From: Mactromeris polynyma
Taxonomy: Eukaryota; Mollusca; Bivalvia; Venerida; Mactridae
Length of the DNA stretch: 64,000 bases
Direction: 5' to 3'
NCBI GenBank assembly: GCA_032209605.1
Contig: JASFXZ010000013.1
Location: forward strand, 6,905,401 to 6,969,400
Shown: positions 1-64,000 of the stretch, piece after piece
Numbering within the stretch: the first letter of the stretch is position 1
How the letters are laid out: every line of letters begins with the position of its first letter
Made by a program: the position numbers and the translations under genes
Notes under the pieces: generated by a model
The model's input: the letters and a program-made list of their open reading frames with translations, nothing else
Told to the model about the DNA's origin: nothing
Database searches by the model: none

Positions 1-143
1 ACAGGTCACGTTCATGTGACCTTTGAGTAGCCAATCAAATCGTCGACTGCAAAATGCTGTGGTATAGAGTTATGAATATTCGTTGATCTCCGACGAGCTC
101 CGTTAATTCTATTTGAGCGTAGATCTCCGAGGCGTTCCGATTA

Positions 144-477
144 GGCCAATAATAAAATATTGTTTGTTTCCCCTCCCACGACCAACCGTTGAAAAAAAAT
201 TTCCGCTAAATTTGCCGGGTCTGAATATTCGCTCGTACCAGTCAGTTGAGTAGCCACATCATCAATAAATCTATGAAGCAGGGATAAATAGATTTTAGCT
301 TCAAGTATCATATTTTTACTTACCCCAATGAAAATAAATCTATTAAGATGTTAAATCTATACCGAACACATTTCAAGCTTGTTTAAAAAAGTTATAAAAA
401 ATATCTGCCCTACCTACCTACCCTACTGTGATGGGCTAGGGTCGCGGGAGGGGAAACAAACATTTTTAATATCGGCC
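144..477. mobile_element. PIF/Harbinger-like MITE, copy 1
   Basis: A 334-bp element with terminal inverted repeats of about 38 bp. The left end starts GGCCAATAATAAAATATTG and the right end read in reverse starts GGCCGATATTAAAAATG; both continue into GTTTGTTTCCCCTCCC. It is flanked by TTA on both sides (141-143 and 478-480), the 3-bp target duplication typical of PIF/Harbinger elements. It has no coding capacity. The same element lies at 61466-61812 and, in opposite orientation, at 63632-63921. Confidence 0.85.
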
Positions 478-597
478 TTACATATTTTCGTCAATTTCAA
501 TATGGCTGCGCCCGTGGACACAACCGCGACTCATACACAGCAACATTCTTTGGTTGATCGGTGTTGTTTGTGTGGTGTTTCGTTTTTATACTCCAGT

Positions 598-1037
598 TTG
601 AAAAACAGGACGTATTATGGGAACACCCGCGGCGGGCGGCGTCCACATGGTTTCCGCTCTCTAAGTCAAAGAGTTTTCATCCGATCTTTACCAACCTTGG
701 TAAAAAAAATTGTGGGCATAATATCTCGGTCAAGTATGATAACCAACCACATCGCCCCAAGCACTTCTGAATTATGGCCCTTGAATTATCCAAAATCGGC
801 CAAATTAGCCTTGTCCGCTTTCCAAGTCAAACAGTTTTCATCTGCTCTCTCCTAACTTGGTGAAAATGTTTGTGGGCATAATATCTTGGCCAAGTTCGAT
901 AACCAGTCATATCGCTCATGTCACCTGGGAGTTGTCACCCTTTGATTTTTAGAAATTACCTAAAATTTGTCTTGTTTTAACTCTGAGCTCTTGACTTATG
1001 ACGGACGTATTTTGTGCCAGTTTGGCACTCTTGTTGG
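598..1037 (+). mobile_element. Pearl-like / Helitron-like non-autonomous element (two core units)
   Basis: Two degenerate direct repeats of about 165 bp, each containing 'gggcataatatct-gg-caagt--gataaccag', followed by an end with a short hairpin (GTGCCA..TGGCAC) and CTTGTTG. The leading part (GGACGTATTATGGG...GGCGGGCGGCGTCCA) matches the leading part of the larger element at 57590-58925. The layout of tandem ~160-bp cores fits the bivalve pearl family; the family name is inferred from structure, not from a search. Confidence 0.55.
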
Positions 1038-1475
1038 AAATATTTATAACCGCAAGTATAAACTGAAACTGTGAATAAACGATAAAAGCATTTTGAGAAA
1101 GACGACAAACACAGTTTTGTAAGAAGAAATTTCATATGACAAACGAGCACCTTGTTACGCATATCTATTTTGAGAGAGGTTATATGAACTTGACCTCTTA
1201 CGCAGTGTAGTCAGATCCTAACAGCGGAAAGTAATGGAGCTAAAGTTAGGGGCTGATTTCAATATGAGATTGATGAAAACTTAACTAGGATTAAGAACAT
1301 TTTAATATCAGATACAGAAGAAAGTGATGGACAAAATCACAAGCGGTAGTATTAATGCTGTGTTATATTTCGACAGGCATCCATCTATTGCTATATATTG
1401 ACATCATGCGTGTATTTTGTGGTATAAATAGTTAGAATTTCCTTGTTTAATTTTGGGTTTTTATCATGATTTCAG

Positions 1476-1840
1476 ATCAATATCTGTTTAGATATCAATA
1501 TCTTCTCATTGAGATTGGTACTAAAGTACTGAGAGAGATATTCGATGTACACGTTGGTCATGACTTTGTCGCTTACTTGAATTCAAACAGCGCTGCAAGT
1601 AAAACACTAACTTCTTTGATGACTGGCAAGAATCGTACAATTACTGCTGACCAGGAAAAATTGCTTCCCCCGAAAGAGAAAAAACCAAATTCAACTATGT
1701 ACGAAGTAACCTTGTTGTCCTGTCTCCTGAGAAATGTTTGTGGTTTAAGTCCTGCTGGAGATCAAGTATGGATGAATCCTTTACCTACAGACCATAGCAC
1801 AGAAGCGGATATTACACGATTGAGGAAATGCAGAAACAGT
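1476..1840 (+). CDS. Exon: HEPN domain, N-terminal part (copy 1)
   Basis: The exon encodes Y-L-L-I-E-I-G-T-K-V-L-R-E-I-F-D near its start, L-L-S-C-L-L-R-N-V-C-G-L in the middle and D-I-T-R-L-R-K-C-R-N-S at its end, the pattern of the HEPN domain at the N-terminus of DZIP3-like proteins. The acceptor TTTCAG ends at 1475 and leaves phase 1. The donor GTATGT starts at 1841 in phase 0. The same frame stays open to a TAA at 1886-1888, but that extension does not look like HEPN, whereas splicing to 2438 continues the domain. The ATG at 1466 is open in the same frame and could serve as an alternative start if there is no upstream exon; the intact acceptor and the 2A exon of the paralogue argue against this. 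Confidence 0.88.
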
Positions 1841-4800
1841 GTATGTATTAGGGAAAAACTGAATGAACGACGTTTTAGCTTTGATTAACATACATATTTG
1901 TTTCTCCTCAAAAGTTATATAGACATGTTTATTAGTAGAATAAGTACATGAAGATTTACAACCAGAAATCTCCGAACTACATAAATGTGTGTTCTTTGGT
2001 TAAAATATTTGCCACAATTACTTTCAGTTGCACATGTTCAGTTTAATGGTTATTTGAAAGATATAAAGGCAACAAATCAGGTCTATCAATTTTCACACTG
2101 TTTGAAGTATTGAACACTTGAAAAATGCCTTTAATTCTTAACTTCTACAATTTGTACTTTGACTTCTGCTGAATATGATTATTTTATAATCTCCCAATAT
2201 TGTCAGCATGTTATTGTTTCAATACCTTGAACAATTGAATGGTGGCAAAATTACAATGATTCAACGTTCTGTTTCTAATCAATGTTTAACAAAGTCTTAC
2301 ATTTAAAGGTGATGAGGGTTCTGGTTATGGTTATGATGATTTAATGAAGTGATTGTATATATCTGTCTTTGTTTTTTTACTGGAAGTTATGTAGGTTTAT
2401 TAGAAAATGATGAAAATAAGTTCTGTTTTTTTTTCAGATGATGCATATCGATACATTACGCATATCGGAGAAGGACTTAAATGATAAATGGCAAGAATTG
2501 GTGGAGGTAAATACCTTATGAAATTCTAACGAGTTTTAGGAATTAAAACAATATTTAATTCACATATAATTATAATTGATTATGATAGAAAATACATGTG
2601 TTGATTATCATCACTTCTGGGTTCCTGGTTTCAGTAAGTAAAACAGTATATGGGGAATGTCACATTCACAGTACAGTGCCTCCCCATACACACACAATCA
2701 GGGTATGAACCTAAATCCAAGATGTGGAAGGTGTATGATTCAAAGTTACTAAACTAACAATGATCAGGAAACAGGATTTGGGTATGAGATATAACAGTAA
2801 ATGGGAGGAAAATGAGAAATAGTATTATATATATCTAAAAACATGTGTACTGGGTATAATTAAATGTTGATGAATTCTTGCATACGAAACTGGGATTTCG
2901 CTCGTTCCACCGGTGCTGGAAAACTAATATTTTATATCCCAACGTAGGATGAGTCTCGTGCTGATGACGTCACGTAATGATGTCACATAACATTGAAAAT
3001 AACTAGATTGAATTAGTAAAATGATATGTTACTATAATAATAAGCAAAACTCCTTCGAAACTTCAGTTGTTTTATTCATTCTCGTCCTTGACTTCTTGAA
3101 AAAGGTATGCACTAAAAAGAATCTTTCACTGAGCTAACCAGTCGCTCCACTTTGTTTTTACTGAAGACAGTGTTTAAATACTAATAATGTACATCACAAA
3201 GCAACAAACTGTTATTCACTGAATTTCTGTAAATAATGCAGAATTGATGTAATTTATTAGAGAACCAAAATTGAAATTTTGAATTGGCTCAGAGTTTTCG
3301 TACAGGTGGCTTCATGTGCAGATGGAAATATCTGCCACGCGAGTAACTGATTTCGTGGAACCTCGGCAGAGCCTCGTTCCCGCCTGTCTGTAGACAAAAT
3401 ATTTCTGTGCTATTTCTCGGTTACCATTTGTTTGATTTTAGTGAAACTTCACAAGACTTCTTAGTACCAAGCCTACTTGTGCATATCGTGACACATCACA
3501 TTTGGATAAAATTTCACCGAGTAATGGGTCTTTGCTAATTTGTCTATACTTCAACTTTGTCAGGACTATCATTGACATGGTTACAGTTACTGTGTCAAGG
3601 CAGTATCTGGGGTTTTTCATCATCTTCAGTGATAGTTCTTGTAGAGCTCTGGAATTGAATAGTTAAATAGTACAGTGTGATCAAATTGTTTTTGAAATTC
3701 CTACAGCAATTCTTCCAAAATGACTTCAGAAAGGTACTGTATTGTCCAGAAGTATATATGATAACAAAATAATGGAAGAGGTCACAGTTCCACGAGTTTA
3801 AACATATTGATTTTACATTTATTTTGAAACAAAATATTCATTCATGTTTTTGCTAGTACTCTTATATCCTATGAATATCATTCCAACCTTTACATTTATA
3901 TCTGCAGATTTTAAACAGGCTCAATGGTGCTGCTGGAATAGGGAACTTGTCGAAATTGATAAGTGATGCCAGTTTCATGGATATCGATGAAGAGCTAAAA
4001 CAACGGTATCTTGAAACAATAAAAGCTTGGATTACAATGGATTGTTTAGTGGACAAAATACAAGAAGATTTTGCTGAAGTGAAACGTGGTCAGTCTGATA
4101 TACAACAAGATGTCGCTGAAGTGAAACGTGGTCAGTCTGATATACAATAAGATGTCGCTGAAGTGAAACGTGGTCAGTCTGATATACAACAAGATGTCGC
4201 TGAAATGAAACGTGGTCAGTCTGATATACAACAAGATGTCGCTGAAGTGAAACGTGGTCGGTCTGATATACAACAAGATGTCGCTGAAGTGAAACGTGGT
4301 CAGTCTGATATACAACAAGATGTCACTGAAGTGAAATGTGGTCAGTCTGATATACAACAAGATGTTGCTGAAGTGAAACGTGGTCAGTCTGATATACAAC
4401 AAGATGTCGCTGAAGTGAAACGTGGTCAGTCTGATATACAACAAGACGTTGCTGAAGTGAAACGTGGTCAGTCTGACATACAACAAGATGTTGCTGGTCT
4501 TAATACTCGTGTAGAACATGTGGAAAAAAAACTTCAAGGACAACATTATTTAACTCATCTTGAAGGTAACATATATTATATTGTGATAAACTTCTACATC
4601 TTGTTTTTTATGCCTGGTCTTGGTAGCACAGTGTTGCCCAAGTCTGTGTGTATATGTTTGTGTGTGTGTGTGTGTGTTCGAAAAGCACAGAATCATGTCT
4701 GTCTCATAACTTAATTTGCAGAATTCCATGCATTAGTATTTTAATGAAGTAAAAAGATGTATAATGTTCTGTCAAGATATGATAATAAGTTACTGTGGAT

Positions 4801-7800
4801 TTTGTCGAGCCCGCTTACGATGAGCTCGATTTAGTTGCCACAATGGCGGTCTGGTGTATGTGCGTGCGTTAGTGCGTGCATTAGTCAGTCCGAATTTCTT
4901 TTTCCGGACCATTACTCTTGTCACTTATTGGAGGATTTTCAAATTACTTGGTACACATGTTAACCATGATGAGATGGTGTGTTACGCGCAAGACTTATGT
5001 CTGTAGCTTAAAGGTCAGTGCCAAAAACGGGTCTAAACATCTTGTACGGTCCATAAAACTGTCATCTATAGGGTGATTTTCCATTTACTTGGCACAAATA
5101 TTCATCCTGATGGGACGGCGTGTCGCAAGCAGGACCCATGTCCGTAGCTCAAACGTCAATGTCACACTTGGAGGTCAAACTACAAAAATATGAGTCAATA
5201 ACATCTTGTCCGGAATATATCACCGTCATTCATTGGGGGATTTTCTTGCCTCAAATGTTCACTTCGGTGACCTCATGTGTCATGCAAGTCCCATACCCTA
5301 CCAGTACATATCTCAAAGGTCAATATCACACTTAAAAGTAAAAAATGGGTGTAATAAATATGTATAGCATCATATAACCATATTCTCTTTATCTCTTGAC
5401 AATTGGCGGGCTTGACATGTTGCCCTTTGGCATCTTGTTATTCATTCACAACTGTCTAATTTTATCTAAACGTTGCTAATTCATTTTAATGCAATTAAAA
5501 GTTGTGAATATAAGGTTTTATGTGGCATCAAAATGTCAGCATTAGAATGTAGGTGCATTTGTTTTGATGGTTGAAACTGCGATGCATGTGGAAAGACACA
5601 GGGGCCTCCTTGAACGAGTGGTTATTGTTGCCGACTTCAAATCCCTCTCGCCTATTTGCTGCAGGTTCGAATAACTACAGGCATACATAATTTGTTATCG
5701 AGGAAGCCATTTAGATTACGGAAGGTGGGTGGTTCTAATTAGGTGTCCGCCTTGGGTCGTCCTTCACCATAGCAACCCCAGCTGGTTTTTCAAATATACT
5801 GAATCAAATATACTATAACCATAAAGCCTACATCCTGACATTCACATAACTGTTTGAATTGTGTAGATATCTCAAAAACTAAAAAAGTTATGAAGGTTTG
5901 AAGTCGCTCAAAATGGCGTTAAAAATGCTCGCGGTCGCGGCACCGAATATTACTTAAAATATCTTCATTTCTTTATAACTTTTTTATAATTCAAGATATC
6001 ACTATAATTTTTTGAATCTATGAGTATTGTTCCTGTAGATTCCATTTTTGTTGGTTTACGAAGTACTAAACATGCACAGTAGTTGATTAAAAATTACAAA
6101 ATCGTGAATGGCATTCTTATACCTCTCTGACGTTAGCTGTTTGACACTTTAAGGTCAATTACAATAAAAAACAAAGTAAGGCATTGAATCACCGGGTCGC
6201 GAAAACATGTGACAATTGAAATGGTTGGCCAAAATCACGTATAACTCGATCATGGATATATTTCCCTGTGCTCATATAAAGTTTAATAACTGGTGAGACA
6301 AAAAAATGACAATGATTGTCGCTTGTTTTGTCGATAAATAGTTCAACACATTCATTTTGTCTTCATCGTAGACTCGGCAATTTGGGGCAGGTGCGCGTTC
6401 ATTATTTTGTTAAGTTTTCTATGAAATACAACATGCTGATTATTCATTTTGCACAGTTTTCATACAAATAAGTTAATTAAAGATAATATTCATTGGATTC
6501 CATTCACACGGATGGGTCTTGGAAATATATGATCGATTTTATCGAGCAATGTGTATCGAGTCAATTTTACAAAATGGCGGACGGTCCAGAGCTGCGACAT
6601 TTTCGCTCACATGGTAAAGTTTGGCGACGGATTCGGACTACTTAATATAGTTAAAATTTAATGTTTTATACATCATTGGAAAGAGGAAAGATTATATTTG
6701 ATATTGGTATATGTCGGTTACCTGTTGGTGGATTGGCGGGCCCAAAAATAATCGTTAACTTCAAACGATTAATGTACACAATAAATGATCAAGTTAAATT
6801 TAGACTTGCGCTCAGTCGGACACGCTGAGTATTTACTTGGTCTTATTTATCACGCCGTATTGATTACTCAATTGTTATATAGATCTACAATATCACAAAT
6901 TAATTTGACAATATCATATTTACGGGTTTATTATGGCTCTGACATATTGATTTCCTATATAAAATCATTAATATACCGGTATTTCGATCGGTAGTATTTC
7001 GGTATTTTGTTTAGTCGTGTATCTGGTTAAAATATAGGGCAAGTAATTTTTGTGCAGGGCGAGTAGATTTTCAGGGTCACTGGGCGAGAGACCCTAAGAA
7101 AATTGTTCGAGGCCTGTACATTTTTTTTTTGTAGCTGCAATAGTCGTTACATATCACCAGCTGTACATGAAACCATATTACAAATCAAAACACAAAAGAT
7201 ACTGTGGGACGGTACCACTCGTCTCTGTAGCCAAGCTGGCAGCTCTGTGCATACTTACGTTTTGTAACTAAACAGTTTTATAATATCAAAAGTGTGTAAA
7301 TATGTCTGATGGTTTGTATGGAATATGGAATAAAGCAAAAACATAAGACAGAAATGCAAAAAAGAATAAAAAATTATTGAAAAACATTTTTTCCTTGGGA
7401 GATCTTCAATCCGACTTGTTCTATAAATGTTTGATTTTCAAACCGAAATAAAGAAAAAAAATGGTCAGTAATAATAGTAGAACCTTAAGATTGTAGAACA
7501 AGTGAAATGTTTGTCACAATTGAAAATAAATGAAAAACAAAGATATCAGACCCTTTATGTAACGTTTGTGGGTATTTAATTATAAAAAAAATCAAATTAA
7601 ATAATATCAGCTGTAAATTAGAGTAAAATCTGTATGCCCAAACCAAAGGTATAATAACAATAGCCTGCCATAGATTATGGGTTATCTTCTTGTGTTGGGG
7701 AAATTTCAAATTAATTTTCCAAGCACAAGAGTGAAATGTACATAGAGATAGACAACGATAATTTTCGTAATCGTGCACAACGAGACCATAGCTACTATAA

Positions 7801-10800
7801 ACAGCCATAAAGAACAACAACAATTAGCATTACTTGTCATCGATTTATAATTATGTCTTCTCTCCGGAGGAGACATATTGTTTCTGTTTGCGTCTGTCCG
7901 TCCGTCCACTTTTAGCTTGTCTGCACTTTATGTCCAATACTGTTTGTTGGATTTCAGCCATACTTCATAGGATTGATCAACATCAAGGGTAGTTGTGCAT
8001 CTTCGTTGTTTAGTTCTGCTCGGATAATTGTTCACTGCGTTATGGCCCTATGATGTTTTTATACATAGGTCTGCGCTTCATCTCCAATTCTGCTTGTTGG
8101 ATTTCAGCCATACTTCATAGGAATGATCCAACATCAAGTGTAGCTGTGCATCTTTGTTGTTTTGTTCCGCTCGGATAAGTTTTCACTGAGTTATGGCCCT
8201 ATGATGTTTTTATACAGATGGAGATTGTCCGCCACTCATCACCAATACTGCTGGTTGGATTGCAGCAAAATTCATATGATTGATCAACTTCAAGTCTAGT
8301 TGTGCATCTTTTTTGTTTTTGTTTTCCGCTTGGATAATTTTTCACTGAGTTTTATTAAAACCATGCCACACATTCTGTTTGATTTACATATATGAAACAT
8401 TGTAACAGGGTATGTTATTGTTTGGTCTTGGCAGGGGTCGAAATTGGGTCCTCAGGGTTAAAAACGAGGTAATTAGATCAAATCATAAAAATGTATTGAA
8501 GCATCCCATAGGCCATATTTCATATCTGATCCATTTGGAACCTGACAAGCATGTTAGTGGTTTTAAAATCTTGGTCAAAATTGAAACAGTGTTACGCCCG
8601 GTTAAAAACTAGGTCATGTTGTCATATCATAGAAAATTTGCTTTAACAGCCCTCGGCCACATTTTGTGTCTGAGTTATGCAAAACATGATCAGTATGTTC
8701 GTCTTTGTGAATGAAATCTGGATAAAATGTTCTAAGGTACTAGGATGAGCAATAAAGTACCACCACCACCCTCTTGTCAGTTTCGGGCAATGCAAATGTA
8801 TTGAATATGTCTTCAATGACATTGGTTTGTAATGGGGGAAAGATTAATTCTTGTGCTAATCCATTTTAAGTGAATTTATGTATTATGTATTTAAACATAG
8901 CGTTATATTTTCAGTTATTCAAGAAAAGCTTATAACCATCTACCAGCGTGATTGTCGTTTGTTGCAAGTGTCTCCATTCATTGAAGACGACAATGAAGAT
9001 CTTATGAGTATTTACCAGAGTCCAACACTGCACCATACAGTATATGATAGTAACCAAACAAAAGGCAAACAAGAAACAATTTCATCTTATGAAGAAATAT
9101 TCTGTAAGGATGATAAAACATTCAAGCGTGTGTACATCACTGGTGATGCTGGTGTTGGAAAAACATCGTTGTGTAGGCGTATGTGTTTGTTGTGGAGCAA
9201 GTCCAGGTCGGGAGATTATGCTGGGAATGATGAGAGTACAAAGAGTGACATAAAGTTTTTGGAGAAATTTGACTTTTTATTCTATGTGACTCTAGGTGCT
9301 ACTAATAGGAGAGATATGATTATGATGATTATTGACCAGTTGTTTTACACTGAATGTGGTGATGAAAGGACAGACATGTATAAATTGATTAAAAGCATTC
9401 TTAATCAACATGATTCTCTTATTGTGTTAGATGGATTTGATGAATGGAATCCTAAAACAAGTGGTAAACATGACTGTAAGACACCTAAAGGTATAGAATC
9501 AGAGAAATGTGTATTTTTGACTATGTGCAGACCTTATAAACTTGAAAATGTTCGACTTTCAGGGAACCATATTGACCACCAAATTGAGATTTCGGGAATT
9601 CACGGATTGTCATCTGAACATTATGTTATAGAAGTGGTGAAATATATGAATAAGAAAAATCATGATAACAAGAATGCGGACCAATTCTTAGAAGAAATCA
9701 AGCGATGTGAACTGTATGACCAATTATGTATACCAATGATATCTTCTCATCTGGTTGTGGTATGGTGGTTTAACCAAAAACTGACTCATTTTTCTAAAGC
9801 ATTTTTGTATGGTAAAATTTTAGAAATGCTGTTCAAAAGGGCAGAACGAAAAGTTGAATTTCTTACATTACCACCATCAGACCTGAAGCTTCCCATCTGT
9901 TTCTCACAGCTGGATTATGTCAATGAACATGTTCTATTATTGCAGAAAGTATGTTTACTGTCATTTAACTCATTGTTTAAACAAGATGATTGTGCATCAA
10001 CCCTTGTTTTTACCAAGAAACAGTTAATGATGCTGCCATATTTGTTTACCACTGATGAAATTGATTTTCTCTGTAAAATAGGCATCATATCCAAGAATAA
10101 AGTTATTGGTTGTTTTGAAGACCAAAAACTAATATTATCCTTTGTGCACAAAAGTTATATTGAATTTTTTAGTGCATTATATTTTTCATCATTTGACGCA
10201 TGTAACATGATTGATGGTGTTGTTAAGAATTGGAACACCTTAGATGATGTATTACAATATCAAAACTTCTTCCAGTTTCTTGCAGGATTATCTGGTCATA
10301 AACTCATTTTTTTACTTGAAAATATTTATTCTTTATTATCAGATCATTTAAAATTATGGAGGAAATATGCTGTTGTAAACTATAAGGCAGTCTACACTAA
10401 TTCGTACAGGGAGCAATTAAAGTTATTGCAAACTACTGTGATCAATTGTTTCATTGAATGCAGTAGATCTAATGACCCAAATACTGTACTAAAACTTGAA
10501 GATTTTATTTTTGATGCCAATTCCAATGTTGACATTTTGAGACAACTTTTAATGTTTAGTACAACATGTGTAAAATCAATACATTCTGGTAAAGGTAAAT
10601 ATTATGATGAGTTTGATCAGATCAAAAATCTACAATGTTTACATGTTGGTGACCTGTTGTCTGGTGATTATGTAAAGTTCACTGAGTGCATGTTACAGAA
10701 TCAATCCACACTGCACACTGTTGGTATTGAAGGTGGTACATTGAGACCAGAATTACCTGTGAGAAGTCTCCAACATCTGACAACATTGTCTCTGTCTGAT

Positions 10801-11532
10801 GTTAAAATGCAACATAACAGTTTACATAATCTGGTGAAATTTCTGTCTGACACTGTTCTCATTGAAAATATCAAATTGTCCTCTGTGTCTTGTGATAATC
10901 ACCAGTATGATGATAGTGACTGTACTACATTGACTCTAAATCTTCCACATCATACAAAACTCACTTCATTATATCTGCAGTATGTTAATATTTTATGTAA
11001 TAATGTAAACAATTCTAGTTTAAAGTCCACCACATTGAATACATTTTCTGAGAGGATTGATAGATGTTATATTGATGTATTTAACTGTATTAAGTATTCA
11101 CAACTTGAACATCTTTATATTGATGGATCTCCCTGGTACAGGTTAGATTACAATACAATGAAAACATTGATACACACAGTGAAAACTCTTCCATATATCA
11201 AGTCACTAAAACTGTGGCGCATGAAGTTACCTGATGATGTTTTATTACAACTACATCCTGATGTAACACAAGTGAAGATAGTGCTGTGTGGTGTCACACT
11301 GAGTCGTCAATGTTTTCATTGTTTCATTAAAAGTTGTGTAAACAATAAATCTGTGATAAAAGTTAATTTATATGACTATAGGATTACATCAGTTGATGGA
11401 GAAACTCACAGAGTACTGTCACAGAAGGAGTCGGTGGATTATATGTCTGAGTATCTTACATCAATACCTACAGTAAACATCACATATAAAGGTGATTATA
11501 GGGTATACTTTGAAACAGGAAGTTGTCAGTAA
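1476..11532 (+). CDS. NLR-like gene: DZIP3-type HEPN, coiled-coil repeats, NACHT, LRR-like (copy 1; one internal stop)
   Basis: Four exons join with matching phases: 1476-1840, 2438-2506, 3908-4565 and 8915-11532. The exon set encodes about 1,236 residues. Domains in order are a HEPN domain of the type found in DZIP3-like proteins, ten 14-residue coiled-coil units, a NACHT ATPase with Walker A and Walker B motifs, and a C-terminal region of irregular leucine-rich repeats. This is the layout of a cytosolic NLR-type innate immune receptor: N-terminal effector, oligomerising ATPase, sensing repeats. Acceptor phase 1 at 1476 means a first exon lies upstream of the window; in the paralogue at 60912 that exon encodes a 2A-like leader. 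A TAA in the coiled-coil array (4148-4150) would truncate the product after about 225 window-encoded residues, before NACHT. The rest of the frame is intact, so the lesion is recent, allelic or a sequencing error. Ligand and exact role are unknown. Confidence 0.85.
2438..2506 (+). CDS. Exon: HEPN domain, C-terminal part
   Basis: This 69-nt exon lies between a strong acceptor (T-tract then CAG at 2435-2437) and donor GTAAAT at 2507. It is phase 0 on both sides and encodes 23 residues starting M-M-H-I-D-T and ending D-K-W-Q-E-L-V-E. Joined to the previous exon it gives R-N-S-M-M-H, matching the R-x4-6-H motif of HEPN domains, followed by the usual short helix with a conserved Trp. It is too short to be seen as an ORF alone; it is supported by domain continuity and phase. 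Confidence 0.85.
2507..3907 (+). other. Intron 2; includes a possible repeat at about 2885-3410
   Basis: A 1.4-kb intron without coding signs. The segment from about 2885 (TGGGATTTCGCTCGTTCC) to about 3395 (CCTCGGCAGAGCCTCGTTCC) carries the CGAGGCTCTGCCGAG-type motif also seen at the centre of the palindrome at 32986-33125, so it may be a related degenerate element. The rest shows nothing recognisable. Confidence 0.4.
3908..4565 (+). CDS. Exon: helical linker and coiled-coil repeat array, with in-frame TAA
   Basis: The acceptor CTGCAG ends at 3907 and the donor is GTAACA at 4566 (phase 1). The first ~50 residues (I-L-N-R-L-N-G-A-A-G-I...) resemble the helix after HEPN in this family. Ten 14-residue units (D-V-A-E-V-K-R-G-Q-S-D-I-Q-Q) follow at 4067-4486, then a degenerate end with V-E-H-V-E-K-K-L. 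Fourteen residues are two heptads with V, V, Q, I at the a/d positions, predicting a continuous coiled coil that may drive oligomerisation. The TAA at 4148-4150 replaces the CAA seen at this place in the other units. Confidence 0.85.
4067..4486 (+). repeat. Coding minisatellite, 42 bp x 10
   Basis: Ten near-perfect 42-bp units with consensus peptide D-V-A-E-V-K-R-G-Q-S-D-I-Q-Q. Variants are F for V in unit 1, CAA to TAA in unit 2, M for V, R for Q, and T plus C in unit 7. Because 42 is a multiple of three, copy-number change keeps the frame and changes coiled-coil length by whole double heptads. Low divergence points to recent expansion or homogenisation. Confidence 0.97.
4148..4150 (+). other. 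In-frame premature stop (TAA) in coiled-coil unit 2
   Basis: The bases read ...ATA CAA TAA GAT GTC..., where every sibling unit has CAA CAA GAT. This is a single C-to-T change in a Gln codon. The frame continues without interruption from 4151 to the exon end and fits the NACHT exon. Confidence 0.9.
4641..4679. repeat. TG-rich microsatellite
   Basis: An interrupted then continuous (TG)n tract just inside intron 3, about 75 bases after the donor. Likely polymorphic; no function inferred. Confidence 0.9.
4803..5416. mobile_element. Non-autonomous element with tandem internal units and inverted ends
   Basis: It starts GTCGAGCCCGC (4804-4814) and ends GCGGGCTTGAC (5406-5416), an inverted pair. 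Inside are degenerate direct repeats of 110-130 bp around 'ATTTTC-ATTTACTTGGCACA-AT-TTCA' and 'GTAGCTCAAAGGTCA'. A reverse relative starts near 20640-20700. It is a repeat-bearing mobile element of the kind common in bivalve introns; no coding capacity. Confidence 0.55.
5600..5775 (+). mobile_element. tRNA-derived SINE
   Basis: A box A-like segment (GAACGAGTGGTT, about 5612-5623) and a box B (GGTTCGAATAA, about 5664) sit about 45 bp apart, followed by an unrelated tail (GGAAGCCATTTAGATTACGG...GTCGTCCTTCACC). This is the structure of a Leu/Ser-type tRNA-headed SINE. Located in intron 3. Confidence 0.6.
5776..7859. other. Intron 3, no recognisable feature
   Basis: AT-rich intronic DNA. A loose inverted pair (AAAAAAGTTATGAAGG near 5883 and CTTTATAACTTTTTT near 5970) is visible. 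No domain, RNA or clear element is recognised. Confidence 0.5.
7862..8350 (+). mobile_element. Tandem-unit element (about 3 x 150 bp)
   Basis: Three direct repeats containing 'GTTGGATTTCAGCCATACTTCATAGGA-TGATC-ACATCAAG--TAG-TGTGCATCTT-GTTGTTT' with 'TTATGGCCCTATGATGTTTTTATACA' between them. It begins CTCCGGAGGAGACATATTG. A single related unit lies near 41470-41610, with GGGAGACATATG at 41693. Probably a non-autonomous DNA element in intron 3. Confidence 0.6.
8412..8720 (+). repeat. Degenerate ~160-bp direct repeats
   Basis: Two loose units, each with 'GGTTAAAAAC-AGGT' followed by 'TCATA-AAAAT' and 'GGCCA-ATTT--T-TCTGA'. This resembles low-copy tandem units of bivalve mobile elements. It lies just before the NACHT exon; no coding signal. 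Confidence 0.35.
8915..11532 (+). CDS. Exon: NACHT ATPase and LRR-like C-terminus
   Basis: The acceptor TTTTCAG ends at 8914. Two bases complete the codon left by 4565, giving V-I-Q-E-K-L-I-T-I-Y in frame. Numbered from the upstream in-frame ATG at 8878, Walker A G-D-A-G-V-G-K-T-S is residues 89-97 (from 9142), Walker B L-I-V-L-D-G-F-D-E is 181-189, and a sensor-like T-M-C-R-P follows at 215-219. Downstream is a helical region with W-W-F and F-V-H-K-S-Y-I-E-F-F typical of NACHT winged-helix/helical parts. From about residue 582 irregular leucine-rich segments appear (L-T-T-L-S-L-S, L-T-S-L-Y-L-Q, L-E-H-L-Y-I-D, I-K-S-L-K-L-W). Stop TAA at 11530. NACHT proteins use ATP to oligomerise on sensing a trigger. 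No other domain follows. Confidence 0.92.
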
Positions 11533-12180
11533 ATGTTTGCAAAATATGCAGATGTTACGTGGACTAAAATGGCTGTAACTTTGTTATTATTGAACGGAAC
11601 TTGTCATGTGACCATGTATTCTCTACATTAGATCATTTCCTACAAGATGAATCGCGTTTCAATTTGAAATTCCAAAAAAAGTAGTTTTTTGCATTTTTTG
11701 GAGATTTTGATAATGTGTCACAAAGCTTTATTGATTTGTTTGTTTTGCTGCATTCAAGGTGAAAAAATTCATAATATATTTGTACAGCAGATTGTTTACA
11801 TATAATTCGATGAATGATATTTGTGTACATTAAAATGTAAGTGTAAATGTTCTAGAGGTGATGAAATGAGTTACTGGAATATATTTGTGAGTTGTATATG
11901 GAAGATTGGAACAAATTTAGAGAACTCCATTCTATAACATCTCATTACAATTGTACACTCAGTGGCTATAACTTCATTATGAGTCGTAGGATATCTACTC
12001 TATTATATACAATGCATGCTGACAATTGTGTTGAGCTGTGAAATCATTGTTTCACGAAATTTAAAGCGGCATTACATATTGTTTGTAATACAAACTTTCT
12101 CACATATTTGGTAAGGAATGACGGCCATTCTTGCTGGTGAAATTATTTTTATTTCACTGATTTTGACATAAATTGCTATG

Positions 12181-12350
12181 AATAAAGGCCTTTAACTGCA
12201 CACATTCTATTCTGACTGAGTCCTATGATTATTAATGTATTATTTCTGTATGACACTGACAATCTTGTCTACATGTATAATCAGTTGAGTGTTTTAGTTC
12301 TATAATATGTGAATAATGAAAATGTTATCATTATACATATATACAATAAA
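12181..12350 (+). promoter_or_regulatory. Candidate polyadenylation signals of the NLR-like gene
   Basis: AATAAA occurs at 12181-12186 and 12345-12350, 650-820 bases after the stop, the second followed by a T-rich stretch. Plausible 3' ends; no way to choose between them from sequence. Confidence 0.4.
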
Positions 12351-12467
12351 ATAGTTAAACCATTTTTTGTTGTATTTTTTTCTCACTGTTTTAAGATTTT
12401 TAAGATTGGTACAAACATTTTGAGAGCATCTTCTATTTTGTACATTTATAACCTTTAAGTGCGCAAT

Positions 12468-12640
12468 ATCCAACCAAACAGTTTATTCTTGAAAATGGCG
12501 TCCTTAAATCCACCGGACATATTACCTCTCCAAAACAACATCCTTGTTCAGATGTGAACTCTGGCTTTTGTTGAGAGGTAATTGCTGTAGAGAGGTTATT
12601 ACTCTAGGGAGATTATTGCTGTAGGGAGGTTATATTTGAT
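12468..12640 (+). repeat. Dispersed repeat, copy A (paired with 14879-15030)
   Basis: It shares 'AACAGTTTATTCT-GAAAATGGCGTC-TTAAATCCACC-GACATATTAC' and 'CTTGTTCAGATGTGAACTCTGGCTTTTGTTGAGAGGTAATTGCTGTA' with 14879-15030. It ends in the seed of the 17-bp minisatellite that is greatly expanded in the second copy. The two copies bracket the 1.6-kb minisatellite. Confidence 0.85.
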
Positions 12641-12840
12641 GGTACAATAAATTATACAACAGGAACATTGATAATGTTGTTATAGTGTGGATATTGCACA
12701 CAAGACTGCCACTCTGGAAAGGTTACACTGAATGTGTGCTGTTCTGTTTAACTGTTTTACCAGTACTATGATGGTATTGACGTGATGTTGCAACTTGATC
12801 TTCATCAAGGAAGGTTTACATCCTGGTCGATCAACACAAT

Positions 12841-14470
12841 TATGGATCTACATAATGGGGAATCTATATAAATGGGAATCTACATCATGGTGGATCTAGA
12901 TAATTGGGAATCTACATCTATATAATTGGAGAATCTTCATCTCGGTGGATCTTCATTATGTTGGATACACATAATGGTGAATGTACATCATGCTGGATCT
13001 ACATCATGGTGGATCTACATTATGGTGAATGTACATCAAGCTGGATCTACATCATGGTGGATCTACATAATGGTGAATGTACATCATGCTGGATCTACAT
13101 CATGGTGGATCTACATTATGCTTGATATTATACATAATGGTGAATGTACATCATGCTGGATCTACATCATGGTGGATCTACATCATGCTTGATATTATAC
13201 ATAATGGTGAATGTACATCATGCTGGATATTATACATAATGGTGAATGTACATCATGATGGATATACATAATGATGAATCTACATCATGCTTGATATTAT
13301 ACATAATGGTGAATGTACATCATGCTTGATATTATATATAATGGTGAATGTACATCATGATGGATATACATAATGATGAATCTACATCATGCTTGATATT
13401 ATACATAATGGTGAATCTACATCATGCTTGATATTATACATAATGGTGAATGTACATCATGCTTGATATTATACATAATGGTGAATGAACATCATGATGG
13501 ATATACATGATGGTGAATCTACATCATGCTTGATATTATACATAATGGTGAATCTACATCATGCTGGATCTACATCATGGTGGATCTACATCATGCTTGA
13601 TATTATACATAATGGTGAATGTACATCATGCTTGATATTATACATAATGGTGAATGTACATCATGATGGATATACATAATGGTGAATCTACATCATGCTT
13701 GATATTATACATAATGGTGAATGTACATCATGCTGGATCTACATTATGGTGGATCTACATTATGCTTGATATTATTCATAATGGTGAATGTACATCATGC
13801 TTGATATTATACATAATGGTGAATGTACATCATGCTAGATCTACATCATGGTGGATCTACATTATGCTGGATCTACATTATGGTGGATCTACATCATGCT
13901 GGATCTACATCATGGTGGATCTACATCATGCTGGATCTACATTATGGTGGATCTACATTATGCTTGATATCATACATAATGGTGAATGTACATCATGCTA
14001 GATCTACATCATGGTGGATCTACATTATGCTTGATATTATTCATAATGGTGAATGTACATCATGCTTGATATTATACATAATGGTGAATGTACATCATGC
14101 TTGATATTATACATAATGGTGAATGTACATCATTCTTGATATTATACATTATGGTGAATGTACATCATTCTTGATATTATACATAATGGTGAATGTACAT
14201 CATGCTTGATATTATACATAATGGTGAATGTACATCATTCTTGATATTACACATAATGGTGAATGTACATCATTCTTGATATTATACATAATGGTGAATG
14301 TACATCATGCTTGATATTATACATAATGGTGAATGTATATCATGCTTGATATTATACATAATGGTGAATGTACATCATGCTTGATATTATACATAATTGT
14401 GAATGTACATCATGCTTGATATTATACATAATGGGGAATCTACATCATGATTGATATACATAATGCATGA
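12841..14470. repeat. Complex minisatellite, ~1.6 kb
   Basis: Interleaved units built from 'GGATCTACATCATG-T' (about 16 bp) and 'ATACATAATGGTGAATGTACATCATGCTTGATATT' (about 36 bp). The open frames across it are a by-product of repeats lacking stops and change frame between subarrays, so I do not call a protein. Confidence 0.95.
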
Positions 14471-14878
14471 TACTTGTTTATGTGATGATGTCATTAAAAA
14501 TATTTAATCGATGAAATTTTGAGAGAAAAGGTTTTCCTTTATTTATGCTTTACGGTTACATTTGATATTAGCGCATTGTTAGATATATTTAATCAACTAG
14601 AACATTATAAAATATTAATAGTTCTATGGATAATTTTAGAAATAATGATTGTGTGAATCGGCCTACTTTCCGGCTCATTTATTCAATTGCCTAATTACTT
14701 TCATGACGATGCTGTCTATATTAATGAGGTCAAGTTTGGATGTGTGTTTTTACCTCATTTTGTCGAGTATCTGATAAATACAATAATTAATTTGTGTTGT
14801 TTAGTATTCAATTTATTCAACTCATTCAATAAATTCAATACTAATACAACACTCATTCAATATCATCTATATGTGTGT

Positions 14879-15030
14879 AATATATCCAAACAAACAGTTT
14901 ATTCTAGAAAATGGCGTCATTAAATCCACCAGACATATTACAGTGCAACCTCTCCTTGTTCAGATGTGAACTCTGGCTTTTGTTGAGAGGTAATTGCTGT
15001 AAAGAGGTTATTGCTGTAGGAAGGGTATTG
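14879..15030 (+). repeat. Dispersed repeat, copy B (paired with 12468-12640)
   Basis: Matches copy A with substitutions and a short deletion in 'CCTCTCC--CTTGTTC'. It runs directly into the 17-bp array. Confidence 0.85.
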
Positions 15031-15612
15031 CTGAAGAGAGGTTAGTGCTGTAAAGAGGTTATTGCAGTTGAGAGGTTATTGTAGTAGAGAGTTTTTTGCT
15101 GTAGGAAGGTTATTGCTGTAGAGAGGTTATTGTTGTAGAGAGGTTTTTGCAGTAGGAAGGTTATTGCTGTAGAGAGGTTATTGTTGTAGAGATGTTATTG
15201 CTGTAGGAATGTTATTGCTGTAGGGAGGTTATTGCTGTAGGAAGGTTATTGCTGTAGAGAGGTTATTGCTGTAGAAAGGTTATTGCTGTAGAGAGGTTTT
15301 TGCTGTAGAGAGGTTATTACTGTAGAGAGGTTATTGCTGTAGAGAGATATTGCTGTAGGAAGGTTATTGCTGTAGAGAGGTTATTGTAGTAGAGAGGTTA
15401 TTGCTGTAGGAAGGTTATTGCTGTAGGGAGGTTATTGCTGTAGGAAGGTTATTGCTGTAGGGAGGTTATTGCTGTAGAGAGGTTATTGCTGTATCGAGTT
15501 TATTAATGTAGAGAGGTTATTGCTGTAGGGAGTTTATTGCTGTAGAGAGGTTATTGCTGTAGGGAGGTTATTAATGTAGATAGGTTATTGCTTTAGATAG
15601 GTTATTGCTGTG
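14981..15612. repeat. 17-bp minisatellite
   Basis: Over 30 degenerate units of GTAGAGAGGTTATTGCT, with GGAAGG and GGGAGG variants. It arises from the tail of the dispersed repeat in front of it. Confidence 0.95.
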
Positions 15613-15679
15613 CATGTGAAAGCCGTACGAAACTGTCACGACAGTCAATCCTCCAGTTTTAGTTCGAACGATAGAAGTA

Positions 15680-15850
15680 CAGTAACACCTCACTTTAAGA
15701 CCACCTCAATATTAAGAAAACCCTTTTCAGATCCATTTGCACTGTTTTGCTCCTTATTCTACCTCGATATAAAGACCACCTCAGTAAAACCAGTTTTCAA
15801 GTGTCCCAAAGGTGGTCTTATTATTGAGGTTTTATTAAATTAAATTACTG
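15680..15850. mobile_element. Pogo/Tigger-like MITE, copy 1
   Basis: It starts CAGTAACACCTCAC after TA (15678-15679) and ends with GAGGTTTTATTA...TTACTG before TA (15851). Internal segments are AAGACCACCTC and GGTGGTCTTATTATTGAGG. TA target sites and CAGTAAAACCTC-type ends fit the Tc1/mariner-pogo group. The copy at 18421 is cleaner. Confidence 0.6.
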
Positions 15851-15852
15851 TA

Positions 15853-18418
15853 TATTATATATTAAGATGTGACTAATAAAAACAACTATTTACATCCATC
15901 ATTCTTTTCAGCATCTCTTTCAGTTTAATTCTTTAATTTTCTGAGTCAGATGATAGCCATCCAGGCTTTTTTAGCAAGTTTCACGAGAAATCACTTTTAT
16001 TTCAACCATTACCAAGGTGTGTTTTAACATGTACACAGTAATTACCTGAAACACAGCCTAACATCATAGCTCATGCTGAACCTGTGTTTATTGAACCCTG
16101 TCGAATTGTTGGCATATTCAGAATACCTTGTACAACAAGAATCAATATTTTCTGACATGCAGATACCTCTGAAGTAAATGTTTTAAAAATGTCTGTGTCT
16201 ATCCTTAACATGTATACTGCATGCTTTCCAAGAAACTAGGAAAAAAGTAGGAAAAAATTAGGAAGTCAATGATAAAAAGTAGGAATTATTGAAAGGTAAT
16301 ACATGTATGTTACCTTTGCAGCTTTTCTTTATTTGATTACCGTACACCAAGGCAATTTGGTCATTTAGTTGACAGGTTATTGGTTTCAGCAGCCACTTGC
16401 AGGTATCAATGAGCATAGGCCAACCGTTTTAGTCACCAGCTGAGAAGGTTGGATTATGCACCAGTGATATCAGACCACCACATCACACTTTGGCAAGAAA
16501 ATCTCCAAAACCACATTTTAAAACTTGGTACTGAGGCCCTAAGCACAAACTTTCAATGACAGACAAATTTCTATCCATGCCAGTTCACATAAGCCCCTTA
16601 GTGGTTTTGTAAATTAGGCAAGATCCCCATCATCAGAGGACATTATTCCCTTACGGATATGTTTTACGATGTCAGGGCGATCTAATTTTATTCTCAGGCA
16701 CTATAACGAATCTGGAGTGACCAGTAATCGTAAAATCATGGCATTTTTTTATATTGCTCAACAGATCTTAACCTTCAAATTGCGCCAACCATCTTTTTTC
16801 AAGAAATTTCTTACTACTTATTCAATGCTATATCATGTTTGGGCTTACAATTTTACCATTGATTTTTAAACAATGTCTTTTTAAGGATTTTGCTTTTTGA
16901 GGTAATTGCTTTGAGAAAGATGTGCCAACAATGGTAATTTTAGTCTCAGATGTTGAGATTTTGACAGATAATCTCAATGATACTCACTGTCATCGGCAAT
17001 ACTATTGTTAACAATTTGGAGACCTCATTATATCTTGAGCAATCATCATAAAAACTTGCACAGAATCTCAGTCTTCTTCAATATTGGTAAATATAACAAT
17101 AGTAATAGCAGTTATATTGCCCATGATTCTGTAATAATTCGTTGATTCGTATTCCACAAACTAATGTATAAGTGGTAAAGTTGTCATCATGGAAATATTT
17201 GTGAATTTCACAAATTCAAGAGTCATGTAAATTGAACTACTAATTCACAGAAGCATATTTTTTATATGCTCGACTTAATTGTAATAATTCCCATTTCATG
17301 ATTTGCAAACATTTCTGTCTGTGAAATGCCTGAAACTGGCAATTTGCAACTTTTTTACTCACAAAAGCATTCACTTATAAAGAAGTAAAGGAGAACCACA
17401 GTCCATGATCTATTTAAAAGAAAATATATTTATTAAAAATATATGGTTTAACCTTGTTAGAGCTCCCAATTAACACAGTGTTATCTTGCTATCTATTACA
17501 GATATTAAAAAATGCTGCTTTAAGCAATCACAATTGACATGTGCATATGTGGAATGAACATTCATTATTCAGAGTGAATGGATTTTCAAAGGACACGTGT
17601 ATATACAAAAATATAACAACAATGCATAGAAGTTTATATTTATTTAATCAATATATTTCTAACAAGTATAATAATTTACAACTAAAACAAATATAAACAA
17701 TAAATGAAACAAAAGCACAAAGACAAATAGGAAATCTAGGTCTGTTACAAAGATTAAATATTCATGCCTTCAGCCAGAATAGCAAACAATAAAACCTAAG
17801 TTCCCTTGAAAAGCCATTTTCTACATGTGTATTTAATGAAAATAATATGTAATGGTTCACATGTAAATTCACCAAACAAATACATAGGACCAGTGCTCAA
17901 TACAAAACATATGCAATAGCCCAAATGCTAGATCACCAGACAATATCTATAGGACCAAAGCTCAACTTGTGTTTTACAGAAGTTGTTTGTAAAACATTAT
18001 GCCCCCCGGTGACATTGACCTTTGACCTTGTGACCCCACAATCAATAGGGTTCCTCTGCTACACATGATGAATGAGTGGACCAAGTTCGAGGATGATAGG
18101 TCAAGGGGTTCTTGAGTTATTGATCGGAAACAGTCTTAAACCCCACTCGGGTCATAATTGTACTGTAATTTTTGTTAAAAGCTATCAAAGCCTCTTCCAT
18201 AAAATAATCATGCAAATGAAAGGGGTCGAAAGTTACATGATTAATCATTAATACAGGCTGAAATACATATTGTCCATTTGAAAGTTTATGTCTCTAAAGT
18301 AGCTTCCAAGTTTAATACAAAAATGTGGTTTATCACAAAACTGATGTAACTGTTTTTTCTACAACACTGAGAAACAATAGTTTTGCTCCAAACCTTCAAC
18401 ATATATATGTAATGCTAA
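15853..18418. other. Intergenic, no recognisable gene
   Basis: AT-rich DNA without supported ORFs or RNA genes. Around 17999-18130 is a sequence in the style of bivalve mobile-element units (GACCTTTGACCTTGTGACC, GACCAAGTTCGAGGATGATAGG). No further structure was resolved. Confidence 0.5.
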
Positions 18419-18420
18419 TA

Positions 18421-18567
18421 CATTAAAACCTCACATTAAGAACACAATTTGCAAGTTTATTGTCACTCTTGTTTTACTATTCATTCAACCTCAATATTAA
18501 GACCACCTCTATAAGAAGATCAGTTTTTAATGGTCCAAAGGGTGGTCTAATTATTGAGGTTTTACTG
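18421..18567. mobile_element. Pogo/Tigger-like MITE, copy 2
   Basis: A 147-bp element, CATTAAAACCTCA...TTGAGGTTTTACTG, with TA on both sides (18419-18420, 18568-18569). It shares the internal AAGACCACCTC and GGGTGGTCTAATTATTG with copy 1. No ORF. Confidence 0.7.
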
Positions 18568-19248
18568 TACAGTAATACAATTTGGTGGAGAAAAATGGTT
18601 GACATCCTATATGCATCATTTGCACAAAAAAATCAACTTTTTACCCTACAGGCACCATATTATTTTGTATACTAGTTGATGGGAAACCAGAAATATCAGC
18701 TACTGTCAGTCTTGGTTACTTAAACAGTATACTTAGTGACACAGCTAAGATTTTTGTTCACATTCGCATCTGACTTTACCATCTGTCTGTAACTATATGT
18801 GACTATACTCTGTTTAGAGGATTTAAAATTAATGGTAGGGAGCAAACATCAAATGACTAACGACATTTGCTTTCATTACCAGTACGGAATATCGAATCAA
18901 AACTTATTAATTTCAAATGGGTTCTGAAACAAATCCCTTCAACTTATATTAACAACTCATGATGACGTTTCCTGGTTTATTTAATCTCCCAACCATCAGA
19001 CCAGGAGTCTGTAGTTCCACCCCTTGACCACATTGCCTTCCTAATACTGAATAAGTTGACCAGGATAATGGAGGTCAATACCTATCAAGAGTCCCTACAA
19101 ACCATCATTGTGACCCTTCATCTAGAATTATGAGGATCAAAATGTGGCAGTTTGGAAATCACAGGGGTCAAGTGTCAACTTGGGGTTAAAATGGAAACCC
19201 TGGTATGAAATACATGTTGTATGCTGTAGATTACACCAATATACTAAC

Positions 19249-20603
19249 CGTAGTTTTTTCTTTTTCTGATCATAATTTTTTAGTCTGTTCCTTAGGGCTA
19301 CAATTTCTTTTGTCTTCTTTGACTGAGCTTCAAAACCAAGAGAAGACAACTGTTCACGAGACCTGGGACAACTTGAGGTAGACCTTGGAGTTATCTGCTC
19401 CTTGAAATCGGAAACACAAAATGAATGTGTCTCCGATAATGGATGATCATGCCTAGCATTATCACAGAGAAATCTCGGAGGTACACTCACTAACCGGTGT
19501 AGATTAAACTGCTCGAGAGATCAAACCTATACTGGCATTACCACCCTGCTTTTGAAGAAAGTCTGCAGGGGTCATCAATATAAGTTTGAACATATTTGGC
19601 ACTTTTCTGGCTACTTGATGTTCATGAGCCACACTTATGTCAGAAAGCAATAATACATGATTTTCTCGAAGCAAATTGTTCGATGTCACTTGAGGTAATG
19701 GAGAAATTGATGGCGCAGTTTCAGGTACCTGCTTTGAGGGACTAGCACCACTTGAATTCTTATGTCAAATGTCTCACAAGTCCTTTCAGATCTACCTGAT
19801 TTAATATCACAGACTGGTTGAGAAGCGTGGGGAGTCAGCGTACGGTCTGATGGAAGATCTGACGGGTTGGTGGTCAAGTTTGATAAATCAAGTCTTTCAA
19901 TATCAACTGGAGGCCCGATATTGATACTTTGGCCATGTTTCTCTCCCTATTTTCTCCATCCTGCCCATGAAGGTACTGTGTACTGAAATTAAGGGGAATA
20001 ATAAAATTTACCAATGAATGATAAGCTAGGGCCATGTGGATATCCAGTCAAAAGAAAGTCTGATTTGATGCACAATTCAGGATCGACAATCTAAAATTTC
20101 CCTGCAATTAACATTGGATTTCAGAGAAAATTACATTTTTGTAGGCGATCTTGTTATTTACAACCAAACAAAAATCAAGCTCTTTCATGTTAAGAAATTA
20201 CCATAGATTTGACCTAGCTTCATTGCAACAATATAAAAGCTTCAGAGTACCTTTCCGATGGGGAGGAGCAAATGACCCAAGTTTCATGAAAATCCAAGAA
20301 GAGATTTGGCAGATGAGTACAAGACATAATTCACTCAAAGCCAAAACCCCTGTCATTGAGTCGAGACCTTGCGCTTATGACAAGCGTGAAGGAATCATTG
20401 TTTTAGAACACCATTTGAGTGAAGTGAAACCATGAACTTTTATGAGGACAACTTGAACAGTATGAAACCTCTATTTTCAATCTGTTAAGAATGCTTCAAG
20501 AAACCTTAGAGTATCCTCTGTAAATAATCCAGCCCTTTTTAGTGACTCCATCAAGAAACTGGGTTGTCTTGATCTAGCTCTTGTATGACCTCGACACCTG
20601 AAA
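19249..20603 (-). other. Possible broken coding region on the minus strand
   Basis: Three minus-strand stretches look more codon-like than their surroundings. One ends in S-K-K-T-K-E-I-V-A-L-R-N-R-L-K-N-Y-D-Q-K with a donor-like GTTAGT just below 19249. One spans about 19504-19880 in shifted frames (T-S-N-N-L-L-R-E-N; D-I-K-S-G-R-S-E-R-T-C). One is an exon-like piece near 20495-20603 after a T-rich acceptor, reading M-E-S-L-K-R-A-G-L-F. Frameshifts and stops separate them. I recognise no family; a decayed transposase or host-gene linker would fit. Low confidence. Confidence 0.22.
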
Positions 20604-20639
20604 CAGACAAAATATTTACTTATATAAATGCACTAGACA

Positions 20640-21380
20640 AAACTAATCCGGACAGACACACACACATACATCAAACCAACCGCCATTGTGGCGACTGTAT
20701 TGAGCTAACTGCAAGCAGACTAAACAAAAAAGAGACCATACATCGCTGAACCCAAACACAGCATCACCCACAGTCTGTCAAACAATGGATTACTTAAAAC
20801 TATGCTTATACGAAATACATGTTTAGTCTCTAGTAATTAAAAATACATGAGGTTCTTCTGAATAAAAAGGTAAAGTGACACAGTGCTTTGAAGCATTTCT
20901 TCACACAGACTGTATTATGGTGTTGTATAGCTTGATAGTGGTTCATCACAGCTGACCTCTTCTCTGACAGTTTTGATTGCCATACCAACCAATACTAAAG
21001 ACAGTAGAAATACTAACTAATTGTACATCATATTCAAGTGAATTTTTTGCATAAGACCTTTGGCGGAAAGAACCCAAAAACAATACCAAGCAAACTCTCT
21101 ATATGTTCTTACTATACACCAAGTTTGATGTAAATATGATCAACAAAACTTAAGTTATTCGCCGGAAACCAAATTGCTATTTTTAGTAACGGTGACCTTG
21201 ACCTTGGATGGAACAAGTCTAAAAGCAATCCCAAGCGAGCTCTCCACATTATCTTAATATACACCAAGTTTGATGTCAATACGATGAACGGAACTCCAGT
21301 TATTCGCCGGAAACCACCAGTTTGACGCCCGCCTCCACCCAACGACACGCACCATTCTAATAACCTGGTTTTCGTTAAAA
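20640..21380. repeat. Element with tandem ~145-bp units
   Basis: Near 20640-20720 the minus strand resembles the start of the element at 4803 (CGCCACAATGGCGGT-TG). At 21060-21310 two direct units share 'ACACCAAGTTTGATGT-AATA-GA', 'GTTATTCGCCGGAAACCA' and 'AGCAAT-CCAAGC-A-CTCT'. These are typical units of bivalve non-autonomous elements; boundaries are approximate. Confidence 0.45.
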
Positions 21381-21397
21381 ATGCCGAAACATTACGA

Positions 21398-21935
21398 CTG
21401 CCGGTCATTCAATTATGCTATACTACAGAAACTCCGAGACATGTAAGGGGAGATCACTGCATAGTGTGATTAGTCATAGACACAGAATTGTTTGTTTCAA
21501 TATAGTTCATCAATATTACTTAATGCATAAGTTGTGAACTCACACATTCATGTTGATAAACTTGTTATATACCAAAGTATCTGATTAAAACGATATAAAT
21601 GATCGCGACTGGTACATTACACCAAGAATGTCTTCTTAATTCCAACACAGGACAACTTCCCGTGTTGATGACTAATTAGTCTGGTACTTAGCGTACTCTG
21701 CACACTGATAATGTAATGGTAAGGGAAGGTAATCCAGGCTAATGACTACTTACTGGATAAATCATGAAATACACTCTACACAATGTCGACCAATCTGCGT
21801 CAATGTTACAAATATTTTTCAGTTGAAGAGAAATTGCCTTCAAGTTTGTGGTTAACGTAAGATTTGATTGGTTTATAAAACACTGATATGCAAATAGCAA
21901 AACCATGATAGTACGGCTGCGCTGAAAAAGATGGG
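21398..21935 (+). repeat. Dispersed repeat, copy 1 (paired with 55087-56715)
   Basis: Collinear with 55087-55138 plus 56297-56715. Shared landmarks are CTGCCGGTCAT-CAATTA-GC, CATAAGTTGTGAACTCACACAT and GTTAACGT-AGATTTGATTGG. Part of its 3' end is repeated again near 22085-22165 (TGTTAACCAATC-GCGTCAATGTTACAAA; GAAGAGAAATTGCCT). No ORF. Confidence 0.8.
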
Positions 21936-22938
21936 TGGCGCAATTTGAAGGTTAAGATTTGTTGTGCAAAATAAAAAGAATGCCGAGCTGTTACGCTTGC
22001 TGGTCACTCCAGGTCCAAAATAGATTTCGGTAAATTCACCAAAATTCTGTGGTTTCGGTAATTAACGTAATCTTTATCGAGAGTGTTAACCAATCCGCGT
22101 CAATGTTACAAACATTGTTCGGTTGAAGAGAAATTGCCTAGCAAAACCATATTAGTACGGCTGCGCCGAAAATGATTGTCTGTCTCTCACTGCTTGATTT
22201 TAAGATCAAGATTGATTTATTGTGTTTCAAATGTAAATACGTATATGGAAAGTGAAAGTTTAAAAAAAATACCAATGATATACTTGGTAACCCATTATCG
22301 TTTTACATTTTTCATAAAATGTGTTAGTTTTAAATATTTATTGAAGATAATTTTGTAATATCAAATGTAGAATTTTAATTATCAATGACTTTTCTTTTTT
22401 TTACTAATAAAGTATATGGAAAAAGAAAGTAGATTGAAAACTGCAAATATATAATGAAATCCTTCAATTAAACATAATAATATAATTATTTGTATTGTTC
22501 TTGAAACTGTATAAAATTCAGTAAAAATATTTGCATCGTAAAAGAAAATAGCAAACTTCTTCCTTAATAAGTCTATAAGCACACGAAAAATGACAAGGGG
22601 GTATATAACTAAACAAGAACACCAAATTAGCCTCGGTCACTGACATAAATACATGTACATGGTATTACAAGGGTCTGAATGAACATAGTACTCTAGACAT
22701 CTGTCTAGTTATGATGGAAATAGACTACTGTGGTCAAGGTCATTTTGCAGAAAGGATTAAGTTCAGCAAGAATTTTGACCAGGCATTAACCAAGACATGT
22801 GAAAGAAAAGCAGGTATTTGTTATATCAGGGGCATTAACCCTGGACATACTAGTTTGATCCAGCCACAATTCAAATTCATCCAAAATCTTGTGGCCACAT
22901 ACACTGTGTTCCTGCTTGATTGAAACTGCTTTAGAAAT

Positions 22939-23072
22939 GTTCCTTCCAGAGTGTAAACATAGTTCTATATGGCATGTTTGATATGTTCCTTCCAGAGTGT
23001 AAACATAGTTCTATATGGCATGTTTGATATGTTCCTTCCAGAGTGTAAACATAGTTCTATATGGCATGTTTG
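22939..23072. repeat. 46-bp tandem repeat x 2.9
   Basis: Three copies of a 46-bp unit starting GTTCCTTCCAGAGTGTAAAC with no visible mismatch, so a very recent tandem event (or an assembly artefact). Confidence 0.97.
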
Positions 23073-23099
23073 ATAAATTGTTTATGTCTTGGTTTTAGT

Positions 23100-24310
23100 G
23101 AGTTCAAATGGTATAAAAAGTGTTGTTTACCTTGAATACCCTACAAGCTTATGTGAGAATCCATTTCAGTAGCTGAATGACATTGGTGGGGTGTGCAAAA
23201 TAAAAGTGAAAAGGGGAATAATTGTGTCAAAATAAAGTCCCATTAATGGGTTATGGTATGTACTTGCTTCATAATCATGAATGTTTAATTGTGTGAAGCT
23301 TCCATTCAAACATGTTTCAGAAATATTCCATGAAAACACAATTTTGTGATTTTCCTATGCAAAAAAGGGGAACATTTTGTCAAAATGGTACATCATCTTG
23401 CCTAATAACCCTTAAGGTTTCTATGACATTTCAATCCAATATGTGCAGAGATAATAAATGAAAACGCAACTTTGGAATTTTTCCTTAGTTGTAATATGGG
23501 TGATCATTATTTGAAAACGAAAGTAAGAGTTATCAGTAACAGTATTTTGACTTGTTTGGTCAGCCTGGAAGTTTGTGACAAGTTTCAATACAATATACAT
23601 GTACATTGCGGAGATATTAAAGGAAAACACATTTTGGGAAATTTCAAGTAAAACTAGAAATGTGTCCATACCAAGGACACAGATGCCCCCACTTGCAGCC
23701 TTTTTCACAAAAACAAATGATATTATTCTGCTCATAGTTTGTGAATGTGTTTCAAAATTACCAAGTGAACAACTTTACAGATTATGGTGATAAGTAAAGG
23801 GCCAACACTTTACACTTACTCGGTGGAGCCATACATGAAAACCCAGGTGCACAACTTATACAGGCTGGTGAACATTCCTGTAAAGTTTTAAGACGCTGGT
23901 TCATATTCTTTTGGAGATATGCGCGACACAACATTTTGTGACAGATGGAAGGATGCACAGACAGATGGACAAGGGCAAATGTATATGCCCCCCTTTCAGA
24001 ATGGGGATCTTTTTGTCATAATTAAAGTCAGAGCTATGGATCAGGAAACATCAACTTGCTTTATGACCTTTAAGGTTTGTTTGCAGTTATAAGATTATAA
24101 GTCCATGTATTGCACAGATGCAAAATGAAAACAAAATACTGGTATATTTTCTAAGTAGAACAAGGTGGATAATTCTGTAAAAATCACAGTCAGAGTGGTG
24201 TGAACATGGTGTGTCAACTTGCCTAATGAGGATGAAGGTTCATGTAAATATTGCAGAGATATTGAAAAAAAAACACAATCACGGGACATTTTCTAAGTTG
24301 ATAAAGTGTG
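23100..24310. repeat. Degenerate dispersed-repeat tract
   Basis: Loose units recur about every 180 bp: 'GAGATATTAAA-GAAAACACA-TTTGGGA-ATTT' and 'TTTCAAT-CAATAT-TGCA-AGATA'. They include 'GTCCATACCAAGGACACAGATGCCCCC' and 'GGCAAATGTATATGCCCCCC', an inverted pair of the sort found at the ends of non-autonomous elements. No gene. Confidence 0.4.
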
Positions 24311-24869
24311 ATTACATTTTGTAACACATCTAATTAACTGTTTACATACTTCCATCAACCTGTGAACTTTGAAAAATGATCATTTACCATTCACAATCTT
24401 ATAAAAATGGCTTTCCTACCTTTCGCTTTATGGCCCCGTTGGACGGCCCCTGATTGGAAGTTCTTTGATTTGATATTATGAATACTTTCTTCAATTTGTG
24501 ACACTGAAGTAAGGAGAGATGTTTGTTAAACACATATGACACTCTAATAAAGGGATTTAGATTGACCTTAAATACAAGGGTCCATCTGGGCTCTTGGTAC
24601 AAAAACATTCAGGGGCCCAGTCTAAATCCTTGAAGCGTAATAAGTATAGTGTATAGCAGCATTAAAAAGTTCTTCTTCTCCAAACTAGACATTTTTACTA
24701 TGCAAGTCAAATATGTACTAGCACTGCGCAATTCTAAGGCCCCTGCTAATCTAAATCCCTGCTTTAAGTGTATACCAATTTATTTTTAGTTTGATTGCGA
24801 AGACAGCTGAAAGCTGATATTAATCTGTCTCGAATCCATTCCTGGATAGAAACCAGTACTAGTGTTCAT

Positions 24870-24966
24870 TTTGACATGAGAATTTACCCACTGGTGTGGC
24901 TCGAATCCACAACCTCTTCAGTGAGAGACAGACACCTTAGCCATTAGACCTGATGCTCACTCTCAC
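24870..24966 (-). mobile_element. tRNA-derived SINE head
   Basis: On the minus strand a tRNA-like order appears: GTCTAATGGCTAAGGTGTC (D arm / box A), a spacer, then GTGGATTCGAGCCACACC (T arm / box B). The arms are imperfect and there is no closed acceptor stem, so a SINE head or tRNA relic, not a functional tRNA. Confidence 0.5.
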
Positions 24967-25957
24967 TTGTATGTATAAAAACATGCAATTGCTTTTGAAA
25001 AATAAAAGGCTGTTAAACAATTCAGTTATCTTGACTTTGGCTTTCATGTCAGTCATGCTTTCATATAATTAAGACCAGGTGTGTCATGATACAGCTCAGA
25101 ACCATTGCATTTCGATCTGCTTTTACTCCATTTAATCCTGTTTCTCGACCAGTCCTGTCTGCATAGTATTAGGGATACATTGCATGACCTGGAACTCCCC
25201 TCTCATCTACAAAGTAAATATCCCTCCATGGTAGACATCTCAATGTCGTGTAAAACCTTGAGACAGAATAAGTAGCGCAGTAGGTTACACACAGGACTTG
25301 TGATGCAAGTTCAAAACCAGTGATGGAGTGTAGATTTGTTTCTCAGTTATATATTTTCATATTATCTGTAACTATATTTTCATTTACAAATATAAAAATT
25401 TATTGAATACAAATTCAAAACAAAAACTCTGTTATATCTCCATCAGTGACTGCATGGCTTTGTCGATCTTCGGTAGCAACAACTTAGAAATAATGATTTG
25501 AATTACAAATGATCTCAGATGACTCTACTCACAATTTTGTTTAATTTGTATGGGCATTTGTGACATAACTTTAAATTATGGCATGAAAAATCTCACAGAA
25601 TTCCAACTCTCAACCATAATATCCTTATGATTAGAAAACCATCGCCTTTCTGCCGCGGCCATGACAGCTTGTAAGTATTTGATTTATCTTCACCATAATG
25701 GGCGATCAGGGTTGTCAAATAACAACTGGCTGCCAGCTGAAATTGACAGGTCATTTAAAATGACTAATGAATTCTAAGAAAAATATTTTGCATAAAAAAG
25801 TTTGATGCTTTACTGAGGACTGACCCTCGGAGGTAATCTAAGATTGTGAGTCATGCATGAAGCAAACACAACATTTATAAACCAAATATTCACTGCAGAC
25901 AGTTTCTACACACTTCACATCATGATCCTTTGTTAAACAGTTCCACACCATCTTTTG

Positions 25958-26620
25958 AATTGTCAGCTACAACTCTCCAGCTCACTGAGTTGTGTGCTAG
26001 CTGCAAGCATATATACAGTTTATACATGTAATTGTCAGCTACAACTCTCCAGCTCACTGAGTGGTGTACTAGCTGCAAGCATATATACAGTTTATACATG
26101 TAATTGTCAGCTACAACTCTCCAGCTCACTGAGTTGTGTGCTAGCTGCAAGCATATATACAGTTTATACATGTAATTGTCAGCTTCAACGATCCAGCTCA
26201 CTGAATTATGTGCTAGCTGCAAGCATATATACAGTTTATACATGTAATTGTCAGCTACAATTCTCCACCTCACTGAATTGTGTGCTAGCTGCAAGCATAT
26301 ATACAGTTTATACATGTAATTGTCAGCTACAACGATCCAGCTCACTGAGTTGTGTGCTAGCTGCAAGCATATATACAGTTTATACATGTAATTGTCAGCT
26401 ACAACTCTCCAGCTCACTGAATTATGTGCTAGCTGCAAGCATATATATATATACAGTTTATACATGTAATTGTCAACTACAACTCTCCAGCTCACTGAAT
26501 TGTGTGCTAGCTGCACGCATATATATATACAGTTTATACATGTAAGTGTCAGCTACAACTCTCCAGCTCACTGAATTGTGTGCTAGCTGCAAGCATATAT
26601 ACAGTTTATACATGTAATTG
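25958..26620. repeat. 72-bp minisatellite x 9
   Basis: Nine units start AATTGTCAGCTACAACTC and contain GTGTGCTAGCTGCAAGCATA and TACAGTTTATACATG. Because 72 is divisible by three and the unit lacks stops in one frame of each strand, long ORFs appear on both strands. The (TA)n part varies in length, shifting frame in the last units. Confidence 0.97.
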
Positions 26621-27879
26621 AACACAGACAGCATAAATACTCTACCTAGTGTGTGTTCCTCCGCAAATTGATCACAAGTGCAAATGGAGAATTTGTAACA
26701 AAGGGACGTAACTGGATTACGGAAGATACATATTGCAGTAACGGCTCCACAACGATTTCTTAATCTAATTTAAAGTCGTCGAAGTAACTCCAAACACAAT
26801 ATTTAGCCCAACACATATCATGAACAATACGGTATAGAGATAGACGGCTATCGCCTGTGTACTGTACTATAATGCTGGAATAATGCAAACTTACAGAGAG
26901 AATCATGCATAGTGTCGGCCTCAAACAAAATAGACACGTAAGAACCGTGGGGTGCACACGTCGGGACAGTTCCTACCCTCGATAATTTTGGGAAATTGCG
27001 GCTATTAAAAGTATTTTAGTGGTTTTGGACTAAATATTCCGGTCTTTCCTTACATATGATTGTGTGTGTACATCATTGAAAGTTTGAAAGAAGATTTCTA
27101 CGTTCCATCCATTCTGAAAATGATTCCTACGGGCATGCAAAGGCTGACGGTAGACCTGAATCTGACTCTGAATGGTATACGTGGTAGAATCCAATACTGG
27201 TTTTAACACCACGGGGGGGGGCTTAATCACTTTTTGTTAATGCTGATTTGAAAGAGATCACTGAGTCTGAGTTAACTATATTATCACCGAGCTTGTTCCA
27301 ATCAACACCCAAATTCAATAGTAGGTCAAAGGCACATATATTGCCGAATAAAAAATGATCATTTGAAACTATTCAACTGCTGCATGAACACAAGTGTATT
27401 TAATGCATTAACATGTCTGAAATATTCGTGCAAAATTTCAAATGCAGCAAATGAATACTTTCATCATAACATCAAGTTTATTAATACCTCTCATTAGCTA
27501 TTTGTGTTGTACCAAATACATACGTGACTGTTGATAAGTACTGTAGAATGTGTGCCCCGTGAATATCATTTTAATATCACATGGCAAGTAATATGGTCAA
27601 TTATTACCTTAATGTTTCCCAAAACTGAAAAATACGTAAGATGAATATTTATGTTTGTTTTAACCAAAAAAATCGGGATCAAGAAGAACTATATAATATA
27701 TCATGTGTTGAAAGCGCTGTTCTCACAAAGGATGAATTTTTGTTTAAGTCACTTTTAGCCCGTATTGGCACCAACAATTTTGTATCGTTATTTACAGAGT
27801 TTTCAACAACGTTTGTTTTGACGTGGAGTGGAGTGACCTTTTTCTATATTCCTAATATAACATTACATCCACTGATTAG

Positions 27880-28400
27880 GTCTTAAGGTTACTATTCTTT
27901 TAAATAGCACTTTAAATGAAATACATTGATTTATGGACGATTTCCTCTTGTATACTACTAGTATACTACCAGTATACCGGAAGCATGTGCAATAAAAGTT
28001 GGGCCCCTGTTGTGCTCATCGGTCTTGAGACCGTCTAGAAGAATCGTATGCTTTTCACTCTACATCAGACAGGCGCTTTCAATTTCCTTATCATGTTGTG
28101 ACAAAGGGTTTTACTGAAGGCTGTCTGGGAGTAGGTACAGGGGGGGGGGGGGGCTGTTCCCTGGAAAAGTGTTAAAATGTTGGTACTTGTATGATTTGGT
28201 TGTTCCGTATAATTTACCAGATAATACTAGTGCAATTCACATGGAAGAGTCCTCAAAATTTAGACCCCGAAATGCACCAGAAGCCATCATTTCATATATA
28301 TATATATTTTCATCATGTTTGGCCCCCAGTCGGGAATGTCTGGATCCGGGCCTGTTAAGAGTGTTCAAGTGCTGGCTGACTGGTACATTTCACGCCCAAT
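27880..28400 (+). repeat. Dispersed repeat, copy 1 (inverted relative at 51110-52460)
   Basis: Shared with the minus strand of 51110-52460: GGTCTTGAGACCGTCTAGAAG, ACAGGCGCTTTCAATTTCC, GCAATTCACATG-A-GAGTCCTC and CCCGAAATGCACCAGA-GCC. Contains a 14-base G homopolymer near 28140, a likely assembly weak point. Confidence 0.8.
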
Positions 28401-28449
28401 CTCTTTTTGGGTAGCTTGCCCTTGCCTCGCACCATGACTATATAGTGTT

Positions 28450-28990
28450 CAATTCACAACAAAAATGTCGATGTTGTCAATTCGAAAACTCTCGGCAAAC
28501 TGACGGCATCGCTTCTGCTGTTGCTCTTTTATAGTTCGGGGAATACGGCTCCTGCTCGGCATCCCTTCTGCGACGATTCGGCATCTTTTCATTACATGAT
28601 CGGCATAGCTTCCGTGTGTATACGCAGCTTTCGGCATCGATTCAACTTCCTTCAGGGACCGCTCGGGATGGCTAAAAGATTACGAAGCCTCGCAGAAGGC
28701 TTTCCGAAGACGCCGAGTTAATGGCGATGGGTTCCCGAACGTCCCGAATGGTTGCCGATGGTTTGCCGAAGATCCCGAAGCCGTCCCGAATAAAACATTC
28801 GACGTCCAAATTTTAAAAAGTTTTAAAATTTGGATGCCGAAGTTTTTTCGATCCCGATTTGGCCCGAAGTACCGAGAAGGTTTCCAGAAGTGTTAAGGAA
28901 GGACACGGAAGGGTTCCAGAACATCGCGAAGACATGCCGAAACATCCCGATTTTGTGAAATCCGCTTTCGGGAACCCTTCGGGGGCCTAG
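28450..28990. repeat. GC-rich degenerate CCCGAA/CCGAAG tract
   Basis: Unlike the AT-rich surroundings, this stretch is full of short degenerate motifs (CCCGAA, CCGAAG, TCGGCATC, CCGATG). In its middle is a palindrome with 14-bp arms and 2-bp spacer (28805-28834, TCCAAATTTTAAAA / TTTTAAAATTTGGA). Short ORFs on both strands are side effects. Related motifs recur at 34055-34100. Confidence 0.5.
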
Positions 28991-29303
28991 TGGACGGTAG
29001 GTCTAAAGCACGCACGTTCGCGCTAGGCCGAGAAATTGGCGAAATTTACTGCGTTTCTAATCCGTCTCTATTTAATTTTGGATCTAAATATGCATTTGTT
29101 TGCTTCCTTTGATTTGTCTTCAGTATGACTTAAAATGTCAAATTGATATGAATAACTGAATCACAAAATGGAAACATAAAACATCGAAAAGAGTGGAATA
29201 AGTTTACATCGCCATAGAAAAATCAAACAATCATATGTATTGAACTCGTATTAGATTGTTGAAATTGTCCAAATCAGTCTCATGATCGCTGAGGCGATAT
29301 TTA

Positions 29304-29930
29304 TGGTGGCATATTACTGCCACCAGTTAGCATGATAGCGTTCGCGAATTGTTTCGTGTTAACCACTTAATTATTGCGATAATTATCTAGCTATCACATA
29401 CGATTCGTGTTACCACTTACATCTAGAAGCCAAAAATGCATTTATAAATAAGTGGTAACACGAATCAATCGTAAGTGAAATTTGCGAATTTGAGTTATTA
29501 AGTAACATAATATGTGGTCAACTAGATAAGATTCGTGTTACCACTTACATCTAGAAGCCAAACATGCATTTATAAATAAGTGGTAACACGAATCATAAGT
29601 GAAATTCGCGAACATTGACTAGATAACCAGTTGTATAAATCTATTTATATATAACTGGCAACACAAACTTATCTAGTTGGCTACTTTTTATGTTACATAT
29701 AAAGTGAAATTCGCAAACCATATAACTAGATAACCCGTTACTGTAATACATCATAAAAAGGTAAGAGGTGGCACTGTCAAGCCTGTTTCTAGTCTTATGA
29801 TGTTTATCTTACCGAAAATGTATCACGAATGTTAACTAGATAGCTAGATAAATATCGCAATAATTAAGTGGTTAACACGAAACAATTTGCAAACGCTATC
29901 ATTCTAACTGGTGGCAGTAATATGCCATCA
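29304..29930. mobile_element. Nested foldback element
   Basis: Long inverted ends of about 91 bp (29304-29394 and 29840-29930) start TGGTGGCATATTACTGCCAC; this tip is itself a small palindrome. Between them are two direct copies (about 29402-29466 and 29529-29594) of a 65-bp segment whose ends GATTCGTGTTACCACTTA and TAAGTGGTAACACGAATC are inverted. No ORF. A foldback-type MITE with hairpins inside a hairpin. Confidence 0.8.
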
Positions 29931-29934
29931 TTGA

Positions 29935-31640
29935 TATCAACGGGCCGAAGCACTGTAACATATTTTTTCAATTTACGCTTGTCACCTGTCTTACTTGTAA
30001 TTGGAAATTGTATTGGTTAATTTTTTGACAGATGAAAATGGATATTTAGGTGCTCTTGCCTTTATCTCTCTATCAATCTGCTGGTACCCGACTGATTGTT
30101 TACACCCACGTTTATGTTTATACAAACTACAGTACCGCTAGATGGAGTAGCGCTCCAGTTCACGTGACAGGGAATCATACGACATATGCAGACGAACTGT
30201 CGAAGGAGGAGGAGAACTTGCCAAAGTTAAAGGTTGGTTGTTTGTATCTCTACTATTTGTATTTACTCTGCTTTAACAGTATTTTGTATATCGTAATATA
30301 TCTCTGACGTACAAGTTGACAGACACAATTTCACACAATTTTATATTCGTTTCTCTCTGTTCATTTGTGAACGGTGGTTAACTTGGAAACTCGCCTACGT
30401 CTAAATCTCTCAAGTTACCTTCTTACTGCATAAATTACAACATTAACAATATCTTACATAAAGTTGGATTTGATTTCTTTGTGCATCATAAAGTTTTGCC
30501 TTGTACTTTGTTTCGGCAAGGTAGGCTGTGTATTATGGTAGCTACTTAGCTTTCTAGCATCGCAAACATACATTTGTCTCTTCTCAACAGAAATTATAAT
30601 GACACTTATTTTGTCTGTTACAATTAAAAGCATGATCTTGTATTTTTGATGATGTAGTGCAATTATTTATACCACGGACATATAACCATATGTCCGTGTC
30701 CGTGTTTATACCATCATTATAGGTGCATTGATGATTTTGTCTAATTGATAGTAAATACAAATTGATTTGTAATATATTATGAACAATTGTGTACGCCGGA
30801 CAATAAGTATAACACTTAAGCCTGTAGTTTGAATACAATATTCTGTTCTGTGTAGATTTGCATTGTTTATATTCGGATATTTGTTTAATATATTTGCAAA
30901 TAAACATTCAATTAAAAAGCAGGGTTTTGGCACTATGGTTTGGGCACTATAATCGGATCCTGACTAGTCTATGATTTAAGAATACAATCTTGACGCATTA
31001 GTTTTCAAATAATACTAGAGTCATAAATGATAAATTTTATAATTTATTGCAGACAAATCAAGCTAATCTGTCATACTACTGAAGTGAATAAGTATCAAAT
31101 GTATATTATTCATGGACTTATCTATCTTGCATAAAACGATATAAAACGTATAAAATATCATACCATATACTTTGAAATTTATTTTATATAAGCAAAGACC
31201 TAAATACTTATTATACTTGATTTACCTATTTTGATTAATAAAGGTGCCCAAATAATGTAAATATTGCATGACGTCTCTCTCAACTTAGCATGGTATACTT
31301 AAAGTGCGAATTGCATTGCATCCGCATGCGTATTCGACAGGAATGTTTACTTCTGGTGCGACCTTGAAATCTACTTCTCCGAAATAGGCTAAATATAGCA
31401 ACGCTTCACCTCATTCCCAATTAAACAGACTCACGGTCAGAATGAATCGTTAATATAACATACCGTACAGATTATCAGTAACTACAATTATTACTTAACA
31501 CGAGTGTGTAGAATATGCCACAGTATTCGTGAGGTAAATTAATGGTCAGAATCCATTCAGAAATATTGTTACGACTCGTCTGCCGAGCGCGTCACGGTAC
31601 AAGGTATTTCCTTAGGTCTATAAATAGCGATTTCGCATGC
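29935..31640. other. Intergenic, no supported gene
   Basis: Near 30180-30235 a stretch reads E-L-S-K-E-E-E-N-L-P-K-L-K before GTTGGT, which could be an isolated exon, but no partner exon was found. The inverted pair ATATGTCCGTG/TATGTCCGTGTCCGTG near 30675 is short. Otherwise AT-rich spacer. Confidence 0.4.
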
Positions 31641-31645
31641 GCAAA

Positions 31646-31720
31646 ATATCGATGGTTCAGCGCAAGACTCCTATGTATTTATATTGGAGTTAGTATAGTC
31701 TTGCACTGAACCCTCGATAT
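31646..31720. other. Hairpin, 24-bp arms
   Basis: 31646-31669 pairs with 31697-31720 with two mismatches around a 27-nt loop, a size similar to a microRNA precursor. No known microRNA is recognised; it may equally be a small foldback element. Confidence 0.5.
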
Positions 31721-31902
31721 GATTAATGAATGGAGAAAACCAAAAAATCGAAAGGATTTTTTCAAATCTGAGTAACACTTGCAAAAATCGAAAGGATTTT
31801 TTCATTTCCGAGCTCCATGTGCAAAATGAAAAGGGAAAAAAAAAAGAGTCGCCGGCTTGTGGTCGGCGACTAATTAATACAAGAAAAGATCCTTTACTCC
31901 AT

Positions 31903-32040
31903 ACAAAGACCTAAAACACCATTTAATAAGGTATTTGCTCCAAAGAAACGCCAAATCACTCCTCTACCGTATTCCCATGTGAACGCCGAATCTCGCCTCT
32001 GGCTTTCAGTCGCAATTTTTTTTTGTATTTAGGCCTTTGT
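31903..32040. mobile_element. Small MITE with CAAAGACCTAAA ends
   Basis: It begins CAAAGACCTAAAACACC and ends TGTATTTAGGCCTTTG, an imperfect inverted pair. It shares the CAAAGACCTAAATACCA end with 33389-33690 and with 44032 and 31194. Confidence 0.45.
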
Positions 32041-32557
32041 TGCGAGTGTTTTAAGTCTTTTAACTTACAATCCAGTGCAATGTCTGTCTAGCAAACATAC
32101 TTCAGACACCATAGACAATTTGCTATATGGAAGTACTACTAGTACTAGTTTCGGCTTTGACGGGTTAATTTTAAGAAGAGGGGGGCTGATAATGTCCGCC
32201 TAGCTTACATAAACAGACATAGTCAGCAAATCTTTAAATATTACATTTATTTCAAGAAGGTCAATATCAGGTTAATTCGTTTGACTGACTATAATAAAGT
32301 GTGATCACTATCCCCACACCCAAATCTTTGTTTACAAATGTCCGTCATTGTGACTACATTTATCAATATGTTCACATGTTATTGCAAAATATAATGTTTT
32401 GCAATCTGTATTTGAAAATTAAAAATATGTTGTTCTGTTATGTACATCTTAATAACAATTTGTACGTTATTGCTATCGTTAATGTTCTTTTAATGAATGT
32501 TACATTAACAACCATTGTTTGACGCCAATTATAAATTACAGATCTGGTATCAGGTGT

Positions 32558-32745
32558 TCATGTCTGTGAATAGGTACCCTCAATGCCATTCAAAAACATA
32601 TAATATAGTTGATCAAACTGAATGGCATTCCACAGTGATCTCTATCTCAAGAAGTTTATGTTCTGTATGGGTAGTCATATGTTCGTGTCTGTGTATAATT
32701 ATGTACCCTCAATGTCATTCAAAAACATTATACAGTTGATCAAAC
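32558..32745. repeat. Direct repeat pair (~63 bp)
   Basis: TACCCTCAATG-CATTCAAAAACAT-ATA-AGTTGATCAAAC occurs at 32572-32619 and 32702-32745, each preceded by GT-TTC-TGTCTGTG. Confidence 0.85.
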
Positions 32746-32985
32746 AAAGACGAGTGATTACATGATAGTTTGCAGTGGAACGGGTATATGGAAGATAATC
32801 GCTACATAATTACATTATGAATCGTGTTATTTGTCTTTGAAGCGTTGTTACTTCTGATATCAGTTTATGCCATTTGCTGTCCGTCACTGATAGGGTTTCA
32901 TTTGTAGTTCAACATGTGCAATTCTTCGTTCTAATAATGAAATTGCTGCTTACTTAGGAGTCTTCAAATTCGGTATATATAGAGG

Positions 32986-33125
32986 ATCTTACATGAGTGC
33001 TTATTTGATATTGTTTTTTTATGAAACGAGTCGACTGAATATGACGCGAGGCTCTGCCGAGCGTCATATTCGTTTTAGTCGACTCGTTTCATAAAAACAA
33101 TATCAAATAAGCACTCATGTAAGAT
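32986..33125. mobile_element. Long palindrome / foldback, ~62-bp arms
   Basis: ATCTTACATGAGTGCTTATT...AATATGACGC (32986-33047) is inverted at 33061-33125 with few mismatches. The loop GAGGCTCTGCCGA with its flanks forms a second small palindrome. It can form a strong cruciform. No ORF. Confidence 0.85.
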
Positions 33126-33388
33126 TATATTTATCACATAACACCATAAATAGATTTTAAATAGTGCTGTGATTCGGCTATTTATGTAACTAGTTACATA
33201 TGATATTTATGTCACTGCTTTATGCCACTCCTGGAGTGCAAGTTATGTGATAAAACCGTGTACTTATAATTGTACATGATGTATTATTGTCTAATGTCAA
33301 AGACATGTTTAAGCTTTATACTTTCCTTAGTGTATATTGTAATCTAACCAAATTACTTGTCCGTTATTTTTTAAGTGGATATGGGCAA

Positions 33389-33690
33389 AGACCTAAATAC
33401 CACAACATAACTAATAGAAAATACTGGTAACTTAATATGGAAAAACAGTAGTGACTATGATAATTTGTTTACAAACAAGTAACTAGATGTACACAGGGCT
33501 AGCAAATCCACAATTCGGCTGTCTGCAGCATCTGGCCTTCAGCGCTTTGATTAGACTGTGTGTCTGCCGCTAACATCGTAACGATGCGCCATATCTGGTT
33601 TACGTTCACATGCTCTCGTGAGATTTTATTTTCCGAGAGATTTTACGATATCTGGCCGAGTAGCGCATCTGTGGTATTTAGGTATTTGAT
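33389..33690. mobile_element. MITE with ~20-bp inverted ends
   Basis: Starts GCAAAGACCTAAATACCACA and ends TGTGGTATTTAGGTATTTGA. The interior holds GCGCCATATCTGG and GATATCTGGCCGAGTAGCGC. A partial relative sits at 44032-44100 (AAAGACCTAAAATACCACAGATGCGCTACGG, split here for length only). No coding. Confidence 0.6.
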
Positions 33691-35186
33691 ATAAGTTATG
33701 CAGGCTATTTGTCTAAATAATTGTGACATCTGTATTTTACAATATTATTGGATTATTATCATAATTTTCACTTTTAATTTAAATATAAAGTTATACAATA
33801 TCATATAAAAATATATTTATTGTATTCGAATTATACTGTTTTAAATTTCACACCTTTACATAATAAAACGTCAATCTATTGTCACCCTAATGAACCACAC
33901 CAATATTTTATTTCAAGGCTCTATATAAAAAGTCACATTTCCCCTAAATTCTTCCCTATAAAACACCTATAAAGCACACTTATTGTTAATTAACAGCTTG
34001 TATAATCGCTGCTAGACCCCTAGTGTGACCATCCAGAGATCAAGTGCAATAAAACTTCGGTCATACTCGGAAGGTCTTCCGAACATTTCCGAACGTGGCA
34101 AAAAACATACTATATAATTTTAAAGTGTAAAAAGTACCATTTTCCTCTTTAAATATTTTCACAAAATAAATACCAATTGACAGAGAAATAATTATGGTTT
34201 ATGAGACCATTTGTATTTTGTTAATATCATTAACCGTTTTTAATGACATTAAGTTAATTTTAGAGTATTTTTTTTTCGCCTATATATTCTATATAGCACT
34301 GGTAACTGTTTTAAAGTTAAAAAAATACCATTTTACTTTTATTTCAAATAAAAGGTAGACTATTTGAATGAAAGGGGAATATTGAAACATTCCAAAACCG
34401 TTTGCATTTATTTGACATCTTTAACGGATAAAAAGTTATACTAATTTAAAGCTAAAATCCTTCATAGTTCTATATAGGCAATTTTGCGCAGTATCGATTA
34501 TCAGATGATGAGAATTCTTCCACATGACGGGATTTTAACAATAATGACATCGGAGATTTTTCAAATAGATCGCTACCAAATCCTGTAATTTAATTTAAAT
34601 AAGCCCACTTGCTAACTTTACAATTTGTGACATCGAGTGTTGGAATGGCAATTAAGAGTGTTATCTGTTAAATTTAACCTAAATATGCCATTTTAATCAA
34701 TTCAGCAAAGATGCTGACAGTAGTCAAAACAAAACATTGATGTGTAAACTCACATTTGTATTAATTGTTTCCCGCAATACATATCTGGGGCCATTGGGAA
34801 ACTTACGATAGGATGTCTAATTATTAGCACTGTTTTCTTGCAATTTGGATTACGAAATTTAGATAAAGGGCTCATGGTCAGAATGGAAAATGGGCACCTT
34901 TTGAAACGTGGCTTAAATATACAGTAAAAAGAGCAGCATGGTGGAAGTTCCTTGAAACATGGCGCTGCACCATGCTTAAAGGGCCTAGCAGAAGTTTGTA
35001 TAAGAATATCACAGAAAGTGACACAAATATACATGCTATGGGCGCAGAAAAACTTTTCATTAGGCGAAAAATCACAGTTCATAATTGTTACTCAAGAACA
35101 TTATTTGATTATTTTCCTATAACAAAAACTTTTTTGAAATGAAGCCATATTGCCTAGTTTTTAAGCATGGCATTTCGATTATATAT
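33691..35186. other. Intergenic, no recognisable feature
   Basis: AT-rich spacer. A minus-strand ORF near 34750-35082 shows no domain and no codon bias that I can see. Confidence 0.5.
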
Positions 35187-35573
35187 CATACCTGTCTATA
35201 GTTTGTCATGTTGTATGGACGGTCACGTCACGACATATCCATACTTAGTGGCATCTATAATACACCATACTTGTCTATAGTTTGTCAGGTTGTATGGACG
35301 GTCACGTCACGACATACCCATACTTAGTGGCAGCTATAATACACCATACCTGTATATAGTTTGTCAGGTTGTTTGGACGGTCACGTCACAACATACCCAT
35401 ACTTAGTGGCAGCTATAATACACCATACCTGTCTATAGTTTGTCAGGTTGTTTGGACGGTCACGTCACAACATACCCATACTTAGTGGCAGCTATAATAC
35501 ACCATACCTGTCCATAGTCTGTCATGTTGTATGGAAGGTAACGTCGCGACATATCCATACTTAGTTGCAGCTA
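35187..35573. repeat. ~79-bp tandem repeat x 5
   Basis: Five units: CATACCTGTCTATAGTTTGT, then TGTATGGACGGTCACGTCAC, then CCATACTTAGTGGCAGCTAT. The last unit is more diverged. No ORF across all units. Confidence 0.95.
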
Positions 35574-36968
35574 TATTTGTAACCCTTTTCAATGATTTGT
35601 TTAAAGATTTGCTTGAAATGGACGTATAAATTACACGGTCATAGGTAGATAGTCTTATATTTATTTAAACACACGAAGAAATAAAATAGAAACATGCACG
35701 TCAATGCCTTCATACAGACATACGCTAAACCACTGCATTATACTATTTGTTAATATATTTCCAGAAATTCAAAACAGATTACTCGGCGAGTACATCTGAT
35801 AAAAGCTCTTGTATCAGACTTGTGTATTTGTGTTTTTGGAAAGCATGTGTACTAAAAAATCACAATGCAGTTTTGTAGAGTACAACTGTATTGAGGCATT
35901 TTGTCATGTTTATGTCTAAGCATATGTTTCAAGAAATGACCTCCAATAGTTTTACCTTTATCGATGACAGAAAATGATCGTTAATTATCATAATCATAAT
36001 TCGAGATTTTATGGTAGATTCGAGGTTAGAGCGATACATGGACAAAAATATCAACCAACATTTAACAGTCTGTATTTTGCATATCGCACTTCAAAACTTC
36101 CTTGTATGAAAGGAGCACAACTGTGTTGGTGTCTTGTTACTCATTATTCAATTTTCAAGTTTGCATATTTTATGAAAGTTTCCTTATGACTTTGTAAAGT
36201 AGAAATAAAAAATGAATACAGGTATAATGTTGCGTCGCGTTTATGCAAACATCCTCTAGTGAACGTATTCAAATTACTGAAAAGAATCCCCCCGTCCGTT
36301 TCAGTTTGATGCACATTCTTTATAACGATTGAAAGGGGTATTTTAAAGCTTAAACCATTTTGAAATGCAATTCTATACGGAAGTAAACTGAAATGTTGCA
36401 ATTAAATAATTTTCATATGATGGGGAATACAAAGCAACTTGTTAACAAGTGCTTGCAGTAAACTAAATAAATGTTTTCCAATAGTTAATTCAAATTTTCA
36501 TATTGTGACATGAAACTGGAAAATTTGGGAACAAATCGCAATTTTCATAAAGAAGCCTTTCTCAGCCCGCTATTATTTTCATGTCTTCATTATAGTACAA
36601 GATTTATTTCAATAGTACTAAATAACATGAAATTGTATACTTAATCAACCATGTTAGTTTTTGTCGCGTCATTTATTTAAAAAAAAACCTGTACCACCTC
36701 ACGTTTTTAATTTTGTTTCGCGTCATTTAGTTCAAAGGCTTTAAAGTGACATAGCAATTTCATGTAAAATAGTGTTAAATATTTTTATAAGGTATGACAT
36801 TCATGTGAAGTTCTGCTGTTTTTGTGATGTTAGCCGGATACATTAACGGTTGTATGCCATAATATTATACTTGAGAGCTCGTTTTGACGTATATCGCCTT
36901 ACTCACGACTTCATGTTACCCAGCATTCATTGTTTCTTTAGTGGAGTGGAGTAAGACGGAAACTCGGT
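35574..36968. other. Intergenic, no recognisable feature
   Basis: AT-rich spacer with no supported gene, RNA or element. A short Y-shaped similarity (GTTTTTGTCGCGTCATTTATTT and TTTTGTTTCGCGTCATTTAG near 36657 and 36712) is a small local duplication. Confidence 0.5.
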
Positions 36969-37416
36969 TAGCTCAGTCGGTAGCTCAGTCGGTAGCTCAA
37001 CCGGTAGCTCATTCGGTAGCCCAGTCGGTAGCCCAGTCGGTAGCCCAGTCGGTAGCCCAGTCGGTAGCTCAGTTAATAGCTCAGTCGGTAGCTCAGTCGG
37101 TAGCTCAGTCGGTAGCTCACTCGGTAGCTAAGTCGGTAGCTCAGTCGGTAGCTCAGCCGGTAGCTCTGTAGGTAGCTCAGTCGGTAGCTCAGTCGGTAGC
37201 CCAGTCGGTAGCCCAGTCGGTAGCTCATCCGACAGCCCAGTCGGTAGCTCAGTCGGTAGCTCAGTCAGTAGCTCAGTCGGTATCTCAGTCGGTAGCTCAG
37301 TCGGTAGCCCAGTCGGTAGCTCAGTCGGTTTCTCAGTCAGAAGCTTAGTCGGTAGCCCAGCCGGTAGCTCAGTCGGTATGTAACCCAGTCGGTAGCTCAG
37401 TCGGTAGCTCAGTCGG
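36969..37416 (+). repeat. 12-bp minisatellite made of the tRNA box A / D-arm core, about 37 units
   Basis: The unit TAGCTCAGTCGG (variants CCAG, TCAA, TCAT) repeats about 37 times. It equals the D-stem and D-loop start of many tRNAs and matches the Pol III box A consensus TRGYNNARNNG. The last unit runs straight into TAGAGCG and a tRNA-like sequence with a box B. ORFs on both strands (S-V-A-Q and E-L-P-T repeats) are by-products. Confidence 0.93.
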
Positions 37417-37477
37417 TAGAGCGTCGTACCAGTGTTTAGGGGGTCGTTCGTGAGTTTGAACCACACATCGGACGCAC
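37398..37477 (+). mobile_element. tRNA-like sequence (SINE head) at the end of the box A array
   Basis: TAGCTCAGTCGGTAGAGCG gives a complete D arm (GCTC pairs with GAGC), followed about 35 bp later by GTGAGTTTGAACCACAC, a near-canonical T arm / box B, then TTTTT at 37478-37482. The anticodon arm is not convincing, so a tRNA-derived SINE or tRNA relic. Confidence 0.6.
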
Positions 37478-37783
37478 TTTTTGCCTTAGGTTAGTTTACT
37501 TTATACTTTATTCCCTTCCATCTATGACAATTTCTAGGAACAGTGATTGAGTGAAAGGTTTACAGTTGTTTCTGATCCTAGTCATTTCACTCCAAGGATG
37601 TTTATCCCCCAATATTATGACAATAGTATTTTAATTCATGATACATGCTTATTTGTATGTGAAGAGGGTATAACAAATGCAATTGTTCATGACTTTAACT
37701 TAACATTTCTTTACAATATTTTATTTCAAAGATAAGGTGAATAGAATTTCAAACACAATACATAATACCAAAGAATGATCCCA

Positions 37784-38530
37784 ATATCACTGTATGTAAA
37801 CTCTGTACGCAAAAAAACCGCGGCGTTTTCAAGATGGCGGACGTGAAATGATGAAAAGGTAAGTGACATTTGTTTTTGGTCAGATCTTTTTAAATATGAC
37901 GTCCTCGATTATAAAGTGTGTATGAAATAAAAACAGCTTGAAAATGTGAATTAACGGTTACTAGTCGTTTTTGATCGAACCGTAGTATCTTCATGTAATG
38001 TCTAGCTGAAGACGATATTTTCAGAAAGTTTAAAAATGAACCGAGAGACCGACAGAAAATTGGCGATTTTTGCTCTATAACGAATGCCTCTATGAATATA
38101 CTTGGGTATATCTATGAAAACGGTCAAGCCCTTCACACATGACCATTGTTTTACCGCCAACACTCGCTTAAATAGATGTTTTGAAGGTTTGAAATTTGGC
38201 GTGCTGTACGCCGCGGTGCAGTACGTAAACAAACCACTGCGAAAGACAATTCTGTACGCCGCGGTGTCAGACATCAAGCCAAAAATCTGTATGCCGCGGT
38301 GAAAAATGGAAGAAAGCACAGTCCACTTACCAAATGATGAAAGAAAACGTTACATGTAGTCTTGTTAGAATGCCTAATCGACATGATCATGTTACTGGAG
38401 TTGAATGTTTGAATTCTTACTTAAATGTTCAGCTTTTCTGAATCGTGCAAGTGTCTATTTCTTTCGTAGATTGTTTATTTAAGGTATTCATTATCTAATT
38501 TCAGATTTTTCAGTGACCATTTGATACAAA
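37784..38530 (+). repeat. Inverted-repeat pair, left arm (~750 bp)
   Basis: Highly similar to the reverse complement of 42619-43366. It contains AAGATGGCGGACGTGAAATG followed by AAAAGGTAAGTG, which looks like a short first exon with YY1-like motif and a consensus donor; the only frame from this ATG ends after a few codons. GCCGCGG repeats follow at 38211, 38259 and 38293. Confidence 0.9.
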
Positions 38531-41199
38531 TACAAAAAAATCAATTCAGTTCAGTATCAAACTTTAATGAATGACATGTTTTGTGTTCGAAAATAATAAG
38601 GTGTTAATTGATATGTCATGTTGTATATTTGGGGACAAGAGAGACTTAACACTCTGATCATAACACTTAGGCCCTGTGATTATGTTTATTAGTTTATTAA
38701 CGTCTCATCATAAAGTTTTCAAAGTTTCAAAGTATCATATATATACATGTATACAAAACATTATCAATTACATAGGATAAAATATGCCATTCTAGTAAGA
38801 ATTATAAGAGACGGGCAATACACTGCACAATAAAACATCCATATCACTATAAATAAGATAATTAGAATCATATTATCAATATTATATATATTGAAACATG
38901 TGATAAAACTACACGTGTATATAACAATAAAATTTCATCAACTGAGACACATTTGCTAATCCCTTAGTAGAAAATAGATAAATATATATAATGATAACAC
39001 TTAGGCCCTGTAATTATTAGTAATCGCGGGAACGTTTACCACTTGAGTGATCAGTTTAAAACATAAAACTGATAAGCATAAAGTTTTCTACGAATTTCAA
39101 TTGTATATTTATCAAATAAGAAGGTCGAATGTTCGAATATTCGTTCGTAAGGTTGACCGAATATTCGAATACCAAAATTGCCATTCGTTGACATTCCTAG
39201 AACAAATCCATCTGTATGTTTTTTTTTATAACTACGATTTCACCAATCTTTTTTTGCATTATTGGTATTTTTTTGTACTGATTTTTTTCATATATATACA
39301 CATATTTGGGTCTTCTTGTATTTATTATACATGTATGTATGCATTCTCTTCCTCATTTCATTCTTTTGTTCTTCGTTATAAGTAGCCATTTTAATTTTCA
39401 AAATGTGTTGACAATCTGTATTCATGTATGTTTAAAGCCAAAATTCCTTTGTTATTCTCGAGTTTCACGTGATCATGTCGACCTTGATGTATAGGACTAC
39501 TACAATTTACCATAGGTAACGAAAGATCTAAATGATTCATTTATTACACAATTTTATGAATAATTGAAAACAAAATGCACAGTATCAGAATGTCAAAAAA
39601 ATATTTGCATCGCCGTAGCAAAATGAGAAGAAAAAACCGGACACACTATGGATGGGATCTGAACTCATATTGAATTGTTAAAACTCAAAATAAGCCTCTC
39701 GGCTATTGCGCCGTCAAGTAAATGAAGTCAGACCTTAGACTTGACTTCCTTGTATTAAGAAATTGTATTGATTATTAGTTTGCGAGGTTTTGACAGATAA
39801 CTTTGAAGCCACAGTCTATACCTTGGTTTACTCACTTTCGGCACGTGGCTGTATCCCATGCAGTTTAAACTTCCTTATTTACACATCTTTTATTTTAGTA
39901 TTGTTTGCTTAAAGGCCATTTTGGTAAATCACTAGTTAAAATGAAATAAATTGCAAACTTTCCGATATTATCTACTTAGTTGCGTGCAAAGTCATTAGTT
40001 TTCTAAAGATGTGTTCATAAGATAATGCACAATGGGCGAATACTAATTATAACAATGAGGGAGTTATTGTCTACGTTAGTGAAACATTGTTACATGTGTA
40101 TGGACAATAGAATAGATGCACATGATGATACTGAATCACAAAAGTCGCGGAAGATAATCAACGCTGGCATAAACAAGTCAGTCGATTTGTTTGCTTGATA
40201 ATATTCAAACACGGTGTCATTGTTGTTTATACACAAATGTATGTATTTCGGCTTAAATTATCTGGACTAAATGTAAATACAATACAATACAACATAATTA
40301 ATGGAAATAAATGGTACGAACACTGAATAATATACTTTAAAAAAAGATTTCATTGTTCATCATCTGTGAAATGTACGCATACTTCAGTATAAATATTACT
40401 ACGATCGTATAATAATCCGTTTATGTATTTAACAGTTTTTAATTGTCGATGTGACGACTTAATTCACAACTCAAATATTGCACAGATGATGTTCTGTGGA
40501 CAAACTAATTTAGGCACTGCTCTGTTCTGTTCTATTCTCTTTATAATGCATACGGCTAACGGAAACGAGTCATGGACTTTTGATAAACAAAATCAGCACC
40601 AACGAAATAATTACAACACGTATCAATACACTCTCATTTTATGCGGTTCGAGTGAAAATAATATATATGACTCGTTCGCAATGAAATGCGTGATTTTAAG
40701 AGCGTGGTTACTATTGGAAGCAACCAACAGTACGAGTGGCGTCTCAGTATTAATATATTAATACAAACAAACGGATAAGTCATTGATTAGAACGGTACCT
40801 TATTTCTTAATAAGTATAGATATATAACAGCACAGTAAACTACATGTCAAGGAATCGATAAGAAGTTGAAGTAAACGGGAGGGGGGGGAGGGTACAGGTC
40901 GTTATTGACGTCGTTAAGACGTCAGAATGTGATTATTATATTTGACAATACAGTTTGATGTGTGCAAATTTAATTAAATTCTAACCACACCAAGACTGAT
41001 CGTCCTAATTTTTTGATCGACAGAAAAACATAACCACACGTCAACGGTGTCTTTTATTTCACCCATAAAACGACATTATGTTTCCTTATTTGTATCCTAT
41101 ATGTTTATTGTGAAAAAAAATACAAATGTATATATTGACGTATTCCTGTTTATTTACGGTTTCACTGCCCGAAATATTGTGATCCAATCCATTCAGGTT
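38531..41199. other. Spacer inside the inverted-repeat pair
   Basis: AT-rich DNA. A direct repeat AACACTTAGGCCCTGT occurs at about 38664 and 38998. The ORF at 40423-40761 has no recognisable domain. A minus-strand tRNA-like head is listed separately. Confidence 0.45.
39600..39725 (-). mobile_element. Possible tRNA-derived SINE head
   Basis: The minus strand reads GCGCAATAGCCGAGAGGCTT, about 25 bp, then ATGAGTTCAGATCCCATCC, in the order D arm then box B. A weaker relative on the minus strand is at about 29200-29300. Arms are imperfect. Confidence 0.4.
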
Positions 41200-41297
41200 G
41201 TCAGGACGGTCGAGTGGTCTAAGGCGCCAGATTCAACCTTCAATACGAGTTTTCTGGTCCACGTATGTGGGCGTGGGTTCGAAGCCCACTTCTGACA
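41200..41297 (+). tRNA. tRNA-Leu(CAA) with intron
   Basis: Acceptor stem GTCAGGA (41200-41206) pairs with TTCTGAC (41290-41296) with one G-T wobble, and A follows as discriminator. The D arm is GGTCGAGTGGTCTAAGGC, the anticodon stem CCAGA/TCTGG, and anticodon CAA is at 41234-41236. A long Leu-type variable arm and a perfect T stem GTGGG/CCCAC with loop TTCGAAG follow. An intron of about 14 nt (41238-41251) sits at the standard position after base 37, as is usual for this isotype in animals. Oddity: base 37 would be C rather than a purine, so function is likely but not certain. Confidence 0.88.
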
Positions 41298-41301
41298 CAT
41301 A

Positions 41302-41305
41302 TTTT
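41302..41305 (+). terminator. RNA polymerase III terminator (T4)
   Basis: TTTT occurs 5 bases after the tRNA end, with longer T runs at 41312 and 41327 as back-up. Confidence 0.7.
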
Positions 41306-41464
41306 ATAGATTTTTGTCTGGATGTTTTTTTTTTGTATTTTTCCTTATGTGTATGATACATTTACAATTAATTTCGATGGCTTATATACATGTATATTGT
41401 TCCCGGTATATCAATATGAACAAAACGACCACCATTTATGAAGTTCAGCATATATCTTCGGCGA

Positions 41465-41700
41465 ATCATCTTAAATACGACTGGATGGATTTCAACCAAA
41501 CTTCAGACGATTGATAAGCATCAAGTTTAGTTGTGCATCTTCGTCTCTTCGTTCCGCTCAGACAATGTTTCATTGAATTATGGCCATTTGGTGTTTTCAT
41601 ACATTTACAGTGCATGATGAACTGATTGTTTGCTCAATATTTTATTCAATCATCCTGTATCAGTATTACAATTACTGACAAACTGCCATCTGGGAGACAT
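41465..41700 (+). repeat. Fragment related to the element at 7862-8350
   Basis: It shares CTGGATGGATTTCAACCAAA, GATTGATAAGCATCAAGTTTAG, TGTGCATCTTCGT, TTATGGCCATTTGGTGTTTT and the end motif GGGAGACATATG. Confidence 0.55.
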
Positions 41701-42618
41701 ATGTTTTTGCTTAAAAAACAACCATCAGGTTTTAATAATCATGTACCATATTTTCGGTTCCTTTTCGATTAAAGGGTTACTGGGTGCGATCATGGGCTCG
41801 ATCTTTTAGTCTACTGGTAAATAAAACTGTAAACATTTTTTAGCAACAACCGGTGTTTAATTTCATTATACAAATGTATAACAATATGTGTGAAAATGAC
41901 TTTCAAAACATTTCTAACTCATGTACGAGTTCGATACATTGGTATTTATAAGCGAGATCTAAATGTAAAAAAGAATACTATAACTATGCAAATAAAATGC
42001 TACAAAATAGACATCTGAGATACATCGTTTCCAGTCAAACGCCGTTGATAAAAGTTCAATAAACTTCAAAAGTCTGACTTAAGGGCACGTCTAACATGTC
42101 GCAAAATCTTTGATTCCCAAGTTCTGTGATGCTCTCGCACTGGCAGGGGATTTCTTGCAGGCCCGAATTTGTCCATCCTTTTCCAGATTTTTAGAATGTT
42201 CACCCCTACTTCTACAGGGCTTGTCAAAGTAATTGATAACTGAAACATGATATGGAATATAAGGAAAACAGTGAGCTGCTTTTTTCACATAAGCAAAAAT
42301 CGGTAACAGTTATAGTGGTTCATAGGCAATAATATAAACAACAAGGTAAGTCTTTCGCCATATTTTCGAGCAACGGAATTTGCTGGACCCAACCAATTAC
42401 TTTAATTACAGGCGACTTCTTACTGCTTGGAAGAAAGTATTGTTTAAAAGATTATATCAACGCTTTAGGGAATGAATCGTTTTACTGCGTAACAATAAAG
42501 TATAAGACATTACTTTAAAAAGAAATTAGAAAGACATGAACGTAAAGGTTCTATTTATTAATAGATCTCTCACCTTTTTAACAGAACCTAGAGTCGTAGC
42601 ACCGAAACAGCAGATGAT

Positions 42619-43366
42619 GGATCAAATGTATCAAAAGGTCCCTGAGAAATCTGAAATTAGATAATGAATACCATAAATAAACAATCTACGAAAGAAATAA
42701 ACACTTGCACGATTCAGAAAAGCTGAACATTTAAGTAAGAATTCAAACATTCAACTCCAGTAACATGATCATGTCGATTAGGCATTCTAACAAGACTACA
42801 TGTAACGTTTTCTTTCATCATTTGGTAAGTGGACTGTGCTTTCTTCTAAAAACTCGCTAAAATAGATGTTTTGAAGGTTTGAATTTCGGCGTGCTGTACG
42901 CCGCGGTGCAGTACGTAAATAAACCACTGTACGCCGCGGCGTACAGCACGCCGAAATTCAAACCTTCAAAACATCTATTTTAGCGAGTGTTGGCGGTAAA
43001 ACAATGATCATGTGTGAAGGGCATGGCCGTTTTCATAGATATATCCAAGTAGATTAAATGAGGCATTCGTTTCAGAGCAAAAATCGCCAATTTTCTGTCG
43101 GTCGCTCGGTTCATTTTTAATCGTTCTGAAAATATCTTCTTCAGCTAGACATTACATGAAGATGCTACGGTTCGATCAAAAACGACTAGTAACCAATAAT
43201 TCCCAAATCCAAGCTCTTTAAGTTCATACACAATTTATAATCGAAGACGTAATATTTAAAAAGATCTGACCAAAAACAAATGTCACTTACCTTTTTATCA
43301 TTTCACGTCCGCCATCTTGAAAACGCCGCGGTTTTTTGGCGTACAGAGTTTCCATACAGTGAATAT
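42619..43366 (-). repeat. Inverted-repeat pair, right arm (~750 bp)
   Basis: Reverse complement of 37784-38530, including the AAGATGGCGGACG motif (minus strand near 43305-43322) and the downstream donor-like GTAAGTG. It differs by an extra local inversion-duplication at 42852-42988. The two arms face each other 4.1 kb apart, enclosing the tRNA-Leu gene. Confidence 0.9.
42852..42988. repeat. Perfect palindrome, 55-bp arms, 27-bp loop
   Basis: 42852-42906 is the exact reverse complement of 42934-42988 with no mismatch that I can find. The loop and arm tips carry GTACGCCGCGG. The other arm of the big inverted pair has only one side of this palindrome. Confidence 0.95.
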
Positions 43367-43600
43367 TCATTATCTCAAATAAGATCTCAATTGAAAATTT
43401 ACATTTGTACGACGTTACTTAACACCTGCATTGATACATGTGTGATTTGTCGTTGCCATATCTTAGGAAAATAAAAGTTTTCTATCTGAGTTACTTAAAA
43501 TTGCAGATTTAATCTTGTTATGAAAAACGTCTGTAACATGAAACCAACATGTCTGCTCATTTGACACACGGGTGATTGGAGTATGTATTTAATCGTAAAC

Positions 43601-46600
43601 ATATACACCGTTTCAATTATACCGTTAATAGAATTATCTGCCCTTCGATGACGTCATTAGAGGATAAACAATTACTAAAACGGTAAAATTCAGAGCGCGA
43701 AATGGCGACGTAACCAGTTTTTCGGCGATGGAATGAAAGATAAGGTATGTTGCAGATGTAATTTGTTTTAGGATGTATTTTGAGATATATAAAAAAACTT
43801 ATACCGAATGGATTTTGCGAAATTGCTTTACTTGGATGCTTAATATTTGTTTGTCACATATTTTTGCGACTTACTGGGAATTTTTATTTCACAAACTCGG
43901 TCCTTAATATGGACTTGGAAGTCCGTGTTTTGGTGTTAATGTGAAACCATAGGCATGTCTGAAGATGAACCATAAATATTTTTCGTCATTTCATTCATGG
44001 GCTGTCATATGAAAGAACATGGATATAGGCAAAGACCTAAAATACCACAGATGCGCTACGGCAGATATGGCACATCGATACGAGCAGACGCACTGTCTAA
44101 AACAATATATTTATGTCAAAATAAAATATGAAACTCACTGTCTGTTTGGTTATTCCTACTCACATTAATGGCGAATTTATTTTGCAAAACCTGGTTACGG
44201 TTTGAGGTTTCAGTTTTGATGTAGTTAGGTTAAAAAACTTAAACCAGTAATGATAAAGATAGGTTTGCAAAGAGATGGTTTAGTCGAATAAAAATGACCC
44301 ACATGATTTTGATTGTACAAGAACTTACTGTATCAGAAGACCATAACGATTTAGGTGACTCAGGCGCATCAAAATCCGATTCCATTTACTGCAGTTTTGA
44401 CCGCTAGCAGTATTGTGATTGCAGACAGACTGGTGCTCGATAAGAAAGTCAGAGTGGAGAACAGTATGTATCTTCTGTTTCGTTACAATGTGGACGATAT
44501 TATAGCCAGGTTCACACATTTGACCTGTTTGTTTTTGGCCTGAGGCTTTAGCCCAAGGCCATATTATCTATGCTACATTTCAGACACAATTTCCCTGAAG
44601 TACAAATTACTATAGTACCTGTACGCGTTAATAAAGTTTTTGATGGATTGTGCCATCGACCTTAATGTGGCGTGTAAGTGATTTTCTAAATATATAAAGT
44701 GATCTGGGCGGCTAGACTAACATACTTTTGTGGCGGGTTTTCACTGCGAAGATTTTGACAAATTTTCACTTTATTCTTTATGTTACAATAACATCATGGT
44801 ATAGTATCTCTGTCGGCAAAATATTATTTTAATTGTATGCTGCTGTTGCATTTTCATATGTCAAAACATAGGTTCGACCGTAGGTTGTTGGTTTACATAC
44901 ATTCACTACTCGCCATACCATTCGTTGTAGTTTAATGCGCAAAATATATATGCATCTTCATGTTTCAAGTGGTGTAACATTACAAAAGGAAAACTGTAAA
45001 TCTCCAGTTCATGAATAATTTAACAAAAAAATGATGTATTTTTTATTAAAAATAAGTTACAAAAAATGTATTTGTATTTGCGATCTGAATAACAACTAAG
45101 TTGTTACGTTTCAAATTCAAATATCTCTTTCAGGAACATGATATGCCTTATATCAATTAGTGACAAAACATCATATGTGCACACAATAATCAAAGAATTA
45201 CAATATCATTGCTTAATGTTCAAATCATACCGAACATCTGTTTAGAGGATATAATATTCCTGAAGACATATCATACTTACTCGCATTACAGTATTATGTA
45301 AAAATATTTGTTACTTTCTATACCATTCGTTGTAACTTAAACCAGTCAAACCGCACCTGGAGGTAGTTCGGTCAGTTTGATTAACCAGTTTAAGATTTGT
45401 AATAAACAAATACAGAAACTTGTTTTAGTTGAAACCCAGTTGGTTAAAACAAATGAAAGGTTTGACAAACCAGTTTTGGATTCAAACTGGTTTGGTACAA
45501 ACAAATTCGCCCTAAATATAGATTGTTTATAGTTAAGTTTAAAAGAATCTCTTCTGAAAACGGGACATAATGCTATAATCCATAAATTATTTTTAGACGT
45601 CTTTCGTGGCTGGCTGGCCATTTAGTTTCAATGTTTAAACAATTTCTGTGTTCTGGTATGAATTGATAATTGACAGTTATTAATTACTTTTCTTGTATTT
45701 TAATTAATTTGATTGGTGGATGCCTATTGTTTTGCAATTCATAAACCACGCCCTCGGCAGATTAGTTCTACTGGTCACTACTGTAATTGCCCAAGGTGTC
45801 AGCTGTAAAAACACAAGAGTCATAAAACCCTAGGTGATCTTTATTATATGTGTTAATTTATATTGCTATTTCCTGTTTGATAGAATTAGTGCCTTTGATA
45901 ATTGAAATCATTAGGTCATAACAGTCTGTGATCTCAGTTTGTAATAAACATAATGAGATTGCAACTGTCTGTCACCCAAAGATATTTATACTTCAAAGAT
46001 TTAGCCAGCTCTTCCGACATTTTTGAATGTTAATTCATGTTCAGAATTAAATTGATGCCAACACCCTCGTCTCACAGACAATAAAGACCTACTTAATTTA
46101 TATTTTGCACACGCTTGTGCTGGGGGAAAATAGACGACTTGTGTACACAAAACATGACATGCTGGCGTGATCTACATAATTTGTTTAGTTGATATCTTTA
46201 CACATTTTATGATTATGTAAGCCTTGATTGTTCTTTACAGCAGCCTTTTTAAAATATTTACTTATAGACTTCGATGAAAATATCAAAAAATGAAGCGGAA
46301 AATTACCGACTTGTTTTGAAAAGTTATGAAGCATTTATGCTCTGAAAATTTCTTTAACTGGGATTGTTTGATTACCGTTTATGGAATAACTTTTAATATT
46401 AACCACATATTGTTTGAGGATATGTCATCTTAAAAGATTGCTTTTTTACATTGGGGTAAGTTAAATATATGGTACTTGTTGTGAAAATCCGAGAAATTAT
46501 AAAAATAGGAAACTAACCGTATGTGAAAAAATTACGCCCCGCGTGTGCAGCGTTAATTCGTTACCTAGCTATGATTTTTGCTGTTAATGCAAAAACTTTA

Positions 46601-46860
46601 ATATATTGTAACCTAATACTTTCTGTATAGCTCTACTTTAACTTAATAAAAAGATTGATATTTTGATAAGAATAAATAAAATGTCCGATTTTTACGAAAA
46701 CATTAATAAATTTGCGCCACGCATACACTTGTGTTGATGTGCAGCGTAAGTAAGCAGCATTTGCCGTTTTGCAAATATTTTTATCCTCGCATTACGTCAC
46801 GTCCGGTAGGGGGCGCAACTCTTAGGCGACATTGAATCGATTAATTGAAACGGTGTATAT
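43601..46860. mobile_element. Possible 3.3-kb element bounded by 19-bp inverted repeats
   Basis: ATATACACCGTTTCAATTA at 43601-43619 is exactly inverted at 46842-46860. Near both ends are palindromic TGACGT(C/A)A motifs (43649 and 46793). The interior has no transposase ORF; it contains a MITE-like fragment at 44032 and AAACCAGTT-rich sequence at 45345-45490. Target duplications were not resolved. Confidence 0.35.
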
Positions 46861-47099
46861 ATACGCAAAACTAAGTGGTTACGTTCAATGTTCGTTCAAA
46901 TTTAAATTCAAGTATAAATTCAACCTCGAATCTACCAGAAATGATAATTTCATTGTATATTTACTAAAATATGTAAATACAAAACTACCCAAGAAATGAA
47001 TGCAACTATCACATACTTTTATTCAGCACAAGAAGTATAGTAATATTACTCAGTTTAGCACCAATATTGACAAAGGATTAAACGAAAGTATAATGAGTT

Positions 47100-47345
47100 A
47101 CATACAGGGGCACAAAAGCAGATCAAACGGACCACGGGTACTCACTGTGGACACACAAAAACAAGACACGCATGAGAGATTCAATAGCTAGCTAGACCAG
47201 AAGGACTAAAAGGTTTACACAAAGGGGGGCATAACAGCAAGACCCAACGCACTAGGGGGTACGCAAAAGGGGGAAACACAACAAGACTAAACAGACCAGA
47301 AGGTACACAAATCGGGGACACAAACTAAGACTAATTACAGCCTTG
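47100..47345. repeat. Degenerate ~40-bp tandem tract
   Basis: Loose units such as 'GGTAC-CAAA-GGGG-ACACAA-AAGACTAA-C' and 'ACCAGAAGG' repeat several times. No gene. Confidence 0.55.
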
Positions 47346-47361
47346 AAAAAACACGTGTTTG

Positions 47362-47442
47362 CCTCAGGTAGGACTCGAACCACCACATCCTGTTCTGGAT
47401 GTCGATACTCTACCACTTCAGTTATTGTCACTGACAATAATG
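47362..47442 (-). mobile_element. tRNA-like relic or SINE head
   Basis: The minus strand has AACTGAAGTGGTAGAGTATCG (D arm-like), an anticodon-like stem CATCC...GGATG, and TGGTGGTTCGAGTCCTACC (T arm / box B). No paired acceptor stem is seen. Confidence 0.5.
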
Positions 47443-47449
47443 TTGGAGA

Positions 47450-49000
47450 TGATCAACACATTTATAATATTTCAGTGAATACACATAAACATGCTTGTAA
47501 TTATATAGGCGGTTAACAATGAATTATTTGAAAATGTGTATGTGGTTAATCTTTAAAACCAAGGCCTAGATAACTGTTTATCGAACACAAGGTTGAGAAG
47601 CGAATAATTCAGAACAGGGAAATGAAGTATGTATCACGTGATCACGTCTCCATAACGATATACGAAACGCACATAGAGGAGAAGGGTCGCCATAATAAGT
47701 TTTGATTGGGAAAGAAAACAGGAATATTTTACTCGATTTCTGGGTAATTATTAAATTATTCAGTTTAGTTGTATTCATAACGCGACAATTGTTATTGTAA
47801 CAAATATTTGTGATGCATTTATGTTGTATAAATTTGTATTTTATATAGATCTACAATTGACTTGACTTGAAGGCATTTTAAAACATATACAATGGAAACT
47901 TCCTCTTTCACTCTCACTTTCAAATAAGCTATTGTGATATATTTATACAGCTTGAAATGGATAATCAGACTATTTTAAGACTGAAATCGGGGCTTATTGG
48001 ATAACCTTTTAGCGAGAAAAAGTTGACACTTCAAATAAATTGCCTATCGGCAGTGAAATGAGGACATCTTTTATTATTAAAATGCATGAAAATATCGGTG
48101 GGCCAAGACCATAATTATGGCATATGACGTGATATTTCTTGTAAAATGTAAATTGTTGTGACGATATTATTTTTGAACTTATCAAAATTAACAGATATAA
48201 ATACTTTTAATCATTACAATTCCCTCTAGTCAAGAAATGTATAGTAAAGGAATTATCCAGATGTCAAATTTGGAACCTACTATATTCATATATATATGTA
48301 CGATCCCTTGTCAAAATAATGGCTCAAAACCATGTTATAAAATTGCACAGCGTACAACAAGATTGAATACAATAATGTTTACATTCATATCAATGTTGTT
48401 TAATGCGAACAGAAATAATTTCAAGTTCAAATTAAAAAAAACAACAATTTAGTGTTACAAATTTATTACAAAATAAGGTCGATGCTGCATTAGAGTTAAC
48501 GTTGGAATATAAAGTCTTTGGGTGTGTGGAGGGCTTAATAACATCAAGTCCAAACAGTTTTATGAATTCTGAGAGTGTCGAAGAAAGGTTGCATTACTGA
48601 ACGCTTTGTATATTAATTATCTGAGTTACAATTTACTTCCTTTGTAAATCGTTTAACTTTTCGAAACTGATATACAAGGACGAAAAATGTGTATGGGGCG
48701 AATGGTCTGAGGGCGAAACGTCCAAGTTTGATTGGTTTACACTCCGGTGACGTAAAGTAGCACGTGGTCTTATTCTAGAATGGCGAGGAAAGGAAAATGA
48801 CCGTCTGCATTTTCAGGCTGTGATTTCTAAAATTGGATTTTTCTCTGTTTCAAGGTACTGTTCTACTAAATCAGTTGTGATTCCGTTTTTAATATACCTG
48901 TATGTAGAATAAGTATGGATGTTGTGCAATTAACTCGGACCGTGACTAGAAATTTACAGGCCTTGTTCTGGCCATTTTGGGGAAAAGACTCCCAAGTCCA
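47450..49000. other. Intergenic, no recognisable feature
   Basis: AT-rich spacer with no convincing ORF, RNA gene or element. Confidence 0.5.
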
Positions 49001-49001
49001 A

Positions 49002-49745
49002 CAGTCAGTGTACCCGATTCGCACAGGACGCGGTTGCACACACCTGCTGATTACTGACGTTTTCTCAATGATTCCAAATACAAACAATGATGTTTTGTAA
49101 CTTTCTGTGAAGCTGACTGCGCGGGGATGCTTTTCAATTTCATGCGAGCAACACATTACGCGAAGCAGACGACCACAATTTGTGGCACAAAAACAAACAG
49201 ACATTGGTCAGTAGGTAAGCAGGGATACGCCCATTCATTTGTGTGGTAACTGATAGAATCCAATGAAAATATGACAGAACAGAAGAAAAATTATATTTCT
49301 TCAGTTTACAAAAGGCAGTGGCTACGGGTATGTACCCCTAGAACTGGAGTCTATGAGTACGGGAGTCCCGTACACGTAGATGTTCTGTTTAGGACAGGCT
49401 ACGGGATTTGGAGCAGCGTTTTTTTTGCCCCATTCACAATCACCAAAAGTAGAGTCAGTGTACCCGATTTCGCACAGGACGCGGCTTCGCACACCTGCTG
49501 TTTTCTCACGTTTTCTCAATGATTCCCAATAAAAACAAAGATTTTTTGTTACTGTCTCTGAAGCTGACCGTGCGCATATTCTTTTGATGCATGCAACGCA
49601 TTAAGGGAAGCAGACGACCACAAACACAAAACAAATATTGGTCAGTAGGTAAGAAGGTAAATGCCCATTTACTTGTGTTTAACTAATATAATTACATGAA
49701 AATATACAATGTAGCACAGCTGAAGAAAAAGTAGATCAAAAAGTA
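49002..49745. repeat. Local direct duplication (49002-49310 and 49453-49745)
   Basis: Both halves share GTCAGTGTACCCGATT, CGCACAGGACGCGG, CACACCTGCTG, GAAGCAGACGACCACAA, ATTGGTCAGTAGGTAAG and GAAAATAT-ACA. An inverted piece, GTGCGAAATCGGGTACACTGACTC, lies at about 50369. Confidence 0.85.
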
Positions 49746-50591
49746 TAAATTCTTCATCAAATTATGGAAACTTTCTATCATTTTCCGTAAATGAAATGGT
49801 TTTATTCTCCCAACTTAGAACTGTCAATTTAAACTCGACTTAATTCATCTCTTTTTTCTTGTTAAAATATTTAACCGAGTTAATTATATCAGAAATCTAC
49901 TTTTTTATGACACAAACGGATATTGCAAATCAAATTGTTCGAAATAAAATGTAATCTAGAACGTTACTATGAAGATGTTATGTTTTCTTAAAAAAATGTA
50001 TAAATACACAATTGCTGTGATGGTACATGTTGCATTTACATGTGTACAAGTGAGTGTATGGTATAATTTTGCATTCAAATGTTAATTTGCTTGTACTTGA
50101 ACAAATTTTTATTAAAACATCACAAATTTAGAACAGTTAACAATTTTTCATCCAAAACCATGGTGTGCGAAACCGGGTACCCAATACGAAGAATATGTTC
50201 TCCATACGGTGTCTGTATTCAAGCCGCACCCTCCTCCATGACGTCAGAAAATATGACTGGTATAAAACATTTGTTTAAAGGTACAGAGTTTGTTATTTAA
50301 TTTGATATAAATGCTGTCATTGAATTTTTATGTTTGAATTGTTAATATACTTGAATATTGCAAATGTGTGCGAAATCGGGTACACTGACTCTATGTTTTT
50401 TTCACAAAAATGAGGCTTAAAATTCACAATTCATCAGGTTCCATTTACCCGGGACTACGGGTTTTGCCACGGATGCTTTCAAAAAGACGCTGAAATGACC
50501 CGTAGTAATTACGGTCTGTGCGTCAGCGTGACCCGGAATGTATGCATTATAGGCTACTTTCAGTTCCTCCTACGTGTAAACAAAAATCCAA

Positions 50592-50679
50592 GATGGCGGC
50601 AGATTCATCATGTGCAGTTTCGTTTTCGTTAAGTTCACTCGACAGTTGCTCTCCAGCTTTTGATTACCAATGTTAAGTG
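50592..50679 (+). CDS. Candidate first exon beside a YY1-like motif
   Basis: CCAAGATGGCGGC (50590-50602) matches the YY1 motif often found at start codons of animal genes. The ATG at 50595 opens M-A-A-D-S-S-C-A-V-S-F-S-L-S-S-L-D-S-C-S and closes at a TAA after 27 codons, with a weak donor-like GTTAAGT overlapping that stop. Upstream is GC-richer DNA. No partner exon found. Low confidence. Confidence 0.25.
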
Positions 50680-51109
50680 TATAAATAGGCTAACTTAACA
50701 ATATCATGTATGTCTACTACTAATCAATTTTGAAACAAAACCATGCAATGTGTGTCACTGCCATATCAGTCACTTTTGTGTTCGTTCCCAGAAGGTTCGT
50801 ACCGTTAGGTTCTATGAAAGTTAAACTGAGATGTTGTAAAATGAACATCGTCAAAGGAGATCAATGCGTAGAATAATAAGTTTAATCAATTAAGTTCACC
50901 AGCGTGACTTGTTTCGCCTGACGAAAAGACGACGGCCGATTTTCTCATTTCGGCAATTAATAATATTGAATTTTATCGGAGGGGAATTTTCATTTTTAGG
51001 GGAAAAACTAGGCTTATATTCCGAAAGGAAGGGGCCGCTTCTATAAAAAAACCTGGATAATAAAATCAAATAATTCTAATGAAAAAATACTTATGCAACA
51101 TTAAATATA

Positions 51110-52460
51110 ATCCAGTTTGGTGCGATAGCAATAAAAAATATATATAACACCCACCTGGGCATTGGAAATTAATTTGAAATCCGATAGATAGTTGAGTACC
51201 AGGCCCTGATCCAGAAATACCAGACTGGGGGGCCAAACATGAGGACGAATGAACCCTCGCTGAAGGGGGGTCCGATCTCCCCCGGAAAATTTGAGCAATA
51301 TGAGTATGAAATGGTGGCGTCTGGTGCATTTCGGGGTCTAAAATTCGAGGACTTATTCATGTGAATTGCACTAGAATTATTTTGTTAAAAATACAGAACG
51401 ACCAATTCATACAAGTACCAACTTTCTAAAAAATGTCCAGGGGTCACAACTTCCTGTACCAACCCCCAGTCAGATTTCCCCCGGCAAATTTAACAATATA
51501 GTTATGAAATGGTGGCTTCTGATGCATTTCAGGGTCTAAAATTTGAGGACTCATCTATGAGAATTGCACTAGAATTATTTTGTTAAAAATACAGAACGAC
51601 CAATTCATACAAGTACCAACATTTTACAAAAAATCTTGGGGACACCACTTCCTGTACCAACCCCAGTCAGATAATTCCCGGATTTTTTTTACAATATAGG
51701 TATGAAAGGGTTGCTTCTGGTGCATTTGGGGGTCTAACATTTGAGGACTCATTCATGAGAATTCAACTAATATTATCTTGTTAAAATTGCAAAACGACAG
51801 CGGAAAATTAAAGATAAAAAACGAAAATTCGTGTGATGTCAAATTATCATTATTGTACCTTTACTAGTATTACATGAAAGTTCTTTTTAAACATTTTTTT
51901 AAGAAAACGTGAAAATTAATATGAAAGGAGGCTTAGTCGGGAAAAAACTAATTTCTTTTATTTTGCAAAACTTGAGGCCCAAGTATTACATTCCCTTCCA
52001 TAAATTATTGAATTTATTAAAAAAAATAAAGAAAATTTTAATGAATTCAGTAGAGCTAATAAGATGTTAAATTTTCACAACTCCCCACTAAAACACCACC
52101 ACGATAGATCTCTGTTACGTAATAATCTGTGTTTTACAGACGCTTTCAACTTATGTATATAATATGCATGATAAGGAAATTGAAAGCGTCTGGCTGATGT
52201 AGAGTGAGCATACGATTCTTCTAGACGGTCTGAAGACAAAAACACATCAGGGGGCCAACTTTTATGGCACTTGCTTCGGTCTCAAGGCCAATGAGCACAA
52301 CAGGGGGCCAAATTTTATGGCACTTGCTTCGACTATACTGGTAGTATACAATAGGAAATCGACCATAAATCAATGCGTTGTATAAAATAGTAGTAACCTG
52401 AAGACCTAATCAGTGGATATAATTTTGAATTAGGAATAGGAAAAAGGTCACTCAACAGCT
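51110..52460 (-). repeat. Dispersed repeat, copy 2, with ~198-bp tandem units
   Basis: The inverted relative of 27880-28400. It has an internal direct array of about 2.6 units (from about 51280, 51478 and 51675), each with TATGAAATGGTGGC-TCTG, ATTGCACTAGAATTATTTTG and ACTTCCTGTACCAACCCC. It ends with AAATTGAAAGCGTCTG and CGATTCTTCTAGACGGTCT, and a second partial unit GGGGGCCAA-TTTTATGGCAC occurs twice. Confidence 0.8.
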
Positions 52461-53207
52461 GTCTGGGGGGGGGGCCAAGGCGGTGGATCCGGGATGTCCA
52501 TGTATTGGCGGACTTTGTGCATATAGCGTATTGTTTACACCTTGGTAATTGCCATTTATTACCATGTCCAAGTTCAACTTTCATTACGGTTGGCAAGGGA
52601 AACAGATCTATCAATTGAAACCTATAGTTGTCTGCCCTGACCAAAATGGTCCGTCTGTTTTACAACCGATTAATCTGATAAGATATGAGACCCAATGCCG
52701 GGAGATACCATAAAATATATCTACCCTGGCTGAGTCTGGTAATTCAGTGTGGGTGATAAATCCGGATGCAGCGATTAAATACAATCTGCAAGTGCGCTTA
52801 TCGGAAAGAGGTAGGGGGAAATAACTTTTTATAGAAAAGACTTGCGATAAAATATAGGTGAGGATAATTTTAGGGCGACAATAGATCCACTTTTAAATCT
52901 GTATTAAAGGTGTGAAATTTAACACAGTAAAACTTGATTACAATACATATATTTTTGCAATAATATTATTTAACTTTAATTTATTCTTAAAAGTGGAAAT
53001 TATTATATTAATGCTAACTGTGGTAATACATATGGGTGCTTTTCAAAATAATGAGGCTTTTTCTTTTCTCTCTCCTAACTTTAATTTAATTTTAGAAAGT
53101 TTTTGCAGGCAATTCATGGGCCAATCAGTCTTTTTAACAAATTTGTTGAGTTTCAGCTGGATGGCTCAATCGGTAAAAAAGTTATGTAAGAATATGTAGC
53201 TAAATTT

Positions 53208-54062
53208 GTCCCCTGTGCACCCAAAAAAGTGTGACATTTTACATGAAGGCCTTTATTCATGTGTTTTATTTTTTGAAACTGAATTGTATGGTTACATTTT
53301 TTTATCTTTTATGTAACTTACCCTTTATCATTTTACAAAGCATACTTTTAATAAAAAAATATAAATTTAATTATTTTTACCAAATTTTAATGTCATGTGA
53401 CTGAACCCCATTCATTAAAAAAAAGAGATATTAAAATATTAAATTCACATTTGGAACACTACCATTCCATTTCAGCACTATTTATCTTAAATCCTTATGT
53501 TCTTTTAATCCCTTTAACCTGCCAGCTTTGAACGCATTTAACCTTTTCAGTTGTTAGGTGTTAGATTTCTATTATTTTTCAAATAAAATGATATTTTGCT
53601 ATATTTCCCAAGAAAGAAAGTGACAAGGGATGCAAAAACAGCTTTCAGCTTCTCACATACAGGGATGTAAAGCATCTGCATGGTTTAAAGCAATGTCCCC
53701 TGTGCACCCTGTTTTGGCAGGTGTTAATAACATGTCATAACTGACAAATATGGTGCTATTTCCATATTCTGGGAAATGTGTACATAATATTTAGGCATCA
53801 CTTGATAGTTTAGCAATTGGATGTTAAATGTATTATAAATACTTGTAATTATTATTTTATTATAAAGGTGTATTTTTAAAGGTTTTTAAATTAATTTAAA
53901 TATAGTTTCAATATTGAGGCATATAAGATAACATATTCTGTTTTAAAATTTTATTTTAATTATCATCACAATTAAAAAACATCAAATCAAATTGAAATAA
54001 TGCATGTAATGCTTTTATATATGCAATGTATTATATATGCATCAATTGGGTGCACAGGGGAC
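53208..54062. mobile_element. Possible element bounded by GTCCCCTGTGCACCC
   Basis: TGTCCCCTGTGCACCCA at 53208-53224 is inverted at 54046-54062; a third, direct copy lies at 53695-53709. The interior is AT-rich, without an ORF. Confidence 0.4.
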
Positions 54063-54650
54063 GCTAAAATTTTAACATAAGTTGCAATTGTTTAGACAAA
54101 TGACAGTAATTAAAGACTTGATTTCAATAAAAATAGTTTTGGGATAATATTGTTAATTTCATTATATTAATGCAGGGACCGAATATAGTGTGTTCCAGAT
54201 TTATGCTATTAATATTGTAATACCGATATTGCAATTAGTTGGACAAATAACCTGCATAACTTATATAAAATAAATCTAAAACCATAGGGTTTAATGTATA
54301 TTCATTTTATAAAATTCATATTATTTTCCTGCAAAAGAGAAATCTTTCAGTGAATAATATACATGTAATACTTTTAGTATGCATAATTCACTTTGATATT
54401 GTACGTTCAATGTTAGACAGCATTGCAAGGTGTGAGATATTTGGAAAAGACAATGGTATTCAGCGTTTGACACTAACATTTTAAATCAAGAAGTCCAAAA
54501 TTTGGATGAATTCGGCTCTTATCGTTTAGTCGAGATGTGCGATGTACTATTTGCATATAGCATGAATTCATGTATTATTGAATCGGATCAAATTCCATTA
54601 CGTCACGGACATATAGGTCCGTGATTACGTGTATAGATGTACTGTGACCC

Positions 54651-54828
54651 ATATATGGCCCTAAATGTGCACTTCAGCACAAGTGCATGCATTAGTTATC
54701 CACTTTTTCCTTTGGTAACTGAAGGTAACCAAAGAGATAGAACAAGTTACCTTCAGTTACCAAAGGAAAGAATGGGTAATTAATGCACCCACTTGCCCAG
54801 AGGTGCACATATTGGGCCATATCTATCT
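54651..54828. mobile_element. Foldback element, ~79-bp arms
   Basis: The core TTTCCTTTGGTAACTGAAGG (from 54706) is exactly inverted at 54746-54769. Outer arms (TATGGCCCTAAATGTGCAC and GTGCACATATTGGGCCATA) pair with some mismatches. It also contains a local AGCACAAGTGCATGCATTAG. No ORF. Confidence 0.75.
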
Positions 54829-55086
54829 TTTTCTATACTTAGGCGGTTCCTAAGCAAATGAAAACCTAGATAGGATGTGTAGAGTAAACTGGGGCCATTT
54901 TAAAGAATGGCTAAAAATGTGTGAATTTTGAAACAAAGCTATACCATGACAGGCCCCCATGATGGCATCAGTTATAGATGCCTCTAATTCACAGTGGCAA
55001 TGTACAAATATATAAATGTGAACTTAAACAAGAAATATCTTTAAAAAAGATTTGTGGTTCAACAAAAAGAATGCTTAATGTTACTA

Positions 55087-56715
55087 CTGCCGGTCATGCA
55101 ATTACGCTATACTACAGAAACCCCGAGATCACTGCGTAGTACGCTCCCACACAGCGCTTTGATTCCACTATCGTTACATTCACACGCTGCTGTATTACCC
55201 AGAATATTTTTATATTTTACCTTTTTAACCTTACTGCTATAACCAATGATTTAGTCGCAGTGAACGAAATCACCGTTCGTTCCTTATACTAAATTCATTG
55301 GTCGGCACGATCACGTAACAACTGAGTTTATTACTAAAATGTAGAAGGGTTTTTTCATGCGCTAAGACCAATCAAATGTGTAAACAATGTACAGCCTTTC
55401 GTGTAGAAGGAAATTTTGACTATCTAGCTAATCGGTTTTATTTCATGTCATTAAAATTTTAGCATTTACAAAAGGCAATTTTTCGTTCTTACATCGAGGA
55501 TTGGACAGATACGTATTACAATATTTATTAGCCTGGCGAATTCGAGTAACAAGATGTCAAGTAACGATATGACGCATTTTAAAATATACGCAGATTCCGC
55601 ATAGACAGCCAGTGTTTTTTTGGGGGCCTTTTTGGGGCCGAAATTTGGACCCATTCCCCTCACTCAAAAGTATGTTTTTCCCCCTTTTTCAGTTAAAATT
55701 CCCCTCCTACAGCTTTTTTTTTAAATTGGAGATATGTTGCCAGTATTGTTGATATTTTTAGTCAGAAAGATAGAAACATTGACCTGTAATGAAACTAACC
55801 AATCTGTTAGCATATTTACATGTTTACATCACTGCAACAAAGAAGTGTATTGAATATAGACATAGAAATGTATACTTTATATGCACATTATTTTCACCCT
55901 ATTTTCCCCTCTCAACGCTATTTTCCCCTATTTAAGGGCCCCGCCACCATTCCCCTAGAAGTGAAAAGAAACACTGACAGCTGTTTAAATGACCTTAAAT
56001 CACTACACATTTACAGGCATCGGAAATGTTTTGGCATGTCAACGAAGCGATAGTCACTTACGTTCGAATTATTTAGTTTTTCTAGCAGTTTCCATAATCA
56101 CAGCGGCATTTCTATGACAGTGAAAGCTGTTTATTCAGTGCGCACTCGCATAAGCTTTCTTTACGCATGTTTACTATCCTACATTTGGGTCATTAGTGAG
56201 TCGTTGCAAGCGTCTCGCTGAATGTCTGTGGACGCATGTCGACTCGCCTGTCTAAATATAGAAAATACTACGAAGGAGACAGGATACAAATAATCCCGTA
56301 GTGTGATCAGTCATAGACACAGTATAGTCTGTTTCAATATATATGTAGTTCCTCGTTACTTATCGCATAAGTTGTGAACTCACACATCCATGTTAATAAA
56401 CTTGTTACATAGCGATTTATCTGATTAAAGCAATATAAATGTTCTGGTACATAAAACCAAGAAAGTCTTCTTAAATCCAACACCGGACAATTCCCCGTTG
56501 TGATGAATAACAACACTACTTGCTGGATAAATCTCGAAATACACTATAGAAAATGTTAACCAATCTGCTTCAAGGTTACACGTATTTTTAAATTGAAGAG
56601 AAATGGCGCGAAATTGCCTTGGTGGTTAACGTCAGATTTGATTGGTTTACAAAACACTGAATAATTATGCAATAAGCAAAACCATGTTAGTACGACTGCG
56701 CTGAAAAAGGGGTTT
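55087..56715 (+). repeat. Dispersed repeat, copy 2, split by an insertion
   Basis: 55087-55138 and 56297-56715 together match 21398-21935. The ~1.16 kb between them (about 55139-56296) is absent from copy 1. CGTAGT occurs at both junctions (55133-55138 and about 56297-56302), as for a target-site duplication. The inserted stretch has no recognisable ORF or clear terminal inverted repeats. Confidence 0.7.
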
Positions 56716-57589
56716 AGCAGGTGAAAACATAGTACCATAACCCTGCGTTTTGTACATGTTTTGTATAAGTGGATCCGTGCGCAATAGAAAATGTTTTATT
56801 CTGTCTATGAAATTAAATTGAAGTAAGGCTTAAAAATGTTCATCAACACGAAGGTCGAGCCGATTTGGATCATTATTAATAGTTTCGAATTTTTATGTAT
56901 TTTGGAATTCGTCTATACATGCCCTGGAAACTGCTAAAAATCCTGCATCAAACTCATTATTTTAGTATGGCCCTGGAAAATGTTAGTTATCCATTAAAAC
57001 AGTTGCCTTTGTCAACAACGTTGGATATGGATAACTAAAACATTACTTTTAGAAGTAACATAACCAGCACAACCGTATTGCGGATGATTCCTAAATCAGT
57101 CTAGGGAAATTTCTGATTACTGGTTGTGACCTTCTCTATTTCACAATTGTTTTCATTTTTCTTTGTTTTACACATCATGGCATATGCCAGTTTTGTGCTG
57201 AGACGACGACTTTTTATTTCATAACGCTGGGTTTAGTGCCAACCAAAATGGTCGTTCAAATGTACGACAATAATAATAATTATTGATATAAACTGTTTAA
57301 ATCACGCCTCTGTCTTCGACTTCAATTTTTAAAAGAATATATTTTGTTGATTAACGTATATTCGTGTTCATTGTCTTCATCGAAACTTCAATACAATATA
57401 AATTGTGTTAATGTAATTTACTGAGAACAATTATTGGGCAATACTAATCTATTCTACGATCAATTAAGTGGAGAGTGGTCGGAAATTCCAGAGCAGTTGT
57501 AAATGATCACTCAAAATATGGAGAAAAAGATGTACTGATTATATAAAAAGCATCAGTAGCAAAAGTAACCGCCGTTTTTATACGCGCTT
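56716..57589. other. Intergenic, no recognisable feature
   Basis: AT-rich spacer without supported genes. Confidence 0.5.
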
Positions 57590-58925
57590 CGAAGAACGGG
57601 ACGAATTATAGTTGCACCTGCGACGGGCGGTTGGGCTGGCAGCGTCCAGCATGTTGTCACATCTATAACTTAAGTATTCTTTGTCCAATCTTCACAAGAC
57701 TTGGTCATAATGTATATCGGCATAATATCTTGGACAAGTTCGATAACCAGCTATATTGCACTTGTCACTCCAGAGTTATTGCCCTTTAATTAGGGAAATT
57801 ACCTAAATTTTGTCTTGTCCAATCAATAACTTAAGAATTCTTTGTCCAATCTTTATCAGACTTGTTCATAATGTGTATAAGCATAATATCTTGGAAAGTT
57901 AGATAATCAGCCATATCGTACCTGTCACTCAAGAGTTATTGCACTTTAATTAGAGAAATTACCTAAAATTTGTCATGTCAGATTAATAACTTAAATATTA
58001 TGTGTCCAATCTTCATCAGACTTGGTCATAATGTGTATTTAAGCATACTATCTTGGACAAGTTCGATAATCAGCCATATCGTACCTGTCAGTCTAGAGTT
58101 ATTGACCTTTACTTAGAGAAATTTAATACCTAAAATTGGTCTTGTCAATAACTTTAGAATTCTTTGTTCAATCTTCACCAGACTGGGTCATAATGTCTAT
58201 CGGCATAATACCTTGAACAAGTTCGATAACCAGCTATATCGCATTTGTCACGCCTGAGTTATTACCCTTTACTTAGAGAAATTACCTAAAATGTGTCTTG
58301 TCTGATCAATAATTTAAGTATTCTTTGTTCAATCTTCGCCAGACTTGGTCATAATGTCTATCGGTATAATATCTTGAACAAGTTCGATAACCAGCTATAT
58401 CGCACTTGTCACTCAAGAGTTATTGCCCTTTAAATAAATTTCCTAAAATTGGTATTGTCCGATCAGTTACTTTAGAATTCTTTGTCCAATGGTCACCAGA
58501 CTTGTTCAGAATGTGTATAGGCATAATATCTTGGACACGTTCGATAACTAGCCATATCACACTGGTCACTCCAGAGTTATTGCCCTTTTATTAGAGAAAT
58601 GACCTAAAATTGGTCTTGTCTGATCAATAACTTTAGAAGTCTTTGTCCAATCTTTACCAGACTTGGTCAGAGAGCAATTTTAATTTTTTTTTAATTAGGC
58701 CATTGCATAAATTTATAAAAACAGTTGTTTGAATATTTTTTCCAGAGGTACTTAGGTTGATTCTATGCAAATGTGTCAAGTCAGGTTCAAACCTAGGTCA
58801 CTAAAGATGGAGTCATAGGAGATTAGTCATTTTTACACTGCTTTATTTTAAACTCTAGTGACAAATTTGTTTATAACGGGCGTATTTTGCAATGGTATGC
58901 AATGGTATGCGCCCTTGTTGCGAAT
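57590..58925 (+). mobile_element. Pearl-like element with about six 163-bp core units
   Basis: The left part (GGGACGAATTATAG...GACGGGCGG...GCAGCGTCCA) resembles that of 598-1037. About six direct units follow, each with TTCTTTGTCCAATCTTCACC, AGACTTGGTCATAATGT, GGCATAATATCTTGGACAAG, TTCGATAACCAGC-ATATCG and AGAGTTATTGCCCTTTA. The right end holds GGGCGTATTTTGCAATGG...ATGCGCCCTTGTTG, a hairpin. The layout matches bivalve pearl elements, thought to be Helitron-related. No coding capacity. Confidence 0.7.
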
Positions 58926-59533
58926 GCATTAGTCTAAGTGAATAAGACGCCTTATTGAAATAAAGTAACTTTGCATGGGTTTGCCATTCTAACTGAAGTG
59001 CATTTCAGAGGTCATTGGCTGACAATAAATTCATTGCTAAAAAATTTCTATTGTCACTGGTTGCGAGTGAAATGTTGCACGTGACCATGTGTAAACAATG
59101 TGTAACACTTACAACTGCATGTATCCTGTGTTCAAGCTCTGAATGGAGCATGGTTTACCTCGTACTTCGCAATTCTGCATTTGACACAAGACCTGATAAC
59201 TAACCCAGGAAATGGTCATCAAAATTGTTAGTTCAAGCGTTCAGTGTAAAATAATTAAATTTCAATATAATTCATGAATTAAAGCTGTTTGATTATTTTG
59301 TCATGATAATTATTAATTTTACTGTTTTGTTATGATAAAACTAATTGTACCCATGCTCTCTGACCTGGGGATATGTGCATAATGCAGGGGTGAGAATTTT
59401 ACACAGAATTCCTAAATTTTTATGGTCTCCCAGGCCGTTTTTGAGATGGATGTAAATCCGAGGTGAAATTTTGGGGGATGTAGGGTTAATGCTGTAACAC
59501 TCTCATTATTAGAAAGCAATATGATATTCTAAT

Positions 59534-60600
59534 TAGGGGTGAGACGATTCATCGACGCATCATGATACAATCACGCCCGATACTCTGTCTCGTATCGTTC
59601 ATACGTAATGGTTTTGAGAAAAATCGATGTTAATTGCCACATTGCTTCCGGAAAATGTCCAATTGTCTTTAAGTCTGTACCAACACTCACGCCAGAGTTG
59701 CAGTTCTTGTCGGTAAATCAAAATGGCAGAAGTTAAAGATAGTGTTAAAGATAAGCTTTCTCGTAAAGGGAGATCACCGTGTCGCAAGTGAAACAAAATG
59801 GCGTCTCCCATGGCAGAAATGTATTTTCAAGTTTTATGGATAGGTTATCCGTCATTGTCTTCGCCGAAGAAATCATTTATGCGGGCGTCATTGGACGAAG
59901 ACGTTGGAACTGCACTCGCCCGAATTATACCAAAGGAGGACTTGGTGGTTACTGTGAATTTGATCTTAATACTGTTTAGTCATATGTTTTCGTAACCATG
60001 TACACAAATAAAACAATGCACTGAATAATATTGGTGAATATGCTTAAATCACTCGACATTTCGAAACGTATAATACAAAAGAAGTCATGGTTGTTTTACA
60101 GTTTGTTTCTGTCTGAGATATCTGACAAGAAATGCTGTGAAAACAAAAACAAAACAGAAGAAGTGACATTTCGACTTGAATATTAAACAAGTGTTATATA
60201 TTAAAATGACATATTACCAGTACACTGTTTGTTTTTTCCAAATTTATACATACCTAATCATTTTTTTTTTCGACCTACCAGTCAAGTCAGTAACCAAGAA
60301 AAAAAAAAGGTGTGGCCTAATGGTCGGCAAATTACTGACAAATTTAAAACTGTTTGTAAATTATGCTACAGTAAACTAACACATTCTGGAAACGCTAGGA
60401 TTATGAAGTCACACTTAAATCGTCGCCATCCGTCTGTTTCAGGAGGCGGTTCTATATTCTGTAACTGTCTAAAAATGTGTTTGTGCACTACACAAAACCG
60501 ACATCGAGTTATGTCATATTTTGCCATATTTGAGTTTGCTCTCGTCAATATTTGTTCTATTCTAGACAGTGTTGATGATTAAATTGTCTCAACTAATATC
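59534..60600 (+). pseudogene. hAT-like transposon relic with BED zinc finger
   Basis: The left end TAGGGGTGAGACGATTCATC with further CGATAC-type repeats resembles hAT terminal sequences. An ATG at 59723 opens M-A-E-V-K-D-S-V-K-D-K-L-S-R-K-G and stops soon. A BED-type finger follows at about 60310-60432: V-C-K-L-C-Y-S-K-L, then N-A-R-I-M-K-S-H-L-N-R-R-H-P, with the C-x2-C and H-x4-H ligands present (Cys codons 60355 and 60364; His codons 60412 and 60427). The start of the finger is frameshifted near the A-run at 60297-60308. No hAT catalytic region follows, so the copy is truncated. Confidence 0.6.
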
Positions 60601-60678
60601 GTTATTTCTTGTAGTTAACCACTGAAAAAAAAGTAGCATTTGCTTGGAAGCATTCTCACCACTGATACTGTATTTGAT

Positions 60679-60775
60679 ATACTTTAAATGCATTGATAAA
60701 TGATACTTTAAATGCATTGATAAATGATCCTTTAAATGCATTGATAAATGATACTTTAAATGCATTGATAAATGT
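60679..60775. repeat. 24-bp tandem repeat x 4
   Basis: Four units of ATACTTTAAATGCATTGATA plus AATG, one with a C substitution, about 140 bp before the 2A exon. It could lie in the 5' intron or promoter of the NLR-like gene copy 2. Confidence 0.95.
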
Positions 60776-60911
60776 TGTGTATCAAAATATAATACAGAAA
60801 TGAAATTTATTAACCAAAATGTCTAGAATTACTCTCTCACTTCTAGTTTGTAGTTTCTTTGTCAGCATAATATTATATATTGTGATTTATGTTGTATATT
60901 TTTATTTTCAG

Positions 60912-61098
60912 GTGCTAACAATGGGTGTTGACATCAGTACTTACCGATGTAGAGTTGGACGGTTTGTTCCACATCATGGCACGGGTGCGATATGTTTACC
61001 AATCAACTTTAGTCAATTGATCACAATAATAGGGGCCGTTTCCTTTGTTAGAATATTACTTGTTATGGCGGGTGTTGAAGAGAACCCTGGACCCCAAG
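60912..61098 (+). CDS. First coding exon of NLR-like gene copy 2: 2A-like leader
   Basis: An acceptor (T-rich tract, TTTTCAG ending at 60911) precedes ATG at 60921 in a good Kozak context (A at -3, G at +4). Fifty-nine codons follow, starting M-G-V-D-I-S-T-Y-R-C-R-V-G-R-F, then a hydrophobic stretch (I-T-I-I-G-A-V-S-F-V-R-I-L-L-V), and ending G-V-E-E-N-P-G-P-Q. N-P-G-P is the hallmark of 2A peptides, where the ribosome skips the Gly-Pro bond. The donor GTAGGC at 61099 leaves one base (phase 1), exactly what the HEPN acceptor at 62831 needs; the junction codon is GAT (Asp). 2A-like leaders are known at N-termini of sea-urchin NLR-like proteins and in some non-LTR retrotransposons. The usual Asp before V-E is missing. 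An in-frame ATG at 60819 exists but lies before the acceptor. Confidence 0.82.
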
Positions 61099-61465
61099 GT
61101 AGGCATTTTCTGTTTTGTATTATTGCTCTATAACAATTTTTCTTGTAACAAAAAGTCAGAAATTACATGTGTATTCAAACAATGAAATGGTGACCAGAAC
61201 AGCTATTCAGCATTGTGTTTGTGTATATAAATGTTTGAATATATGAAAACTCAATCTCATTAAAATCAGCTCCAGTCGCACGCTCCTTACTGTACTCTAA
61301 CTGGATCTGATGACTGCACAATACAGGTCACGTTCATGTGACCTTTGAGTAGCCAATCAAATCGTCGACTGCAAAATGCTGTGGTATAGAGTTATGAATA
61401 TTCGTTGATCTCCGACGAGCTCCGTTAATTCTATTTGAGCATAGATCACCGAGGCGTTCCGATTA

Positions 61466-61812
61466 GGCCAATAATAAAATATTGTTTGTTTCCCCTCCCA
61501 CGACCAACCGTTGAAAAAAAAAATTCCACTAAATTTGCCAGGTCTGAATATTCGCTCGTACCAGTCAGTTGAGTAGCCACATCATCAATAAATCTATGAA
61601 CAGGGATAAATAGATTTTAGCTTCAAGTATCAAATTTTTACTTACCCCCCCCCCCCCCCCCAATGAAAATAATTCTATTAAGATGTTAAATCTATACCAA
61701 ACACATTTTAAGCTTGTTTAAAAAAGTTATAAAAAATATCTGCCCTACCTACCTACCCTACCGTGATGGGCTAGGGTCGCGGGAGGGGAAACAAACATTT
61801 TTAATATCGGCC
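61466..61812. mobile_element. PIF/Harbinger-like MITE, copy 2
   Basis: Same position and ends as 144-477 with TTA at both sides (61463-61465, 61813-61815). It was therefore present before the segmental duplication. Confidence 0.85.
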
Positions 61813-62830
61813 TTACATATTTTCGTCAATTTCAATATGGCTGCGCCCGTGGACACAACCGCGACTCATACACAGCAACATTCTTTGGTTGATCGGTGTT
61901 TGTGTGGTGTTTCGTTTTTATACTCCAGTTTGAAAAACAGGACGTATTATGGGAACACCCGCGGCGGGCGGCGTCCACATGATTTCCGCTCTCTAAGTCA
62001 AAGAGTTTTCATCCGATCTTTACCAACCTTGGTGAACAATTTTGTGGGCATAATATCTCGGTCAAGTTTGATAACCAACCACATCGCCCCAGGCACTTCT
62101 GAATAATGGCCCTTGAATTATCCAAAATCGGCCAAATTAGCCTTGTCCGCTTTCCAAGTCAAACAGTTTTCATCTGGTCTTCACCTAACTTGGTGCAAAT
62201 GTTTGTGGGCATAATATATTGGCCAAGTTCGATAACCAGTCATATCGCTCATGTCACCCGGGAGTTGTCACCCTTTGATTTTTAGAAATTACCTAAAATT
62301 TGTCTTGTTTTAACTCTGTGCTCTTGACTTATGACGGACGTATTTTGTGCCAGTTTGGCACTCTTGTTGGAAATATTTATAACCGGAAGCGGCAGGAAGG
62401 ACGTTAAAAACAGTATAAACTGAAACTGTGAATAAACGATAAAGCCATTTTGAGAAAGACGACAAACACAGTTTTGTAAGAAGAAATTTCATTGGACAAA
62501 CGAGCACCTTGTTACGCATATCTATTTTGAGAGAGGTTATATGAACTTGACCTCTTACGGAGTGTAGTCAGATCCTAACAGCGGAAAGTAATGGAGCTAA
62601 AGTTAGGGGCTGATTTCAATGAGATAGATGAAAACTTAACTAGGATTAAGTACATTTTAATATCAGATACAGAAGAAAGTGATGGACAAAATCACAAGCG
62701 GTAGTATTAATGCTGTGTAATATTTCAACAGGCATCCATCTATTGCTATATATTGACATCATGCATGTATGTTGTGGTATAAATAGTTATAATTTCCTTG
62801 TTTAATTTTGGGTTTTTATCATGATTTCAG

Positions 62831-63195
62831 ATCAATATCTGTTTAGATATCAATATCTTCTCATTGAGATTGGTACTAAAGTACTTCGAGAAATATTCGA
62901 TGTACACGTTGGTCATGACTTTGTCGCTTACTTGAATTCAAACAGCGCTGCAAGTAAAACACTAACTTCTTTGATGACTGGCAAGAATCGTAAAATTACT
63001 GCTGACCAGGAAAAATTGCTTCCCCCGAAAGAGAAAAAACCAAATTCATCTATGTACGATGTAACCTTGTTGTCCTGTCTACTGAGAAATGTTTGTGGTT
63101 TAAGTCCTGCTGGAGATCAAGTATGGATGAATCCTTTACCTACAGACCATAGCACAGAAGCGGATATTACACGATTGAGGAAATGCAGAAACAGT
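62831..63195 (+). CDS. Exon: HEPN domain, N-terminal part (copy 2)
   Basis: A 365-nt exon with the same acceptor, donor (GTATGT at 63196) and phases as 1476-1840. Counting from the ATG at 62821 as residue 1, it differs from copy 1 by T58K, T77S and E80D and by several silent changes, including three adjacent silent codons at L-R-E (about 62883-62892). It joins upstream to the 2A exon 60912-61098. The second HEPN exon and the rest of this gene lie beyond the window. Confidence 0.88.
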
Positions 63196-63631
63196 GTATG
63201 TATTAGGGAAAAACTGAATGAACGACGTTTTAGCTTTGATTAACATACATATTTGTTTCTCCTCAAAAGTTATATAGACATGTTTATCATCATTAGTAGA
63301 ATAAGTACATGAAGATTTACAACCAGAAATCTCCCAACTATATAAATGTGTGTTGTTTGGTTAAAATATTTGCCACAATTACTTTCAATTGTACATGTTC
63401 AGTTTTATGGTTATTTGAAAGATATAAAGGCAACACATCAGGTCTATCAATTTTCACACTGTTTGAAGTATTGAACACTTGAAAAATGCCTTTAATTCTT
63501 AACTTCTACAATTTGTACTTTGACTTCTGCTGAATATGATTATTTTATAATCTCCTAATATTGTCAGCATGTTATTGTTTCAATACCTTGCACAATTGAA
63601 TGGTGGCAAAATTTCAATGTTCTGTTTCTAA

Positions 63632-63921
63632 GGCCGACATTAAAAATATGTTTGTTTACCCTCCCGCGACCCTAGCCAACCACGGTAGGGTAGGTAGGTA
63701 GGGAAGATAATTGTTTTCACAAGCTTAAAATGTGTTCTGTATAGATTTAACATCTTAATAGATCTATCTTCATTAGGGTAAGTAAAAATTTGATACTTGA
63801 ATATTCGTACCCAGCAATATGGTGAAAAAATAATTTATTTTCGCTAACCTCAATAAAATATTTAAATAATTTTCAACGGTCAGCCGTGGGAGGGGAAACA
63901 AACAATATTTTATTATTGGCC
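63632..63921. mobile_element. PIF/Harbinger-like MITE, copy 3 (private to copy 2)
   Basis: A 290-bp element in opposite orientation to copies 1 and 2, with ends GGCCGACATTAAAAATATG and (reverse) GGCCAATAATAAAATATTG. It is flanked by TAA (63629-63631) and CAA (63922-63924). Copy 1 has the empty site, reading TTTCTAATCAATG at about 2273-2285, so the insertion came after the segmental duplication. It sits in the first HEPN intron. Confidence 0.9.
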
Positions 63922-64000
63922 CAATCAGTGTTTAACAAAGTCTTACATTTAAAGGTGAGGAGGGTTCGGGTTATGGTTATGAAGATTTAATGAAGTGATT

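Follow-up and report, generated by a model that had tools for sequence, protein, structure and literature searches.

Does the short exon with a 2A-like end, located in the distal part of this stretch, form the first coding exon of an NLR-like gene, and could it yield two products from one message? The window, which denotes the whole analyzed stretch of 64,000 nucleotides from Mactromeris polynyma, was read again from its letters at this locus. The initial annotation had described an exon ending in V-E-E-N-P-G-P-Q that leaves phase 1, followed by a HEPN exon that accepts phase 1, with one open frame over the junction. The coordinates and splice phases proved correct, and the joined leader and HEPN exons retain an open frame across the junction, confirming the observation. 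From its start codon, the exon encodes MGVDISTYRCRVGRFVPHHGTGAICLPINFSQLITIIGAVSFVRILLVMAGVEENPGPQ with one base left over, corresponding to a leader of 59 residues terminating in GVEENPGP-Q. The Q codon occupies positions 61095–61097, and the single G at 61098 directly precedes the donor. NPGP was found once in a six-frame reading of the window. An in-frame ATG at 60819 was not taken as the start, because the stretch following it resembles, in our judgement, an intron with a pyrimidine tract. The best 19-residue mean hydropathy in the leader is 2.31, at residues 34–52; like the sea-urchin SpNLR2A sequences, the window leader thus combines an N-terminal 2A with a hydrophobic run. An arginine sits within the hydrophobic stretch, which counts against its reading as a signal or anchor. 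Myristoylation at the MG start was considered and rejected, since in some leaders the fifth residue following Met is D or E. Upstream of the leader exon, an open frame at 60205–60579 matches a BED zinc finger with 21.2 bits, against a cut-off of 20.6.

Table 1. Coordinates of the features in the window and of one 2A exon at a GTPase locus.
Feature	Position	Strand	Remarks
Leader exon	60912..61098	+	Acceptor AG at 60910-60911; coding from ATG 60921; MGVD...VMAGVEENPGPQ; leaves phase 1; donor GTAGGC starts at 61099 (direct reading); homologs found
Leader hydrophobic segment, 5' of core	61008..61070 (limits approximate)	+	Hydropathy
StopGo/2A core GVEENPGP	61071..61094	+	Fits (D/G/C/N)(V/I)ExNPGP of PMC12846837
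Predicted phase-1 intron	61099..62830	+	GTAGGC...TTTCAG; 1,732 nt
HEPN_DZIP3 exon	62831..63195	+	365 nt; acceptor TTTCAG at 62825-62830; accepts phase 1, leaves phase 0; donor GTATGT from 63196; Pfam E 7.6e-19, 68.4 bits (cut-off 27)
HEPN exon of copy 1 (upstream tandem copy)	1476..1840	+	Differs at 7 of 365 nt
Second HEPN exon of copy 1	2438..2506	+	Completes RNSMMH (R-X4-H)
Coiled-coil repeat exon of copy 1	3908..4565	+	In-frame TAA at 4148-4150
NACHT exon of copy 1	8915..11532	+	PF05729, 6.8e-11; P-loop GDAGVGKT; long C-terminal part, stop at end
2A exon of L117	L117:1815-2003 (C35:9473380-9478000)		Flanked by phase-1 sites; lies between an NPGP-free head exon and the GTPase exon

The locus is part of a tandem duplication, in which window positions 1–2278 and 61323–63631, approximately 61 kb apart, are 95% identical. 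The duplication implied that the leader of the upstream copy (copy 1) should lie just before the window start, and it was then found there (C35:6904998-6905174), encoding a protein identical to the window leader; more leader copies are present on C35. Downstream of the HEPN exon of copy 1, the phases of the second HEPN, coil, and NACHT exons all fit. The NACHT domain therefore lies outside the leader–HEPN interval for which the initial annotation had named it, and in copy 1 it is the exon at 8915–11532. The downstream copy (copy 2) continues past the window end with a second HEPN exon that shares 68 of 69 nt with that of copy 1, an open coil exon, and a NACHT part that begins after the Walker A region. 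No Walker A was found in the 10 kb searched downstream. Given the stop in the coil of copy 1 and the NACHT part without Walker A in copy 2, a full protein is shown for neither window copy, and both look damaged downstream of the first HEPN exon. Elsewhere in the genome, locus L016 reads through five exons without a stop, giving 1,180 residues that comprise leader, HEPN, coil, and NACHT, with RNALMH as the HEPN R-X4-H motif and GDAGTGKT in the NACHT domain; its Pfam matches (HEPN 5e-21, NACHT 3.1e-6) are both above the cut-off. NACHT with Walker A is therefore present in the copy 1 exon and in L016. No LRR family appeared among the Pfam matches of either at E ≤ 1, nor among those of the Mactra proteins P0004 and P0005 at 0.01, and the gene is accordingly named NLR-like rather than NLR. 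An inverted pair of MITE-like repeats (61465–61810 and 63631–63921) brackets the HEPN exon of the window.

The observation is larger than first reported, and it is conserved. A leader search of the same genome yielded at least 150 scored places (the best 150 of 217 candidates, all with E ≤ 2.5e-5), and the Mercenaria leader as a query added 17 more, for a total of 167 among the matches listed. At least 105 of these 167 places are followed on the same strand by a listed HEPN exon at a distance of up to 10 kb, and at least 89 at up to 3.5 kb, compared with a mean of 0.9 and a maximum of 5 in a position-shift control (200 shifts of 20–500 kb, 3.5-kb limit). Within 10 kb of a leader place, no listed HEPN exon stands upstream or on the opposite strand. 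Since the HEPN exons are the best 150 of 271 candidates, 105 is a lower bound. The remaining 62 leader places are without a HEPN exon among those listed, 51 of the 150 listed HEPN exons are without a listed leader within 10 kb, and uncollapsed haplotypes may inflate the counts. In a set of 12 loci, a HEPN exon follows within approximately 2.3 kb in eight and is absent from that distance at L028, L030, L034, and L035. At C252:833201-838691, six leader places stand in a row with a spacing of about 1.06 kb, and the three that were read (L030) retain the core.

The splice phases and the core are conserved across the family. A phase-1 donor and acceptor are present in every one of the 21 loci at which leader and HEPN were both identified (sets of 13 and 8), with introns of 0.28–3.1 kb; the HEPN frames of two of them, L022 and L026, are broken. 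We fetched 72 leaders by leader similarity (those of the 12 loci above plus 60 taken chiefly in rank order, with some from the tail of the list), including two taken out of rank, C68:2946114 and C146:5153068, of which one stops short of the core and one has an internal stop. NPGP occurs in 68 of the 72, the exact G(V/I)ExNPGP in 64, and G|GT directly after the core in 64. Three further leaders carry Q for E, and one carries T at position 13. In the 68 NPGP leaders, the residues G, N, P, G, and P are invariant while their synonymous codons vary: position 12 is always glycine, encoded by GGG (23), GGT (19), GGC (16), or GGA (10), and the last proline is encoded by CCA (28), CCT (26), CCC (11), or CCG (3). 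The length ranges from 50 to 65 residues in the 51 leaders with a recognized head. Among 22 distinct leaders selected for having the core, the 36 of 231 pairs retained (dS 0.05–1.0, dN > 0) show a median dN/dS of 0.26 (range 0.11–0.59), with none at or above 1. The window leader exon is 88–90% identical to those of three relatives, compared with 60–63% for the intron and, for two of the three, 48–54% for the upstream flank. Near-identical copies are too close for judging selection, and silent changes do not predominate among them: the window leader has 2 replacing and no silent changes relative to L012, and 1 and none, respectively, relative to L013.

The arrangement extends to proteins of other bivalves. 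Protein searches returned seven relatives (3 + 4), of which two contain NPGP and five do not. The HEPN-NACHT protein P0004 of Mactra carries VGAVCFIRILLVLAGVEENPGPP immediately before HEPN, the same 2A–HEPN junction as in the window, and the very large GTPase P0007 of Mercenaria has a complete leader with 31 of 61 columns identical, ending in GIESNPGPK. At the equivalent junction, the Mactra proteins P0005 and P0002 start with MAGVSPT and MAGVGPT, respectively, and are without NPGP, perhaps reflecting lost cores or annotation effects. P0006 is without a leader, and P0001 and P0003 are short HEPN fragments. As a protein query requiring three shared 5-residue words, the leader alone returned no candidate, and P0004 and P0007 were found with the composite query. 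A scan of viral contigs with the fused protein gave 18 pattern matches and no relatives. Three matches of the leader in a phage tblastn search (E 3–9) and a single match in a PDB search (E 0.56) were rejected. Supported by the paralogous exons, their phases and selection, and by the Mactra junction, the gene layout, in which a 2A leader exon is in phase with HEPN as initially claimed, is strongly supported at the level of sequence.

We consider it probable that this exon opens the coding sequence in a multi-copy HEPN-NACHT (NLR-like) family, in which a shed or fused leader would give two products. The encoded leader, of about 60 residues, runs from a conserved MGVDxxTYRxRxGxF head through a hydrophobic signal- or anchor-like segment to the StopGo core, and phase-1 splicing would join it to the HEPN exon. 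Since the core is kept, skipping at NPG/P is likely: most ribosomes would skip the Gly-Pro bond, so that the leader would be released and the cytosolic protein would begin with Pro. Where skipping fails, the product would keep its hydrophobic leader, which may direct it to a membrane or the secretory path. Such dual placement is a plausible prediction by analogy, and one message could then yield a tethered and a free protein in many immune-type genes. With at least 150 leader places, and at least 105 of 167 with HEPN downstream among the matches listed, it would represent a large-scale, testable strategy, and the use of ribosome skipping to place immune-type proteins would extend to bivalves besides sea urchins.

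The precedent lies in the sea urchin, where NLRs carry N-terminal 2A sequences and both skipping and targeting were shown for one sequence and its mutants (PMC4981915). These SpNLR2A sequences, of 26 residues, were reported on 14 of 87 database NLRs, the earlier figure being 85 of 241 (PMC4981915). The clam leaders resemble them in the location of 2A at the N terminus of a NACHT protein, in the hydrophobic run before the core, and in the predicted split between the cytosol and the exocytic path. They differ in that the sea-urchin proteins are DEATH-NACHT-LRR with D(V/I)ExNPGP (PMC4981915), whereas here HEPN follows, position 12 is G, the head is MGVD, the length is 50–65 residues, and a related leader occurs on very large GTPases as well. 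Cellular organisms rarely use StopGo, and a broadened core permits G at position 12, as in viral sites that include L-rich contexts ending in (A/G/S)G there (PMC12846837). The clam core fits this (D/G/C/N)(V/I)ExNPGP pattern, with an L-rich sequence upstream, but it resides in a cellular gene, in the first coding exon, and is followed by an intron. The '2a-like' of PMC5086354 was rejected as a precedent, being the name of an actin-related gene.

The HEPN-NACHT part resembles described bivalve HEPN_DZIP3-NACHT proteins in the order of HEPN and NACHT, the R-X4-H motif, and the multi-copy nature (PMC9646362; HEPN table of PMC3710099). The main text of PMC9646362 contains none of the terms '2A-like', 'NPGP', and 'signal peptide', and no report of 2A leaders on bivalve NLR-like genes was found among titles and abstracts of the mostly non-subscription literature. 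The presumed immune role follows the hypothesis put forward for the HEPN-NACHT expansions of the pearl oyster (PMC9646362). HEPN RNase domains have been tied more generally to RNA degradation and intragenomic conflict (PMC3710099), and the leader might work as proposed in genes that control transposons or mediate cell death instead of countering infection; in view of the pearl oyster hypothesis, we regard this as rather unlikely.

The very large GTPases present the leader in a different arrangement. Among the five URGCP_GTPase genes listed in the genome, four have a leader exon 4.2–10.7 kb upstream on the same strand, with the MGVD head and without NPGP, and a separate GVExNPGP exon between this leader and the GTPase. 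A phase-1 acceptor and donor are available for each of the four separate 2A exons, the donor of L118 (GTTATT) being weak. At L117, the only locus read through, no stop interrupts the frame as far as the fetched sequence extends, whether the 2A exon is included or skipped. For the fifth gene, on C289, no leader was among those listed, and its partial exon is devoid of NPGP. P0007 of Mercenaria resembles the window gene in its leader; its body is of the URGCP GTPase type and not HEPN-NACHT. Since head and core lie on two phase-1 exons, splicing could set whether the leader is detachable. We tentatively propose a phase-1, exon-shuffled StopGo leader module common to two immune-type families. In HEPN-NACHT genes, where head and 2A share one exon, the leader would normally be shed, and in the GTPases, where 2A is a separate symmetric exon, alternative splicing would toggle between a detachable and a permanent leader. 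As we read it, this common module is what is new, sea-urchin 2A on NLRs being the precedent.

Losses of the core bear on whether skipping still matters. In four of the 72 leaders (L049, L068, L078, L094), NPGP is lost and the rest of the leader is still recognizable, which, together with the NPGP-free head exons of the four GTPase genes, the partial C289 exon, and P0005 and P0002 of Mactra, would be expected if the core were a relic and the leader an ordinary signal or anchor peptide. Nevertheless, NPGP is kept with varied codons in 68 of the 72 leaders, which were chosen by homology, and in four of the five GTPase genes the core persists on an exon of its own; a relic is thus improbable. Natural copies with lost or altered cores provide ready-made comparisons for the predicted skipping.

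2A sequences are known from retroelements, and among 20 pattern matches, four (L017, L020, L025, L027) are near-identical copies of SGDIEENPGPRKNETVWPCAMC, a separate retroelement-type 2A. That the leader is part of, or was recently exonized from, a non-LTR retrotransposon and is no gene exon is nonetheless very improbable, as 13 of the 20 matches are leaders with HEPN downstream (the other three apparently chance), leader copies precede HEPN exons, the phase-1 sites being conserved, the introns variable, and no listed HEPN nearby on the opposite strand, and the leaders match the retroelement type near the core alone, at 55% over 20 columns. An ancient retroelement origin of the leader is possible. 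Splicing of the 2A exon to a retroelement, which had initially been named as a refutation, is accordingly disfavored.
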